Of a stretch of DNA of 64,000 nucleotides, positions 1 to 64,000 are shown piece by piece. Positions within the stretch are counted from its first letter, which is position 1. Each line of letters opens with the position of its first letter. The notes under the pieces were generated by a model that saw only the letters and a program-made list of their open reading frames with translations, was not told the DNA's origin and did not search any database. Source of the DNA: an uncultured Alistipes sp. (GTDB taxonomy: Bacteria; Bacteroidota; Bacteroidia; Bacteroidales; Rikenellaceae); assembly GCA_944320685.1 (NCBI GenBank), contig CALUIK010000001.1, positions 124,001-188,000 of the forward strand. Reading direction: 5' to 3'. The position numbers and the translations under genes were made by a program.

Positions 1-420
1 TCGGCCGCGGCGCGCAAAACGGCGGAGAAGGAGGAGATCGAGATACGCCTCTACTCGATCATATACGACGCCATCAACGATATCAAGGACGCCATCGACG
101 GCATGCTCGAACCGGTGATGAAGGAGGTTATAGTATGTACGATCGAGGTGATGGAGATATTCAAGATATCGAAAGTGGGCACCGTTGCCGGCTGTATCGT
201 ACGCGAAGGCAAGCTGACGCGCACCACACCCATACGCGTCATCCGCGACGGCATCGTCATCTACACAGGCAAACTCGGCTCGCTCAAGCGGTTCAAGGAC
301 GACGTGAAGGAGGTGACGATGGGTCAGGACTGCGGCCTGAACATCGAATCGTACAACGACATACATGTCGGCGACATCATCGAGGGATACGATCAGGTGG
401 AGGTCAAGAACACCAAGTAG
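1..420 (+). CDS. infB: Translation initiation factor IF-2, C-terminal end (partial)
   Basis: This is the last 139 codons of IF-2, the GTPase that brings initiator tRNA to the ribosome. The frame is open from base 1, so the 5' part lies outside the window. Visible landmarks are a helix starting [14 protein letters not shown], the conserved [18 protein letters not shown] stretch, and a final beta-barrel (domain IV) with [13 protein letters not shown] and [14 protein letters not shown]. This order is typical of the IF-2 C-terminus, which binds fMet-tRNA. The family assignment is secure; nothing can be said here about the G domain or the promoter. Confidence 0.95.
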
Positions 421-477
421 CCCGATAAAAAATACGATAACGACAGGTTAACACAAAAACTACAAACTAAACTCGAA

Positions 478-1797
478 ATGAATACGCAGATCAAATTCGT
501 TACGGCGGAAGAGGCCGTCAAGGTCATCAAATCGGGAGATCACGTACACCTCAGTTCTGTAGCGTCGGCCCCGCAATGTCTCATCAAGGCGATGTGCGCC
601 CGTGGCGAGAACAACGAGTTGCACGATGTACACATCCACCACCTTCACACCGAGGGTCCGGCCCCCTATGCCGACCCCAAGTTCGAGGGCGTGTTCCAGC
701 TCGACTCGTTCTTCGTCGGCAGCAATGTGCGAAAGGTCACGCAGAGCGGCTACGCCGACTACATCCCCATCTTCCTGAGCGAGACACAGCGCCTGTACCG
801 CTGCGGCGCCGTGCCGTGCGACGTGGCCATGATCCAGGTATCTGAGCCCGACAAGCACGGTTACGTATCGCTCGGCACCTCGGTCGACGCCACCCTCGCC
901 GCCGTAGAGACGGCGAAGACCGTCATCGCCGTGGTCAACAAATACGTGCCCCGCTCGTTCGGCGACGCCATCATCCCCATGTCGAAGATCGACATATTCG
1001 TACACGACGATACGCCGCTGATCGAGGCCCCATTCTCGGAACCCAACGAGACCGAACTCAAGATCGGCAAGTACTGCGCCGAACTGATCGAGGACGGCGC
1101 CACGCTGCAGATGGGTATCGGCGCCATTCCCAACGCCGTGCTCTCGCAGCTCAAGGACCACAAGAATCTGGGTATCCACACCGAGATGTTCGCCGACGGC
1201 GTGCTGCCTCTGGTGCGCTCGGGCGTAATCAACGGCGAGGCCAAGAATATAGACAAGGGTATGATGGTCTCTACGTTCCTGATGGGCTCGAAGGAGGTAT
1301 ATGACTTCATCGACGACAACCCTGGCGTACTGATGAAGGACGTGGGCTACACCAACGACCCCTACATCATCTCGAAGAACGACCGCGTGACGGCCATCAA
1401 CTCGGCCCTGCAGGTCGACATCACGGGACAGGTCTCGGCCGACTCGCTCGGCACGAAGTTCTGGTCGGGTGTCGGCGGCCAGATAGACTTCGTCTACGGA
1501 GCCTCTCTCTCGAAGGGCGGCAAGGCCATCATCGCCATGCCCTCTATCACGAACAAGGGCGTCTCGAAGATCGTCGACAAGCTGCTGCCGGGTGCCGGCG
1601 TCGTCACCACGCGCAACCATATCCACTGGTTCGTCACCGAGAACGGCGCCGTCGACCTCTACGGCAAGAGTCTCCAAGAGCGTGCCCGCCTGCTAATCTC
1701 GGTAGCGCACCCCTCGGCACAGGAGGAGCTCGACCGCGCGGCTTTCGAGCGCTACGGCTCGCACCACCACTACATCAAGGGCTACATGGGCAAATAA
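478..1797 (+). CDS. Acetyl-CoA hydrolase/transferase family CoA-transferase
   Basis: A 439-residue cytoplasmic protein of the acetate/4-hydroxybutyrate/butyryl-CoA:acetate CoA-transferase family, which moves CoA between acids through a glutamyl-CoA intermediate. The likely catalytic glutamate is E236 in GIHTEMF. The glycine-rich MGIGAIPNAV stretch before it and GVGGQIDFVYGA after it are also family hallmarks. Length is normal. It starts 57 bases after infB and ends before a strong hairpin, so it may be read through from infB. The acyl substrate cannot be decided from sequence: acetate/succinate, butyrate and 4-hydroxybutyrate enzymes share these motifs. Confidence 0.88.
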   Translation: MNTQIKFVTAEEAVKVIKSGDHVHLSSVASAPQCLIKAMCARGENNELHDVHIHHLHTEGPAPYADPKFEGVFQLDSFFVGSNVRKVTQSGYADYIPIFLSETQRLYRCGAVPCDVAMIQVSEPDKHGYVSLGTSVDATLAAVETAKTVIAVVNKYVPRSFGDAIIPMSKIDIFVHDDTPLIEAPFSEPNETELKIGKYCAELIEDGATLQMGIGAIPNAVLSQLKDHKNLGIHTEMFADGVLPLVRSGVINGEAKNIDKGMMVSTFLMGSKEVYDFIDDNPGVLMKDVGYTNDPYIISKNDRVTAINSALQVDITGQVSADSLGTKFWSGVGGQIDFVYGASLSKGGKAIIAMPSITNKGVSKIVDKLLPGAGVVTTRNHIHWFVTENGAVDLYGKSLQERARLLISVAHPSAQEELDRAAFERYGSHHHYIKGYMGK

Positions 1798-1816
1798 CTG
1801 TCCGGCATCTCATACC

Positions 1817-1849
1817 AAGGCACTGCGGCTGTGATCCGCGGTGCCTTTC
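1817..1849 (+). terminator. Hairpin terminator after the CoA-transferase
   Basis: A 12-bp stem (1817-1828 with 1836-1847, one G-T pair) around a 7-base loop, followed by a short pyrimidine run, 20 bases after the CoA-transferase stop. It covers the in-frame GTG at 1831, which argues against that codon as the start of the next gene. Confidence 0.6.
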
Positions 1850-1950
1850 CATTTATGTGCGGCGTCAGGTATGGGTCGGGACAGTTTCCGACGCACGCGC
1901 CATGCCACGAAATCTTTTGCCGCGGCATGCCGCAGCGTCCCTTTATTCAC

Positions 1951-1958
1951 TATCTTTG
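1951..1958 (+). promoter_or_regulatory. Promoter -7 box for the pseudouridine synthase
   Basis: TATCTTTG matches the Bacteroidota -7 element TAnnTTTG. It ends only 4 bases before the ATG at 1963. No clear -33 TTTG lies at the usual spacing. Confidence 0.5.
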
Positions 1959-1962
1959 CATT

Positions 1963-3564
1963 ATGCTGCACCGTTTTCAGGAGGATATAGGCGGCATCGC
2001 CCTGCCTGTGCTCTTCACGTGGCCATTCCACTACGTGCCGCACCCGCTGTGCCGCATGGCGGCGGCCGAAGTGCAACGGTACATCGCCTCGCGCAGCGAT
2101 TGGCGCGAGGAATTGCAGCAGGGCAAGATGTTCGGCGTACTGGTGGCAAGGGACAGGGAGGGCGAAATAGGTTTTCTGGCAGCCTTCTCCGGAAATCTCG
2201 GCGGCACGAACCGCCACGCGTACTTTGTACCGCCCGTCTACGACATGCTCCGCCCCGACGGGCCATTCCGACGCGGCGAGATCGAGATTTCGGCCCTGAA
2301 CCGCCGTATAGCAGAGGCAGAGCACAGCGACGGGATCATGCGGGCGAAAGCCGAGATGGAAGAGGCGCGGCGGCAGGAACGGGAACAGATAGCGACCGCG
2401 AAGGCCGCGATACGCGAGGCGAAAGCGCGGCGCGACGCCCTGCGTGCCGCCGGAGCCGATCCCGGCCCTCTCATACTCGAAAGCCAGCGTGAACGTGCCG
2501 ACCTGCAACGGCTCAAGCGCCGCATGCACGAGGCCGTGGAGCAGGCCGAAGCTCGGTACAACGTCCTGCAGGCGGAGATAGACGCCATTCGACACAAGCG
2601 CCACAGCCGCTCGGCAGCACTGCAGATGGAGCTTTTCTCCCGTTTCCGCGTGCTCAACGCCCGCGGCGAGGCGAAAGACCTGTGCGAGTTGTTTGCGACG
2701 ACGCCGCAACTGGTGCCGCCTGCGGGTGCGGGCGAATGCGCGGCACCGAAACTGTTGCAATACGCCTACACCAACGGCCTGAAGCCCTTGGCCATGGCCG
2801 AGTTCTGGTGGGGCGGCTCCTCTGCGGGCGAGGTGCGCCGCCACGGCGAATTCTACCCCGCATGCACAGGCAAATGCAAGCCTATCCTCACACACATGCT
2901 GCAAGGGCTCGACGTGGAACCCAACCCACTGCTGGAGATACGGCCGCCAGATCCACGCGTAGTGTGGGAGGATGCGACACTGGCCGTCATCGACAAGCCG
3001 TGCGGAATGCTCTCCGTGAAGGGCAAGTCGGGCGTGCGGTCCGTGGCCGAGTGGGCAAGCGAAAAATGGCCCGACGCGACCGGACCCGTCATAGTACACC
3101 GCCTCGACCAGTCGACTTCGGGCCTCATGGTCATAGCCAAGGACAAAGAGACGCACGCAGCACTGCAGGCGCAGTTCATACATCGCACGGTGAAGAAACT
3201 CTACACGGCACTGCTCGATGGACGGCCCGAACAGACGGAGGGGCGCATCTCCCTGCCGTTGAAACTCGACTACGAGAACCGCCCGCGGCAGATGATCGCC
3301 GCGGACGGCCGCTCGGCCGTGACGCTGTACAAGGTCATAGAATACGTGGATGGCCGTACACGCATACTTTTTCAGCCCCTTACGGGGCGTACGCACCAGC
3401 TGCGCGTGCACGCCGCCGCGGCCGCAGGGCTCGGCTGCCCCATCGTCGGCGACGACATCTACGGCCGCGGCGGCCGAAGACTCTGCCTGCACGCCTCGCG
3501 CCTTGAGTTCGACCACCCCACGCTCGGCCGCCGCATGAAGTTCGAGAGCGAGCCTGACTTCTGA
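1963..3564 (+). CDS. RluA-family RNA pseudouridine synthase with long N-terminal extension
   Basis: A 533-residue protein. The C-terminal third (about 320-533) is an RluA-type pseudouridine synthase: the HRLDQSTSGL motif contains the catalytic aspartate D382, followed by a GRTHQLRVH segment that contacts RNA. The first 320 residues carry a long charged region (about 115-210) that looks coiled-coil and a second small module with AYTNGLKPLAMAEFWWG. This long form is known in Bacteroidales; its RNA target is not. I chose the ATG at 1963 because an upstream GTG (1831) falls inside a terminator hairpin and before the -7 box. The transcript would then have almost no leader. It ends 23 bases before the next gene. 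Confidence 0.85.
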   Translation: MLHRFQEDIGGIALPVLFTWPFHYVPHPLCRMAAAEVQRYIASRSDWREELQQGKMFGVLVARDREGEIGFLAAFSGNLGGTNRHAYFVPPVYDMLRPDGPFRRGEIEISALNRRIAEAEHSDGIMRAKAEMEEARRQEREQIATAKAAIREAKARRDALRAAGADPGPLILESQRERADLQRLKRRMHEAVEQAEARYNVLQAEIDAIRHKRHSRSAALQMELFSRFRVLNARGEAKDLCELFATTPQLVPPAGAGECAAPKLLQYAYTNGLKPLAMAEFWWGGSSAGEVRRHGEFYPACTGKCKPILTHMLQGLDVEPNPLLEIRPPDPRVVWEDATLAVIDKPCGMLSVKGKSGVRSVAEWASEKWPDATGPVIVHRLDQSTSGLMVIAKDKETHAALQAQFIHRTVKKLYTALLDGRPEQTEGRISLPLKLDYENRPRQMIAADGRSAVTLYKVIEYVDGRTRILFQPLTGRTHQLRVHAAAAAGLGCPIVGDDIYGRGGRRLCLHASRLEFDHPTLGRRMKFESEPDF

Positions 3565-3587
3565 AAACCACCCAAACTACACAAAAT

Positions 3588-5459
3588 ATGAAACCGAGAC
3601 TCTACCTTGCCGCAACCATCCTCGCCGCCGCGGTCGCAATCGCATCATGCGCTCCCTCGCAACGCGAAATCGACAATCCCCTGATCGAGGCAGCCAACTC
3701 CATGACAATGGACATCTCGCGCGTTGTCATGACCGATACGGCGACCATAATCAACGTCGACCTATACGGTTATCCGGGCGAGCATGTACGTATCGGCAAG
3801 GAAAGCGTCCTTAAGGTCGGAGATCAGACCTATGGCTTCAAATCAGCCGAAGGCTTTTCTATGGACAAGTGGGTCAGGATGCCCGAAAACGGCATCATAT
3901 CATGCACTCTGACGTTTCAGCCCGTCCCGCTCGGAAGCAGGGCCATGGATTTCATAGAAAACGACAACGGATTCAAACTCTTCGGCATCGACCTCACGGG
4001 CAAGGCCAAATATCCAAAATTCCCGGCCGGTCTGCCCGACGAATTGCGCGGCGGCGACAGCGGCGGCGAAGTGCCCGGACAGGTGCTGAAGTGCGGGACC
4101 TCTACGGTCAGGGTACATCTGCTGGGTCTCCGCGAAGGTATGGGCCGCACTGTAAAGTTGCACATGCAACCGTTGCTCGGTGCCACCGAAAGCCTCTCTG
4201 CCGAGGCCGACCCCGAGACCAACACGGCCGAATTTACATTCATGCAGTACGGTACGATAAAGGTGTCGATAAGTGCCCTACAGGATGCCGGCGTATACTC
4301 GCACGTATGGATAGAGCCCGGGCAGACTACAGACGTATATATCGATCTTGGCAAAACGGGGCGACTTCTTGTCGAGCGGCGAGCCATAGAGAAAACCGAC
4401 GAATACCGGTTCTTCAACTACATGTGCCCGGCCTACACTACGGGACGCTATGCCGCGATTAACCGAGCCTATACACATCTGCAGGAGCCCATAAGAATGA
4501 CCGTCAAGCCCGAGGACGGCATGAATGCCGACGACTACGCCTCGATGGTCGAACAGGCCTACGCCACAGCCCTCGACAGCGTACAGCGCAGCTCGCATAT
4601 GACCGAGCTGCAAAAGCTGCTTAACGTTATGGAGTTAGATATGGAACTGATGCAAAATGCATTCGCCGCCCCCATGATGATGGCAGCGAGTGCCTCAAAC
4701 GGTGGTACGGCGGCACCAGTAGAGTTCTCAGCCGAACATATACGCCGCATGCTGCGCCCGATTGACTTCAACGACATGAAATATGCAATCAATGGTCTGG
4801 ACTTCATCTTTTCGACACAGATCCGCGACCGCGACTGGGCCGACAAGGCACAGCTGCCCGAAGGCAACTTCTACCGCGAATACAGCGAAGCATGGCAGCT
4901 CTTTTCGACAGCCTCATCGGATATGCTCACCGACGAGGACCGCGCCCACCTCGACCATATGGCCCACCCCTTCTTCCGCGAGGCATGCCTTACGGCCGAG
5001 GCCGCGATACGCGCCGCAACGGCCGCTACTGAAGGCAAAATCCGTATCGAGCAAACTCCCGACGTCGGCAACGACAAGGTTTTTGATGCCATTGCCGAGC
5101 GCTATGCTGGCAATGTTGTCTTCGTCGATTTCTGGAATACATGGTGCACCTGGTGCCATGTAGGATTCGACAATTTTGCCCGATTGAAGAAGAGCGACAT
5201 CGCCGACAAGGTCGTATGGCTATACATAGCCGACGAATCATCGCCCATTTCAGTCTACAAGAAAACGATAGCGGAGCTCAACGGCGGCGTACATTACCGT
5301 ATAACCGAAGAACAGATGGCTGCCGTCTCGAAGAAACTGGGTATCGAAGGATTCCCATGCTACATGATAATCGGCCGCGACGGCACACGCGACATGCGCG
5401 GTGACCTCAGCGACCCGGCGACTGCCGAAAAACGGTTGAGGGCTGCATTGGAAAAATAA
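3588..5459 (+). CDS. TlpA/thioredoxin-fold lipoprotein
   Basis: A 623-residue exported lipoprotein: signal peptide with lipobox AIASC (C21). Residues about 22-490 form a large N-terminal region of no family I can name, with beta-rich repeats early on and helices later. Residues about 495-623 are a thioredoxin fold with the redox motif C520-T-W-C523 in FWNTWCTWCH and a cis-proline loop at GFPCYM. Proteins of this architecture are common in Bacteroidota and are thought to act as periplasmic thiol-disulfide oxidoreductases; the partner is unknown. It lies 23 bases after the pseudouridine synthase and ends before a classic terminator. Confidence 0.8.
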   Translation: MKPRLYLAATILAAAVAIASCAPSQREIDNPLIEAANSMTMDISRVVMTDTATIINVDLYGYPGEHVRIGKESVLKVGDQTYGFKSAEGFSMDKWVRMPENGIISCTLTFQPVPLGSRAMDFIENDNGFKLFGIDLTGKAKYPKFPAGLPDELRGGDSGGEVPGQVLKCGTSTVRVHLLGLREGMGRTVKLHMQPLLGATESLSAEADPETNTAEFTFMQYGTIKVSISALQDAGVYSHVWIEPGQTTDVYIDLGKTGRLLVERRAIEKTDEYRFFNYMCPAYTTGRYAAINRAYTHLQEPIRMTVKPEDGMNADDYASMVEQAYATALDSVQRSSHMTELQKLLNVMELDMELMQNAFAAPMMMAASASNGGTAAPVEFSAEHIRRMLRPIDFNDMKYAINGLDFIFSTQIRDRDWADKAQLPEGNFYREYSEAWQLFSTASSDMLTDEDRAHLDHMAHPFFREACLTAEAAIRAATAATEGKIRIEQTPDVGNDKVFDAIAERYAGNVVFVDFWNTWCTWCHVGFDNFARLKKSDIADKVVWLYIADESSPISVYKKTIAELNGGVHYRITEEQMAAVSKKLGIEGFPCYMIIGRDGTRDMRGDLSDPATAEKRLRAALEK

Positions 5460-5490
5460 CCTCGCAACGCACACGGCACGTTTCAGATCT

Positions 5491-5524
5491 GTACGGCGGA
5501 TATTCCAATCCGCCGTACTTTTTT
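5491..5524 (+). terminator. Rho-independent terminator
   Basis: A perfect 11-bp stem (5491-5501 with 5508-5518), 6-base loop and a run of six T, 31 bases after the thioredoxin-fold gene. It separates that gene from the thiamine operon. Confidence 0.9.
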
Positions 5525-5590
5525 GCGTGTTTTACGCGGCCGGCGGAAAATATTTTGCCCCGTTTCGCAACGCAGTCCGCAAGAAATGCG

Positions 5591-5598
5591 TAACTTTG
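5591..5598 (+). promoter_or_regulatory. Promoter -7 box of the thiamine operon
   Basis: TAACTTTG fits TAnnTTTG and would start transcription near 5605, just before the riboswitch aptamer. No convincing -33 box is seen at 19-21 bp. Confidence 0.6.
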
Positions 5599-5610
5599 CA
5601 TAGAGATAAA

Positions 5611-5684
5611 TACAAAGGGGTGCCCGCACGGGCTGAGATCATACCCTCGAACCTGATGCAGTTAACACTGACGTAGGAATTGTG
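5611..5684 (+). promoter_or_regulatory. TPP riboswitch (THI element)
   Basis: The aptamer carries the two conserved cores: CTGAGA at 5633-5638 and ACCTGATGCAGTTAACACTG leading into ACGTAGGAA at 5651-5679. The ends pair (TACAA at 5611-5615 with TTGT at 5680-5683) as P1. It lies upstream of thiS and the whole thiamine operon, so it should repress the operon when thiamine pyrophosphate is plentiful. I find no strong terminator between it and the thiS start. Confidence 0.95.
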
Positions 5685-5763
5685 TGTATCGACTTTGGCC
5701 ACAGGACCCGCAGCACTTCCCCCGTTGCATTTATCCCCTGCAATACAACAAACTTTACAAGCG

Positions 5764-5958
5764 ATGACAATTTACGTCAACAACAAACCGTTGCAGACGG
5801 CAGCCGCCGATGTGGCCGCCCTCGCCGTCGAGATCGGGCTGCCCGCCATGGCCGCCGTCGCCGTAAACAACCGCGTGGTTCCGCGTGCCGGATGGGAAGC
5901 CCACAAGCTCCGCGAAGGCGACAAACTCACAATCATACGCGTAGCCTGCGGAGGATAG
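5764..5958 (+). CDS. thiS: Sulfur carrier protein ThiS
   Basis: A 64-residue ubiquitin-fold protein ending in Gly-Gly, the tail that is adenylated and converted to a thiocarboxylate to supply sulfur for the thiazole ring. The start at MTIYVNNKPL is chosen because the reading frame upstream overlaps the leader and has no similarity to ThiS. It is the first gene of the operon, about 80 bases after the TPP aptamer and 4 bases before thiE. Confidence 0.93.
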   Translation: MTIYVNNKPLQTAAADVAALAVEIGLPAMAAVAVNNRVVPRAGWEAHKLREGDKLTIIRVACGG

Positions 5959-5962
5959 AGCC

Positions 5963-6577
5963 ATGATACCCGTACAGTTCATAACACACGCCACAGCGAG
6001 GTACTCGCACCTCGATTCGGCCCGCATGGCACTTGAGGGAGGGTGCCGGTGGATCCAGTTGCGCATGAAGGAGGCCGCGGAGGAACAGATCATACCCGTC
6101 GCGGAGCAGGTGCTCGATATGTGCAACGCCTGCGGCGCCACGCTCATCATCGACGACCACGTCGCTGTCGCCGAGCGCATCAAGGCCCACGGCGTACACC
6201 TCGGCAAGAACGACATGCCCGTAGCGGAGGCGCGCAGGCGTCTCGGCGAGGCGTATATCATAGGCGGCACAGCCAATACCTTCGACGACGCCGCAGCCCT
6301 CGCCGCGGCGGGCGCCGACTACATAGGCTGCGGCCCCTACCGCTTCACCACTACCAAGAAGAATCTCAGCCCGATACTCGGGCTCGACGGCTACCGCGAC
6401 ATCATGGGCCGCATGCGCGAACAGGGCATCACGCTCCCCGTGGTAGCCATCGGCGGCATCGGTTTCGACGACATACCGCAGATAATGGCGACGGGCGTCA
6501 CGGGCATCGCCCTCTCGGGATCGGTGCTCCGCGCCGACGACCCCGCGGCCGAGATGCGGAGAATAATCGCATTGTAA
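5963..6577 (+). CDS. thiE: Thiamine-phosphate synthase ThiE
   Basis: A 204-residue TIM-barrel enzyme that joins HMP-pyrophosphate and thiazole phosphate to give thiamine phosphate. The diagnostic motifs are present: QLRMKEA, the metal-binding IIDDHV, GVHLGKNDMP, and the phosphate-binding GCGPYRFTTTKKN loop and IGGI. Length is normal. It follows thiS by 4 bases. A second, degenerate ThiE-like domain sits at the end of the operon, fused to ThiD; this stand-alone copy is the one with intact active-site residues. Confidence 0.95.
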   Translation: MIPVQFITHATARYSHLDSARMALEGGCRWIQLRMKEAAEEQIIPVAEQVLDMCNACGATLIIDDHVAVAERIKAHGVHLGKNDMPVAEARRRLGEAYIIGGTANTFDDAAALAAAGADYIGCGPYRFTTTKKNLSPILGLDGYRDIMGRMREQGITLPVVAIGGIGFDDIPQIMATGVTGIALSGSVLRADDPAAEMRRIIAL

Positions 6578-6641
6578 CGGCACACGCGAAAAACGCGACA
6601 GGCGTATTGTTCAATAGAAAATCGTTAAAGGAACATAAAAA

Positions 6642-9764
<3,123 letters not shown>

Positions 9765-9770
9765 GAGAAT

Positions 9771-10913
9771 ATGTTTTCAGACTACTTGAAGGATATTTCG
9801 TGGGAGCGGACCACCGAGGCGATCTACTCCAAGACCGACGCCGACGTGCGGCGCGCCCTTGCGGCCGAGCACTGTACGGTGGACGACTTCATGGCGCTCA
9901 TTTCGCCCGCCGCAGCCCCATACCTCGAGACCATGGCGCGCTTGAGCCGCCGCTACACCGAGGAGCGTTTCGGCCGCACCATATCGCTCTTCATACCGTT
10001 GTACCTCACCAACTCGTGCACCAACTCGTGCGTCTACTGCGGGTTCCACATATCGAACCCCATGAAGCGCACCATCCTCACGCCCGAGGAGATCGAGAAC
10101 GAATATCGCGCCATCAAACGCCTCGGCCCCTTCGAAAACCTGCTGCTGGTGACGGGCGAGAACCCTGCACTGGCGGGCGTCGACTACATAGCCCGCGCGC
10201 TCGACTTGGCAAAGCCATACTTCAGCAACCTCAAGATCGAGATCATGCCACTCAAGGCCGAGGAGTACGAACGCCTGACGCACCACGGCCTCAACGGTGT
10301 GATATGTTTCCAAGAGACCTACAACCGCGCCCGCTACAATGTCTACCACCCTCGCGGCATGAAATCGCGCTTCGAGTGGCGTGTCGACGGCTTCGACCGC
10401 ATGGGGCAGGCGGGGGTCCACTCCATAGGCCTCGGCGTGCTGATCGGACTTGAGGAGTGGCGCACCGACGTCACCATGATGGCCCGCCACCTGCGTTACC
10501 TGCAGAAGCACTATTGGCGTACGAAATACAGCGTCAACTTCCCGCGTATGCGCCCTGCCGAGAACGAGGGCTTCCAGCCCAACGTCATCATGAGCGACCG
10601 CGAGCTGGCGCAGGCGACGTTTGCCATGCGCATATTCGACCACGACGTCGACATATCCTACTCGACCCGCGAGCCCGCCGCGATACGCGACCACATGGCC
10701 ACGCTCGGCGTCACGACCATGTCGGCCGAGAGCAAGACCGACCCGGGAGGCTACTACAGCCACCCGCAGGCGCTCGAGCAGTTCCACGTAAGCGACGAAC
10801 GCACCGCCGTCGAGGTCGAGCGGGCCCTGAAGCGTCTCGGCCGCGAGCCCGTATGGAAGGATTGGGACGCCTCGTTCGACATGATGGCACCGCAACACCC
10901 CGCGCAGCCATGA
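9771..10913 (+). CDS. thiH: 2-iminoacetate synthase ThiH
   Basis: A 380-residue radical-SAM enzyme that cleaves tyrosine to give dehydroglycine for ThiG. The CX3CX2C cluster motif is C83, C87 and C90 in NSCTNSCVYCGF. The presence of thiH and absence of thiO (glycine oxidase) fits an anaerobe. MPLKAEEYERL and SVNFPRMRPAEN are typical ThiH blocks. Its stop overlaps the start of the thiF-like gene (ATGA), so the two are probably translationally coupled. Confidence 0.94.
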   Translation: MFSDYLKDISWERTTEAIYSKTDADVRRALAAEHCTVDDFMALISPAAAPYLETMARLSRRYTEERFGRTISLFIPLYLTNSCTNSCVYCGFHISNPMKRTILTPEEIENEYRAIKRLGPFENLLLVTGENPALAGVDYIARALDLAKPYFSNLKIEIMPLKAEEYERLTHHGLNGVICFQETYNRARYNVYHPRGMKSRFEWRVDGFDRMGQAGVHSIGLGVLIGLEEWRTDVTMMARHLRYLQKHYWRTKYSVNFPRMRPAENEGFQPNVIMSDRELAQATFAMRIFDHDVDISYSTREPAAIRDHMATLGVTTMSAESKTDPGGYYSHPQALEQFHVSDERTAVEVERALKRLGREPVWKDWDASFDMMAPQHPAQP

Positions 10914-11605
10914 CGCGCTACGACCGCCAAAGCATCCTCTCCGAGGTAGGAGACGAAGGGATGCGGCGCCTGCGCGCGGCACGTGTGCTCATAGTCGGAG
11001 TCGGAGGCCTCGGCTCGCCCGCGGCACTCTACCTCGCAGCCGCAGGAGTGGGGACGATACTCCTCGCCGACGACGACCGTGTAAGCCTCGACAACCTGCA
11101 GCGGCAGATACTGTACACCGAAGAAGACATCGCCTCGCCCAAAGCCGAGTGCGCCGCGCGGCGTCTCCGAGCCCTGAACGGCGATATCACCGTCGAGGCG
11201 TACTCTCGGCGCATCGGCAGGGATAATATCCGACAGCTTGCCGAGGGGTGCGACGCGGTCGTCGACGGCTGCGACAATTTCGCCACGCGATACGCCGTGG
11301 GCGACGCCACGGCCGAAATGGGAATACCATACGTATACGGCGCCATATGCGAGTTCGAGGGTCAGGTGTCGGTCTTCAATTACGGCCCGCACCCGCGCTC
11401 GTATCGCGACCTGTGGCCCGACCAAGCCGCCGCCGAAGGCTACGCCGCCCCCAAGGGGGTCATGGGCCCGACGGCGGCATGTACGGCCGCCGTGCAGGCG
11501 TCGGAGACGCTCAAGATAATATGCGGCTACGGCGAGGTGCTCGCCGGACGGCTGTGGTCGATAGATATGAAGACAATGCAAACATTCATCTCGGAACTGC
11601 CATGA
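10910..11605 (+). CDS. thiF: ThiF/MoeB/HesA-family E1-like adenylyltransferase, cysteine-poor
   Basis: A 231-residue E1-like enzyme expected to adenylate the ThiS C-terminus. The nucleotide site GVGGLGSPAALYLAAAGVG, the LQRQILY block and the catalytic region VVDGCDNFATRYAV are present. The two zinc-binding CxxC pairs found in E. coli ThiF and MoeB are absent, and the usual C-x-E-A-G-V-L-G segment reads APKGVMG, so the cysteine that forms the acyl-disulfide with ThiS in E. coli is also missing. It is coupled to thiH upstream and to the TenI-ThiD gene downstream through ATGA overlaps. Operon position strongly supports the role in thiazole sulfur activation, but the sulfur-transfer step may differ. 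Confidence 0.85.
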   Translation: MTRYDRQSILSEVGDEGMRRLRAARVLIVGVGGLGSPAALYLAAAGVGTILLADDDRVSLDNLQRQILYTEEDIASPKAECAARRLRALNGDITVEAYSRRIGRDNIRQLAEGCDAVVDGCDNFATRYAVGDATAEMGIPYVYGAICEFEGQVSVFNYGPHPRSYRDLWPDQAAAEGYAAPKGVMGPTAACTAAVQASETLKIICGYGEVLAGRLWSIDMKTMQTFISELP

Positions 11606-12993
11606 GACTGATACTATTCACACGCCCCGACATATTCGAGGGCGAAGCCGCCGTCATCACGGCCATTATGGAGCGGGGCCTTGAGACGCTGCACCTGCGC
11701 AAGCCCGATACCGCGGACGAGCGCATCGAGCGCCTGATATGCGCCATACCGACCCGATTCCACAGCCGCATAGTGCTTCACGGCGCCTTCCATTTGGCCG
11801 AGCGGTACGGCCTGCGCGGCATACACCTCAACAGCCGCAGCCCCCTGCCGCCGCAGGGATACAAGGGGCAGATCAGCCGTACATGCCATTCGCTGGACGA
11901 AGTGGCGCGGTTCAAGGACGAATGCGACTACGTCACGTTAAGCCCCATCTTCGACAGCATCTCGAAACGCGGTTACGCCGCAGCATTTACTCGCGAACAG
12001 ATCGACGGGGCGCGCCGCGCGGGCCTCATAGACAAGAGCGTCATAGCGCTCGGAGGCATCGACGAGAGCAATATCGCCGCGGTACACGGTATGGGGTTCG
12101 GCGGCGCGGCCCTGCTCGGGGCCGTGTGGAATACGCCCGCACCCGTCGAGGCATTCATGCGCTGCCTCCGCGCGGCAAACGAGGCTGACGGCACCGCACG
12201 GCATCCCGCCGCCGTGCTCTCGATAGCGGGCTCCGACCCCTCGGGCGGCGCAGGCATACAGGCCGACATCAAGGCCATAACCGCGCTGGGGGCATATGCC
12301 GCTACGGCCATAACGGCCGTAACCGTACAGAACACGCTGGGGGTACGGAGCGTCTTCCCCCTGCCACCGCAGGTAGTGGCCGACCAGATCGATGCCGTAA
12401 TGGAGGACATCGAACCGCAGGCCGTGAAGATAGGCATGGTCAATGACGCAGAGATCGTACGCGCCATCGCCGCCGCCATACGCCGTCACTCGCCGCGGTG
12501 GGTGGTATACGACCCCGTGATGGTATCCACAAGCGGACACCGCCTCATCGAGGCGGAGACGACCGAGATCATCGAACGCGAGTTGATGCCATCCGCCACC
12601 CTCGTCACGCCCAACATGAGCGAAGCGGAGGTTTTGTGGCACCGCAACATAACCTCCGTCGCCGATATGGAAGCATCCGCGCGCGACCTCGCGGCACGCT
12701 ACGGCACGGCGGTACTCGTCAAGGGCGGCCATCTGGCCGAAGGCCCCATGTGCGACGTCCTCTGCAGCGACGGACGTATCGAAATGTTCTCCGGCGATAG
12801 GATCGCCACGCGCAACCTCCACGGAACCGGCTGCACTCTCTCGTCGGCAATCGCCACGCTCCTCGCACAAGGGATGCCGCTTGCCGCCGCCGTCGCCGAG
12901 GCCAAACGCTATGTCACCGCCGCCATACGTGCCGGCATCCGCATGCATATAGGTCACGGGAACGGCCCGCTGTGGCACATGGCCGGAAGGTAG
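11602..12993 (+). CDS. thiD: TenI/ThiE-like domain fused to hydroxymethylpyrimidine(-phosphate) kinase ThiD
   Basis: A 463-residue two-domain protein. Residues 1-195 form a TIM barrel like ThiE/TenI (ETLHLRKP, GIHLNSRS, VTLSPIFDSISKRGY, ALGGI) but lack the metal-binding DD motif of true ThiE and have a changed pyrophosphate loop; TenI is a thiazole tautomerase in Bacillus. Residues about 203-463 are ThiD, with SIAGSDPSGGAGIQADIK, DPVMVSTSGHRLI and HGTGCTLSSAIA, which phosphorylates HMP and HMP phosphate. The start overlaps the thiF stop by ATGA. The ThiD function is secure; the role of the N-terminal domain (tautomerase or residual synthase) is inferred. Confidence 0.9.
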   Translation: MRLILFTRPDIFEGEAAVITAIMERGLETLHLRKPDTADERIERLICAIPTRFHSRIVLHGAFHLAERYGLRGIHLNSRSPLPPQGYKGQISRTCHSLDEVARFKDECDYVTLSPIFDSISKRGYAAAFTREQIDGARRAGLIDKSVIALGGIDESNIAAVHGMGFGGAALLGAVWNTPAPVEAFMRCLRAANEADGTARHPAAVLSIAGSDPSGGAGIQADIKAITALGAYAATAITAVTVQNTLGVRSVFPLPPQVVADQIDAVMEDIEPQAVKIGMVNDAEIVRAIAAAIRRHSPRWVVYDPVMVSTSGHRLIEAETTEIIERELMPSATLVTPNMSEAEVLWHRNITSVADMEASARDLAARYGTAVLVKGGHLAEGPMCDVLCSDGRIEMFSGDRIATRNLHGTGCTLSSAIATLLAQGMPLAAAVAEAKRYVTAAIRAGIRMHIGHGNGPLWHMAGR

Positions 12994-13071
12994 CCGGCAT
13001 GGCCCGCCACGCCCGTGTCCGCTCACGGCGGGTGCAGTATGGAGCGCAACACAATATTTTACGTCCTGTTT

Positions 13072-13103
13072 TTTGGAAAAATGAAAATAGCTCCATATAT
13101 TTG
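13072..13103 (+). promoter_or_regulatory. Promoter of tRNA-Ala
   Basis: TTTG at 13072-13075, a 20-bp spacer, then TATATTTG at 13096-13103: a full Bacteroidota promoter. Transcription should start near 13110, five bases before the mature tRNA. Confidence 0.85.
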
Positions 13104-13114
13104 CACCTGCAAAT

Positions 13115-13188
13115 GGGGGATTAGCTCAGTTGGCTAGAGCGTTTGCATGGCATGCAAGAGGTCATCGGTTCGAGCCCGATATTCTCCA
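13115..13188 (+). tRNA. tRNA-Ala (GGC)
   Basis: A 74-base cloverleaf. The acceptor stem (13115-13121 with 13181-13187) has seven pairs including two G-T. The D arm is GCTC/GAGC, and the anticodon stem TTTGC/GCAAG encloses the loop ATGGCAT, giving anticodon GGC after U33. The T arm is ATCGG/CCGAT with loop TTCGAGC. The 3' CCA is not encoded. A promoter and a terminator bracket it as a single-gene unit. Confidence 0.95.
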
Positions 13189-13192
13189 CACG

Positions 13193-13226
13193 ACGGGGCG
13201 CCGCTTTTGCGGCGCCCCGTATTTTG
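13193..13226 (+). terminator. Terminator of tRNA-Ala
   Basis: A perfect 12-bp GC-rich stem (13193-13204 with 13209-13220), a TTTT loop and the tail ATTTTG directly after the tRNA. From here to 13382 I see no gene. Confidence 0.85.
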
Positions 13227-13382
13227 TATCCGCACCTTTCACGAACGGAGAGGAATGCCCTGCCTCCACCCCGCATACCGCAGCCGCGCCGTTCGCGCAA
13301 CTGCCCCGATTAAGCCGTACTACCGCCCGAAAGCGCCGGCATACACCGGCCGCAAACACCCTTCCGGCAGAAGAGGCAAATG

Positions 13383-13769
13383 TCACATCCTCTCCGCAAG
13401 AAGCGGCATCACGCGCCGCATGAGTTCCTCGCGCCGGACCTTCGGCGTTACGGTATTGCGCAGCGTATAGAGATACGACGAGCGTATGAGCCCCCGCACC
13501 AGCGTATCGGGCAGGTCGCCCGCCGCGGCCACGGCACTCCAATACCGTTTGTTGAAGTGCCACGCAGGCGTAATCTCCGGATACCGCTCACGCAACGCCT
13601 CACCCTCGTCGGGATCGTGCTTAACGACAATATAAGTAAAGTTCTCCATATCGGCGCACGCGAACATGCGGCCGCCGATCTTGTATACGAGCGTCGTCTC
13701 GTCGAACGGCGTCGACTCCTCCGCCTCGGGCAGCGAGAGGGCGTATTCCCGAAAGTCCATAATATCCAT
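13383..13769 (-). CDS. MmcQ/YjbR family protein (DUF419)
   Basis: A 128-residue protein of the MmcQ/YjbR family: small CyaY-like double-wing fold proteins, some of which bind DNA. Signature features are REYALSLPEAEESTPFDE, VYKIGGRMFACAD, and the ITPAWHFNKRYWSAV block. The start at MDIMDFREY is preferred; a longer frame would begin upstream of a TACCTTTG -7 box on this strand (13787-13794), so those residues would not be transcribed. MDFREY at 13760 is an alternative start. It is a single-gene unit, divergent from the lipoprotein at 13856. Cellular role unknown. Confidence 0.82.
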   Translation of the reverse strand: MDIMDFREYALSLPEAEESTPFDETTLVYKIGGRMFACADMENFTYIVVKHDPDEGEALRERYPEITPAWHFNKRYWSAVAAAGDLPDTLVRGLIRSSYLYTLRNTVTPKVRREELMRRVMPLLAERM

Positions 13770-13786
13770 AACGCGGCGTTTTATCT

Positions 13787-13794
13787 CAAAGGTA
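13787..13794 (-). promoter_or_regulatory. Promoter -7 box of the MmcQ/YjbR gene
   Basis: TACCTTTG on the minus strand matches TAnnTTTG; transcription would start near 13780, about 11 bases before the chosen ATG. No -33 TTTG is clear. Confidence 0.45.
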
Positions 13795-13855
13795 CACATT
13801 TTGGCACATCGATTGCTCGACTGAAGGCAGAATATCTCAAAAAACGACAGTTTCT

Positions 13856-14431
13856 ATGAAAAAGATTCTACTCTACCTTTCGCTTCTCGCCTTCGCGGCA
13901 ACGGCGCTGGGCTGCTCGCCCCAAGCCAAATGGAATCGTGAACAGAAGAAGGCCATGCACGACGCCCTGCAGGCGTACCGTCAGATGGCGTACCTTCAGG
14001 ATCTGACCGATCCCGAGTTCGTGGTATTCAGCGACGGTGTGGCCGGCACCATCGAGGAGGCATTCCCCGTCTATGCCACATTCATCGAGATGCCCGCCGT
14101 AGACGACACCGTCGACCTTTACGTCATAACCGCCATCGTCGACGAGCTCGACGCCGACGCACACAACATGCGCCACCTCTATCCTTACCAATATCTGGTA
14201 AGCCAAGGCATCCTGCCCGAAGGGCTGACGCACGAACAGCAGGTTGCGTTCTACAAATGTTTCGCTCAGAAGGTAAATGCGCAATACTCGACCATGGACC
14301 AGTTCTTCGCCGCCATCCTTGCCGACACGTCGGATGTCTCGCAGCTGGCACAGTTCCAGCAGCAGTGCGCCGACGACCTGTTCGACTGGGTCGTCGAGAT
14401 AGACGAGGAGGTCGAAGTGACCGAAGATTGA
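13856..14431 (+). CDS. Small exported lipoprotein, unknown function
   Basis: A 191-residue protein with a lipoprotein signal (lipobox ALGC, C20). The mature part is helical and acidic, ending in a run of acidic residues (EIDEEVEVTED). It contains YLQDLTDPEFVVFSDG and VDLYVITAIVDELDADAHNMRHLYPY, which I do not match to a named family. It stands alone, divergent from the MmcQ gene and convergent with the lipid-kinase gene, with a long palindrome behind it. Probably anchored in the inner or outer membrane; no function can be assigned. Confidence 0.7.
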   Translation: MKKILLYLSLLAFAATALGCSPQAKWNREQKKAMHDALQAYRQMAYLQDLTDPEFVVFSDGVAGTIEEAFPVYATFIEMPAVDDTVDLYVITAIVDELDADAHNMRHLYPYQYLVSQGILPEGLTHEQQVAFYKCFAQKVNAQYSTMDQFFAAILADTSDVSQLAQFQQQCADDLFDWVVEIDEEVEVTED

Positions 14432-14456
14432 ACGGCAGCCAAATACAATCCCTCCC

Positions 14457-14506
14457 CCTTCAACGTCAGAGGCGGGCCTTTAAAGGCCCGCCTCTGACGT
14501 TGAAGG
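14457..14506. terminator. 50-bp perfect palindrome between convergent genes
   Basis: 25 bases (14457-14481) are followed directly by their exact reverse complement (14482-14506). The RNA of either strand would fold into a very long hairpin with a TTTAAA tip. It lies between a plus gene ending at 14431 and a minus gene ending at 14522, so it most likely acts as a two-way terminator, although no T run follows on either side. Confidence 0.7.
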
Positions 14507-14521
14507 ATTCTGAAGGGCCCG

Positions 14522-15493
14522 TCACCCTTCCAGAAAGTCCTTGTTCACGATCACCTTCACACAGCGGTGGCGTATTTTGAACTCCAGAGGCGAGCCGCCC
14601 AAAATCTCGCCGTCGACTTCGATAGGCATCTCGGGCGACGACTCGATACGTACATGACGCCCCTGAAAATGGGCCACATGCCCTATCGTGTAGATACTGC
14701 CGTTGAACAGGCGCTTCAGGCGGAACACCATATGCCACCAATGGATGGGGCGTATGAGCGTGATGTCCAGCAGCCCGTCGTCGGCAACCGCCTCCGGAAG
14801 CTGCTGAACGCCGCCGCCGTTGTATTTGCAGACGCCGATGGCGATGCTGAACAGCAGGTTGTTGTGCACAAGTTTGTCATCGACCCACACCTTCACGCCC
14901 GTCGATCGGTAACGGAAATAGCTGCGCAGGATCGACAGCGGATAGAGATGGCGGCCGCGGCGGCCCTTGTTCTTGTAGTGCTGGTAACAGCGTATCACGT
15001 CGGCATCGAACCCCGCGCCGGCCACGTTGGCCATATATCTCATCTGCGGGAAATGCGACTCCTCGTAATAGACCTCGCCCACATCCTGCAGAAATGTATA
15101 CCCTTCACGGATGGCGCGTATAGACTCCGAATAGTGTGTCGGGATACCGAACATGCGCACCCAGTCGTTCCCCGTACCTACTGCCACAACCGACACCGTC
15201 ACCTCGTCGGGCGAAACCGCCTGCTGTATGAACAGGCCGTTCACCACCTCGTGCAACGTGCCGTCGCCGCCGATGACGATAATGCGGCGGTAACCGGCAT
15301 TCACGGCCCGCACCGTCAGTTCCGTCGGATGGTGCTTGTGCTGCGAGAAGACCAACTCGTACGGGATGTCGTTGTCGCGTATGAGTTTCGATATCTGCGG
15401 CAGGTCGATCAGCCCGCGGCCCGACCCGGCCACGGGATTCACTATGACGAACCACTTTTCCGATATGTCGGCAGTCATCTGGCGCAGGGTCAT
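14522..15493 (-). CDS. Diacylglycerol/sphingoid lipid kinase family protein (DAGK catalytic domain)
   Basis: A 323-residue soluble lipid-kinase-fold protein like YegS/DgkB. The nucleotide-binding motifs are NPVAGSGRG, IVIGGDGTLHEVVNG and VGTGNDWVR; the C-terminal beta domain includes IEVDGEILGGSP. It probably phosphorylates diacylglycerol or a sphingoid lipid; Bacteroidota make sphingolipids, so both are possible. The start at 15493 overlaps the pepD stop (ATGA); MTADISEKW at 15478 is an alternative. It is the last gene of the run OMP, phoH, pepD, lipid kinase. Confidence 0.88.
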   Translation of the reverse strand: MTLRQMTADISEKWFVIVNPVAGSGRGLIDLPQISKLIRDNDIPYELVFSQHKHHPTELTVRAVNAGYRRIIVIGGDGTLHEVVNGLFIQQAVSPDEVTVSVVAVGTGNDWVRMFGIPTHYSESIRAIREGYTFLQDVGEVYYEESHFPQMRYMANVAGAGFDADVIRCYQHYKNKGRRGRHLYPLSILRSYFRYRSTGVKVWVDDKLVHNNLLFSIAIGVCKYNGGGVQQLPEAVADDGLLDITLIRPIHWWHMVFRLKRLFNGSIYTIGHVAHFQGRHVRIESSPEMPIEVDGEILGGSPLEFKIRHRCVKVIVNKDFLEG

Positions 15494-16953
15494 CTCTCGG
15501 GGGCGTTTTCGATCGTATGCGTCAGGAAATCGTAGAACCGCTCCACAGAAGCTATCTCGACATTCTCGTCGGGCGAATGCGGGTAGTTGATCGTGGGGCC
15601 GAACGAGATCATGTCGAGATTCGGGTACTTGCCGCCGATGATACCGCACTCCAGACCAGCGTGTATCGCCGTCACGGCGGGGCGTCGCCCGTAGAGCCGC
15701 TCGTACATGCCGATCATGGTCCTGAGTATCGGCGATTCCATGTCGGGGTTCCAGCCGTCATAACCGCCCGAGAACTCCACCTCGGCGCCGGCAAGCGTGA
15801 AGACTGCCTCGATCGAGTCGGCCAGCGCCTCCTTCTCAGAACGCACAGACGATCGCATCAGCATGTTGACTGTCACGGCCTTGCCGTCAGAGACCACGCG
15901 AGCCACGTTGTTCGACGTCTGCACCAGGCCCGCCATTGCCGTCGACATGCGCACCACGCCGTCGGGGCATGCCACCATGGCCGCCATCAGGCGCGCCGCC
16001 GTATCGTCAGGAATGATCCCGCGGCAGGGATCCGTCGCGGAAGCCTCCACGGCAATCGCATCCTCGATGCCGGCGAATTCGGCCGTAACCGCGGCGAGGA
16101 ACTCCGCCGCCGCACTCTTCACCTTCGCGACATCGGTTTCGGGAACCATAATGATGGCCTCGGCCTCGCGCGGGATGGCATTGCGCAGACCGCCGCCGTC
16201 GACCGAGCACAGCTTCATGTCACACAGCCGCGAGACACGACGCAACAGACGGAAAAGCAGGCGGTTGGCATTCGCCCTCTGACATATGATCTGTATGCCC
16301 GAATGCCCGCCCTTGCAACCGCGCACCGAGATGCGCATGGCGGCATAACCCTCGGCGGGGGCCGCGGCAGCCTCATATCGCAGGCACACGTTGGCATCAA
16401 GGCCACCGGCGCAACCTACATAGAGCTCGCCCTCGGTCTCCGAATCGAGATTCAGCAGTATGTCCCCCTTCAGCAGCCCCGGTTTGAGGCCGAACGCACC
16501 GTCCATGCCCGTCTCCTCGGTAGCCGTGAAGAGAGCCTCGATCTCGCCATGCCGGAGCGTGTCGTCAGACATCACGGCCAAAGCCGCCGCCACGCCGATG
16601 CCGTTGTCGGCACCTAAAGTCGTACCGTCGGCCGTTACGCGGTCTCCGTCGATATAGGCGTCTATGGGATCGTTCTCGAAATCGAACACCTTGTCCTTGT
16701 TTTTCTGCGCCACCATATCCACATGCGCCTGAAGAATCAGGCCCTTGCGGTTCTCCATGCCGGCCGTGGCGCCCTTGTGCATGTATACGTTTCCTGCTTC
16801 GTCGACACAATGCTCTATACCATGCCTCTCGGCAAACTCCACCAGATAACGGCGTATCTTCGCCTCGCTGTGCGAGGGGCGCGGAATGCGTACTATCTCC
16901 GCGAAACGGGCCCATACGCTTTCGGGTTTCAATGATTTGAGATTTTTGTCCAT
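15490..16953 (-). CDS. pepD: Aminoacyl-histidine dipeptidase (M20 family, PepD)
   Basis: A 487-residue cytoplasmic metallopeptidase that splits Xaa-His and other dipeptides. M20 metal and catalytic motifs are intact: LQAHVDMV, GTTLGADNGIG, FTATEETGMDG and LNLDSE. The middle lid domain is present and total length matches PepD. No signal peptide. It lies 81 bases after phoH and its stop overlaps the lipid-kinase start. Confidence 0.94.
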   Translation of the reverse strand: MDKNLKSLKPESVWARFAEIVRIPRPSHSEAKIRRYLVEFAERHGIEHCVDEAGNVYMHKGATAGMENRKGLILQAHVDMVAQKNKDKVFDFENDPIDAYIDGDRVTADGTTLGADNGIGVAAALAVMSDDTLRHGEIEALFTATEETGMDGAFGLKPGLLKGDILLNLDSETEGELYVGCAGGLDANVCLRYEAAAAPAEGYAAMRISVRGCKGGHSGIQIICQRANANRLLFRLLRRVSRLCDMKLCSVDGGGLRNAIPREAEAIIMVPETDVAKVKSAAAEFLAAVTAEFAGIEDAIAVEASATDPCRGIIPDDTAARLMAAMVACPDGVVRMSTAMAGLVQTSNNVARVVSDGKAVTVNMLMRSSVRSEKEALADSIEAVFTLAGAEVEFSGGYDGWNPDMESPILRTMIGMYERLYGRRPAVTAIHAGLECGIIGGKYPNLDMISFGPTINYPHSPDENVEIASVERFYDFLTHTIENAPER

Positions 16954-17034
16954 ATTATTCCTGTTTAAGTCCTTGTCTGCAAACTCTTCGCCTCCACATG
17001 CCGCGGCGCATTAGGTCCGGCGCCCGACACGCCG

Positions 17035-18036
17035 CTACTCCGCAGTGCGCGGCCGAATCCCGCCGCCGTTCTCCGCCGCCTCGCGGTCGCTGCGGTCGAA
17101 CGCCTCGACTATATACTTCACCAGATGGTGCCGTACGATGTCGCGGCGGTCGAACTCGACCATCCCGATGCCGTCGATCCCGCGCAGCGTCTCCATGGCC
17201 CGCGTCAGGCCGCTGTCGCTCTTGCGGGGCAGGTCTATCTGCGTCACATCGCCCGTGACGATAAACTTCGCATTGCGGCCCATACGCGTGAGGAACATCT
17301 TTATCTGCGACGAGGTGGTGTTCTGCGCCTCGTCGAGGATGACGAAAGCGTTGTCCAGCGTACGGCCGCGCATGTAGGCCAGCGGCGCGATCTGCACCGT
17401 TCCGTCCTCGAGGTATTTTTGCAGTTTGGCAGCAGGGATCATGTCGTTCAACGCATCGTACAGCGGCTGCAGGTAGGGGTCAAGCTTCTCCTTCATGTCC
17501 CCGGGCAGGAACCCCAGCTTCTCGCCCGCCTCGACGGCCGGCCTCGTGAGGATCACGCGCCGCACCACCCGCTCCTTCAGGGCACGCACCGCCAGCGCTA
17601 TGGCCGTATACGTCTTGCCCGAGCCCGCAGGCCCCACGGCAAAGAGCAGGTCGTTCGTCCCGTACAATTCCACAAGCCGCCGCTGATTCACCGTACGGGC
17701 CCGCACGGCCATGCCGTTGTTGCCGAAAACGATAGTGTCCTTATCGGAGGCCGCCTCCACCCGATCGCTCAAGCCCTCCGAAAAGGCCTGCGAGACAACC
17801 TCACGCGATATGTGCCGATATTTTATATAGTAGTCGATGAGCGCATTCATCTTACGCTCGAAAGCCTCGACGCCGCCCTTCGAGCCGAGCACGCGCAGCG
17901 ACGATCCGCGCGCTACGATCTTCACCGTCGGCGACAGCGCCCGTATCTGCTCCAAATATACATCTTGCGCGCCGTAAAGTTCGCGCGTATCCACCCCCTC
18001 TATGGGAATCAGTTTGTTTATCTCTTCCGAGTCCAT
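17035..18036 (-). CDS. phoH: PhoH-family ATPase
   Basis: A 333-residue protein with an N-terminal region of about 110 residues containing a KH-like segment, and a C-terminal PhoH P-loop ATPase. Walker A is GPAGSGKTYTA and Walker B is FVILDEAQNT. YMRGRTLDN and TGDVTQIDLP are further PhoH hallmarks. Members act in RNA metabolism and ribosome maturation, often beside ybeY, which is not here. I start at MDSEEINKL (18036), 8 bases after the outer-membrane gene; the longer frame would overlap that gene. Confidence 0.9.
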   Translation of the reverse strand: MDSEEINKLIPIEGVDTRELYGAQDVYLEQIRALSPTVKIVARGSSLRVLGSKGGVEAFERKMNALIDYYIKYRHISREVVSQAFSEGLSDRVEAASDKDTIVFGNNGMAVRARTVNQRRLVELYGTNDLLFAVGPAGSGKTYTAIALAVRALKERVVRRVILTRPAVEAGEKLGFLPGDMKEKLDPYLQPLYDALNDMIPAAKLQKYLEDGTVQIAPLAYMRGRTLDNAFVILDEAQNTTSSQIKMFLTRMGRNAKFIVTGDVTQIDLPRKSDSGLTRAMETLRGIDGIGMVEFDRRDIVRHHLVKYIVEAFDRSDREAAENGGGIRPRTAE

Positions 18037-18044
18037 ACTCCCTT

Positions 18045-18686
18045 TCAAAACATATATCTCAAGCCGAGCGTCGCCCAATATGCGTATGCGGATCCCTCGA
18101 CCCCCTCGTAATAGTTGAGCGTACGGCCCATGTTCCCGATAAAACGCGCATCCGCGGCCAGATGCCGCGACAGCCTCACCCCGAGGCCCGCCGCACAGCC
18201 GACCGTCGTGCGCAGGCGCCCGAACTCGATCCGCTCCCCGCCGGCATCGTAACGCCCCGTCCCCGCCAGCGACAGCACGGGGCCTATATCCAGATGCACG
18301 GGTCCCAGACCGCGGAAAGAGAAGAGGAGCGGTATCTCCATCACGCCCGAGCGCACGTCGTGCCCCGCCTCCTCGGAGACTTCAGCGCGTATTTTGTTGA
18401 AGACATACCCCAGTTCCAGTTGCAGGGCATATCGCTCCTGCCAGCAAAGCGACATTACGAGCGCACCGCGGAATCCGAGGCGCGGCGCAAGCGAAAATCC
18501 CTCGGGGGCGGAGACTCCCATGTACGCCGCCGCCAGCGAGATGCCCATCTCCATACGCGCCGTCGGCCGTCGGCCGTAATCCGGCAGATAATAGGCGTCA
18601 TCTCCCTGCGCCCGGCACGCACCGAGGCCGCAGATTATGGCGGCAGCCGCCAGAACAAGATTCCTGCAACCGAACAACCGATTCAT
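18045..18686 (-). CDS. Outer-membrane beta-barrel protein (PorT-like)
   Basis: A 213-residue exported protein: signal peptide ending near CRAQG, then alternating amphipathic strands ending with an aromatic residue (LGLRYMF), as in OmpA/PorT-type eight-stranded barrels. No plug or peptidoglycan-binding domain is seen. It is the first gene of a minus-strand run with phoH, pepD and the lipid kinase, under a good promoter at 18720-18751. Specific function unknown. Confidence 0.75.
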   Translation of the reverse strand: MNRLFGCRNLVLAAAAIICGLGACRAQGDDAYYLPDYGRRPTARMEMGISLAAAYMGVSAPEGFSLAPRLGFRGALVMSLCWQERYALQLELGYVFNKIRAEVSEEAGHDVRSGVMEIPLLFSFRGLGPVHLDIGPVLSLAGTGRYDAGGERIEFGRLRTTVGCAAGLGVRLSRHLAADARFIGNMGRTLNYYEGVEGSAYAYWATLGLRYMF

Positions 18687-18719
18687 ATCCCAAATGCGGA
18701 CAACTACGATTCAAATGTC

Positions 18720-18751
18720 CAAAGATAACCAAAACGCACCGCACAGACAAA
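18720..18751 (-). promoter_or_regulatory. Promoter of the OMP-phoH-pepD operon
   Basis: On the minus strand TTTG (18748-18751), 20 bp, TATCTTTG (18720-18727). Predicted start near 18713 leaves a leader of about 27 bases before the ATG at 18686. Confidence 0.75.
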
Positions 18752-18922
18752 TGAAATTGCATATTTCGGATTCGGCACGTCCCGCCGCCCCCTTTTACCG
18801 CCACGGCAGGCACGAGATCCTGCAAGTGCCGACGGCCGCCCGCCGCGCAACGCCCGCCGCACGCCGTCACGGGACTTCCGCCCGCAGCGCGCGGAATCCC
18901 TCCCCGCGGTCGGGAGGGGGCG

Positions 18923-18945
18923 CCGCATGGGAACCAAAAACCGGC
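18923..18945 (+). repeat. Direct repeat, copy 1
   Basis: 23 bases beginning CCGCATGGGAACC and ending CCGGC; copy 2 at 19052-19074 matches at 22 of 23 positions. The copies are 129 bases apart. Confidence 0.7.
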
Positions 18946-19051
18946 GGCCGCACCCGCAACCATAATGCAAAATCCACATCGCACATGGATTTTTTCCATA
19001 GTAAAAAAGCCAAGCGCCTCCGGCTTCAGACCGGAACATGGCACCGCGCCC

Positions 19052-19074
19052 CCGCATGGAAACCAAAAACCGGC
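19052..19074 (+). repeat. Direct repeat, copy 2
   Basis: Second copy of the 23-base repeat, differing from copy 1 by one G-to-A change. It lies about 115 bases upstream of the SusC promoter, so a regulatory role or a residue of a dispersed repeat are both possible. Confidence 0.7.
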
Positions 19075-19188
19075 CGGTCTATCCCCAAAGGCGCGAAAGA
19101 GCCCCGTCAGGATACGGCGCATACGGTTTTGACCGATTTATTATATTTAATGGGCAAAATTTTACATTTACGGGAGCGGGAGATTTCA

Positions 19189-19196
19189 TAACTTTG
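19189..19196 (+). promoter_or_regulatory. Promoter -7 box of the SusC/SusD operon
   Basis: TAACTTTG fits TAnnTTTG. The -33 position carries only a TTTA-like match. The leader to the susC ATG would be about 100 bases and is A-rich. Confidence 0.55.
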
Positions 19197-19306
19197 TTAA
19201 CGATAAAAACGACTGCTAACATGTAAACGAAAACGAACCGAAAAAAACAAAACAAAATGTTTTACCATCCGCTACAAAAAAACGGACCTAACTTAATCTT
19301 TATTGT

Positions 19307-22300
19307 ATGAACGTAAAAAATTTACTACTCATCTGTGTGCTCGCGATGGGAATGCTCTTCACCGGTCAGGCCAATGCGGCCGAGACACGGGCGGAAGTTC
19401 CCGCCGCTGCGGCACAGGACGGCCACACCGTTTCTGGTAAGGTCGTCGACTCCTACAACGGCGAAGCCATAATAGGAGCCTACGTGACCGAACAAGGCAA
19501 CGCCAACAACGTTGTTATGACCGACACGAACGGAGAGTTCAGAATCACCCTCTCAAGCAGGAAAGGTTCGATCGAAGTCTCGTACGTAGGTTACAAGACC
19601 TCTACGCTCGACGTTACCGGCGTGAGCGACCTCGAGGTCAAGCTCGAGAGCGACAACCAAGTCGAGGAGGTCGTTGTCGTCGGTGCCGGCGTTCAGCGCA
19701 AGGTCTCTATCACGGGCGCCATCACGTCTATCGAAGGCGACCAGCTGCGCACCTCGTCATCATCGCTGACCACGGCCCTTGCAGGTAAGCTGGCCGGTGT
19801 GATCCAGATGAACAACTCGGGAGCCCCGGGCTCGACATCCGAGTTCTACATCCGCGGTATCGGCACCTTCGGCGGACGCGCCACCCCCCTTATCCTGCTG
19901 GATGACGTGGAGATTTCGTCTGGCGACCTGAACCGCATACCTCCCGAGACCATCGAGAGCTTCACCATCCTGAAGGATGCGTCGGCTACGGCCATCTACG
20001 GTGTGCGCGGCGCCAACGGCGTGATGATCGTCACCACCAAGAAAGGTAAGACCAACACCCGTGCCAAGGTGGGCGTCACTATCGAAAACTCGTTCGTCCA
20101 GCCCATGAGGATGCCCGACTTCGTCGACGGCGCCACGTGGATGGAGCTCTACAACGAGGCACAGACGGCCCGCGGCGCATCAGTCGGCCGCTACTCGCAG
20201 GAGATGATCGACCTGACGCGCAGCCACCAGTACCCCCTCGTATACCCCGATGTCGACTGGCAGGACGTGATGTTCCGCAACATGAACGTCAACCAGCGCG
20301 CCAACATCAACATCACCGGCGGCGGTAACCGCGTATCGTACTACATGAGCCTCCAGTTCAACCACGATACCGGTATCGTGGACGCACCGAAGGACTACGT
20401 ATATAATAATACGATCCAGAACTACGACTACATCTTCCAGAACAACATCTCGTACCAGCTCTCGCCCTCGACGACCATCGACCTGCACATGAACGCGCAG
20501 ATCTACCAGCGCAACGGCGTTTCGGAGAGCGTCAACGACCTGTTCGACTATGTAATCCGCACCAACCCCGTGATGTTCCCGCCCACCTTCCCCGCACAGA
20601 GCGAGGACGACCGCCACGTGCGCTACGGTAACGCGATCCTCACGGATACACGTACCCGCACCAACCCCTACGCCGCCATGATGGACGACCACAAGTCGAC
20701 GAAGGAGAACACGCTGAACACCACGCTGAAGATCAACCAGAAGTTCGACTTCATCACCAAGGGTCTCGAACTGACCGCCATGGTCAACTGGAAGAACTGG
20801 GCGACTAACTCGTTCACGCAGGCCCTGAAGCCCTACTACTACCGCATCCTCGAGGGTTCGTGGAACATCAACAACCCCGACGTCTACGAGCTGGAGAGAA
20901 TCGGCGAGACCGGTAACGACTACGTGACCGAGTCATGGGCAACCCCCAATGGCGACAACACCTTCTACTTCGACGCGCGCCTCAACTACAACCGCACCTT
21001 CGGCAAGCACAGCGTAGGAGGCCTGCTGATGCTCATGATGCGCAGCTTCCAGCCCGCCAACAACTTACCGCAGCGTAACCAAGGTCTCTCGGGCCGTTTC
21101 ACCTACGACTTCGACCAGCGCTACTGGTTTGAGTTCAACTTCGGTTACAACGGCACCGAGCGTCTGCCCAAGGGCGACCGCTTCGAGTTCTTCCCCGCCG
21201 TATCGCTGGGTTGGGTACCGAGCAACGAAAAGTTCTGGGAGCCCGTCAAGAACGTCATCGACTACATGAAGCTCCGCGGATCGTACGGTCTGGTAGGTAG
21301 CGACGGCTTCGGCGGCAACCACTTCCTCTATTTCGATACCGTAACGATTCAGGGAGGTAGTGTCTACACCACCGGTCCCGCAGTCGGACAGCAGTGGTCG
21401 TTCAACAGCCACGCAATCAGCGGTTACGCTGTCGACGGCGCAACGTGGGAGCGCGTGAAGAAGCTCAACCTCGGTATCGACCTGTCGCTCTTCCGCCAGC
21501 TGAACATCACGGCCGAGTACTACAAGGACAAGCGCGACCGCATCATGCTGCAGCGCGCATCGTGGCCCTTCATCCTCGGTTACTGGGATGCAGTGCCGTG
21601 GGGTCAGGTCGGCGAGGCCGAGAACCACGGTTTCGAGATGAGCGTAAGTTGGGACAAGCGCATCACAAAAGACTTGAACCTCAGCCTGCGCGGTAACTTC
21701 ACTTATACGCAGAACAAGTATGTCTTCCTCGACGAGCCCGCATACGAGTCTGTATGGCAGATCAAGACCGGCAAGCCTCTGGACGGCTACCGCACCGAAG
21801 GCTACATCGCCGACGGCCTCTTCACCTCGCAGGAGGAGATCGACAACAGCCCCGAGCAGCTGCTCGGTTCTACCGTACGTCCGGGTGACGTCAAGTACCG
21901 CGACGTGAACGGCGACGGCCTCGTCGACCAGAACGACCAGGCGGTCATATCGCCCTACGGCAACCGGCCGCGCATACAGTACGGTCTGGGATTCAACCTC
22001 CAGTGGAAGAACTGGGATCTGGGCGTCTTCTTCAACGGTTCGGCCAAGCGTACGATCATCGCAGGTAACATTGAGGTATTCGGTACCGACGATCGTAACG
22101 TACTGCAGTTCATCGCCGACGACGCATGGCGTCAGGACAACCCCGACCCGAACGCGAAGTACCCCCGTTTGGGTCTGACCTCGGCTGACACTGCCAACAA
22201 CCGCGTAAACAGCACCTATTGGATGCGTAACGGTAACTTTATCCGCTTCAAAACCCTCGAGATCGGTTACTCGTTCAAGTTCGGCCGCGTGTACATCAAC

Positions 22301-22411
22301 GGCGACAACCTCGCCGTATGGAGCCCCTTCAAGCTGTGGGACCCCGAGCTCGCATGGAACACATACCCCCTGTCGCGCACCTTCACGCTGGGTGTTCAGC
22401 TCAAGTTCTAA
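19307..22411 (+). CDS. SusC/RagA-family TonB-dependent outer-membrane transporter
   Basis: A 1034-residue outer-membrane receptor. A signal peptide (to about residue 24) is followed by a carboxypeptidase-regulatory-like beta-sandwich (VSGKVVDSYNGEAIIGAYV to VSYVGYKT, about 43-110). The plug comes next (about 125-250), containing the SusC signatures LAGKLAGVIQMN, EFYIRGIGTFGG and KDASATAIYGVRGANGV, and then a long beta-barrel ending in an aromatic-rich final strand (LGVQLKF). It imports a bulky substrate, usually a glycan, with the SusD lipoprotein encoded 24 bases downstream. No adjacent enzyme reveals the substrate. Confidence 0.95.
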   Translation: MNVKNLLLICVLAMGMLFTGQANAAETRAEVPAAAAQDGHTVSGKVVDSYNGEAIIGAYVTEQGNANNVVMTDTNGEFRITLSSRKGSIEVSYVGYKTSTLDVTGVSDLEVKLESDNQVEEVVVVGAGVQRKVSITGAITSIEGDQLRTSSSSLTTALAGKLAGVIQMNNSGAPGSTSEFYIRGIGTFGGRATPLILLDDVEISSGDLNRIPPETIESFTILKDASATAIYGVRGANGVMIVTTKKGKTNTRAKVGVTIENSFVQPMRMPDFVDGATWMELYNEAQTARGASVGRYSQEMIDLTRSHQYPLVYPDVDWQDVMFRNMNVNQRANINITGGGNRVSYYMSLQFNHDTGIVDAPKDYVYNNTIQNYDYIFQNNISYQLSPSTTIDLHMNAQIYQRNGVSESVNDLFDYVIRTNPVMFPPTFPAQSEDDRHVRYGNAILTDTRTRTNPYAAMMDDHKSTKENTLNTTLKINQKFDFITKGLELTAMVNWKNWATNSFTQALKPYYYRILEGSWNINNPDVYELERIGETGNDYVTESWATPNGDNTFYFDARLNYNRTFGKHSVGGLLMLMMRSFQPANNLPQRNQGLSGRFTYDFDQRYWFEFNFGYNGTERLPKGDRFEFFPAVSLGWVPSNEKFWEPVKNVIDYMKLRGSYGLVGSDGFGGNHFLYFDTVTIQGGSVYTTGPAVGQQWSFNSHAISGYAVDGATWERVKKLNLGIDLSLFRQLNITAEYYKDKRDRIMLQRASWPFILGYWDAVPWGQVGEAENHGFEMSVSWDKRITKDLNLSLRGNFTYTQNKYVFLDEPAYESVWQIKTGKPLDGYRTEGYIADGLFTSQEEIDNSPEQLLGSTVRPGDVKYRDVNGDGLVDQNDQAVISPYGNRPRIQYGLGFNLQWKNWDLGVFFNGSAKRTIIAGNIEVFGTDDRNVLQFIADDAWRQDNPDPNAKYPRLGLTSADTANNRVNSTYWMRNGNFIRFKTLEIGYSFKFGRVYINGDNLAVWSPFKLWDPELAWNTYPLSRTFTLGVQLKF

Positions 22412-22435
22412 CAAACATTTAAAACAAGTATATAT

Positions 22436-24448
22436 ATGAAATTCGGATATATAAAAACCATTGCATTAGCCGCATCGGTCGCAACGCTTGCATCGTGCGA
22501 CTTTCTCGATGTAGCGCCGGCAAAGCGCGCCTCACTCGAAGATGCCATGCGAGATAAGGCCAGCACTGAAGCATGGCTGAGAGGCTGTTACTCTCAGGTT
22601 GCATCCAAACATCCTGTTACCACAACGCGCTACGAGGCATCTACCGACGAGTTCGTCTGCCCCGACAAGTGGACCGAACATGATCGTCGGGTGGTCGCAT
22701 ATTGCACCGTTAACGCAAGTAATATGCCCGATTCATATTTCCGTCACGTATACGGAGAGTTGGGTAACTTACACCTTTTCGAGCGCGAGCTCGAGCGTCA
22801 ACACCCCGATTTCCTTACCGAGGATGACTACAACAAGTTTTACGCCCACATAGCATTCCTGGAGGCATACTACCACTTCAAGCTGCTCAACTGGTTCGGT
22901 CCCTGCCCCGTCATGGATCACCACTACGAGACGGACATAACACCCGACCAGTACCCGGGCCGTTCGCACTACGACTATGTGGTCGACTTCATCTGCCAGC
23001 GTCTCGACGACGCATACCCCTACCTTCAGGAAGGGTTTGCACAGGACGACACCTACGGTCTGGGCAACAAGGCCGCAGCATTGGCCCTTAAGTCGCGTGC
23101 ACTGCTCTACGCGGCATCGCCCTTGTGGAACGGCGAGTTCCCGTGGCCCAACTGGCAGAACACCAACTACGAGACTCCGGGCTACGGAAAAGAGCTCGTA
23201 AGTTACACTTTCAGTCTCGACAAGTGGAAGCGCGCAAAGGATGCTGCAGAAGCTGCCATAAAGGAGGCTACCAATGCTGTAAACGGCCGCAAGCTCATGC
23301 AGATTGAGGATGCTCTGAAGATGGCACAGGATAGAAGTGTGCCCATCTATGAAGAGGATGGCGGTAACTACATCCCCGTAGATTTCCAGGGTGAAACAGA
23401 CGAGGAGATTGCCGCAAAGAAAAAGGAATTCGCCGAGCGTGTGATGCTGATGCGTTACGTTGCCGCATCGGACGAGCCCATGGGTAACAAGGAGTATATC
23501 TTCACCTGCTTCGACAGCAACGAATCAGTCCGAGGCGGTAAGCCGCGTAATATTGTACAAAACAACAGTGGCGGTTGGGAAGGCGGCTGGAGCGGCGTAA
23601 GCCCCACGCTGCAGATGGTGGAGACCTTCTACACGATCAACGGCAAGCGCCCCGCAGACGACCCGAACTTTACCCCCGAGAGTCAGTGGCTCAAGTCGGC
23701 AGGCCGCGAGGGCCGTCCCGAGATCATCAACCTCAACTGCAACCGCGAGCCCCGCTTCTATGCATGGATCAGCTTCGACGGATGCGACCTCGGTCCCCTG
23801 CTCAGCGACGGCAAGCCTTTCCGCCTCAACCTGCGCGCCAGCAAGAACGAGGAGGGCAGCGGCTACAACACCTCAACGGCCCGCGACCTGAACCAGACCG
23901 GTTATCTGACCGACAAATTCTTTGCGCCTCATACTCGTTTTACTCGTGCTTCACAGCCTTGGAGCGGAACCAGCTACTCGTTCCCTGCACCGCTGATCCG
24001 TCTGACGGAGCTCTATCTGAACCTTGCGGAGTGCTGCGCCGAAATCTACATGAACACCGGCGACGAGAAAGAACTCGAGCAGGCCCTTACGAACCTCAAC
24101 CTGATACGTACTCGTGCAGGTGTCCCCGAGGTTACGAAGGCTGATTGCACCGGCGACAGAACCATCCGCGACTGGGTCCGCAACGAGCGCGCAATCGAGC
24201 TCTTCATGGAGGGCCACCGCTACTACGACCTGCGCCGCTGGGTAGTATGCGACCAGTACCTCGGAGCAGGCGTCCGCACCGGTCTCGACGCATTCGTCAG
24301 CAAGCGCATAGATCCCACCATCGAGGAGTTCAATCAGGAGGTCGTAGTAGACGGCGCATACGTATGGATGGACCGTATGTATCTGCTCCCCATCCGCAAC
24401 CAAGAGCTCTACTCTAACCCGCAGATGGTTCAGGCACCCGGTTATTAA
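22436..24448 (+). CDS. SusD/RagB-family substrate-binding lipoprotein
   Basis: A 670-residue surface lipoprotein: signal with lipobox LASC, then CDFLDVAP, the usual SusD N-terminus. Helical TPR-like regions (FYAHIAFLEAYYHFKLLNWFG; AALALKSRALLYAASPLWN) and the C-terminal block RTRAGVPEV, VRNERAIELFMEGHRYYDLRRW are diagnostic. At 670 residues it is longer than most SusD proteins, with an extended middle region. It caps the SusC transporter encoded just upstream; the ligand is unknown. Confidence 0.95.
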   Translation: MKFGYIKTIALAASVATLASCDFLDVAPAKRASLEDAMRDKASTEAWLRGCYSQVASKHPVTTTRYEASTDEFVCPDKWTEHDRRVVAYCTVNASNMPDSYFRHVYGELGNLHLFERELERQHPDFLTEDDYNKFYAHIAFLEAYYHFKLLNWFGPCPVMDHHYETDITPDQYPGRSHYDYVVDFICQRLDDAYPYLQEGFAQDDTYGLGNKAAALALKSRALLYAASPLWNGEFPWPNWQNTNYETPGYGKELVSYTFSLDKWKRAKDAAEAAIKEATNAVNGRKLMQIEDALKMAQDRSVPIYEEDGGNYIPVDFQGETDEEIAAKKKEFAERVMLMRYVAASDEPMGNKEYIFTCFDSNESVRGGKPRNIVQNNSGGWEGGWSGVSPTLQMVETFYTINGKRPADDPNFTPESQWLKSAGREGRPEIINLNCNREPRFYAWISFDGCDLGPLLSDGKPFRLNLRASKNEEGSGYNTSTARDLNQTGYLTDKFFAPHTRFTRASQPWSGTSYSFPAPLIRLTELYLNLAECCAEIYMNTGDEKELEQALTNLNLIRTRAGVPEVTKADCTGDRTIRDWVRNERAIELFMEGHRYYDLRRWVVCDQYLGAGVRTGLDAFVSKRIDPTIEEFNQEVVVDGAYVWMDRMYLLPIRNQELYSNPQMVQAPGY

Positions 24449-24468
24449 CAGTTAGCAAAGAATAGAAT

Positions 24469-25995
24469 ATGAAACATATACTGATAAAAACAGGTATCGT
24501 CGCAGCCGCAATGTTCTCATTCGCTGCGTGCGACAACTCGGAGTTGGAGCTCGACAACCTGATCCCCGACGAATACAAGCGCGTGGTCAGCATCAAGGAT
24601 ACCCCTTCGGCTGACATGGAGCTGTTCGACGTGGGTGTGGAGATGAAATCGTCGTTCACAATCATCCGATCAGGCGGCGACCCCGCACTCGAGGCCGCAA
24701 CGTCGATACGGTCCATGACGCAGGAGGAACTCGCTGTATACGGCGCAGACTACGTTCTCGTAGACCCGTCATACTACACCATCCCCTCGGAAGTGGACTT
24801 CGCTCCCAACCAAGGCTATGAGATCATCGACATAACGTTCACGCCCGAAAGCATCGTTGAACTCCGCCAGAAGATCGCTAAGCTCGCAGAGGAAAGCCCC
24901 AACCAGGCTTACTATGTGGCCATCCAGCTCGAGCAGAAGGGTGAAACCACCGTCAACGACGAGAAATTCTACATTCTCCGCCGTCTGGTGATCTCTGATG
25001 CCCAGCTTCAGTTCAACGTTACCGGCGACGCCACGTTCAAGGGCAACACCATGGCAATGACCGTAAGCGTACCTTTCGAGAACAACTTTGACATCGGATG
25101 GGACATCGAGTTCGAGTCGGCATCGGTCGAGGCTGACAACGGTACGTCGTCAACCGCCATCGGCAGCGCGCTCGAAGCCAAGGTGCTTCGCAAGGCCCTC
25201 CCGCTGGAGGCCATCCAGAATGCCGACGTCAGGACGCTCGAACAGGGCTCAAGCTCGTTCAGCTACAACGTGACCATGCCTGAGGGCACTCCGTACGGAA
25301 CCTACTACTTCAACGTCAAGTTCGGCAACGCGACCCTCAACGGAGTTCCCATCGAATCGAACGCTGACGGGCTGGACGCAATGATACGCTTCGACTACTG
25401 GCCGGCAGTGGACGTTGCCAGCACGGCCTCATCGGCCACGGCTCTGGCAGAATATGCCACCGTCGTACCGCAGGCGGACATGACCTTCGTACCCGAATCG
25501 CAGCAGAACAGCGATCCCGCCGCACAGGCCATCGACGGCAACGTAAGCAACAAGTGGGAGAACTGCTGGGGCAGCGGTTACGGAACCACCTCACTGCCGT
25601 TCAACGCTGCACTCGACCTCGGTTCGGAGCAGACCGTAACGATGGTTGAGATCTGGCGCCGCAACGACAGCATGGTAACCGACCTCGCCAACGTACAGTG
25701 CTACGCAGCCGAGTCGCTCGACTACAGCGACAGGGAGAACATCAAGTACACGAATCTCACCTACCTCGGCACACTCGACTTCGAGGGTTCGAGCGACCGC
25801 GTGAGGGTGTTCACCGTACCGACAATCAATACCCGCTACCTGCTGTTCTACTTCGGTGCATCGGGACGTGGCAGCGCGGTATCTATCGCAGACATGTGCG
25901 TATGGACTCCCAAGGTGGCAGAGACGCCCGAGGATCCCGAAAACCCCGAGAATCCCGAAAACCCCGAAGAGACACCGGAGACTCCCGCCGAATAA
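24469..25995 (+). CDS. DUF1735-type lipoprotein with C-terminal discoidin-like domain (SusE position)
   Basis: A 508-residue lipoprotein (lipobox FAAC). Residues about 25-150 resemble the DUF1735 module common after SusD genes; residues about 160-295 are a second beta domain. Residues about 335-480 look like an F5/8 type C (discoidin) carbohydrate-binding domain (AIDGNVSNKWENCWG, NAALDLGSEQTVTMVEIWR). A tail of Pro-Glu-Asn repeats (PEDPENPENPENPEETPETP) ends the protein. It is 20 bases after SusD and closes the operon, so it is probably a surface glycan-binding helper. Confidence 0.8.
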   Translation: MKHILIKTGIVAAAMFSFAACDNSELELDNLIPDEYKRVVSIKDTPSADMELFDVGVEMKSSFTIIRSGGDPALEAATSIRSMTQEELAVYGADYVLVDPSYYTIPSEVDFAPNQGYEIIDITFTPESIVELRQKIAKLAEESPNQAYYVAIQLEQKGETTVNDEKFYILRRLVISDAQLQFNVTGDATFKGNTMAMTVSVPFENNFDIGWDIEFESASVEADNGTSSTAIGSALEAKVLRKALPLEAIQNADVRTLEQGSSSFSYNVTMPEGTPYGTYYFNVKFGNATLNGVPIESNADGLDAMIRFDYWPAVDVASTASSATALAEYATVVPQADMTFVPESQQNSDPAAQAIDGNVSNKWENCWGSGYGTTSLPFNAALDLGSEQTVTMVEIWRRNDSMVTDLANVQCYAAESLDYSDRENIKYTNLTYLGTLDFEGSSDRVRVFTVPTINTRYLLFYFGASGRGSAVSIADMCVWTPKVAETPEDPENPENPENPEETPETPAE

Positions 25996-26080
25996 TATGG
26001 ACACAAGGAGAATAAATCAGTGTTGACCAATCCGCGGCGACAGTACGGAGGCTACGATCCCTCCCACGCGCCGCAAACAA

Positions 26081-26120
26081 AAAAGCGAAGCCGCACCTGT
26101 CATGGTGCGGCTTCGCTTTT
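26081..26120 (+). terminator. Terminator of the SusC/SusD operon
   Basis: A perfect 16-bp stem (26081-26096 with 26105-26120) with an 8-base loop; the stem ends in AAAA/TTTT plus one more T, giving U-rich ends on both strands. Confidence 0.9.
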
Positions 26121-26121
26121 T

Positions 26122-26155
26122 GCATGACAGGCCGCAAAATCGCATGACGGGCCGC
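26122..26155 (+). repeat. Two short tandem repeats after the terminator
   Basis: GCATGACAGGCCGC (26122-26135) recurs as GCATGACGGGCCGC (26142-26155), 13 of 14 bases, with a 20-base period. The rest of 26156-26340 shows no gene. Confidence 0.5.
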
Positions 26156-26342
26156 CAACGCCGCATGTAACAACATACCCGTGCCCCGACAACGGCAAAA
26201 TACGTTTTCAAGCCTCATAAAACACTATATAAGACATACCTCACTGCACGCTCCGAAAAAGGGAAGATTACGCTAACGGCGGCAGCACAAATGGAGCGAA
26301 AGAATGCGGGAATGGTCAAAAAATGAAATTTTGCACCAAAAA

Positions 26343-26373
26343 TTGCAAAATACCGCCGTTTTTATTACATTTG
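26343..26373 (+). promoter_or_regulatory. Promoter of the membrane AraC regulator
   Basis: TTG at 26343-26345, 20 bp, TACATTTG at 26366-26373. Start near 26380 gives a leader of about 18 bases before the GTG start codon. Confidence 0.75.
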
Positions 26374-26397
26374 TGTTAACCTGACAGCCCTAAAATC

Positions 26398-27384
26398 GTG
26401 AAACACTTATCCGCCATTTATAGAATTGCCATTATATCGCTGCTATTGCACATCGCGGCCGCCACGGTATGTTATCCGGCTGACATCGCGCCGGACCCCG
26501 GCATGCCGTCCCTGCCCGAAAGGCACAACAAGATGCTGACGGCAAATGCCGCCGCTGCAGCCACCGACAGCAACGATAACGGCAAAACACTCATCATACG
26601 CATTCCGCTGCCGACGGAGGAGGTCATTGTCCTATGCGCCGTTCTGGGAGCCGCAATCCTCGGTATAACCACCGCGCGCCTAAGAAAACGAAAGGCCAAC
26701 GGCGGGGGAGCCGCAAATGGCAGTGCGCTCGCGTCCGACGGGGGAACGTGCCACGACACGGGAAGCGCATACGGCGTACAGCCCCAAGATACGGTCGTTC
26801 CCGAAATGCCGCAGATACCCCATGACGTCAGGGCACGGAACGCAACGGCCGCAGACGGCAAGACACAGGCAGACGAGCCCCAAAACGAACCGACAATAAG
26901 GGGGGGGGCAGTGGAAAAGGCGCCGCGCACACGGCCGCAAGGCTCAATCGGGACGGCCGAGACGGCCGCAGCCGCGGAGACCCCGACGGCCGCCAAAGCC
27001 CCAAACGCTCCCGCCGACGGCATCGCGGAGGCAAACACGCCTCAAACACAGCCCGCATCCGCAAGCGACCGCGAACTGGCATCGCGGCTCGAAGAGTTTG
27101 TGGCACAGCACATGCACAACGTCGATCTCTCGGTCGACGATATCGCTGCAGCGATGTGCATGAGCCGCTCGACGCTTTTCCGCCGCATGAAGCAGATATA
27201 CAGCATGAATCCCAACGAATACCTGCGCCAGCGCCGCCTGTCGTACGCCGCCGAACTGCTGCAACAGAACAAATACTCGATATCGGACGTATGCCTGCTC
27301 GTCGGATTCAACTCCCCGTCATACTTCTCGTCCTGCTTCAAGAAGCAATACAACGTCCTGCCCAAGGATTACAGGGTAAGGTAG
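26398..27384 (+). CDS. Membrane-tethered AraC-family regulator
   Basis: A 328-residue protein with a GTG start. An N-terminal hydrophobic stretch (about 8-24) is followed by some 50 residues presumably outside the membrane, a transmembrane helix (about 75-92, then RLRKRK), a low-complexity Ala/Pro/Thr linker (about 100-220), and a C-terminal AraC DNA-binding domain (about 224-328). That domain has two helix-turn-helix units (VDDIAAAMCMSRSTLFRRMKQ; ISDVCLLVGFNSPSYFSSCFKK) like those ending hybrid two-component systems. There is no kinase, receiver or large sensor domain. Codons 168-170 form a run of nine G (26900-26908). It follows the SusC/SusD operon and is a candidate regulator of it. Confidence 0.8.
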   Translation: MKHLSAIYRIAIISLLLHIAAATVCYPADIAPDPGMPSLPERHNKMLTANAAAAATDSNDNGKTLIIRIPLPTEEVIVLCAVLGAAILGITTARLRKRKANGGGAANGSALASDGGTCHDTGSAYGVQPQDTVVPEMPQIPHDVRARNATAADGKTQADEPQNEPTIRGGAVEKAPRTRPQGSIGTAETAAAAETPTAAKAPNAPADGIAEANTPQTQPASASDRELASRLEEFVAQHMHNVDLSVDDIAAAMCMSRSTLFRRMKQIYSMNPNEYLRQRRLSYAAELLQQNKYSISDVCLLVGFNSPSYFSSCFKKQYNVLPKDYRVR

Positions 27385-27679
27385 CTGGCAAGGGATAAAC
27401 CGCAATACCGCAGGGGCGGGCGACATGCCGGAACGCGCAGCCCAAGGATGCCCGACCGCAATACGCCGCAGACGGGCAGACGCATCGCAGAATGGGCAAG
27501 CCCGCGGACCCGTCTCCAGATACGCGCAGAAAACCGATGCGGAACGGCACGAGACGCGCGCGATCCGCGGAGGCACAGAAGAGACCATTCTACGGAAACA
27601 AGGCTTCACGACGGCCGCGGTGCCGCTGAGCACGATACGGAGAAGCGCATGAGGCAGCGCAACGGAGCCATGCAAAAAA
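27385..27679. other. Intergenic stretch, no feature seen
   Basis: About 295 GC-rich bases between the AraC gene and the der promoter. Open frames here give Arg/Ala-rich shadows only; I find no RNA gene or strong hairpin. Confidence 0.5.
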
Positions 27680-27711
27680 TTTGCTCCGCTGCACTGCTTT
27701 TAGTATCTTTG
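27680..27711 (+). promoter_or_regulatory. Promoter of der
   Basis: TTTG at 27680-27683, 20 bp, TATCTTTG at 27704-27711; predicted start near 27718, 17 bases before the ATG at 27735. Confidence 0.85.
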
Positions 27712-27734
27712 CACGCACAAAAAGTGATCGCACA

Positions 27735-29039
27735 ATGAGTTTAGTAGCTATCGTAGGCCGCCCCAACGTGGGCAAATCGACCCTCTTCAACCGTCTTGTG
27801 GGGCAGCGACAAGCCATCGTGGACGCCACGGCAGGAACCACGCGCGACCGCCATTACGGCAAAACCGACTGGAACGGCAAGGAGTTCTCGGTGATAGACA
27901 CGGGCGGTTATGCCGTCAACAGCGACGACATATTCGAGGAGGATATACGCCGTCAGGTGATGCTGGCCATCGACGAGGCCGACCTGATACTCTTCATGGT
28001 AGAGGTAAGCACGGGCATCACCGATCTCGACATGATGATGGCCGACGTGCTGCGCCGCTCAGGCAAGCGCGTGATAGTCGTATGCAACAAGGTCGACAAC
28101 TACGACCTGATATACCTGTCGCACGAGTTTCACGCACTGGGCCTCGGCGAGCCCTACTGCATAAGTTCCATGTCGGGCAGCGGTACGGGCGACCTCATGG
28201 ACGCCATCCTCGCCGCCCTGCCGGAGGATGCGCGCGCCGAGCAGGAGGAGGAACTGCCGCGCATAACCATAGTGGGACGCCCCAACGTGGGCAAGTCATC
28301 CATGACCAACGCGCTGCTGGGAGAGGAGCGCAATATCGTCACCGACATCGCCGGCACCACGCGCGACTCGATACATACGCGCTACAACAAATACGGCATG
28401 GACTTCTACCTCGTCGACACGGCCGGCATGCGCAAGAAGGGCCGCGAAATGGAGGACCTCGAGTTCTACTCGGTGATGCGGTCGATACGCGCAATCGAGA
28501 ACTCGGACGTCTGCATCCTGATGCTCGATGCCCAGCAGGGACTCGAGTCGCAGGACCTGAACATACACAACCTCATCGTCCGCAACCGCAAAGGCTGCGT
28601 AATCGTGGTCAACAAATGGGACCTCGTGGAGAAGGAGAGCAACACCATGAAGGAGTGGCGCGCCTTCCTCCAGAAGAAACTCGCGCCGTTCAGCGACATA
28701 CCCATCGTCTTCACCTCGGCGCTCAACAAACAGCGCATCCTCGAGGTGCTGCAGCAGGCCATCCGCGTCTACAACTCGCGCCGCCGCCGCATCCCGACCT
28801 CGGAGTTGAACGACTACATCCTGCCCATCATCGAGGACTACCCTCCCGCCTCGACAAAGGGCAAGTACATACGCATCAAATACGCCACGCAACTGCCGAC
28901 GCCGACACCCCAATTCGCCTTTTTCGTCAATCTGCCGCAATACGTCAAGGAGCCTTACCGCCGCTACCTCGAAAACAAGATACGCGAACACTGGGACTTC
29001 TCGGGCGTGCCAATGCAGATATACTTCCGACAAAAATAA
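27735..29039 (+). CDS. der: Ribosome biogenesis GTPase Der (EngA)
   Basis: A 434-residue protein with two tandem GTPase domains and a C-terminal KH-like domain, needed for 50S subunit assembly. The G1 motifs are GRPNVGKST (near residue 8) and [10 protein letters not shown]3 motifs DTGG and DTAG; G4 NKVD and NKWD. The start at [10 protein letters not shown] is fixed by a promoter whose -7 box ends 23 bases upstream and lies inside any longer frame. Single-gene unit. Confidence 0.96.
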
Positions 29040-29266
29040 CCGTCCGCGCAAGCGGCGCGTCAGAGTATCGCAGACTTCGGAATCAACCGCAACACCATAT
29101 CCGGCACCGCCGTCCCCGCTTACGCGCGGGCAATGCACGGTCCGGCTGCAACATTTTGCTCCGAGGTCAACGGCCGCAACTCGGGCACGGACACGGGCCC
29201 GTCGTATACAACAGCGGCAGCGTACTAAGGCACAATTGAGGGGCAGCGCGCAGCATACACACCGTA

Positions 29267-29310
29267 CAGGCGGGAAACAGGCCCTTTCCAAGGACTTTGT
29301 TTCCCGCCTG
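29267..29310. terminator. Hairpin between convergent der and GH43 genes
   Basis: A perfect 13-bp stem (29267-29279 with 29298-29310) around an 18-base loop that can itself pair. No T run. Probable two-way terminator; the remaining bases from 29040 to 29266 show nothing recognisable. Confidence 0.55.
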
Positions 29311-29351
29311 CGACCGAAGCCACACGCCCGTCGGGGCGCGGCAACGGCAGT

Positions 29352-30332
29352 TTAAGGCCGCTTATCGGCCATCGGCACGATGATGCGCTCCGACACCTCC
29401 ATACGATACGCATTACGGCCGGCCGAACGGTCTCGGCGGAACTTCAACGGCGCGATAAGCGTCTGCCGCGGATGTATCTTCCCGCCGCTGTTGTGGGCAT
29501 GGTAGACGATAAGGTATCTGCCGCCTGCTCGCAACAGCGCGTGGTGTCCCGTGCCGAGATATCCGCAGTGGCGGTGAAGTATTGGATTACCCTCGCAACG
29601 CCTGTATGGCCCCATAACATTCTCCGCAACAGCCACACCCACGGCATACTCCTTGCTCCGATAGTCGTTGCAGCTGTATGTGAGGTAATATCTGCCCTTG
29701 TACTTTACTACCATCGGACCTTCGGCCACACGCGCCTGTACACACTCCCACGTGCCGTCTTCGGCATCGATGAGGCGCCGCGCCGTCTCAAGCTTTATCT
29801 CGCGCAGGTCGGGCGTCATCTCGGCGACCCATATCACATTGCCCGCGGTGAAACGCACCCAGAACATGTATGGCGTACCGTCGTCATCGAAGAATATCGA
29901 CGAGTCGATGCCTTTCTCGTCGAGATATGGACGCTTCTCCCGCTGCACGAAGGGGCCGCACGGCGAATCCGACTCGGCACAGCATATATGCTCCTCGGCA
30001 CTGTATACCATAAGGTAGCGCTCCCCCACCCTGTAAACCTCGGGCGCCCAGAAGAAAAAATCGCCCCAAACGTCGTCCTTGTGCAGCGCAAGCCCGTTTC
30101 GGGCATTTCCGCAACGGTCACTCCAATGCTTCAGGTCGCGCGAACGGTACACCACAATGCCGTCGTCGGCATGCGTCCCGTAGATATAATACCAGCCGTC
30201 ATCCTCCAGTACGAAAGGATCCGCCAGCAGAAGTTGCCCCTCGCGGGCCGCAACACCGTCCGCCCCATCCTGAGCGTGCGACTGCTGCGCTGCCGCCGCA
30301 AGCAAAAGGAGGGCCAACAACACTTTTTTCAT
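29352..30332 (-). CDS. Glycoside hydrolase family 43 enzyme, exported
   Basis: A 326-residue secreted five-bladed beta-propeller hydrolase, with signal peptide MKKVLLALLLLAAAAQQSHA. The three GH43 acidic residues are visible: D38 in LADPF (base), D143 in GIDSSIFFDDDG (pKa modulator) and E204 in VAEGPM (acid). GH43 members mostly cleave arabinofuranosides, xylosides or galactans; the specificity is not decided by these motifs. ATG 30332 fits the signal peptide best; 30353 is possible. It follows the GH-D-like lipoprotein gene on the same strand, 45 bases downstream. Confidence 0.87.
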   Translation of the reverse strand: MKKVLLALLLLAAAAQQSHAQDGADGVAAREGQLLLADPFVLEDDGWYYIYGTHADDGIVVYRSRDLKHWSDRCGNARNGLALHKDDVWGDFFFWAPEVYRVGERYLMVYSAEEHICCAESDSPCGPFVQREKRPYLDEKGIDSSIFFDDDGTPYMFWVRFTAGNVIWVAEMTPDLREIKLETARRLIDAEDGTWECVQARVAEGPMVVKYKGRYYLTYSCNDYRSKEYAVGVAVAENVMGPYRRCEGNPILHRHCGYLGTGHHALLRAGGRYLIVYHAHNSGGKIHPRQTLIAPLKFRRDRSAGRNAYRMEVSERIIVPMADKRP

Positions 30333-30377
30333 ATTCAAAGACATCATCCTCAATGGGTCTCAAACATTAAACACACG

Positions 30378-31907
30378 TCAGCGCCTGCGCGCAACCGACA
30401 CCTTCATCACCATCCCCGGGCCGGACAGGTCGCCCTCCGAGGCACACATCAGCCCCACTCGGTCGATCACCGTCCCCGGCACCGTCATGCGGTTACCGTC
30501 GATACTCACCTCGGCTGTTATGTTCACGGGTGTATCTCCCGCAAGATCCTGCCCCCACACCTCGACCGCAGCCGCGGCGTCGAGAGCCTCGGGATAGACG
30601 ATCGTCACCGATCTGAAACGGCCGAACAGGCCTATGGGGGCGCTCCAATCGCCGCCCTGCACCGTCACATCCACAGCGCGGGCTACATACTCGCGGCCTA
30701 TGGCACGGCCTATGGCCGCAACGGCTACGGCATCGTTGGGATAGCGCGATGCAAGGACGAACGGCCGCGATGCCGCGGTATCCGCCACCTCGGGCAATGG
30801 CATACGGCGGCTTACACGTGCGGGAGCGCTCTCACGCAGTACCGAACCCACCTCGCGTCCCTTGTTCCACGTCTCGTTCTCACGCAGTATCCATGAATCG
30901 GCCAAACGCACGGTGTCGACGCTGCAATCGCCGTCCACGGCGAACGGCTCGGCTATACGGTGCCAGCGTACGCCGCGCACGACCTCGTCCAGACACCGCT
31001 TGTAGTTGTGCCCTACGGGCGGAAAGGCGTCATCCTGACGGCCGTCAGGCAGACTGCCCGCAAAAGGATGGCGCATGACACCTATGGCACAGCCCAATCC
31101 AACGGCTATGTACGGTTCGTCCTCACAGTTTACAATACCCTTCGCCCCAGCCTGCGCCCTGCGGGGAAGCAGATCCGCCACACGCTGTATGGTTACTGGC
31201 TGGGCTATGACGTTCTCCACGTCATACGTGCGGAACACGTCGCTGAACTCGACATACTCGTTCCGCATGGCATGTTCGATCCACAATTCGGGAGCATACT
31301 CCTTGCCCAGACGCGTCAGCATCTGCCGCCAGCCGTCATTTGTGGCGTCACGTCCCCAGTCGACCTTCCAATATGAAAACCCCGCCTCGGAGGCCGCTTT
31401 AAGCCTGTCAGTCCAGTATTCCTCCTCCGACATGGAGGCATAAGCCTCCGGCTTCTGGGCGCAGATCCAACCGCCGGCACCTTTCCACCCCAGCTTTTTC
31501 AGACGTCGGGTAAGTTTCTTCAGACGCTCGGCGGGCGTTCCGGAGAATGACGGGAAACGCTCCTCGTTAAGTTCCGTCGTACCCAGATACGGATTTCCGC
31601 CGACACTGTTCTCATCCTGCGGTATATCCCACGAGTCGTCCATTACGAAATACAGATCCCCGCGTATCGACGGATATAGTCCCGCCCAGTTGCAGAACTC
31701 ACCGTCGCCGAATATGTTTTCCTCGTTCATGGCGTACCGCATCATCTCGTTGCTCGCATAACTCGTCACATAACCCTGAAGGTTCCATGTACACAAATAG
31801 TCGGGAGCTGCCGAGGGAGTGTCGGGGACAAGGCTCTCGGGGCCCTTGGTCCCGCAACCCGCCGCGGAAACCGCAAGAAGACAGATAAAAATAACACGCA
31901 TCTTCAT
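30378..31907 (-). CDS. Clan GH-D-like (alpha-galactosidase-type) lipoprotein
   Basis: A 509-residue lipoprotein (lipobox SAAGC, C18). The region from about 85 to 330 resembles the catalytic barrel of clan GH-D (GH27/GH36): an early DDSWD (about 90-94) where GH36 has DDGW, and FSYWKVDWGRD with D183 where those enzymes keep their nucleophile aspartate. SDVFRTYD (D223 or D229) is a candidate acid/base. A beta-sandwich follows (about 390-509). Sequence outside these motifs is unlike standard alpha-galactosidases, so it may belong to a distant or separate family. It is co-directional with the GH43 gene and 126 bases downstream of ccsA. Confidence 0.65.
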   Translation of the reverse strand: MKMRVIFICLLAVSAAGCGTKGPESLVPDTPSAAPDYLCTWNLQGYVTSYASNEMMRYAMNEENIFGDGEFCNWAGLYPSIRGDLYFVMDDSWDIPQDENSVGGNPYLGTTELNEERFPSFSGTPAERLKKLTRRLKKLGWKGAGGWICAQKPEAYASMSEEEYWTDRLKAASEAGFSYWKVDWGRDATNDGWRQMLTRLGKEYAPELWIEHAMRNEYVEFSDVFRTYDVENVIAQPVTIQRVADLLPRRAQAGAKGIVNCEDEPYIAVGLGCAIGVMRHPFAGSLPDGRQDDAFPPVGHNYKRCLDEVVRGVRWHRIAEPFAVDGDCSVDTVRLADSWILRENETWNKGREVGSVLRESAPARVSRRMPLPEVADTAASRPFVLASRYPNDAVAVAAIGRAIGREYVARAVDVTVQGGDWSAPIGLFGRFRSVTIVYPEALDAAAAVEVWGQDLAGDTPVNITAEVSIDGNRMTVPGTVIDRVGLMCASEGDLSGPGMVMKVSVARRR

Positions 31908-32033
31908 AAAATCAATTTATCGAATCGGCCGCAAGCCTCGGCCGGCCACACCGCCGTTAGCGGAACCGGTTATTCCGCAGGCATGGAGTTGCGGCCCCAT
32001 GTTGCCGGAGGCACCGGCTGCACGGCCATACAG

Positions 32034-32819
32034 TCAATATGTATGTATGCTCACGCCCTGTGCCGCGGGCAGATAGTTGATGCCGTACCAACACATCTGC
32101 AACAGCAGGAACGAGAAGACGATGATCGCGAACGCCGCATTGCTGTCCTTGGGCCGCACGGCACGCAGATGCAGGTAGAGAAGATACCCGAGCCATGTGG
32201 CCGCGGCCCACGTCTCCTTGGGATCCCACGTCCAATAGTCGCCCCAAGCCTGCTTGGCCCACAACGCGCCCATAACCATGCCGAGCGACAGGAATGCCCA
32301 ACCTATACGCACCAGATTGTCGCACAGACCCATCTCGTCGTCCGAGGGCTCGCGGCGCGACGACCGCAGCCACAGATAAAGCGCAAAGAGCGTGACGGCA
32401 CCCAGAAGCGCATAGGAGAACATGTATACGATCACATGGGGCACGAACCACACGCTCTGCAACGCCGGCATGAGCGATTTGTTGTGTATCTCCGGTTTGA
32501 AGAGATTTATGCAGACGAATACTATCGACATGACGCTGCTGAACGACAGTATCCACTTGTAACGCCAGCGCGCGTATACCGCCACGCCGGCAACGGAAAG
32601 GAAGAACGAATACCACAGGCGCGTCTCGCCCATCGTACGCATGGGCGGCCGTTCGAGCGACACCCACATGCCTATGATGAAGGCAAGGAATACGGCCGAC
32701 CCGCACAACGATACCGCCACAGCCCCCCACGGGCGCTTCGCGCGATAGGCCGCCACGGCCCCAGCAACCCAGCAAGCGGCCGCTACGGCCGCATACCACA
32801 AGAGTTGATCCCAGCTCAT
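32034..32819 (-). CDS. ccsA: Cytochrome c biogenesis protein CcsA
   Basis: A 261-residue polytopic inner-membrane protein of the system II heme-handling family. The heme-binding tryptophan-rich motif is WGDYWTWDPKETWAA; flanking histidines occur at PHVIVYMF and near the C-terminus. With ResB it exports heme and attaches it to CxxCH motifs in the periplasm. Its start overlaps the resB stop by four bases. It is the last of six genes behind the promoter at 38745-38775, and the first of these encodes a tetraheme cytochrome: a plausible client. Confidence 0.92.
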   Translation of the reverse strand: MSWDQLLWYAAVAAACWVAGAVAAYRAKRPWGAVAVSLCGSAVFLAFIIGMWVSLERPPMRTMGETRLWYSFFLSVAGVAVYARWRYKWILSFSSVMSIVFVCINLFKPEIHNKSLMPALQSVWFVPHVIVYMFSYALLGAVTLFALYLWLRSSRREPSDDEMGLCDNLVRIGWAFLSLGMVMGALWAKQAWGDYWTWDPKETWAAATWLGYLLYLHLRAVRPKDSNAAFAIIVFSFLLLQMCWYGINYLPAAQGVSIHTY

Positions 32820-34162
32820 AGTTTCACCTCCTTTCTTCCGCCGCGGCGCCGTACAGCGGCACCACCGCGTACATGCTTCTCCTTCACGCCGTCCATATCA
32901 GTCCCGCACGCCGCGGCACCGCCGGCAGCATCAGGCATGCCGTCATCCGTTTTCCTGACGCCTATTCGCCGCCCGCCAGCCGTGACGAACATCACGACGC
33001 CCGCCGCCAACAGCATCCACAGGGCCAAATGCGCCGCTCCGTACCACGGGTCGCATATGCACTCCAGCACGCTGGTATCGCTCCAACGCCCCTTAGAGGT
33101 GTCGTAACCTACCTGATATACACGCCACGACCCGACACGCGCAGGATGGTTAACCTCGATCTCCACATCTCGGCGGATACCACCTTCCTCCATGATATTC
33201 ACACGCGAAAGGTAACGTTTTGCCTCACGCCGCGGCATCGCCACGGCCATACCGTCATCGAGCATCAGATACGAAGGTTCGAATATGTGGCTGCCGCAGC
33301 TGACCCACCCACTGAATTTCTCCCCCGTAACGGTATTCTCCGCCGAAGCATAGACCGCAGGGGCGGCTCCGACGTGTTTCATCGCCCTCCAATCGCTCTC
33401 CTCGGGCAGACGGCCAGCCATATCGAGGCTGTGTTCGGCACGTATGCGCCAGTCGCCGATAACGGCCTCCGCCCCGTCTGCCTCGACAGAAAGGAACTCT
33501 CGTGACGAACTCTCGCGGCGCGTATCCAGAAGGTACAGTTTCGGGGGATACTCCTCGATCGAGAAGTCGTCGAGCGTAAGCGCAAACGGCAGCCGCACCT
33601 CGTGCCCCGCATCGTCACGGCCGATGCTTACGGGAGTACCGACACGTGTCGTAACCATGCAACGCACGGTGTCGCCGCTGCCAAAGGTCCCTGCCACAAG
33701 CAGCACGAACACTCCCAAATGGGTCAATACGGCCGCCATCCGGCGGTCGCGCAGATGATGTATATCCGATACAGTACGTATACCCAGCGTGGTCATGAAA
33801 TAGAACAACAGCAGGTTGAAAGGCCACGAGGATGTCATGCGCGAGAACCCCAGCGCACCGACCAGTCCCTCGCGTGCAGGATCCTGCCGCGTCAGACCGA
33901 AGACTATCACTATCGCACCGAAAGCCGCCAGCGACGACAGGCACGCCTTGTCGTCGCCCAACTGCCGCAGCCAGCGCCACCTGTTACGCATGGCGTACGC
34001 CACGACCAGAAGGTAGAGATAGTTCACCGCAAGGATCAATCCCCACGGGTAGTGCAGCAGCGAACTGTCAATATCGCCTACGGCCAATTGCAACGTTGTG
34101 CCCACTACGAATAGTAAGGCACAACGCAGGAAAGCTCTTTTATAACCCCATTCAAAGGTCAT
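32816..34162 (-). CDS. resB: Cytochrome c biogenesis protein ResB (Ccs1)
   Basis: A 448-residue membrane protein with four predicted transmembrane segments: three near the N-terminus (about 10-30, 38-57, 74-92), one around 140-160, then a large periplasmic domain (about 165-375) and a final hydrophobic segment (about 380-396). It resembles Bacteroidales ResB/Ccs1 proteins, the partner of CcsA in system II. VYQVGYDTSKGRWSDTSV is the conserved periplasmic segment. The last 50 residues are a Gly/Arg/Lys-rich cytoplasmic tail of low complexity. It lies 13 bases after the TIM-barrel gene and overlaps ccsA. Confidence 0.85.
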   Translation of the reverse strand: MTFEWGYKRAFLRCALLFVVGTTLQLAVGDIDSSLLHYPWGLILAVNYLYLLVVAYAMRNRWRWLRQLGDDKACLSSLAAFGAIVIVFGLTRQDPAREGLVGALGFSRMTSSWPFNLLLFYFMTTLGIRTVSDIHHLRDRRMAAVLTHLGVFVLLVAGTFGSGDTVRCMVTTRVGTPVSIGRDDAGHEVRLPFALTLDDFSIEEYPPKLYLLDTRRESSSREFLSVEADGAEAVIGDWRIRAEHSLDMAGRLPEESDWRAMKHVGAAPAVYASAENTVTGEKFSGWVSCGSHIFEPSYLMLDDGMAVAMPRREAKRYLSRVNIMEEGGIRRDVEIEVNHPARVGSWRVYQVGYDTSKGRWSDTSVLECICDPWYGAAHLALWMLLAAGVVMFVTAGGRRIGVRKTDDGMPDAAGGAAACGTDMDGVKEKHVRGGAAVRRRGGRKEVKL

Positions 34163-34175
34163 ACGCAGTCATATT

Positions 34176-35081
34176 TCAGGCTTTCTTCCACTGCTCGCGC
34201 AGCAGAGCCACTGCTGCGGGCACGGTCTGCTCGCGGGGACCCTGCGAGCCGCACTCGAAGCTGACATAGTGCTGGTAGCCGATCTCCTTCAAGGCGCGCA
34301 TTCCGTCGATATAATTATCCTTCTCGCCATCCTCGCCCGGCATGCTGCGGCGGCCGCGGCTGGCTACGTGTACGTGCTGCAGATACTCCGTACCGGCAGA
34401 CATGAAGGCTGCGTAGTCCGACGTCTCCTCCATCATGTGCCAGAAGTCGCCCATGCACTTCACACCCGCACTCTTCGAGTCGCGGCAGATGGCTGCGGCA
34501 TCCTCCACAAGGCGCAGATAGAACGCCTCGCCGCGGTTCAGCGGCTCGAGTATCACCGTCGTTCCGCACTTGAGCGCATACTCGCCCAACTCGTGGAGCT
34601 GCTCGGTGAGGAAATTGCGGGTCTCCATCGTATGGGGCTTGCAAGGCTTTTGGCCGTTGAAGGCGGGCACCATGATAACGCCCGTCGAGCCCAGTTCGCC
34701 GGCAGCGGCTATGATGTCGCGCATCGTCGAGTCGAACTGCGCTTTCACTGCGGGCTCCTCCGCCAAAATAAAGCCGCTGAAGCCTGCGCATATAGCCGAC
34801 ACCTTGATATTGCGGCCCTTAAGCGCCTGCTGTATCTCGTTGACACGGGCCGCGAGGTTACCGCCCCCGGGCTCGAATCCTACCACGCCCAGATTCTCCA
34901 TATAATCGAACTTCTCGTTCAGGCTGTTGCCCGGGGCTATCCCCTCTTGAAACGACAGCTTGAGCTCCGCCTTGCCGCCCTTCTTGGCCGTACATGCCGC
35001 CATAAGCTGCGCAGGAGCGCCAGCCACGGCTATGGTAGCGGCACCTGCCAAAGAACACTGTAAAAACTCTTTTCTATTCAT
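34176..35081 (-). CDS. Exported TIM-barrel sugar isomerase/epimerase-like protein
   Basis: A 301-residue protein of the xylose-isomerase-like/AP-endonuclease 2 superfamily (hydroxypyruvate isomerase, sugar 2-epimerase type). The likely metal-binding acids are in VILEPLNRGEAF, CMGDFWHMMEE and SFECG, with a histidine in YLQHVHVASRG. The N-terminus MNRKEFLQCSLAG with a hydrophobic run and AAC resembles the RK-type export signals of Bacteroidota, so the protein is probably periplasmic and possibly a lipoprotein. The start overlaps the cupin stop by 8 bases; resB follows after 13 bases. The substrate is not known. Confidence 0.8.
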   Translation of the reverse strand: MNRKEFLQCSLAGAATIAVAGAPAQLMAACTAKKGGKAELKLSFQEGIAPGNSLNEKFDYMENLGVVGFEPGGGNLAARVNEIQQALKGRNIKVSAICAGFSGFILAEEPAVKAQFDSTMRDIIAAAGELGSTGVIMVPAFNGQKPCKPHTMETRNFLTEQLHELGEYALKCGTTVILEPLNRGEAFYLRLVEDAAAICRDSKSAGVKCMGDFWHMMEETSDYAAFMSAGTEYLQHVHVASRGRRSMPGEDGEKDNYIDGMRALKEIGYQHYVSFECGSQGPREQTVPAAVALLREQWKKA

Positions 35082-35571
35082 AATGCATTTTATTAAATTC
35101 TGTTTCCAACTCCTTTATAAACTCCGCAACGGCCCCTGCATCCTCAGCAGGAGGACTCCACGGTGCGATATTATCCGGCGCAATCGGGACATACGGTCCC
35201 TGCTTCACCTCGAAAAGCACCGTATCGTCGGAAAGCACCACCAGACCGTGCCACACACCGGCTTCTATGTCGAAACCGCAGCACGGCCCCGTCGCGCTCA
35301 CAACACGGCGCTCCGCGACACTGCCGTCGTCACCATATACAGTGACCCCGACGCTCCCGCGCAAAACCACACAACTCTCGCTGCGGGGCGGCGACAGGTG
35401 GCGGTGTACGGGAAGATAGCTGCCGCAGTGCATCACGTTGAGCAGACGGTTCACCGGATCGTCCGGCGAGCGGTGGAAGTTGTAGTTCATACGCCGCCGC
35501 GGCGAGCGATGCGCCTCTGCTGCCACACGCCTGAAAAGCGCGTCGTCGAAAAATTCCGTTTTCACGTCCAT
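35074..35571 (-). CDS. WbuC-like cupin-fold protein
   Basis: A 165-residue protein resembling WbuC, a cupin often found in polysaccharide gene sets. Cupin features include NVMHCGSYLPVHRHLSPPRSE (metal-binding histidines and glutamate) and VWHGLVVLSDDTVLFEVKQGPY. No signal peptide, so cytoplasmic. It sits between the exported oxidoreductase and the exported isomerase and overlaps the latter by 8 bases, so it is part of the same operon. The reaction is unknown for the family. Confidence 0.78.
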   Translation of the reverse strand: MDVKTEFFDDALFRRVAAEAHRSPRRRMNYNFHRSPDDPVNRLLNVMHCGSYLPVHRHLSPPRSESCVVLRGSVGVTVYGDDGSVAERRVVSATGPCCGFDIEAGVWHGLVVLSDDTVLFEVKQGPYVPIAPDNIAPWSPPAEDAGAVAEFIKELETEFNKMHYE

Positions 35572-35670
35572 CGGTGCATGCCGTCATCGGAGTATTCTAC
35601 GAAAAAAGGGCAGAGATGGAGTCATCGGCTCCCGCTCCACCCTTTACTCGCTATTGGCCCGTTATTAGGC

Positions 35671-37029
35671 TTATTTGCCGCTGCCCGGAACGGGTACGAC
35701 ATACTTCGACATGTCCATGGGACCCATCTCCAGCTTCTCGGGCATGTAGTCCAAAGCCGACGCGCTGATCTCGTCCCACGTTACCGTAGCACCGGTATAT
35801 GCAGCCTCGCGGCCCATCACGCCGGCCAGACACGAAATGGCGCAACCTTCGGCCTCGTCGTAAGCCTCACCCTTGCGGATGTGGTTAACCCAATCCACGT
35901 GCTCGAGCACATAGGGATTGTGCTGCTGGTATGCGGCCTGAGCGGCCTCGTCGTCGAACTTCCAGATTACATTGCCTGCCAAGTCCTTGATCTCGTTGTT
36001 ATAGCTGTTCCATGAACCCATGGTGCCCTGAATGAACTCGCCTACGTTGTTGCTGCAACCGTCGATCTGGCGGCACATGCTGTGCAGGTGGATACCGTTC
36101 TCGAACTCGAAATCTACGCTGAACTGGTCGTACTGGTCACCGGTAATACGGCGATGACGCGCACCGAATGCCGTAGCCTTGACGGGCTTCAGGCCCGACA
36201 TCCACAGGAAGACGTCGATATTGTGGACGTGCTGCTCGACGATATGGTCGCCCGAGAGCCACTTCCAGTTAACCCAGTCGCGGATCATCCACTCCATATC
36301 GCTCCAGCCCTGCTGACGCTCGCGGTACCACAGCATACTCTGGTTCCAATATACGTTACCGCCGGTGATCTGTCCGATATAACCCTCCTGAATCTTCTGG
36401 AAAGCCTCGACATAAGGACGCTGGTGGTGACGCTGCGTACCCGTAACAACGCTCAAGCCCTTGGCCTTCGCCTGCTTGGCGGTAGCCATGATCATACGGT
36501 AGCCCTTGGGGTCTACTGCGATGGGCTTCTCGAGGAACGAGTGAACGCCCTTCTCCGTAGCGTACTGGAAATGTACGGGACGGAATACGGGAGGCGTAGC
36601 GATGACTACGAGATCCACACCCGAATCGATAACCTTCTTGTATGCGTCGAAGCCGACAAAGCAGTTCTCGGCGGGGACATCCTGGTTGTGGTGCTCCTTA
36701 AGGTTCTTACGAAGGCCTTCGAGACGATCCGAGAAGGTATCGCCCAAAGCAATAACCTTGATGCCGTTGGCTGCAGTCAGAAGGTCTACAATAGCGCCCG
36801 AACCACGACCGCCGCAACCGATGACTCCGGCCTTGAGCTCCTTGCCGTCGATAGCCTTGTCGGGGAGCTCCGGAACATAATACTCACCGGCCTGCCTCAG
36901 GGGAGTGTAGACAGGACCCTTGTTTCCGCTGCAAGAAGAGAGTATAGCCGACGATCCGACCATGCTCGATACGCCCAGAAGTGCAGAATACGACAGGAAG
37001 TCCTTTCTGCTGATCTTGTTTTTGCTCAT
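35671..37029 (-). CDS. Exported Gfo/Idh/MocA-family oxidoreductase
   Basis: A 452-residue NAD(P)-dependent sugar oxidoreductase. The N-terminus SRKDFLSYSALLG followed by ILSSC (C33) looks like an RK-type export signal with a lipobox. The Rossmann motif is VIGCGGRGSG (71-76 core), the EKP motif is at 167-169, and the catalytic-domain segment includes GDHIVEQHVHNIDVFLWM with paired histidines. It resembles the periplasmic Gfo/Idh/MocA group that in some Bacteroidota oxidises or reduces glycosides at C3 or performs GH109-type hydrolysis. It is the second gene of the cytochrome operon, 60 bases after the NrfH-SUMF fusion. Confidence 0.88.
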   Translation of the reverse strand: MSKNKISRKDFLSYSALLGVSSMVGSSAILSSCSGNKGPVYTPLRQAGEYYVPELPDKAIDGKELKAGVIGCGGRGSGAIVDLLTAANGIKVIALGDTFSDRLEGLRKNLKEHHNQDVPAENCFVGFDAYKKVIDSGVDLVVIATPPVFRPVHFQYATEKGVHSFLEKPIAVDPKGYRMIMATAKQAKAKGLSVVTGTQRHHQRPYVEAFQKIQEGYIGQITGGNVYWNQSMLWYRERQQGWSDMEWMIRDWVNWKWLSGDHIVEQHVHNIDVFLWMSGLKPVKATAFGARHRRITGDQYDQFSVDFEFENGIHLHSMCRQIDGCSNNVGEFIQGTMGSWNSYNNEIKDLAGNVIWKFDDEAAQAAYQQHNPYVLEHVDWVNHIRKGEAYDEAEGCAISCLAGVMGREAAYTGATVTWDEISASALDYMPEKLEMGPMDMSKYVVPVPGSGK

Positions 37030-37089
37030 AATCGTAGTAGTTTTATAGAGTTAAAGTGTTATAAGTCTCTTCATTCTCCGTTTCGCGCG

Positions 37090-38625
37090 CTATTGGGCCG
37101 ACACCCCTTCGGGCACCTCGCACACAACGCGGAAACCTATACCCTTAATATCCGAGTACCACCATATGCTCTTGGGGTTCTGCGGGTCAGTCTTGAGCCA
37201 TGCGTCATGCTCGGTATGGGCACGTGCCGCGCATCGCATCTCCGACGCATCCTCGTTGTAGAGGCCGCCGCGGACGACGTGCTCCTCGCCCGATGCGGGA
37301 CCCTGCGGGTCGGTTGCGCCGTCCTGAAGCTGCGAATATGCATCCTCGGCATACCAGTCCGAGCAATACTCCATCACGTTACCCAGCATATTCTTCAATC
37401 CGAACGGGTTGGCCATCATCTTTGCCGGCTCCTGCGTACGGTTCTTGCTGTTGTTAACATATACCACATAGCTGTTGATCACGGCAGTATCGGCACCGAA
37501 GAGCCCGTTCCAGAATCCCTCGTTCGAGAATTTCTTGGGGCTGCCCTCGAAGAAGTAGGGGGTCGAGGTGCCGCCGCGCGCCGCATATTCCCACTCCGCC
37601 TCCGTCGGCAGACGGTACTTCTTGCCCGTCTTCTTCGACAGCCACTGGCAGAAGGTCTCGGCTGCATAGTGGGTCATAGTTATGGCGGGACGTTCGCCCA
37701 TGCCCCAGCCCTGATCGGGGAATCCGAACGGCGGTGTAGGGCCGCTTATGGCGTCGACATCCTCGCGCGAGTTGTTCGCATACACCTCTTCAGGCGATAT
37801 GCGGCCCTCGGACATGGTTTCACCGTAGAACGCCCAATACTGGTCCCACGTGACCTCCATCTCGCCCATGAAGAAAGGCGACACGGTCACACTGCGCTGC
37901 GGCGACTCGTCGCTGCGGCGGAAAGGCTCGTTCTCGGGGCTGCCCATAGTAAAGGTGCCGCCCGGAATGGCCACCATCTTGAGCGATGCCGACGTACCGG
38001 GAATAGTCTCCGTGTAGTTCTTGAATTCGGTGACGGGGGTAGCCTCGGCATATATCTCGGCATCCTCGGCAGCAGCCGTAGGCAGACCGGCCATCTGGCC
38101 ATGCTGATAGTTGGGATTGTAGTGTCCGGCATCGAGGTGGCAACTGATGCACTGCAGGTCGAGTTTCTCCTCGTTCTCTTCGTAATACAGGTGCGCCGTC
38201 ACGCCGTCGTCGGTGATACCCTCGGGGAAAAGATTGATATGGCACTCCTTGCACGACTCGTTATACACGATCTTGGTGGCATACTCCAGCTCACCCTTGC
38301 TGTCCCAGTCGATATCCTCCTGCTTTTTGGTAATGTATGACCAGATGTCCTTCATACCGGTAGTGGCCTTGGCCTTGAAGTAGGCGAACGATCCCTTGGG
38401 CGGGAGGTGGCACTCCACGCAGTCGGTCTTCACGCCGCTGCCGTTATTGTAGTGCATGGACTGCTTCCAGCTCGCATCCGACTCGGGATGATAGTGGCAC
38501 ATCATGCAGGCCTCGTTCGACGAGCTCTTGACATAAAACGAATTGAGAAGTATCATCAGCGAAAAGCCGACGACAAGGCCGGCCAAGCCGACAAGCAGAA
38601 ATTTCTTTTTACCTGATTTAGACAT
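37090..38625 (-). CDS. Tetraheme NrfH/NapC-type cytochrome c fused to a SUMF (formylglycine-generating-enzyme-like) domain
   Basis: A 511-residue fusion. Residues 9-31 are a single membrane anchor; residues 36-165 carry four CxxCH heme sites (C40 in CMMCH, C69 in CVECH, C125 in CKECH, C159 in CISCH) like NrfH, which takes electrons from menaquinol. Residues about 215-505 are a complete SUMF/FGE-like fold: IPGGTFTMGSPENEP, EMEVTWDQYWAF, RLPTEAEWEYAARGG, LGNVMEYCSDWY, VVRGGLYNE and RCAARA to GIGFRVVCE. The two active-site cysteines of true FGE (in the segment after VVRGG) are absent, so it should not make formylglycine. No NrfA is present. It leads an operon with a sugar oxidoreductase and cytochrome maturation genes. 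Confidence 0.9.
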   Translation of the reverse strand: MSKSGKKKFLLVGLAGLVVGFSLMILLNSFYVKSSSNEACMMCHYHPESDASWKQSMHYNNGSGVKTDCVECHLPPKGSFAYFKAKATTGMKDIWSYITKKQEDIDWDSKGELEYATKIVYNESCKECHINLFPEGITDDGVTAHLYYEENEEKLDLQCISCHLDAGHYNPNYQHGQMAGLPTAAAEDAEIYAEATPVTEFKNYTETIPGTSASLKMVAIPGGTFTMGSPENEPFRRSDESPQRSVTVSPFFMGEMEVTWDQYWAFYGETMSEGRISPEEVYANNSREDVDAISGPTPPFGFPDQGWGMGERPAITMTHYAAETFCQWLSKKTGKKYRLPTEAEWEYAARGGTSTPYFFEGSPKKFSNEGFWNGLFGADTAVINSYVVYVNNSKNRTQEPAKMMANPFGLKNMLGNVMEYCSDWYAEDAYSQLQDGATDPQGPASGEEHVVRGGLYNEDASEMRCAARAHTEHDAWLKTDPQNPKSIWWYSDIKGIGFRVVCEVPEGVSAQ

Positions 38626-38744
38626 AATAAATCACTAAACCGCTCAAAAAATCAACAAAAAGACAATACGGAATATTCCCGCGCCGAAACCCGAACGCCC
38701 CGACACAAAAGGACCGGACGTCCGCTCGATATCATAATTTACGT

Positions 38745-38775
38745 CAAAAGTAGTAAATTTTTCACCAGCTACAAA
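38745..38775 (-). promoter_or_regulatory. Promoter of the NrfH-SUMF operon
   Basis: Minus strand: TTTG (38772-38775), 19 bp, TACTTTTG (38745-38752). Transcription should start near 38738, about 112 bases before the gene. The rest of 38626-38910 holds no gene; a weak 8-bp hairpin (38817-38849) may end the upstream gene. Confidence 0.75.
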
Positions 38776-38910
38776 CAATTCCGCACATTTTATTAAATAT
38801 TTTTCATATACGGAAGCTGCCGGCGGCGTCCGAAAATGCCGGCCGGCAGTCCGTATCCAATATCGCATCGGTCGCCAACGGACACGACGAGCGTCCGTTA
38901 CGTCACGACG

Positions 38911-40083
38911 CTACTCTTCCACCCACTTATACCATTTCTGATCGCGATCGTAACCTGCGGCCACCATCGTCTCGATGAACTGCATGCCGCGCACACCGTC
39001 CTCCACAGTGGGGAAATCGAGCCACTCCTCGCTCGGCGTCTCACCGGCCGAACGGGCGCGCACCGTATATGCGAAGTTGCGGTAGATGTTGGCGAACGAC
39101 TCGATGAAACCTTCGGGATGGCCGCCCGGAACACGGGTGTTGTGCTTCGTAAAATCGGTAAGGAAGCCATAGCCGTTACCCATGCGCACCTCCTCGGCAG
39201 GACGGTCGATCCATTTCATGTAAAGGGTATTGGGCTCCATCTGGCGCCACTCGAGGCCGCCCTTCTCGCCGTATACGCGCAGGCGGATGTTGTTCTCCTC
39301 GCCGGTAGCTACCTGCGTGGCCTGCAACAGCCCCGTGAAACCCTTGTCGAAGTGCAGGAAAGCGCAGGCGTCGTCATCGACGGGGCGTCCCTCGGCCACA
39401 TGCTGCAACTCGGCGCACAGTTCCGTAACACGGCCGCCGGTCACATACTCGGCGAGATGCCATGCATGGGTACCAATATCGCCCACACAACCGCCCTTGC
39501 CGGCCTGCTTCGGGTCGTTGCGCCATACGGCGTTGTTACCTCCCTTGAGCTCGATACGCTGCGTCAGCCAGCCCTGCGAATACTCGACGAATACACGGCG
39601 CACACGCCCTATATCCCCGCGCGCGATACGTTTTTTCGCCTCCTTGACGGCGGGATAACCGCTGTATACATGCGTCAGGGCCAGCGTAAGACCCGTCTCG
39701 CGCACCTTGTCGCGCAACTTGAGGGCTTCCTCCAGCGACAGGGTCATGGGCTTGTCGATGACAACGTTGAAACCCAATTCGAGCGCCCGCATGGCAGGTC
39801 CGAAATGGAAACGGTTGGGTGTCACAATGGTAACGAAATCCATACGCTCCTCTGCCGGCAGCGCAGCCTCCTTCTCGAACATCTCCTCCCACGTAGTATA
39901 AATACGGTTATCGGGGACATAATAAGAACGACCCGAACTGATCGATATTTCGGGATTGACGCTGAAACATCCGCAGACGAGTTCGATCTCGTTCTCCATG
40001 AGGGCAGCGCGACGGTGAACGGCGCCGATGAAGGCGTCGCTTCCGCCGCCTACCATACCCATCCTTAATTTTCTGTTTTTCAT
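38911..40083 (-). CDS. Gfo/Idh/MocA-family oxidoreductase, cytoplasmic
   Basis: A 390-residue NAD(P)-dependent oxidoreductase with no signal peptide. The Rossmann motif is GMVGGGSDAFIG (near residue 12), the EKP equivalent reads VIDKPMTL, and the catalytic segment is GGCVGDIGTHAWHLAEYV with the usual Asp-x-x-x-His pattern. The family oxidises or reduces sugars, inositols and related cyclitols. It has its own promoter at 40120-40150 and lies upstream of, and on the same strand as, the cytochrome-oxidoreductase operon, so a shared pathway is likely but not proven. Confidence 0.88.
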   Translation of the reverse strand: MKNRKLRMGMVGGGSDAFIGAVHRRAALMENEIELVCGCFSVNPEISISSGRSYYVPDNRIYTTWEEMFEKEAALPAEERMDFVTIVTPNRFHFGPAMRALELGFNVVIDKPMTLSLEEALKLRDKVRETGLTLALTHVYSGYPAVKEAKKRIARGDIGRVRRVFVEYSQGWLTQRIELKGGNNAVWRNDPKQAGKGGCVGDIGTHAWHLAEYVTGGRVTELCAELQHVAEGRPVDDDACAFLHFDKGFTGLLQATQVATGEENNIRLRVYGEKGGLEWRQMEPNTLYMKWIDRPAEEVRMGNGYGFLTDFTKHNTRVPGGHPEGFIESFANIYRNFAYTVRARSAGETPSEEWLDFPTVEDGVRGMQFIETMVAAGYDRDQKWYKWVEE

Positions 40084-40119
40084 TTTTACAGTTTTAGGTG
40101 TTAGTTAGTAAATTTGTTT

Positions 40120-40150
40120 CAAATATATAAATTTTCACGTATACGTGCAA
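40120..40150 (-). promoter_or_regulatory. Promoter of the cytoplasmic Gfo/Idh/MocA gene
   Basis: Minus strand: TTG (40148-40150), 20 bp, TATATTTG (40120-40127); start near 40113, about 30 bases before the ATG. Confidence 0.7.
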
Positions 40151-40281
40151 GCGTACGAAAGACGGCACAGCATTCCACGGTACCGCCACAACACCCCGAT
40201 CTTTCCGCAACCGACTTCGGCCGGCAACGTATAATACTATTCAACAGGCACATATACGAAACATCATCCTAATCCGTAAAA

Positions 40282-40333
40282 ACAGAAAAAAAGACAAAGG
40301 GAGAATGTTCCCCATCAATCGGAACACTCTCCC
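40282..40333 (-). terminator. Rho-independent terminator of the efflux operon
   Basis: On the minus strand a 13-bp stem with one G-T pair (40321-40333 with 40299-40311), a 9-base loop, then a T-rich tract (40282-40298). It follows the PII-like gene. Between it and the promoter at 40150 I see nothing. Confidence 0.85.
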
Positions 40334-40415
40334 CGTCCTCCTTACGCCGCCCCCGAATCCCGTCCGCCACACGCGGAACGGGGAATCATGGCGGCGGCAG
40401 GCCGCATGCGGCTGG

Positions 40416-40709
40416 TCATATCATCGCCGCAACGTCCCAGACGAAAGCCCGAAGGCCCTGTATCTCATTGGCCTCGTCAAGCTCCTTCAGGCTCTTGAGA
40501 AACTCATCGACCTTACCGTCGTCGGTAACCGTCAGCAGCGCCGAGTTCATCGTGGGCCATGCGTGGTTGCCCAGATGGGGCTCGCCATTCCTGCTGCCGC
40601 ACCCCATGAGCTCCTCCCAACCCGTGTAACCGCGCATCTGCATGCGGTTCATTATATCGAGCACCTCGTCGTATATCGACTGGTTGCAAGCTACAAAGAT
40701 CGCTTTCAT
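40416..40709 (-). CDS. PII-like small protein associated with an RND pump (PG0541-like)
   Basis: A 97-residue protein with an alternating beta-alpha-beta pattern like PII signal proteins: MKAIFVACNQSIYDEVLDIM, a loop region with WEELMGCGSRNGEPHLGNHAW, and SALLTVTDDGKVDEFLKSLKEL. It resembles the small protein found next to efflux pumps in Porphyromonas and relatives (PG0541 type). It begins 2 bases after the RND pump gene and ends the operon, so it probably senses a ligand and modulates the pump; ligand and contact are unknown. Confidence 0.75.
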   Translation of the reverse strand: MKAIFVACNQSIYDEVLDIMNRMQMRGYTGWEELMGCGSRNGEPHLGNHAWPTMNSALLTVTDDGKVDEFLKSLKELDEANEIQGLRAFVWDVAAMI

Positions 40710-40711
40710 AA

Positions 40712-43700
40712 CTATTGCTGCAATTTAAGTTCTTTCCTTTTTCTGCGGTTCTCGCCAAACACGGCGAACGTCGTGTAGAGTGTCGGGATAAGGATCAGCG
40801 TGATGAGCGTCGAGAACGACAGGCCCCATGCCACCGACATACCCAGCGAATTCCACATCTCCGAACCGATACCCGTACCCACGGCCATGGGCACCATACC
40901 CAGCACCGTCGTGAGCGTCGTCATCAGAATCGGGCGCAGACGACTGCGGCCGGCCGTCACCACGGCTTCGTATATGCCCATACCGCGTTCGCGGCAGAGA
41001 TTCGTATAGTCCACCAGCACGATACCGTTGTTCACCACGATACCCACGAGCATCAGCACTCCCAACAGGGCCATGACACCCATCGCCGTATCGGTCAGGA
41101 ACAGTCCTATGATAACACCCACAAGGGCGAACGGTATCGAGAACATGATCACCGTAGGATATGTGAGCGACTCGAACTGCGACGCCATGATGAGGTAGAC
41201 CAGAATCACCATCAATACCATCAGCGTGATCAGGTCGGCAAACGTATCCTGCTGGTCCTCGTAGGTTCCGCCGAGGTCCCATACGTAGCCCGCCGGCATC
41301 TCTATGTTGCTCATACCTTTCTCGACCTCCTCGATGAGCTGGCCCATGGCATATCCGTGGGCCACGACACCCGAGACGGTCACGTAACGCTCACGGTCCT
41401 TACGGTCGATCGTAGGCGGCGTATATGCCTCCTTCACGACACCCAGATCGCGCACCTTGATGCCCTTGCCCTGCGCGTTGTAGATGGTGATGTTCTCGAT
41501 GTCCTCAACCGACTCGCGGAACTGACGGTCGTAACGCACGCGGATGTCGTACTCGTCGCCGTCCTCGCGGTAATACGAGTTGACCGAGCCGTTTATGCGG
41601 TTGCGCAGATACATGGCGGCCGTAGTAACGTCGAGGCCGTTGAGCGAGAGTTTCTCGCGGTCGAAATCGACATGGTACTCGGGCGTGTATTCGTCACGCG
41701 AGATAGTAACCTCGGAGCACATGGGCAGCGCCTGCATCATATCCGACACCTGCTGCGCCAACTCGTCGGTCGTATCGAAGTCGTAACCGTAAATCTCCAC
41801 ATCGACAGCACTCTGGCCCGAAACGCCGCCTTGCGATCCCGACACGTTGACGTTGTAGGTGCGTATCTCGGGATACTCGTTCAGGATGGCACGCATGCCG
41901 TCGCCGATCTCGGTAAGGGAGCGTTCGCGCTCGGTCTTCTCCACCAGCGAAATGTTCATCGAGATATAGTGCGTACCGTTGTCCTGCATAGAGGCGAAAG
42001 TATTGTCGGTATCGGCCTGACCCTCGGTAAGGTTCACCGTAATGATCTCGGGATACGCCTCGCGGAAACGGTCGCTTATCTCCAGCGCCAGCTCGCGCGT
42101 GATCTCCTGCGCCGTACCTGCGGGCAACTGGATAGTAACGCCTATACGGGCATTGTCCTGCACGGGGAAGAACTCGGTCGGGACCTTCGGGCCGAGGCCG
42201 GCCATGATGGCGAAGAACATAACAACCGCACCTGTTATGACGGTCTTGCGGTGGTGCACGCACCAGTCAAGGATGCCGCCGTAGAAATTGTTGAACCGCG
42301 ACATTCCGGCATCGATGCTCTTCTGGAACCACGTCTTGGTGGGCTTCTCCTTCATCATGAGCGAGCAGAGCACCGGCGTGAAGGTGATGGCGGCAACCGT
42401 CGATACGGAGAGCATGATGGTTACCATCCAGCCGAGCGAGTTGAAGAGCACGCCGGCCATACCGCTTACCATCGTAAGGGGCAGGAACACGGCTATGGTG
42501 GTAAGCGTACCGCCCATGACGGAGATACCCACCTCCTTGGTGGCGAACATGGCGGCCTGCTTCACGCGCGAGCCGCGGTCGATATGCGTGGTGATGTTCT
42601 CCAACACCACGATGGCGTTATCGACCACCATACCGATGGCTATCGAGAGTGAACTCAGCGAGATGATGTTCAATGTCTCGCCCGTAGCCAGCAGATAGGC
42701 CAGACCCGAAAGCAGCGATATGGGGATCGTCAGCACGATGATGATGGTGGCCCTCCAACGTCCGAGGAAGAGGAATGTCACGAGCATCACCAGCAGGAAG
42801 GTCGTGGCGATGGTGTCACGCAACGAGTTGACGGTCGATATGATGTTGTCCGACGTGTCGACGATCTTGAATATCTCCACATCCGACGGCAGCGACGGCA
42901 TAATGGTCTTCAGCTGCTCCTGCACGCCTTGGGCCACGGCCACCGAGTTGGCGCCCGACCGCTTCTGCACCACGATCATACCGCCCTTTTCGCTGTTGTT
43001 GTAGGTCTCCTGCGTACGCTCCTCGACAGTATCCTGCACGCGGGCCACGTCGCGCAGATATACTGGAGCCGTACCGTTGTGGCCCACCACGATGTCAAGC
43101 ATCTCGATCGGATCGTCGAACTCCTGATCCACGCGCAGCGAATAGGTGTTCGATCCCACATCGAACGTACCGCCCGGGGTACTGCGGTTGGCGGCGGCGA
43201 TGGCCTCCGATATGGTCTCGATCGAGAGGCCGTATGCCTCGAGCTTGTTGGGATCGCAGTACACCTGTATTTCGCGCTGGGCAATACCCGACACCGAGAC
43301 GGTTCCCACACCGCTCACTCGCGCCAGAGGCGTCGCTACTTGGTCGTCGAGTATCTTGTAAAGGCCCGGCATGCTCTCCTCGGCCGTCACTCCCATGATG
43401 AGGATGGGAATCATGTCGGTCGAGAACTTGAATATGATGGGGGTGTTCACGCCGTCGGGCAGCGTGGTCACCATATCAAGCTTGTCTCGCACGTCGTTCG
43501 TCGCCACATCGATGTCGGTACCGTACTCGAACTCGAGGGTTATGACCGAGATGTTCTCCTTCGAAGCTGACGTGATATGCTTCAGGTGGTCCACACCGTT
43601 GAGCGAGTTCTCCAACGGCTTGGTGACGTTGTTCTCTATATCCTCGGCGCTGGCGCCACCGTAGGCCGTCATCACCATGATGGCGTTGGTCTCGATGTCG

Positions 43701-43813
43701 GGCATGAGATCGACACCCAGCCTCGTAAGCGAGAAGAGGCCCATCACCGCTATCGCCACGAAGACGATTATGGTCGATATAGGGTTGTTGACCGCTGATT
43801 TGTATATATTCAT
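40712..43813 (-). CDS. RND efflux pump, inner-membrane transporter (HAE1/AcrB-like)
   Basis: A 1033-residue proton-driven exporter of the hydrophobe/amphiphile efflux family. The N-terminal membrane helix precedes the first porter domain (LGVDLMPDIETNAIMVMTAYGGASAEDIE), and a membrane segment holds GMVVDNAIVVLENI with the conserved proton-relay aspartate. The second half repeats the plan with PTEFFPVQDN and the membrane segments up to GIVVNNGIVLVDY. Length is normal. It works with the adaptor and the TolC-like channel encoded just upstream. Substrates cannot be told from sequence. Confidence 0.95.
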   Translation of the reverse strand: MNIYKSAVNNPISTIIVFVAIAVMGLFSLTRLGVDLMPDIETNAIMVMTAYGGASAEDIENNVTKPLENSLNGVDHLKHITSASKENISVITLEFEYGTDIDVATNDVRDKLDMVTTLPDGVNTPIIFKFSTDMIPILIMGVTAEESMPGLYKILDDQVATPLARVSGVGTVSVSGIAQREIQVYCDPNKLEAYGLSIETISEAIAAANRSTPGGTFDVGSNTYSLRVDQEFDDPIEMLDIVVGHNGTAPVYLRDVARVQDTVEERTQETYNNSEKGGMIVVQKRSGANSVAVAQGVQEQLKTIMPSLPSDVEIFKIVDTSDNIISTVNSLRDTIATTFLLVMLVTFLFLGRWRATIIIVLTIPISLLSGLAYLLATGETLNIISLSSLSIAIGMVVDNAIVVLENITTHIDRGSRVKQAAMFATKEVGISVMGGTLTTIAVFLPLTMVSGMAGVLFNSLGWMVTIMLSVSTVAAITFTPVLCSLMMKEKPTKTWFQKSIDAGMSRFNNFYGGILDWCVHHRKTVITGAVVMFFAIMAGLGPKVPTEFFPVQDNARIGVTIQLPAGTAQEITRELALEISDRFREAYPEIITVNLTEGQADTDNTFASMQDNGTHYISMNISLVEKTERERSLTEIGDGMRAILNEYPEIRTYNVNVSGSQGGVSGQSAVDVEIYGYDFDTTDELAQQVSDMMQALPMCSEVTISRDEYTPEYHVDFDREKLSLNGLDVTTAAMYLRNRINGSVNSYYREDGDEYDIRVRYDRQFRESVEDIENITIYNAQGKGIKVRDLGVVKEAYTPPTIDRKDRERYVTVSGVVAHGYAMGQLIEEVEKGMSNIEMPAGYVWDLGGTYEDQQDTFADLITLMVLMVILVYLIMASQFESLTYPTVIMFSIPFALVGVIIGLFLTDTAMGVMALLGVLMLVGIVVNNGIVLVDYTNLCRERGMGIYEAVVTAGRSRLRPILMTTLTTVLGMVPMAVGTGIGSEMWNSLGMSVAWGLSFSTLITLILIPTLYTTFAVFGENRRKRKELKLQQ

Positions 43814-43816
43814 CGT

Positions 43817-44842
43817 TTATTCGTTTACACGTTCTACACTAACTCCGTTGTTGAGGGCGTTCTGTCCCTTCACCACGATCTCGTCGCCATCGGCCAGCCC
43901 CGCCGTAATCTCATAGCGGTCGCTCATGCGGCGCCCGAGCTCCACCTTCTGGAACTTGACCGTACCGTCCTGCTGGTATACATATATATATCTGTCGCCC
44001 GAGCCCATCTGCTTGACAACGGCGCGGTCGGGCACCACCACATTATCGCGCGAGCCGTAGTTCATCGTCACGCGGGCATACATTCCGGGCTTGACCACCT
44101 CATCGCTGTTCGTCACGACGATCTCCACGGGGAAGGTATGCGTCGAGGGGTCTATCGCAGGCGTTATGCGCGACACCTTCCCCTCGAAGGTGCGGTCGGG
44201 CAGCGCATCGAGCGCCACGTCCACGCCCATACCCTTCTTTACATACGAATAGAGCGACTCCGAGACGTTCACAATGATCTTCACGGGACGTATCTGCTGT
44301 ATGACGAAGATAGGCTCCGCACCGACCATGTCGCCGTTGTCGTAGTTGCGCGCCGTCACCACGCCCGCAATGGGCGAGCAGAGAGTCGTGTTCTCCAGAA
44401 GGTTGTCGTAGTTCGACTGCGACAGCTCGTATTCGTTCTTGGCCTCCTCCCATGCGGCCTTCGACTCGCCGCCGAACTTGTAGAGTTCGTCCGCGCGCTC
44501 GAATGCCGCCTTGTCGGTCGCCAGCTGCGACTTGGCCTGCGCCAGGCTCGACTCGTCCATTTCGGCCACGACCTGTCCCGCCGTGACATGGTCTCCCACA
44601 TCGACCAAAAGGCGCGAGATGCGTCGCGACGACTGGGGGGTTATGTTATTGACTGCATATCCCTCGACATTGCCGGTGAATACGCTGATCTGGTCCACTT
44701 TCTCGACGTGCACCACCTCGGTGGTCACTTTCGGCTTCTCCTCAACGGCCGTCTGCTCGACATTGCCGCTCTTCGATCCGCAGGCTACGCTCGCCATGCA
44801 AGCACCGCCAGCAAGCAGTGCCACGATAACATTACTCTTCAT
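43817..44842 (-). CDS. RND efflux adaptor (membrane fusion protein), lipoprotein
   Basis: A 341-residue periplasmic adaptor with lipobox ASVAC. The order is barrel-sandwich/lipoyl half (SRRISRLLVDVGDHVTAGQVVAEMD), alpha-hairpin (about 85-130), second lipoyl half (TTLCSPIAGVVTARNYDNGD), beta-barrel and membrane-proximal domain. It links the RND pump to the outer-membrane channel. ATG 44842 gives a clean lipoprotein signal. It lies 37 bases after the channel gene and 3 before the pump gene. Confidence 0.93.
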   Translation of the reverse strand: MKSNVIVALLAGGACMASVACGSKSGNVEQTAVEEKPKVTTEVVHVEKVDQISVFTGNVEGYAVNNITPQSSRRISRLLVDVGDHVTAGQVVAEMDESSLAQAKSQLATDKAAFERADELYKFGGESKAAWEEAKNEYELSQSNYDNLLENTTLCSPIAGVVTARNYDNGDMVGAEPIFVIQQIRPVKIIVNVSESLYSYVKKGMGVDVALDALPDRTFEGKVSRITPAIDPSTHTFPVEIVVTNSDEVVKPGMYARVTMNYGSRDNVVVPDRAVVKQMGSGDRYIYVYQQDGTVKFQKVELGRRMSDRYEITAGLADGDEIVVKGQNALNNGVSVERVNE

Positions 44843-44879
44843 ATCCAACTATTATCTTTCGTGTTTGTCCTTTTTCCGA

Positions 44880-46238
44880 TTATTCATTCACATCGCCTTC
44901 CTCGGGCATCTCATAGGTCCCCCGAATCTTCTCGAGCGAGACCTGATTGACCAGATAGTCATATATGGCCGTACTGCGCGTCAGCTCGGCCTGCGTATAT
45001 GCCAGCTGCGCGTCGTCGATCTCGACCAGCGTGCCGCCGCCCACTTCGTAGCGCTTGACCGAGATATCGTAGCCGCGCTTGGCCTCCGCAATGCTCGACA
45101 GCGACGAATGGTACTGCTTCAGGTTGGTCTGCATGTTGCTGGCATACTGCATCATCGAGGTACGGAGCGTACGCTCGGTATTCTCGCGCTGCAACTGCAG
45201 GTTGCTCAAGTTCAGTTTCGCCTGCTTGATGTCGGCGCGGCGCTTGCCTCCCGCGAAGATGGGGATGTTGAGGCTCAACGTAGCGTACGAATAGGGGTTC
45301 CATGTGTACTCGTTGAACTTGAAGCTGTCCTCCATGGCCGTAAAGTTATAGCTGGCCGAAAGGCTCAGCGTAGGCAGATTGGCCGCACGCTGCATCTCGA
45401 GGGTCTTCTGCAACTGTCGCTCCTGAATCTCCAGCTGCTTCATATCGCTGTTACGGTCGGGGTTGAACTCCATGTCGAAATGCGAGGTCATCATGGCCTC
45501 ATAGTCGGCCAGAGATCCGGCGCAGTCGATATCTATGTTAAGGTCCATGCCCAACAGCGCCTTCAGCTGCCACAGGCCGACCACGATCGCGTTCTCGGCA
45601 TTGAGCACGTCGGGCTCGGCATTCGCCACGGTCACCTTCGAGCGGATAAATTCGTATTCCGACACCCACTCGACTTCATATTTTTTGGTTACAATCTTAT
45701 GGTTTTCGACGGCATTGTCATACACGCGCTTGTATACGGCATAGGAATCCTTCGCCAGCAGAACCTGATAAAACGCCTTCGACACCTGTTCGATCATGTC
45801 TATGCGCGAGCCGCGCGCCTGCTCGACGGCCAGTTCGACATCCATGGCCGAAATCTTCAGCGACTTCCACAGCTGGGCGTTGACCAGCGGCATGGTCGCC
45901 GAGAATCCGCCTTGGTAGATATTGCTCGTACCGACGGTCATCGTCTGGTCCATGATGTGCATCGTCTGCTTCTTTATGTAACGGTTATAGGTGGCCGAAG
46001 CGCTGATTTCGGGCCACAGCCCCGCATATGTGCCGCGTTTGGCATACTTCTTCACCTCCACCGTCTGGTCGGCTATCTTCACCGTCGGACTTTCGCTCAG
46101 AGCTATCTCCAAGGCCTGCTCGAGCGTCAATGTCAACGGACCGGCGCTCACCGAGTCCGCGATCTCCTGCGCCCCGGCGGGCGCCGCGGCAACGAATATC
46201 GACGCTGCCAACGCAAAAAAGAGATTCCTCAATTTCAT
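44880..46238 (-). CDS. TolC-family outer-membrane efflux channel
   Basis: A 452-residue exported protein (signal MKLRNLFFALAASIFVAAAPAGA) with the duplicated long-helix and beta-strand layout of TolC/OprM: LTLEQALEIALSESPTVKIADQ opens the first half and the second repeat begins near LEIQERQLQKTLEMQRAANLPTLSLSA. It forms the trimeric exit duct of the pump. I start at MKLRN because the longer frame overlaps the tetR gene and spoils the signal peptide. Confidence 0.93.
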   Translation of the reverse strand: MKLRNLFFALAASIFVAAAPAGAQEIADSVSAGPLTLTLEQALEIALSESPTVKIADQTVEVKKYAKRGTYAGLWPEISASATYNRYIKKQTMHIMDQTMTVGTSNIYQGGFSATMPLVNAQLWKSLKISAMDVELAVEQARGSRIDMIEQVSKAFYQVLLAKDSYAVYKRVYDNAVENHKIVTKKYEVEWVSEYEFIRSKVTVANAEPDVLNAENAIVVGLWQLKALLGMDLNIDIDCAGSLADYEAMMTSHFDMEFNPDRNSDMKQLEIQERQLQKTLEMQRAANLPTLSLSASYNFTAMEDSFKFNEYTWNPYSYATLSLNIPIFAGGKRRADIKQAKLNLSNLQLQRENTERTLRTSMMQYASNMQTNLKQYHSSLSSIAEAKRGYDISVKRYEVGGGTLVEIDDAQLAYTQAELTRSTAIYDYLVNQVSLEKIRGTYEMPEEGDVNE

Positions 46239-46260
46239 AAACTTCTCTTGCTTAATATGA

Positions 46261-46950
46261 TTAATTGTCTTCACTGTTGTCATTGTCCGCCTCTCCCCTC
46301 ATTATGGCCATCAGGCGCTCGCTGCGGATATTCCGGTACTGATCACGTGCAAGGATCGCATCGATCGTCTCGATGCCCTTGACAGACGACACCCCGCGCA
46401 GGAAGTTCACCGCCATGCATCCGTACGCATCCTCCCGTGTAACGCCTTCGGGCAACATTATATTGTACTCGCGCATGAACATGGCCGAAGTCTGGAAAAA
46501 CACCATCGTCACCAATTCTATGTCGACGTTGCCGGCGAGATAACCCTCCTTGCGGCTCTCGATGAGGATACTCTTCAGCCCTGCCAGACCCTGCTCGGTG
46601 AAGGTTTTGGTCACGCGCTCATAGATCTTGGGGTAAAACTTCTTCATATTGTTCATCAGGCGCCACTCCGACATGTCCCATCGGCTGAATATCTCGAGAA
46701 AACATGTCAACACCATCTCCAGAACATTGTCGCAGACATCGGCACGCTCCTTGAGCACCCGGTGCATCTTCTCGCGATGATGCACTATGCTCTCATAGAG
46801 CAGTTCCTCCTTGTCGCCGAACATCTCGTAGAGCGTACGCTTCGACATGCCCATCATATTGGCTACATCATCCATTCTCACCGACTTGATGCCCAAAGTG
46901 ATGATCACCCGCCAGACATGGTCTAATATATTCTCACGTTGTGTCGTCAT
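46261..46950 (-). CDS. TetR/AcrR-family repressor of the efflux operon
   Basis: A 229-residue regulator. The N-terminal helix-turn-helix is IKSVRMDDVANMMGMSKRTLYEMFGDKEELLYESI; the rest is a helical ligand-binding domain. It is the first gene of the unit TetR, TolC, adaptor, pump, PII-like, so it most likely represses its own operon and responds to pump substrates. ATG 46950 is chosen because the -7 box of the promoter lies just upstream at 46972-46979. An acidic tail (EADNDNSEDN) ends it. Confidence 0.92.
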   Translation of the reverse strand: MTTQRENILDHVWRVIITLGIKSVRMDDVANMMGMSKRTLYEMFGDKEELLYESIVHHREKMHRVLKERADVCDNVLEMVLTCFLEIFSRWDMSEWRLMNNMKKFYPKIYERVTKTFTEQGLAGLKSILIESRKEGYLAGNVDIELVTMVFFQTSAMFMREYNIMLPEGVTREDAYGCMAVNFLRGVSSVKGIETIDAILARDQYRNIRSERLMAIMRGEADNDNSEDN

Positions 46951-46971
46951 GTTGTATACTGTTTCCGGCTG

Positions 46972-47002
46972 CAAATGTATACAAGAAAACTTAAAAAACA
47001 AA
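46972..47002 (-). promoter_or_regulatory. Promoter of the tetR-efflux operon
   Basis: Minus strand: TTTG (46999-47002), 19 bp, TACATTTG (46972-46979). Start near 46965, so a leader of about 15 bases. Confidence 0.8.
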
Positions 47003-47508
47003 AAAGTTTTATTGTTTTTAAGTTTTATGCAGCTTTGCGGTCTCGTCCCGCCGTCCGCCGAAAACGGCAGGCGTTCCGATCCGGCGCCGATGTCGTGCGC
47101 AATACACTGTATACGCACGACTTACACCTATTGGACAGTCGTTGGGACTGCCGGCAGCACACCCCGACAGCCTTCGGCAGGGCGGGAAAAACCTTCCGCA
47201 AAAGGACAACAATACTCCTTTTAGTCGCCTCGTTCGCGTACGCGGCGCCGGTAAAACGCCCAAAAACGCCGCCGAAAAGACCACTTTCGCGGAAAGAAAA
47301 ATGACTATTCCGCAACGTGCGGACACTGCACGACGGGAATTCCCTCCCTTCCTCGACGTACAGACTGTGAGCCGCATGCCGGCTGCCGCCGGAAATGAGT
47401 TTTAGTATTTGGCGAAATTTCACTATATTCGTAACGGTGAATCGTCCCGCAGCAAACGGGAAAGACAAAACATATCTGCCTACCACACAAACGCAACATG
47501 TCACGTCC
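47003..47508. other. Gene-free divergent region between tetR and the sulfatase
   Basis: About 500 bases. The part next to tetR is AT-rich; the middle is GC-rich with only Arg/Pro-rich shadow frames. Around 47400-47450 the sequence is AT-richer and probably holds the sulfatase promoter (a TATATTCG at 47424-47431 is the nearest match), but no full consensus is seen. Confidence 0.4.
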
Positions 47509-48948
47509 ATGAAGAAAGATTCAATGCTCCGGCTCTCGGGATGCCTCGTCGGCACGGCCGCCGCTACGGCTCTCGTTTCGTGCGGCGCCGCCCACGGCGG
47601 CCCGTCACACCCCAATGTCATATATATATTGGCCGACGACCTCGGCTATGCCGACATCACGCCCTACGGCCAGCAGCTCATCGAGACGCCCAATCTTGAG
47701 CGGCTCGCGGCGCAGGGGATGCTGTTGACGCAATGCTACTCCGGCTGCACCGTCTCCGCGCCGTCGCGTGCCTCGCTCATGACGGGGCTACACACGGGCC
47801 ACACCTACGTGCGCGGCAACTACGAAATCGACCCCGAGGGGCAGTGCCCAATGCCAGCGGGTACATATACGCTCGGCACACTCTTCAAGAACGCCGGCTA
47901 CGCTACAGGCGCCTTCGGCAAATGGGGCCTCGGATACCCGGGATCGGAGTCGGCGCCCTCGCAGGTGGGATTCGACCGCTTCTTCGGTTACAACTGCCAG
48001 CGCATGGCACACTCATACTACCCCGACCACCTGTGGGATGACGACCTCCGCATAGACTACCCCGAGAACGTCGACCCCGGGCGCCAGACATATTCGCAGG
48101 ACATAATACACGGAGAGGCCCTCGACTTCATCCGTGAGAATGCCGACAGGCCCTTCTTTGCATATCTGGCCTACACGCTGCCGCATGCCGAACTGTGCCT
48201 GCCGCATGACGAGGTGTATGAACACTATGTGGAGAAATTCAAGGACGCGCCCGCCGACGCCAAACCGTGGAAGACAAACGGCGACTACGGCACATCCGAG
48301 CACCCGATGGCATCGTTCGCCGCTATGGTGACGCGCCTCGACCGCTACGTGGGCGAGGTGATGGATCTGCTCGAAAAGGAGGGCATCGCCGACAATACCC
48401 TGATAATATTCACCTCGGACAACGGCCCGCACCGCGAGGGCGGCGCCAACCCCGACTTTTTCCGCAGCTACGGGCCCCTGCGCGGCTGCAAGCGCGACAT
48501 GTACGAGGGAGGAATCCGTGTACCCTTCATCGTCAGCTACCCGGGACATATCGCCGAGGGTGTAAAGAGCGACCAAGTGATGGCCTTCTGGGACATTATG
48601 CCCACCCTTGCCGAGCTGATCGGCAGCAGCGACGACATCAGCACCGACGGCATCTCGATGCTGCCGGCGTGGACCGGCCGCGGCACACAGGAACAGCACC
48701 AATATCTATATTGGGAGTTCCACGAACTGGGCGGACGTCAGGCCGTGCGCATGGGCAACTGGAAGGGCATACGCCTCAACGTGGGCAACGACCGCACCTC
48801 GTTCGAGTTGTACAACCTCGCCGACGACATACACGAGGAGCGCAATGTCGCAGCCGAGAATCCCGACGTCGCAGCCCGTATAAACGGGATCATGGATACG
48901 GCACGCACCCCGTCCGATCTGTTCAACTTCGGGCGACGCAAAAAATAA
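47509..48948 (+). CDS. Serine-type sulfatase, exported lipoprotein
   Basis: A 479-residue S1-type (arylsulfatase A-like) enzyme with a lipobox (LVSC, C25). The metal-binding start is VIYILADDLGYADI (D43, D44). The formylglycine motif is S83-A-P-S-R87 in SAPSRASLMTG, so the residue to be oxidised is serine, not cysteine. Other active-site blocks are GAFGKWGLG and FTSDNGPHREGG. Serine-type sulfatases need the radical-SAM maturase, which is encoded 10 bases downstream. The sulfated substrate (mucin or dietary glycan are usual) is unknown. Start at MKKDSM gives the signal peptide. Confidence 0.92.
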   Translation: MKKDSMLRLSGCLVGTAAATALVSCGAAHGGPSHPNVIYILADDLGYADITPYGQQLIETPNLERLAAQGMLLTQCYSGCTVSAPSRASLMTGLHTGHTYVRGNYEIDPEGQCPMPAGTYTLGTLFKNAGYATGAFGKWGLGYPGSESAPSQVGFDRFFGYNCQRMAHSYYPDHLWDDDLRIDYPENVDPGRQTYSQDIIHGEALDFIRENADRPFFAYLAYTLPHAELCLPHDEVYEHYVEKFKDAPADAKPWKTNGDYGTSEHPMASFAAMVTRLDRYVGEVMDLLEKEGIADNTLIIFTSDNGPHREGGANPDFFRSYGPLRGCKRDMYEGGIRVPFIVSYPGHIAEGVKSDQVMAFWDIMPTLAELIGSSDDISTDGISMLPAWTGRGTQEQHQYLYWEFHELGGRQAVRMGNWKGIRLNVGNDRTSFELYNLADDIHEERNVAAENPDVAARINGIMDTARTPSDLFNFGRRKK

Positions 48949-48958
48949 CCTTCAGCCG

Positions 48959-50224
48959 ATGGCCAAGAACCGCGAATACATCACCTTCGGCGAGGCCGCG
49001 CGCCATGCCTGCCGTATCTTCGGCACGATGGCCAAGCCAGTAGGCTCGGCCTGCAACCTCGACTGCGCCTACTGCTACTATCTCGACAAGGCCGCAATAT
49101 ACGGCGGGCGCGAGCCACGCATGGACTACGGCCTGTTGGAACGATACACGCAACAATACATCGAGGGCACCGACGCCGACACCGTCACCTTCGTCTGGCA
49201 CGGGGGAGAGCCACTGCTGGCGGGGCTCGACTGGTTTACACGCGCCATGGAGCTGCAGCGCCGCTACGCCGCAGGCAAACGCATCGTCAACACGCTTCAG
49301 ACGAACGGAACGCTTGTCGACGAACGGTGGTGCGACCTCTTCCGCACAAACAGTTTCCTGATAGGCATATCGCTCGACGGCCCGCGTGACATACACGACG
49401 CCTTCCGCCGCGACCGCCGCGGCGAGGGAACCTTCGACCGTGTCATGGAGGCCGTAGAAATGATGCGCCGCAGCGGCGTCGAGTACAATATCCTCGCTAC
49501 GGTCAACGCCCGCTCGGCCGCACGCGGCGCCGAAGTATACCGTTTCCTGCGGTCACAGGCCGGCTTCATACAGTTCCTCCCCGTATCGGAGCATGTAATG
49601 ATGCAGGAGGGCGCGGCTCGGCCCCACATAGTGCCGCCCGAGACGGAGGGGGCAGAACCTGCACCGTGGTCGGTTACGGCCGCCGGATTCGGAGAGTTCA
49701 TGTGCGACGTCTTCGACGTATGGGTGCGCGAGGATGTGGGGCGGTGTTTCGTGCAACTGTTCGACGCCACGCTGGCAAACTACATGAACGTGCAGCCGGG
49801 CGTATGCTCGATGTGCGAGACCTGCGGCGAGACGCTCGTCGTAGAGCACAACGGCGACGTCTACCCGTGCGACCATTTCGTCTACCCCGAATACCTGCTC
49901 GGCAACATCGGCCGCAATACCCTGCGCGATATTTTCGGATCAGAGAAGCAATTGCAGTTCGGACTTGCCAAACGCAACGCACTGCCGCGCGAGTGCCTCC
50001 GCTGCCAATACCGCATGCTCTGCCACGGCGAGTGCCCGAAGCACCGCTTTGCCGCCTCCAAGTCGGGCGACGCAGGGCTGAACGCCCTCTGCGCGGGATA
50101 CAGGCTCTTCTTCCGACATACGCAGCCCTATATGGAGCGCATGCGCCACCTTCTGATGAAGCAGCAGCCGCCCGCCGGCATCATGCCGTGGGCACGGCGG
50201 CAGCCCATGCGCAAGGGAAAATAA
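48959..50224 (+). CDS. Anaerobic sulfatase-maturating enzyme (radical SAM, anSME)
   Basis: A 421-residue radical-SAM/SPASM enzyme that converts the active-site Ser or Cys of sulfatases to formylglycine without oxygen. The SAM cluster motif is C32-x3-C36-x2-C39 in SACNLDCAYCYY; HGGEPLLAG and ISLDGPRDIHDAFR follow. The auxiliary-cluster cysteines are in CSMCETCGE, VYPCDHF and CLRCQYRMLCHGECPKHRF. It is cytoplasmic and co-transcribed with the serine-type sulfatase upstream, its obvious client. The run ends at a long hairpin. Confidence 0.94.
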   Translation: MAKNREYITFGEAARHACRIFGTMAKPVGSACNLDCAYCYYLDKAAIYGGREPRMDYGLLERYTQQYIEGTDADTVTFVWHGGEPLLAGLDWFTRAMELQRRYAAGKRIVNTLQTNGTLVDERWCDLFRTNSFLIGISLDGPRDIHDAFRRDRRGEGTFDRVMEAVEMMRRSGVEYNILATVNARSAARGAEVYRFLRSQAGFIQFLPVSEHVMMQEGAARPHIVPPETEGAEPAPWSVTAAGFGEFMCDVFDVWVREDVGRCFVQLFDATLANYMNVQPGVCSMCETCGETLVVEHNGDVYPCDHFVYPEYLLGNIGRNTLRDIFGSEKQLQFGLAKRNALPRECLRCQYRMLCHGECPKHRFAASKSGDAGLNALCAGYRLFFRHTQPYMERMRHLLMKQQPPAGIMPWARRQPMRKGK

Positions 50225-50226
50225 AC

Positions 50227-50261
50227 CGTCAGCCGCGGGCCCTTATGGCCCGCGGCTGACG
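50227..50261. terminator. Hairpin between convergent anSME and M28 peptidase genes
   Basis: A perfect 15-bp GC-rich stem (50227-50241 with 50247-50261) with a 5-base loop, 3 bases after the anSME stop and 9 bases before the end of the minus-strand gene. No T run; probably a two-way terminator. Confidence 0.7.
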
Positions 50262-50269
50262 CATACATA

Positions 50270-51274
50270 TCAGATCTTCTCCCGCAGTTCCGGAAGACGT
50301 TCCGTCGTCAACAGCGTATAAACATAGCGCATGATGTAGTTCACAGCCCGCTCCATCCCCGCCATATCGAGACTCTCGGGCGTGTCGTCCACCGTATGCA
50401 GTGTCGTAATGTCCGACGTGACGAAGAACGACACGGGAATCATCTTCGAGGCGAAGGATACATGGTCCGAACCCACCGAAAAATCTGTCGACAGATCTAT
50501 ACGGAGCGAATCGGCCGCACCCGTCTCCGCCGCAACGAGACTCACGGGCGAGAGTATCTCGCCCTGCAGGAGGAGCGTATCGCCCCGCATACGGCCCAGC
50601 ATTTCGAGGTTGACCATATGCCCTACAACCACCGCGCTGTCGCGCAACATTCGCTCCAGATGCCGCGACCCCACAATACCCATCTCCTCGGCGCCGAACA
50701 GCGCCACCACAAGATCGCGCCTGAAACTGTCAGCATAGGGTTGTAGGCAGCGCGCAATCTCCACCACGGCCGCCGTGCCCGAAGCGTTGTCGTTGGCACC
50801 GCGCAACATGTCGGCCGCCTTGTGCCTCTTGCCCTTGTCGGCCTTGAAGAGCCCCAGATGGTCGTAATGCGCCCCGAGCAGCACCTTCTCCGCTTCAGGG
50901 TGGCGGCTCCGTATCGTCATCACCACATTGTACGATGAGTCGCGCCACTCGCCGGCCAGCACCTTGTCCATACCGCGGCGCCCCGCCGGTATGCAGAACG
51001 GCACAAGGGCCTCCCGCCACAACGGCTCACACCCTGCCGCGTGCAATTCGTCTGCAAGCAGACGCGCCGCACGCAGGTCGTTGCCGCTGCCGGCACGGCG
51101 GCCTCCCAAGGAGTCGGCGCAGAGCGTCCTTATAGTCGCATACATCGCCGTCGGGTCGCATTCCATCGATGGCCGCGCCTCACGGCCGCACCCCGCCGGG
51201 AGGGCCATACATAATGCGGCCAATACCGCCGGGACAACAAGGCCCCGACACAAAATTCGCAAAGTATTAAACAT
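50270..51274 (-). CDS. M28-family zinc peptidase, lipoprotein (copy A)
   Basis: A 334-residue exported metallopeptidase with lipobox PAGC (C29). M28 zinc and catalytic motifs are in order: LLGAHYDHLG, LRGANDNASGTA, ALFGAEEMG, and DFSVGSDHVSF, then TTLHTVDDTPESL with the last metal histidine. The family includes aminopeptidases and glutaminyl cyclases; here the acids and Asp/His set suit a two-zinc aminopeptidase. It is a close paralogue of the gene at 54100-55137, and an ABC-exporter operon lies between the two. About 120 bases upstream to the next gene show nothing clear. Confidence 0.9.
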   Translation of the reverse strand: MFNTLRILCRGLVVPAVLAALCMALPAGCGREARPSMECDPTAMYATIRTLCADSLGGRRAGSGNDLRAARLLADELHAAGCEPLWREALVPFCIPAGRRGMDKVLAGEWRDSSYNVVMTIRSRHPEAEKVLLGAHYDHLGLFKADKGKRHKAADMLRGANDNASGTAAVVEIARCLQPYADSFRRDLVVALFGAEEMGIVGSRHLERMLRDSAVVVGHMVNLEMLGRMRGDTLLLQGEILSPVSLVAAETGAADSLRIDLSTDFSVGSDHVSFASKMIPVSFFVTSDITTLHTVDDTPESLDMAGMERAVNYIMRYVYTLLTTERLPELREKI

Positions 51275-51398
51275 GTCCGAAATTTTTACACATTCTCATT
51301 CTCTATCGCATCCTGTACGGGCTGAAGCGGGAACTGCATGCGGCAAACCGCGGCGCGACGGGAAGATGGTTTGTAAAAAATTTCAGGTTTGGCGGGCA

Positions 51399-51788
51399 TC
51401 AATGCTCCCGCAGCATGGTAGTCTCTCCGTTACGTATAACACACTTGAGGTTGGCCAGTATGATGCGGCCCTGATATACGTCGCTCTCGTCATCGAGCAC
51501 CACGCGCAGCGTGTCGCCCGCGATCGTCATCTCACGGGGCATGACGTTCAATTCAATCAAATTGAGCGTGCGCCACGCATTCTGTACATAGAGCATCCCC
51601 GCCGACGCCTTGCGTCCCGAGAGCTCCACCACATGTATGTCATTGTCCGATATGCGCCGCATGAGGGGCATCAGCTCCTCGACGCACCTGTCCGCACGCA
51701 CGCTGTTCACCGTCAGCGACAGCACCGGCAGCAACACGAAGACGGCCGCGGCCGCCAACGCGAATCTATTGCTTGTTCTTCGTATCAT
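51399..51788 (-). CDS. Small membrane-anchored protein, unknown function
   Basis: A 129-residue protein with one N-terminal transmembrane segment (about 9-28, FALAAAAVFVLLPVLSLTV) and a soluble beta-rich part outside the cytoplasm (DIHVVELSGRKASAGMLYV, AGDTLRVVLDDESDVYQGRIIL). I do not recognise a family; the soluble part is somewhat like auto-transporter-adhesin-type or DUF2807-like beta segments, but this is weak. It overlaps the end of the GntR gene by 23 bases and ends the ABC-exporter operon, so it may assist that exporter. Confidence 0.65.
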   Translation of the reverse strand: MIRRTSNRFALAAAAVFVLLPVLSLTVNSVRADRCVEELMPLMRRISDNDIHVVELSGRKASAGMLYVQNAWRTLNLIELNVMPREMTIAGDTLRVVLDDESDVYQGRIILANLKCVIRNGETTMLREH

Positions 51789-52158
51789 CGTTGCTTTCGT
51801 TTTTCGTTTTTTCGTCATAGGCCCGCGCCACCTCCTGCATGTCGACACCCAAAAGCTTCATCTGTTCGACGAACGCTGGCAGCGTCTCCGAGTAGAACTC
51901 CTCGCGGCGACGCGCCACGACAGTGTCGCGGGCACCGTCGGCGACGAAGAAACCCACGCCGCGCACGCTCCGCACCGAGCCGTCGAAAAGCAGACGCTCA
52001 TACGTCCGCACCACCGTGTTGGCATTCACGCCGAAACGTACGCTCAACTCGCGCACCGACGGTAGTTGCGTAGCGGCGCCCCACTCTCCGCGCAGGATAT
52101 GGTCCTCGATCCATACCTTGATCTGCAGAAATACGGGTCTGTTGTCAGAAAATTTCAC
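51766..52158 (-). CDS. GntR-family regulator, YtrA-like
   Basis: A 130-residue regulator with an N-terminal winged helix (DHILRGEWGAATQLPSVRELSVRFGVNANTVVRTYERLLFDGSVRSVRGVGFFV) and a short helical tail, as in the YtrA subfamily that controls ABC-2 exporters. The start is a GTG one base after the permease stop; no ATG is better placed. It is the third gene of the ATPase, permease, GntR, small-protein run rather than the first, which is unusual for the family. The charged tail ends KNESNDDTKNKQ. Confidence 0.85.
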   Translation of the reverse strand: MKFSDNRPVFLQIKVWIEDHILRGEWGAATQLPSVRELSVRFGVNANTVVRTYERLLFDGSVRSVRGVGFFVADGARDTVVARRREEFYSETLPAFVEQMKLLGVDMQEVARAYDEKTKNESNDDTKNKQ

Positions 52159-52159
52159 T

Positions 52160-52963
52160 TTATATCTCCCTCTCCTTGAATTTAAGGTACGACAGCACAT
52201 ATGCCGCCACCGGCAGCGCCGCATACCACACATAACTTATCGCATAGCCGGCCATGCGCGAACACCACGACACCGGCATCGACCACGTCACGGCATAGCC
52301 GCGTTCCATCTCCACCCACACGAACGGGTAGAGTGCCGTACGCTCCGTGGACCACGGGAACGTAAGCGCCACCGCCAGCGCAGCCACCGCCGTCACCACC
52401 GCCACCGCAGGGCGTAAGCCCGAACGCACGAGCATGGCCGCAGAATTGAACCAAACGGCAAGGTATATGTTGTAAGGTATATAATTCAACGGCTCGCCCG
52501 TTGCCGTAAGGGCATCCCACAGCGAGAAGGCGTCGCCCAATACATCAGCCAGTATGGGCCGCGCATGCGCCATGTACCTGACCGTCACGGCATCGACACC
52601 CCATATCAGAGCCAGCGCCGCCAGCGGGAATATAACCATTGTGCGCAGCCATTCCCACGCATATTTCGCTTCGCTGCACGCCGGCAGCAACAGTGTCGCA
52701 TAGCAGCGGCGCGTGTCGCCATAGCCGTGGAATGCCGTCAGAAGGGTATAGGCAGCCGTCACGGCAATCCACCACAGGACAATGCTGTATCGTATATTGC
52801 CCAACTGTCTGGCCACGAACGCCGCCGATACCGAACCCGAAGCAGACAGGTTGCCCGCATAGAGCAACGCCGTCACAGCCGCAACGGCCAGCAGGCAGAG
52901 TACCTCGCGCAGCCAATGCTCGCGCCAGTGGCACGCCGCCAAATATATTATGCTCCTCAACAT
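52160..52963 (-). CDS. ABC-2-type exporter permease
   Basis: A 267-residue membrane protein with six or seven hydrophobic segments and no soluble domain. The first is LREVLCLLAVAAVTALLYAG and the last ISYVWYAALPVAAYVLSYL before a KFKEREI end. There is no strong family motif, but it overlaps the ATPase gene by 7 bases and is followed by a YtrA-type regulator, which together identify it as the permease half. I start at MLRSIIYLAA. Substrate unknown; YtrA-linked exporters often respond to cell-wall stress. Confidence 0.78.
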   Translation of the reverse strand: MLRSIIYLAACHWREHWLREVLCLLAVAAVTALLYAGNLSASGSVSAAFVARQLGNIRYSIVLWWIAVTAAYTLLTAFHGYGDTRRCYATLLLPACSEAKYAWEWLRTMVIFPLAALALIWGVDAVTVRYMAHARPILADVLGDAFSLWDALTATGEPLNYIPYNIYLAVWFNSAAMLVRSGLRPAVAVVTAVAALAVALTFPWSTERTALYPFVWVEMERGYAVTWSMPVSWCSRMAGYAISYVWYAALPVAAYVLSYLKFKEREI

Positions 52964-53841
52964 ACGCCCTCCTTTCCCGCGCAATCTTCCGCGATTTTTA
53001 CGGAGTTGTTCTCCGAAGAATTACCCGAAAAATTTTCGGCGATAAACGCACGCACGCGCTCGCTCTCGTGTATGGCATGGTAGAGCGACTCGACATCCAC
53101 GTCGGTATATTCGCCGTCGCTGTTGACGCTTATCGACTTCAGGCCGTCGGCATAGAGGGCATCCGACTCCGACGCGCCGCCGAAGGCCAGCTTGTCGGCT
53201 ATGGCGTCGAAGGTGGCGTTGAGTACCATGCGCCCCTCCCGCAGCACCACCACCGCCGAGAGCAGGTTGTTCAGATCGGCCACCTGATGCGTCGAGACGA
53301 CAACCACGCGCCCCGTCGTGTCGAACGAGGCGAGGATGCGGCGGAATGCCTTTTTCGACTCTATGTCGAGACCGTTGGTCGGCTCGTCCATCAACAACAG
53401 CGCGGGGTTGCACGCCAAAGCGAAAGCGATAAAGAATTTCTTGCGATTACCCGTCGAGAGACGGTCGAGCCGCACACCGAAACTGAAATCGAGCGCGTGA
53501 AGATAGCCATTGAACTCCTCGTGCGAGAAGTGCGGACGGAAACGCCCGTATATCCTCTCGAACGCCGCCACCGCGAGCGGCGGGAACGACATCTCGTCGG
53601 GCATGTAGACCGTCGAGGCCAGAAATTCGGCCTTGCGGTCCGCAGGAATGCTCCCGAAGACATCGACACGGCCCGATACGGGATACAGCGCCCCCGCCCA
53701 TGTCTTCATGAGAGTGGTCTTGCCGCTGCCGTTGGCACCAAGCAGACCGTAGATGTGGCCTTCGGCGATCGCGCCGCCGAGACCCCGCAGGACGGCACGC
53801 TTACGGCCGTACCCCGCATGCAAATCATACATTTCAATCAT
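52957..53841 (-). CDS. ABC-transporter ATPase
   Basis: A 294-residue ATPase. Walker A is GLLGANGSGKTTLMK, the signature reads LSTGNRKK in place of LSGGQ, Walker B is LLLMDEPTNGLD and the switch histidine is in VVSTHQVADL. After the core (about residue 215) comes an 80-residue C-terminal region, as in exporters linked to YtrA regulators. It is the first gene of the operon, under the promoter at 53959-53989. Confidence 0.92.
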   Translation of the reverse strand: MIEMYDLHAGYGRKRAVLRGLGGAIAEGHIYGLLGANGSGKTTLMKTWAGALYPVSGRVDVFGSIPADRKAEFLASTVYMPDEMSFPPLAVAAFERIYGRFRPHFSHEEFNGYLHALDFSFGVRLDRLSTGNRKKFFIAFALACNPALLLMDEPTNGLDIESKKAFRRILASFDTTGRVVVVSTHQVADLNNLLSAVVVLREGRMVLNATFDAIADKLAFGGASESDALYADGLKSISVNSDGEYTDVDVESLYHAIHESERVRAFIAENFSGNSSENNSVKIAEDCAGKEGVC

Positions 53842-53958
53842 AGCTTGCTCTATTGCCTTCCTGTCGGCCGCAACGGCCGCCGCGCGCAGTTCCCGCTGTC
53901 ACGCTCCGTAGGACGGCGGCGGAAGTCCGCCGCACCGTACCACATCAATAGTACAGTG

Positions 53959-53989
53959 CAAATGTATACAAAAAATCGTTGTCTCCAAA
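53959..53989 (-). promoter_or_regulatory. Promoter of the ABC-exporter operon
   Basis: Minus strand: TTTG (53986-53989), 19 bp, TACATTTG (53959-53966). It gives a leader of about 110 bases before the ATPase start, where the YtrA-like protein could bind. Confidence 0.78.
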
Positions 53990-54099
53990 CATTCCGCCCG
54001 AAAAAAAATCTGCCGACGATATAAATTCCGCCCCGCAACGGCAACGGCAGCGGGCGCAGACCATACGGCCCGCGCCCGCACCACGATTATGCCTTTCAG

Positions 54100-55137
54100 C
54101 TATTCCGATTCAGGAATTCCATTCGGCAACGGCAGTCGCTCGGCCGTCAGCAATGCATAGACATTACGGGTGATATAGTTCACCACACGCTCCATGCCCT
54201 CCATATTTAGGCTCTCGGGCGTATCGGTATCACGATGCAGCGTCGCGTAGTCATCCGTAACAAACATCGTCGCGGGGACTCCCATTGCCGTAAAGGAGAG
54301 ATGGTCCGACGCTCCCGAGTTATTCATCACCACACCCACCGACAGCGAATCGACATTCGGCACCGAAATCCGCTCCATCGCATCCATGTCATCGACAAAG
54401 AGGTGCATGCGGAAATTATCCTCCTTCAGGCGGCCCAGCATCTCGAGGTTGACCATATACCCCACCTTCACCGCGCTGTCACGCAGCATCGCCGCCAGAT
54501 GGCGCGAACCGGCCATTCCCATCTCCTCGGCGCCGAACAGGGCCACCACAAGGTCGCGCTTGAAATCGCATGCATAAGGACGCAGGCGGCGAGCTATCTC
54601 CGTCACGGCCACAGCTCCCGAGGCGTTGTCGTTGGCACCGCGCAGCATAAGCGTATCCTTCATGCCGGCGCTGGCTATGAACAGTCTTCCTATATGGTCA
54701 TAGTGTGCGCCCAACAGCACCTTCGGGGCATCGGGGCATCCGCTGCGGATGACCATCGCCACATTGTATGTCGAGTCGCGCCACGGGCCCGGAAGATTGG
54801 TTCTCATGGCATCGGCCCAATTATCCCCCTCCACATTCAAGGCCTTGCCCAAGTGGAACGGCACGACAGCCCCCTCCCACAAGGGTTCGCATCGCGCCTC
54901 CTCCATCATGTCCGCCAGCATGCGTGCGGCACGCAGGTCGCCGCCGCTTGCGGCACGTCGTCCCGCCATCGAATCGGCGCAAAGCGCTGCAATCGCAGCA
55001 TACATCGCCTCGCGGTCGCACTCCATCGGCGGCCGCACGGAACAACCGGCCGACAGAGAACCGAAAAAGAGTGCTGCAACGGCCATCCTAATAACGACAG
55101 CCGCGGCGGGGACGGCCCCCAATCGCAAAACATACAT
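54100..55137 (-). CDS. M28-family zinc peptidase, lipoprotein (copy B)
   Basis: A 345-residue paralogue of the peptidase at 50270-51274, with the same motif order: LLGAHYDHIG, LRGANDNASGAV, ALFGAEEMGMAGSRHL, NNSGASDHLSF and ATLHRDTDTPESL. Lipobox is SAGC. Compared with copy A it has extra residues in the loop before LRGANDNASG (IASAGMKDTLM) and a changed region after NLEMLGR. I start at MYVLRLGAV, which gives a compact signal; a longer frame adds an Arg-rich stretch without signal character. It is divergent from the aldo/keto reductase. Confidence 0.88.
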   Translation of the reverse strand: MYVLRLGAVPAAAVVIRMAVAALFFGSLSAGCSVRPPMECDREAMYAAIAALCADSMAGRRAASGGDLRAARMLADMMEEARCEPLWEGAVVPFHLGKALNVEGDNWADAMRTNLPGPWRDSTYNVAMVIRSGCPDAPKVLLGAHYDHIGRLFIASAGMKDTLMLRGANDNASGAVAVTEIARRLRPYACDFKRDLVVALFGAEEMGMAGSRHLAAMLRDSAVKVGYMVNLEMLGRLKEDNFRMHLFVDDMDAMERISVPNVDSLSVGVVMNNSGASDHLSFTAMGVPATMFVTDDYATLHRDTDTPESLNMEGMERVVNYITRNVYALLTAERLPLPNGIPESE

Positions 55138-55262
55138 ATCCTCTATACCTATTAATATACTTGCCTCCCGATCCCGACGCCACATCAGCACAGGTACAGG
55201 CATAACAATACAAATATAGCGGTAATATCGGCAGAATCGAACCTGACAAACAGCCTATGCGC

Positions 55263-55293
55263 TTGCCATTGCGCCCGCATTTTCGTATATTTG
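55263..55293 (+). promoter_or_regulatory. Promoter of the aldo/keto reductase
   Basis: TTG at 55263-55265, 20 bp, TATATTTG at 55286-55293. Start near 55300 leaves about 11 bases before the ATG at 55311. Confidence 0.75.
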
Positions 55294-55310
55294 TAAAAAA
55301 CACAGTCACA

Positions 55311-56303
55311 ATGGATACATACACTGCCTCGGCATCACGCTACGACACGATGCAATATGCCCGCTGCGGCCGCAGCGGGCTGCTCCTGCCCCGCATATCG
55401 CTCGGCCTGTGGCATAACTTCGGCAGCGTAGACGACTATGCCGTCTACAGCCGCACCGCCTTCACGGCCTTCGACCGCGGCGTCACGCATTTCGACCTCG
55501 CCAACAACTACGGCCCCGTCTACGGCTCGGCCGAGGAGAATTTCGGCCGCATCATGCGCGACGGCCTCGGCCGCTACCGCGACGAGATCATAATCTCCAC
55601 AAAGGCAGGCTACGACATGTGGCCCGGCCCATACGGCAACTGGGGCAGCCGCAAATACCTGCTCGCCTCACTCGACCAGAGCCTCCGCCGCATGGGCATC
55701 GAATACGTCGACATATTCTACTCACACCGTCCCGACCCCGAAACGCCTCTCGAAGAGACCATGGAGGCGCTGTCCGACGCCGTACGCCGCGGCAAGGCCC
55801 TCTATGCCGGCATCTCGAACTACGACGACGAACGCACCCGCCGCGCAGCCGACATACTGCGCCGCAACGGCACTCCCTGTCTGATACATCAGGCGCGCTA
55901 CTCGATGTTCGACCGCTGGACCGAACCCCGACTGCTGCCTGAACTCGACCGTCAAGGTATCGGCATGATAGCCTTCTCGCCGCTGGCGCAAGGGCTGCTG
56001 ACGAACAGGTACCTGCACGGCATACCCCTCTCTTCGCGCGCCGCCCGCCCCACGGGACGCCTTCGCCCCGAGGACATAACGCCCGACAAGCTACGGCGCA
56101 CCGAAGCCCTCGACGCCATCGCCGCCGAGCGCGGGCAATCGCTCGCACAAATGGCGCTGCGGTGGATACTGCGCGACCGCCGTGTCACGAGCGTACTCGT
56201 CGGCGCCAGCTCGGCCGAACAGCTCGTCGACAGCCTCGGCGCCCTCGACGGGCCGGATCTCACGGCTGAAGAGCTTGAGCGCATCGAGCGGATACTCGCA
56301 TAG
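55311..56303 (+). CDS. Aldo/keto reductase (YghZ/glyceraldehyde-3-phosphate reductase type)
   Basis: A 330-residue NADPH-dependent carbonyl reductase. The catalytic tetrad is visible: D62 in FDLANNYG, Y67, K98 in STKAGYD and H139 in FYSHRPD. KAGYDMWPGPYGNWGSRKYL and the MIAFSPLAQGLLT block place it with the YghZ/Gpr (AKR14) group, which reduces L-glyceraldehyde 3-phosphate and methylglyoxal. A frame open upstream of 55311 overlaps the promoter and is not used. Single gene. Confidence 0.92.
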   Translation: MDTYTASASRYDTMQYARCGRSGLLLPRISLGLWHNFGSVDDYAVYSRTAFTAFDRGVTHFDLANNYGPVYGSAEENFGRIMRDGLGRYRDEIIISTKAGYDMWPGPYGNWGSRKYLLASLDQSLRRMGIEYVDIFYSHRPDPETPLEETMEALSDAVRRGKALYAGISNYDDERTRRAADILRRNGTPCLIHQARYSMFDRWTEPRLLPELDRQGIGMIAFSPLAQGLLTNRYLHGIPLSSRAARPTGRLRPEDITPDKLRRTEALDAIAAERGQSLAQMALRWILRDRRVTSVLVGASSAEQLVDSLGALDGPDLTAEELERIERILA

Positions 56304-56336
56304 ATACCGACAACACTTACTATTATAATGCAGAAC

Positions 56337-56372
56337 GCGTGCCGGATCCGGCCCAAAGGCCATCCGGCGCGC
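56337..56372. terminator. Hairpin between convergent aldo/keto reductase and yidC
   Basis: An 11-bp stem with one G-T pair (56337-56347 with 56362-56372) and a 14-base loop. Likely shared terminator; no T run. Confidence 0.45.
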
Positions 56373-56443
56373 ATCCGTCCACAGGCTTCCGCTACCGCAT
56401 CGACTACGGCTCACGGAACGACCGCGCATCTCGATTCTCCTAA

Positions 56444-58360
56444 TTACCTGCGTCCCTTCTGCTGCTGGCGCATCTGCTCCTGCTGCTGACGCATCAGCTC
56501 CTCATAACGGAGCTGGAACTTCGACTTCTTCTTGTTCTTCTGCTTCTCGGCATTGCGGCGGATCATGGCATGTATCTTCTCGTCGTCGACAAAACGGCGT
56601 ATCCCGGTCATGATACCGATGGTTATCAACTGCGACAGCAGATAGTAGTAACACAGGCCCGAAGCGTAACTGTTGAAGAAGAACAACATCATGATGGGCA
56701 TAAGGTAAACCATCATGAAACGCATGCCCGCCATCTGGGGCTGGCTCGATGCGGTCTGCTGGTAACTGAAATATGAGAATCCCACCATCGCCGCGCACAT
56801 CAACAGCGCGAAGAGGCTCACATGGTCACCGTACCACGGAATCGAGAAGGGAAGGTCGATTATGCTGTCGTATGCCGAAAGGTCATCTGACCAGAGGAAC
56901 GACTCGCCGCGCAGCTCGATGCTCGCAGGGAAGAAACGGAACATGGCCCACAGTATCGGCAGCTGGATAAGCAGCGGAATACATCCTCCGAGAGGGTTGA
57001 TACCAGCCTTCTTGTAGAGTTCCATCATAGCCTGCTGCTTCTTCATTGCATCCTCCTGCCGCGGGTACTTCTCATTCAGGGCGTCGACCTCGGGCTTGAT
57101 GACACGCATCTTGGCCGTAGAAAGGTAACTGCGGTACGTGAGCGGGAAGATGAGCAGCTTGACAAGGACGGTAAGGATCAGGATGATTAATCCGAAACTG
57201 CCGATATACTTGCTCAGGAAATCGAACACGGGGATCACGATCCACCGGTTGATCCACCCCACGAGCCAGCCGCCCAGCGGGATCAGACGCTCAAGGGCGA
57301 TCTTGCTGCCCTCTTCGTCGACCACATTAGACAGCACGGCATACTTGTTCGGACCGCAGTATACCGACATGTCGTACTGCGTTGTCTGGGCATCGTACGG
57401 CAGACCGAGACGTGCCGTGAAAGTCTTGACATACCCCGAATCCTCGGGCTCGGTGACATACATCACGTCGGCATAGCTGAAGTTGTCGCGGGCGATGAGC
57501 GCCTCCGAGAAGTAGTGCTGCTTGAACGCCACCCAGTTGACGGCATTCTGCACCGTCTCCTGCTTCTGGCCGTCGCCCGTGCCGAGGCTCTCGATAGACT
57601 CCTCGTCGGGAAAACGGTACGATACCGTCGTATACATATTCTCGTTCTGGTAGCCGCGCTCGTTCTGGTAGGTGCGGGCCGTCCACAACAGGTCCAGCGT
57701 CGACTGGTTGGTCATCAGCTGCGACATGTTCACCAGCTTGATGTCGAAATCCAGCAGGTAATCGCGCGCAGGAGCCTTCTCGTCATACAGCACGTATTCG
57801 TACAAGAGGTACGCCTCGGGCGCCACATCCAGGCGCATCGTCAGTTTCTGGAAACCGTCGCCCTGCGTCACGCCCAGATTCTCGAACACGTATTCCGACG
57901 TATTGACGGGGACGTTGTTCAAGCCGTTGCGCATGTAGAACTCCAATCCCATATGCGACGCCGCAGGCTCATACAGCACCACATTCTCGTTGCGCTCCTT
58001 GCGCGGCGCATACTTGGTGTACTCGGTCAGGGTCACCTTGTGCATCGAGGCTCCCAGCGTCGAGAACTCCACCGCAATGTAGTCGTTCGACATGGTCACC
58101 GTCTGCGCGGCACGGTCGCGCGCCGCGGCCAACGACGCCCCGAAGATCTCCACGTCACGATCCACCGCCGCCATCGTATCGGCCTGCTCCAAAACCGGCT
58201 CCCGCGCTGCTGCAGGTTCGGCGGCTGCGGCTGCGGCCTCCTCCTCGGCTACCTGAGCCAGATATTCCTGATATTTTGCCTGTTGTCTGGAGCTGTATAC
58301 CACATATCCCACGAAAATCAGGGACATGAGCAACACTCCCACGATAGTTTTCTTATCCAT
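56444..58360 (-). CDS. yidC: Membrane protein insertase YidC
   Basis: A 638-residue inner-membrane insertase, alone or with SecYEG. One N-terminal anchor (TIVGVLLMSLIFVGYVVYSS) is followed by an Ala/Glu-rich linker, a large periplasmic beta domain (about 85-355), and the C-terminal insertase core. The core holds LIILILTVLVKLLIFPLTYRSY, the hydrophilic groove and the KYPRQEDAMKKQQAMMELYKKAGINPLGGC hairpin. It ends with a basic, Gln-rich tail (RQQQEQMRQQQKGRR) that probably contacts ribosomes. Gram-negative length and layout are normal. Confidence 0.96.
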   Translation of the reverse strand: MDKKTIVGVLLMSLIFVGYVVYSSRQQAKYQEYLAQVAEEEAAAAAAEPAAAREPVLEQADTMAAVDRDVEIFGASLAAARDRAAQTVTMSNDYIAVEFSTLGASMHKVTLTEYTKYAPRKERNENVVLYEPAASHMGLEFYMRNGLNNVPVNTSEYVFENLGVTQGDGFQKLTMRLDVAPEAYLLYEYVLYDEKAPARDYLLDFDIKLVNMSQLMTNQSTLDLLWTARTYQNERGYQNENMYTTVSYRFPDEESIESLGTGDGQKQETVQNAVNWVAFKQHYFSEALIARDNFSYADVMYVTEPEDSGYVKTFTARLGLPYDAQTTQYDMSVYCGPNKYAVLSNVVDEEGSKIALERLIPLGGWLVGWINRWIVIPVFDFLSKYIGSFGLIILILTVLVKLLIFPLTYRSYLSTAKMRVIKPEVDALNEKYPRQEDAMKKQQAMMELYKKAGINPLGGCIPLLIQLPILWAMFRFFPASIELRGESFLWSDDLSAYDSIIDLPFSIPWYGDHVSLFALLMCAAMVGFSYFSYQQTASSQPQMAGMRFMMVYLMPIMMLFFFNSYASGLCYYYLLSQLITIGIMTGIRRFVDDEKIHAMIRRNAEKQKNKKKSKFQLRYEELMRQQQEQMRQQQKGRR

Positions 58361-58515
58361 CTGTCGTTTTTATTCGATTTTAGACCGGCGGCACGGCCGC
58401 CGTCAAGTTACATTCGGGACCCGCGTCGCACACGATCTTCCGCAAAGGCCGATTCCGCCGGCATAAGCCCGTGCGTCCTGTACAGCCCGCACGCATGACC
58501 GCCGCGGGTACGCTG

Positions 58516-60162
58516 CTAATTCTCGGTTACGGTCTCCTCCAATCCGTTGGCCTCTGCGTAATCCATCGCCGCACGCACGAAAGAGACGAACAGCGGTGCC
58601 GGCGTAGCCACCGTGCTCTTGTATTCCGGGTGGAACTGAGTGCCTACGAACCACGGGTGATCCTTGAGTTCGATCACCTCCACCAGACCGGTCTCGGGAT
58701 TTGTGCCTGCGGCGATCATGCCAGCCGCCTCGAACTGCGGCAGGTAGGCGCCGTTGAACTCGTAACGGTGGCGGTGACGCTCCACGATAAGGTCCTTGCC
58801 GTATGCCTCACGGACGCGCGTGCCGGCCTTCAGCAGGCAAGGATAACCGCCCAGACGCATCGTGCCTCCCTTGGCCGTAATGCCCTTCTGCTCCTCCATG
58901 AGATCGATGACGGGGTTTTTCGTCTGCTCCATCTCGCTCGAATGGGCGTCATGCAGCCCCAACACATTGCGCGCGAACTCGATAACGGCACTCTGCATGC
59001 CGAGGCATATGCCAAAGAAGGGAACCTTGTTCTCGCGGGCATAACGCACGGCCTCGATCTTGCCCTCGATGCCGCGGTTGCCGAATCCCGGGGCCACAAC
59101 AACGCCCGCCATGCGGCCCAGCGTATCCGCCACATTCTCGCGTGTGATCTTCTCCGAGTTGACATATGTGAGCTTCACCTTGCAGTCGTTAGCCGCACCG
59201 GCATGTATGAACGACTCGCATATCGACTTGTAGGCGTCGGGCAGTTCGGTATATTTGCCCACCAGCGCAACCTCGACCTTGTATTTCGGGTGCTTGACCC
59301 TGTCCACGAAGTCACGCCACGAATCCAAGTTGGGTTCCTCGTGGCTCTCGACGCCGAGTTTCGAGAGCAGCACCTCGTCCAGATGCTGTGCATGCATCCG
59401 CAGCGGCACCTCGTATATAGTCGGCACATCGATCGACTCCACGACGGCATCCGGCGTAACATTGCAGAACAACGCCACCTTGCGGCGCACCTCGTCCGAA
59501 AGCGGGTGTTCCGTACGCAGCACCAGCACGTCGGGTTGCAGGCCCGACGACTGCAGCTCCTTGACCGAATGCTGCGTCGGCTTGGTCTTAAGCTCGCCCG
59601 AGGCGGCCATATATGGGATGAGCGTAAGGTGTATGAGCACCGAATTGCGGTACCCGAGCTGGTTGCGCAACTGACGCACCGACTCGATGAAAGGCAGCGA
59701 CTCGATGTCCCCGACCGTACCACCGATCTCGGTGATTATGACGTCGTACTTCTTCGTAGTGCCGAGAAGCTGTATGCGGCGCTTGATCTCGTCGGTGATA
59801 TGCGGTATCACCTGAACCGTCTTGCCGAGAAACTCGCCGCGGCGTTCCTTCTCGATGACGCTCTTATAGATCTTGCCCGTAGTGACGTTGTTGTTGCGGG
59901 TTGTGGTTATCGAGGTGAAACGCTCGTAGTGTCCCAGATCGAGGTCGGTCTCCGTACCGTCCTCGGTAACATAGCACTCGCCGTGCTCATATGGATTCAG
60001 CGTACCCGGGTCGACATTGATGTAGGGGTCGAGTTTCTGGATCGTGACCGAATAACCGCGGGCCTGAAGCAACCGCGCCACCGACGCCGAGATGATACCC
60101 TTGCCCAGCGAAGATGCGACACCTCCCGTAACGAAGATGTACTTTGGCTTGTCTAATTTCAT
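58516..60162 (-). CDS. pyrG: CTP synthase
   Basis: A 548-residue enzyme that makes CTP from UTP, ATP and glutamine. The N-terminal synthetase domain starts KYIFVTGGVASSLGKG and includes DPYINVDPGTLNPYEHGE. The C-terminal class I glutamine amidotransferase has its nucleophile cysteine in FGICLGMQ and its His-Glu pair in GTQFHPEYKS. Length is normal. It lies upstream of yidC on the same strand (155-base gap without a gene). Confidence 0.97.
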   Translation of the reverse strand: MKLDKPKYIFVTGGVASSLGKGIISASVARLLQARGYSVTIQKLDPYINVDPGTLNPYEHGECYVTEDGTETDLDLGHYERFTSITTTRNNNVTTGKIYKSVIEKERRGEFLGKTVQVIPHITDEIKRRIQLLGTTKKYDVIITEIGGTVGDIESLPFIESVRQLRNQLGYRNSVLIHLTLIPYMAASGELKTKPTQHSVKELQSSGLQPDVLVLRTEHPLSDEVRRKVALFCNVTPDAVVESIDVPTIYEVPLRMHAQHLDEVLLSKLGVESHEEPNLDSWRDFVDRVKHPKYKVEVALVGKYTELPDAYKSICESFIHAGAANDCKVKLTYVNSEKITRENVADTLGRMAGVVVAPGFGNRGIEGKIEAVRYARENKVPFFGICLGMQSAVIEFARNVLGLHDAHSSEMEQTKNPVIDLMEEQKGITAKGGTMRLGGYPCLLKAGTRVREAYGKDLIVERHRHRYEFNGAYLPQFEAAGMIAAGTNPETGLVEVIELKDHPWFVGTQFHPEYKSTVATPAPLFVSFVRAAMDYAEANGLEETVTEN

Positions 60163-60218
60163 CAGAGTTCCTAATTTTTATCTTACATTCTACAATTCAA
60201 ATCCATATTCACCGCGCG

Positions 60219-60244
60219 GTCGGGCCCGCCACGGCGGACCCGAC
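60219..60244 (-). terminator. Hairpin after the DUF349 gene
   Basis: A 12-bp stem with one C-A mismatch (60219-60230 with 60233-60244) and a tight loop, between the end of the DUF349 gene and the start of pyrG. No long T run. Confidence 0.45.
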
Positions 60245-60269
60245 CATACGCTGTGCGTTTTCGTCACGG

Positions 60270-62399
60270 CTACTCCTTCGTCTCCCCCTTCGCCTCCTCC
60301 TCGGCGCTGCGGCTGTCGATCATGCGGACCCTCTCGATCATGTCCTGCAACTGCCGCTTCGAGGCGGCGATCTTTTCTCGGATATCGGCCACCACGGCCT
60401 CGGCGTTCTTCGACTTCGAGAAGAAGCCGATATTGTTCTCCAGAAGGGCTATGTCCTGCTCCAGCTGCCGCACCTTGTTGTAAAGGCGCTCGCGTTCACT
60501 GCGCAGGCGTTTGTCCGCGGGCGACTTGATCGACTGCAGGCGGTCGCGGAACCGCAGCATCGAACGGTCGCGCTCCGAACCGCGCAGGTCGTCGAACATG
60601 GCGTCCACAACCTCCTTGTAGCTCTTCTGCACGGCATCCTTCTGTTTGATGGGGACAAAGCCAATCTCGCTCCAGCGGCGCTGGAATTCCTTTATCACAT
60701 CGTAACCGCCCGCCTTGACGTCGGCAGCACGCATCTCCTCGATAAGAGCCAGTTTGCGTTTGAGGTTCTCCTCATGCTCCCCCTCCACCTGCGAGAAGTG
60801 CTGCGACTTGCGTTCGAAGAAACGGTCGCACGCCGCGCGGAAACGCCTCCATATCTGGTCCGAATAACGGCGCGGAACGGGACCGATCTTATTCCACTTG
60901 CCCTGCAGTGCTATAAGCTCCTCGGTAGCCTGCTTCCACTCACCGCTCTCCTGGAGCGCCTCGGCCGCTTCGCATATCTCGGTCTTGAGCTGCAGGTTGT
61001 GTTCCATATCGGTCTTCACGCCGGCATAGAATTCGCGCTTGGCCTCGAAGAACTTGTCGCACGCGGCGCGGAAACGCTCGTATATGCGCGTGTTGTCCTT
61101 CTTGGGCGCGAAGCCTATCGTCCTCCATATCTTCTGTATCTCAAGCAGACGCTCGCTTGCCTTGTTCCACTCCTTTCGTGTCGAATAGGGCTGCTCGGCC
61201 AGCGCCTCGGTCTTCTCGCACAACTCGCTCTTGAGTTCCAGATTCTTTATCTGCTCCTGCTTGATGCGCTCGAAGTACTCCTGATGCTGCTTGTTTATGC
61301 GCGTGGACGCCGCCTTGAACCGCTCCCACAGCGCCTCCTTGTATTCGTTGGCCACGGGTCCCGTCTCGCGCCACTCGTCGTGCAGTTTCTGCAGTTTGTG
61401 GAATGCCTCCACGACCGACGGCTCGGTAATCAACGCCTCGGCCTGCTCGCAAAGCTGCACCTTCTGCTCGTAGTTCTTCTTCAGGTCCAGATCGCGCAGC
61501 TCCTTGTTTATCTTGATGAAGTTGTAGAAGTTCTCGACATGCAGGTTATACGTCTCCCACAGGTCTTTCACGTTCTGCTGCGGCACGACCCCTATCTCTT
61601 TCCAGCGCTGCTGCAGCTCGCGGAACTTGGCGAAGGTGTGGTTGAGCGTCTCGTCCGAATTGACCAGCTCCTTCAACTCCTCGATTATGGCCAGCTTGGC
61701 CTTGAGATTCTCCTCCTTTATGCTGTCGATGTTGGCCATATACTCGTCGCGGCGTCGGCGGTACTCCTTGAAGAGATCCTTCAACCGCACCTCCAGCGCA
61801 TCCACCGCAGGCACGAACTCCTCGCCCTCGGCCGCCTGCGCCTCGAACGCCTTGCGCGCGGCCTCGACCTCGGCGCGGTGCAGCTTGTAGAATGCCACCT
61901 TCACGGCCTCCACGCTCTTGCGGAGCGTCTGCACGGATTCGGTCTCCAGCATATGGGCGAACATCTCGACAAGTTCCTCCTTGCTCTTGCCGCCGAAATC
62001 GTCCTCGGGCGCCTCCCCCTCGGCGGTCTCCGTGACCTCCTCCTCGGATGTCTCCGGCTCCTCAGCGGGATCCGCAGATTCCCGTTCCGCATCCTGCGCC
62101 TGCTCGGTTGCGGGCTCACCTCCCTCGGCGACGGCATCGGCCCCGGGCGCAGGTTCCGGCTCCGAAGCGGGCACTTCGGCGGCGCACTCCGTCTCCACAC
62201 TTCCCACGGCCTGCTCCGTAGCAGCGTCGGGCACAATCTCCGCGGCAGGCGCCTCGCTCGACGCGGCCGTTTCCGGCGTCACTTTCTCCTCGACATCATT
62301 CTGCGTACCGCCGATCTCCTCGGCTGCAGTGTTTCGCGTATCTTCAGCCTCGCTGAGCGATTCCATGCGAATCTCACGGTTGGAATTTTCAATAGCCAT
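60270..62399 (-). CDS. DUF349-repeat coiled-coil protein
   Basis: A 709-residue cytoplasmic protein. Residues 1-130 are very acidic and Ala/Glu/Pro-rich, likely disordered. From about 135 to the end it is helical with five or more DUF349 units, each with a pattern like LQQRWKEIGVVPQQNVKDLWETYN, recurring at LQKLHDEWRETGPV, LLEIQKIWRTIGFAP, LIALQGKWNKIGPVP and FQRRWSEIGFVP. A final coiled coil (LYNKVRQLEQDIALLENNIGFF) ends it. The family is widespread in Bacteroidota; its function is poorly known. It may have its own promoter at 62458-62465. Confidence 0.85.
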   Translation of the reverse strand: MAIENSNREIRMESLSEAEDTRNTAAEEIGGTQNDVEEKVTPETAASSEAPAAEIVPDAATEQAVGSVETECAAEVPASEPEPAPGADAVAEGGEPATEQAQDAERESADPAEEPETSEEEVTETAEGEAPEDDFGGKSKEELVEMFAHMLETESVQTLRKSVEAVKVAFYKLHRAEVEAARKAFEAQAAEGEEFVPAVDALEVRLKDLFKEYRRRRDEYMANIDSIKEENLKAKLAIIEELKELVNSDETLNHTFAKFRELQQRWKEIGVVPQQNVKDLWETYNLHVENFYNFIKINKELRDLDLKKNYEQKVQLCEQAEALITEPSVVEAFHKLQKLHDEWRETGPVANEYKEALWERFKAASTRINKQHQEYFERIKQEQIKNLELKSELCEKTEALAEQPYSTRKEWNKASERLLEIQKIWRTIGFAPKKDNTRIYERFRAACDKFFEAKREFYAGVKTDMEHNLQLKTEICEAAEALQESGEWKQATEELIALQGKWNKIGPVPRRYSDQIWRRFRAACDRFFERKSQHFSQVEGEHEENLKRKLALIEEMRAADVKAGGYDVIKEFQRRWSEIGFVPIKQKDAVQKSYKEVVDAMFDDLRGSERDRSMLRFRDRLQSIKSPADKRLRSERERLYNKVRQLEQDIALLENNIGFFSKSKNAEAVVADIREKIAASKRQLQDMIERVRMIDSRSAEEEAKGETKE

Positions 62400-62457
62400 C
62401 GCTTCTCAATTTAAGGATTACCGCGCACATGCACTCCGCGCGCAGTACAGAATCGCG

Positions 62458-62465
62458 CAAATATA
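62458..62465 (-). promoter_or_regulatory. Promoter -7 box of the DUF349 gene
   Basis: Minus-strand TATATTTG about 60 bases upstream of the ATG; no matching -33 box is clear. Confidence 0.5.
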
Positions 62466-62509
62466 CACAAATTATCCGATCGTCCGCCGCTTTTTCGGAC
62501 GGAAATTCA

Positions 62510-62517
62510 TATATTTG
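62510..62517 (+). promoter_or_regulatory. Promoter -7 box of the response regulator
   Basis: TATATTTG, predicted start near 62524, 12 bases before the ATG at 62536. The -33 region has no clear TTTG. Confidence 0.55.
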
Positions 62518-62535
62518 TAGAAAATTCGATCCGCT

Positions 62536-63198
62536 ATGGGATACCGCATACTGCTCATCGACGACGAAACCGACATCCTCGAATTCGTGAAATACAACCT
62601 CGAACGCGACGGATACGAAGTCTACACGGCGCAGAACGGGGCCGAAGGGCTCGATACCGCCCTCAAGATCAAGCCGCATCTGATCCTGCTCGATATGCTC
62701 ATGCCCGTACTCGACGGCATAGACACCTGCCGCGCCATACGCAGCGCCCCGTCGCTCAAGAACGTGATGGTGGTATTCCTCTCGGCCGTCGGCAGCGAGG
62801 AGACACAACTGCAGAGCTACGGCGTCGGCGCCGACGACTTCATCAACAAACCCATCAAGATGAACATACTGCGCAGCCGTGTACAGGCCATCCTAAAGCG
62901 CATCCCGCCTACCGAGTCGTCGGCGCCGATCGTCATCGACAAGGAACACTATATCGTACGCAAGGGCGACCAGACACTCGTACTGCCGCGCAAGGAGTTC
63001 GCACTGCTCGAACTGCTGCACTCGCAACCCGGCAAACTATTCACCCGCGAGGAGATATACTCGAAAGTGTGGGGCGACAAAGTGGTCGTGGGCGACCGCA
63101 CTATCGACGTACACATACGCAAACTGCGCCAGAAGATCGGCGAGCAGCACATAGTCACGGTCAAGGGCGTGGGATACAAATTCGAACCCGCCGAATGA
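62536..63198 (+). CDS. OmpR/PhoB-family response regulator
   Basis: A 220-residue transcription factor. The receiver domain (1-120) has the acidic pocket DD at 9-10, phospho-acceptor D53 in LLDMLMP, and the conserved lysine in INKPIKM. The C-terminal winged helix (about 128-218) contains LPRKEFALLELLHSQPGKLFTREEIYSKVWG and TIDVHIRKLRQKIGE. No histidine kinase lies beside it in the window; proB follows after 59 bases and DUF349 is divergent, so its partner is elsewhere. Confidence 0.93.
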   Translation: MGYRILLIDDETDILEFVKYNLERDGYEVYTAQNGAEGLDTALKIKPHLILLDMLMPVLDGIDTCRAIRSAPSLKNVMVVFLSAVGSEETQLQSYGVGADDFINKPIKMNILRSRVQAILKRIPPTESSAPIVIDKEHYIVRKGDQTLVLPRKEFALLELLHSQPGKLFTREEIYSKVWGDKVVVGDRTIDVHIRKLRQKIGEQHIVTVKGVGYKFEPAE

Positions 63199-63257
63199 CA
63201 TCTTCCGGCGCGATGTCCCGAATGGCGGCCGCGCCGACCTCCATCACACGACACACC

Positions 63258-64000
63258 ATGCAGAAAAGACCGCGTTACAGACGCATCGTAGTAAAGATCG
63301 GCAGCAACGTGCTCACGCGCGCCAACGGCACGCCCGATATCACGCGCATATCATCCCTTGTCGACCAGATAGCCTCGCTCCACGCCGCAGGCGCCGAAGT
63401 GATAATGGTTTCGTCGGGGGCAGTGGCATCGGGCCGCGGCCTGCTGCGCGGCATAGGCCGCAAGCTGGACGAGGTATCCGCCCGTCAGATATATTCGGCC
63501 GTAGGGCAGGTACGGCTCATAGACCGCTACTACGACCTTTTCGGCGAGTACGGCATCGTCTGCGGCCAGATCCTAACCACCAAGGAGAGCCTCTCCACAC
63601 GCCGCGACTACCTCAACCAGCGCAACTGCATGGAGACGATGCTCTCGTGCGGCGTCATCCCCATCGTCAACGAGAACGACGCTATCTCGGTCACCGAGCT
63701 CATGTTCACCGACAACGACGAACTGTCGGGTCTCGTTGCCGCCATGATGGACGCCGACCTGCTCATCATCCTGAGCAACATCGACGGCATCTACGACGGT
63801 CCGCCATCCGACCCCGCCTCACGCATCATACGTCGCGTGGAGCCCCGCACCGACCTCACGCGCTACATCGACGCGACCCGCTCGTCGGCAGGGCGCGGCG
63901 GCATGGTGACCAAGCACCGCGTAGCGTCACGCACCGCAGCAGAAGGCATCGAGACAGTCATTGCCAACGGCCGCCGCGACGGCATCATCACCGCCATAGC
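63258..64000 (+). CDS. proB: Glutamate 5-kinase, 5' part (cut by window end)
   Basis: The first 247 codons of the enzyme that phosphorylates glutamate in proline synthesis; the frame is open to the end of the window. Visible amino-acid-kinase motifs are RRIVVKIGSNVL, MVSSGAVASGR, the glutamate-site segment VIPIVNENDAISV, TDNDELSGLVAAM and the nucleotide-loop region GRGGMVTKHRVA. ATG 63258 gives the expected N-terminus. Whether a PUA domain or proA follows cannot be seen. Confidence 0.93.
   Translation, partial: MQKRPRYRRIVVKIGSNVLTRANGTPDITRISSLVDQIASLHAAGAEVIMVSSGAVASGRGLLRGIGRKLDEVSARQIYSAVGQVRLIDRYYDLFGEYGIVCGQILTTKESLSTRRDYLNQRNCMETMLSCGVIPIVNENDAISVTELMFTDNDELSGLVAAMMDADLLIILSNIDGIYDGPPSDPASRIIRRVEPRTDLTRYIDATRSSAGRGGMVTKHRVASRTAAEGIETVIANGRRDGIITAI

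Follow-up and report, generated by a model that had tools for sequence, protein, structure and literature searches.

The AraC-type regulator gene beside a SusC/SusD operon of an uncultured Alistipes sp. appears to encode a pared-down hybrid two-component system (HTCS), whose tethered DNA-binding domain (DBD) would activate susCD at the ancestral operator with an activity independent of glycan, a reading to which we assign a probability of about 0.6. Architecture, conservation, phylogeny, selection and promoter footprint were read from the sequence of the window (the whole analysed stretch of 64,000 nucleotides) and its relatives, and from these we infer the topology, the DNA binding, the direction of regulation and the absence of a ligand.

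Table 1. Features of the regulator gene and of the adjoining susCD operon (window coordinates).
Feature	Position	Strand	Evidence
Putative regulator operator 5' of susC, TTGACCGATTTATTATATTTAATGGGCAAAATTTTACA	19129..19165	+	Conserved in five short-regulator loci; position as HTCS-type tandem repeat
susC promoter -7 box TAACTTTG	19189..19196	+	60 bp from operator start
SusC/RagA TonB-dependent transporter, presumed target	19307..22411	+	TIGR04056, E 1e-265
SusD/RagB lipoprotein	22436..24448	+	PF07980, E 2.5e-56
F5/8 type C (discoidin) domain lipoprotein, encoded by the third operon gene	24469..25995	+	PF00754, E 8e-7
Terminator-like hairpin and T run, gcgaagccgcacc..ggtgcggcttcgcttttt, between susCD operon and regulator	about 26081..26121	+	Sequence read by eye
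Regulator's own promoter: -33 TTG, 20-bp spacer, -7 TACATTTG	26343..26373	+	Sequence; conserved with L047; Bacteroidota-type
Regulator gene, membrane-anchored AraC/HTH_18	26398..27384	+	Intact ORF, GTG start, 328 aa
N-terminal signal-peptide-like hydrophobic segment, aa 1-28	26398..26481	+	Hydropathy; kept in L046, L047
Short extracytoplasmic part, aa 29-74 (46 residues)	26482..26619	+	Carries pre-TM strand TLIIRIPLP
Transmembrane (TM) helix, aa 75-95, then basic stop-transfer RLRKRK	26620..26682	+	Hydropathy
Disordered low-complexity linker, aa 96-221	26683..27060	+	dN/dS; pLDDT about 30
AraC/HTH_18 DBD, HTCS type, aa 222-326	27061..27375	+	Pfam, tree, AlphaFold2

Architecture of the regulator

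HTH_18/HTH_AraC is the sole domain recognised by Pfam in the regulator (residues 249-326, E 2e-22), and its 79.6 bits for PF12833 against a curated cut-off of 33.6 place the protein among the AraC/XylS (HTH_18) regulators. Reg_prop, Y_Y_Y and other sensor domains gave no Pfam match in the protein, nor did HisKA, HATPase_c or Response_reg, in agreement with an earlier note on this DNA, which had claimed that sensor, kinase and receiver are all missing. Hydropathy analysis detected two hydrophobic segments (mean Kyte-Doolittle 1.97 at residues 10-28 and 2.18 at residues 75-93), so that the order proposed there, namely an N-terminal hydrophobic segment, about 50 outside residues, a TM helix, a linker and an AraC domain, was recovered by hydropathy and Pfam. 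The topology prediction that the note had called for places the HTH in the cytoplasm, since RLRKRK follows the second hydrophobic segment (positive-inside rule). The regulator thus joins a TM helix and a DBD in a single chain without phospho-domains, as a one-component regulator of predicted membrane location; where the membrane-bound members of that group have an input domain, there are 46 unfolded residues in the window and about 11 in the G172 relative. In the AlphaFold2 model, built with three aligned sequences only, just residues 222-326 or so are folded, and pLDDT is below 50 at residues 18-217.

The open frame extends over just 334 codons from stop to stop, and the regulator promoter ends a few bases 5' of the GTG start codon. 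The presence of this conserved promoter directly ahead of the GTG speaks for a genuine N-terminus, and promoter and separating hairpin together make it unlikely that the gene is the 3' end of something longer. A single transcript with susCD was considered and dropped because the hairpin and the separate promoter argue against it; the regulator gene is probably not part of the susCD transcript.

A conserved block, TGGTCAAA..TGAAATTTTGCAYCAAAA.TTGCAAAAT, lies 5' of the regulator promoter at 26300-26345 and has the 8-mer GGTCAAAA in common with the susC operator, in reverse; possibly it is an autoregulatory site. An operator of the susC type in the regulator's own promoter was rejected, as only this 8-mer (TTTTGACC/GGTCAAAA) is common to both and the tandem matrix matches nothing there. 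A run of nine G at 26900-26908, in the linker, is kept in L046 and absent from L047; it is a possible slippage site, where a frameshift would switch the regulator gene off.

Short forms in five Alistipes species

A short TM-AraC protein was detected beside the same SusC-SusD-F5/8 operon in five Alistipes species (the window, G267, G243, G198 and G172), with SusC 71-97% and SusD 51-98% identical to the window proteins, so the minimal one-piece membrane regulator adjoining a SusC/SusD operon, proposed earlier from the window, is a recurrent arrangement; many of the relatives' sequences are probably from MAGs. The orthologue in L046 (G267) is also 328 aa long and 97% identical to the regulator, while that in L047 (G243) has 410 aa and 49% identity, with an N-terminal helix, about 50 aa, IRIRIP, the TM, a linker that exceeds that of the regulator by about 80 residues, and the HTH. 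At these three loci the gene sits between the SusC/SusD/F5-8 operon and der. In the shorter version encoded by G198 (255 aa) and G172 (225 aa), the TM is followed by a coiled-coil-like stretch, then an acidic linker and finally the HTH.

Lineages have entirely different outside parts, with essentially none in G172, and the linker varies too, while the TM is constant: L047, G198 and G172 have one at the corresponding position, and it is kept in 5/5 species. The earlier note had named a non-conserved TM helix as the finding that would count against it, and the claim survives on this point. Because the TM is conserved even where the outside part has nearly vanished, we argue that tethering, and not sensing, has been retained.

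Weak N-terminal matches in other Alistipes (G262, G257 and others) were discarded as chance, the frame having no HTH and low complexity. Short AraC frames elsewhere in Bacteroidales were also set aside as frameshifted or contig-edge HTCS pieces or as soluble proteins; none of those listed from other Bacteroidales combines anchor, linker and HTH.

Selection on the DNA-binding domain and the linker

The whole-gene dN/dS between the window and L046 is 0.22, and its parts differ. Residues 1-74 carry zero nonsynonymous changes, the HTH carries 0 nonsynonymous and 10 synonymous changes, and the linker carries 10 nonsynonymous and 3 synonymous (dN/dS 1.16). Over the longer distance to L047 the HTH has dN 0.078 and dS 1.19 (dN/dS 0.066), corresponding to strong purifying selection. 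These substitution patterns indicate that the DNA-binding function is maintained and that the linker is a spacer evolving neutrally. Conformational signalling through this neutral linker is unlikely, given that orthologues differ in its length by about 80 residues.

Probable descent from a hybrid two-component system of the same locus

With the G198 protein as query against 268 family genomes, the five short proteins rank first, followed by the HTCSs of G253, G087, G262, G265 and G156, which are frames of 1325-1364 aa. An independent search for the third operon protein pointed to relatives in 4 of those 5 HTCS genomes and in G260; in G087, G265 and G156 the HTCS and the homologous operon share a contig. 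The G087 HTCS is complete (Reg_prop, Y_Y_Y, HisKA, HATPase_c, Response_reg and HTH_18). In the maximum-likelihood tree of the DBD the short forms group together with moderate support (92/79) as sister to the same-locus HTCSs (92/86), within the HTCS clade, so that the likeness to HTCS C-terminal domains noticed earlier has a phylogenetic counterpart.

The origin of the anchor is less clear than that of the DBD. The HTCS Y_Y_Y domain ends in a sequence (TLEIRIRPP / LEIRIRPP) similar to the pre-TM strand of the regulator (motif IRI.P), and we compared the pre-TM/TM segments with HTCSs by HMM and by Smith-Waterman, the latter judged against 131 background TM pieces and shuffles. The resemblance in the window protein alone is not significant (p about 0.13). 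An HMM of all HTCSs put only G172 (E 2e-4) and G198 (E 3e-3) above background, and an HMM of the locus HTCSs did so for G243 (E 0.009) but not for the window. Only the DBD is therefore firmly of HTCS origin, and the anchor of the regulator could be newly acquired.

The possibility that the regulator is a truncated form of a larger sensor gene, which the earlier note had set against its own claim, holds as to ancestry, given the full HTCS at the same locus, but fails as to a mere fragment, since the HTH dN/dS marks a gene selected in its own right. From these comparisons we conclude that the regulator is, as far as sequence can tell, a cut-down HTCS of the same locus maintained as its own gene and not a decaying fragment. 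A second short TM-AraC protein was detected in G113 (L061 2941-3654 (+), 237 aa), adjoining a rho-like gene and others and no susCD operon. Its DBD belongs to a different HTCS clade (98/95), where it matches HTCSs by up to 57%, so the reduction occurred at least twice, independently.

The operon and the host genome

The SusD and F5/8 proteins are predicted outer-membrane lipoproteins, and the genes adjoining the regulator include no partner gene and no dedicated protease gene. The own genome (G000) is a 2.49-Mb Alistipes-type genome, and a near-identical locus is CASFQF010000002.1 ("uncultured Alistipes"). It has 18 HTH_18 genes, of which the other 17 resemble soluble cytoplasmic regulators, a few with weak hydrophobic stretches; none of the 17 is HTCS-sized or has the anchor architecture. 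Reg_prop and Y_Y_Y have no match anywhere in this genome, which encodes seven SusC proteins above the curated cut-off. With neither these matches nor an HTCS-sized AraC ORF, the genome contains no recognisable full HTCS, and the loss of HTCSs is real in this lineage.

Elsewhere in the window, a 509-aa protein (30378-31907 (-)) adjoining a GH43 enzyme has no Pfam match at E 0.01 and is conserved in L047.

Putative operator at the susC promoter

The susC promoters of G087, G156 and G260 carry direct repeats with a 21-bp period that start 59 bp before the -7 box, the repeat in G087 being TTGCAAGATTTCTTTA x2; these are HTCS-linked or HTCS-type loci, the short contig of G260 showing no HTCS itself. 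At all five short-regulator loci a conserved element lies 59-60 bp before the -7 box, and TTGACCGATTTATTAYATTTWATGGGYAA is present in 3/5. We built an operator matrix solely from the HTCS-type sites and scored it over 266 positions. The offset -59/-60 ranks 1st of 266 in G243, G198 and G172, 2nd in the window, and in L046 5th with the 37-mer and 3rd with the half-site pair. The divergence of the half-sites is as would be expected with joint change of site and protein. The predicted operator at susC lies just upstream of the -33, which itself is a poor match.

Proposed mechanism and alternatives

We propose that the sensor (beta-propeller/Y_Y_Y), histidine kinase and receiver of an ancestral HTCS were lost at the SusC/SusD locus, while the membrane anchor and the AraC-type DBD would have been retained. 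The DBD would be held at the cytoplasmic face of the inner membrane by a long flexible leash and would bind the tandem operator upstream of the susC -33, the ancestral HTCS site, activating susCD. In Bacteroides HTCSs the receiver keeps the DBD inactive via the S/CHIP-DK contact, and S/CHIP-DK substitutions lead to phosphorylation-independent binding (PMC11253607). On the DBD side of this contact the D is kept, while the K, located by the 39-residue spacing taken from PMC11253607, is replaced by R in the window and S in G243 and is kept in G198 and G172. The loss of the receiver removes phospho-control and leaves no known inhibitory contact, and activity should therefore be independent of glycan. 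How much regulator is present, how it competes for DNA from the membrane, or its release by proteolysis may set the activity instead. The regulator is most likely a membrane-tethered, phosphorylation-independent activator of susCD.

The main rival is regulated proteolytic release, in which a signal would lead a protease to cut a dormant membrane form in its linker or TM, releasing the AraC domain to activate susCD. A long, disordered, low-complexity linker is a good protease substrate, its neutral evolution fits a mere tether for cutting, and membrane regulators offer precedents such as TcpP, which is under proteolytic control (PMC11323476). We nevertheless consider it unlikely, as the linker has no conserved cleavage motif, no dedicated protease or partner gene adjoins the regulator, and the outside part, which would be the target of site-1 proteolysis, has shrunk to about 11 residues in G172. 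The earlier note also offered the reading of a partner protein as a mode of action. Such a ToxR/ToxS-like scheme, with the outside part or TM contacting an envelope protein (e.g. a SusCD component) that reports glycan, would fit a gene that five species keep linked to the SusC/SusD/F5-8 lipoprotein operon, and the unchanged residues 1-74, weak evidence because few sites changed between the window and L046. It is improbable in view of an outside part that differs completely between lineages and is almost absent from G172, a linker too neutral and variable in length for conformational coupling, the absence of an adjoining partner gene, and the predicted outer-membrane location of F5/8 and SusD.

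Slightly more improbable is a competitor or repressor, a tethered DBD sitting on the susC operator and limiting expression or blocking cross-talk from other regulators. HTCSs without the inhibitory motif can repress, BT2391 being such a case as it is cited in PMC11253607, but an operator upstream of a poor -33 match is in the usual activator position, and there is no other HTCS in the own genome with which it could compete. The idea of a functionless, decaying HTCS remnant draws on the real loss of HTCSs in this genome and on the low-complexity linker with its G9 tract; it is very improbable, being disfavoured by the selection test (HTH dN/dS 0.066 over dS 1.2), by the gene's own conserved promoter and intactness in five species, and by the retained putative operator.

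Going beyond the tethered, glycan-independent activator, tethering itself may be the function. On this view HTCSs were reduced repeatedly, in Alistipes at least twice, to an anchor and a DBD that would hold the outer-membrane-transporter operon near the inner membrane and keep it on without ligand, in a lineage without recognisable full HTCSs; we regard this as tentative and rather doubtful. The locus is a natural deletion series of full HTCS, TM-coil-DBD and TM-long-linker-DBD with the operator in register. In HTCSs the receiver is believed to be necessary for restraining the tethered DBD, and the series makes testable the role of the anchor beyond carrying the sensor, as well as how a lineage that abandons glycan sensing still runs a SusCD operon.

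Comparison with known regulators

The regulator shares with the HTCSs of Bacteroidota the HTCS-type AraC DBD, the single TM anchor, the SusC/SusD neighbour and the operator position, but is without the Reg_prop/Y_Y_Y sensor, HisKA, HATPase_c and receiver that they have. SusR of B. thetaiotaomicron is one membrane-anchored polypeptide without kinase or receiver; this one-chain plan is shared, whereas SusR retains a large outside sensor and the regulator has none. In Saccharophagus degradans 16/31 AraC-type one-component regulators are membrane-bound and were proposed as detectors of extracellular polysaccharides (PMC2386152); both carry the AraC domain in a membrane protein encoded close to polysaccharide genes, but the Alistipes regulator has no sensing part. 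We also observed one-component regulators combining a periplasmic-binding protein, a TM and AraC in Bacteroidales L132 (1013-2566 (+), by Pfam) and L133 (from sequence). They have the same outside-TM-AraC order and likewise no kinase or receiver, but keep a sugar-binding Peripla_BP_4 sensor.

The likeness to ToxR, TcpP and CadC is one of working, a DNA-binding domain tethered to the inner membrane. Those proteins have an N-terminal winged helix and a folded periplasmic domain, and the regulator's only HTH is the C-terminal HTH_18. Our searches of the open-access PMC literature found no described sensor-less HTCS derivative.
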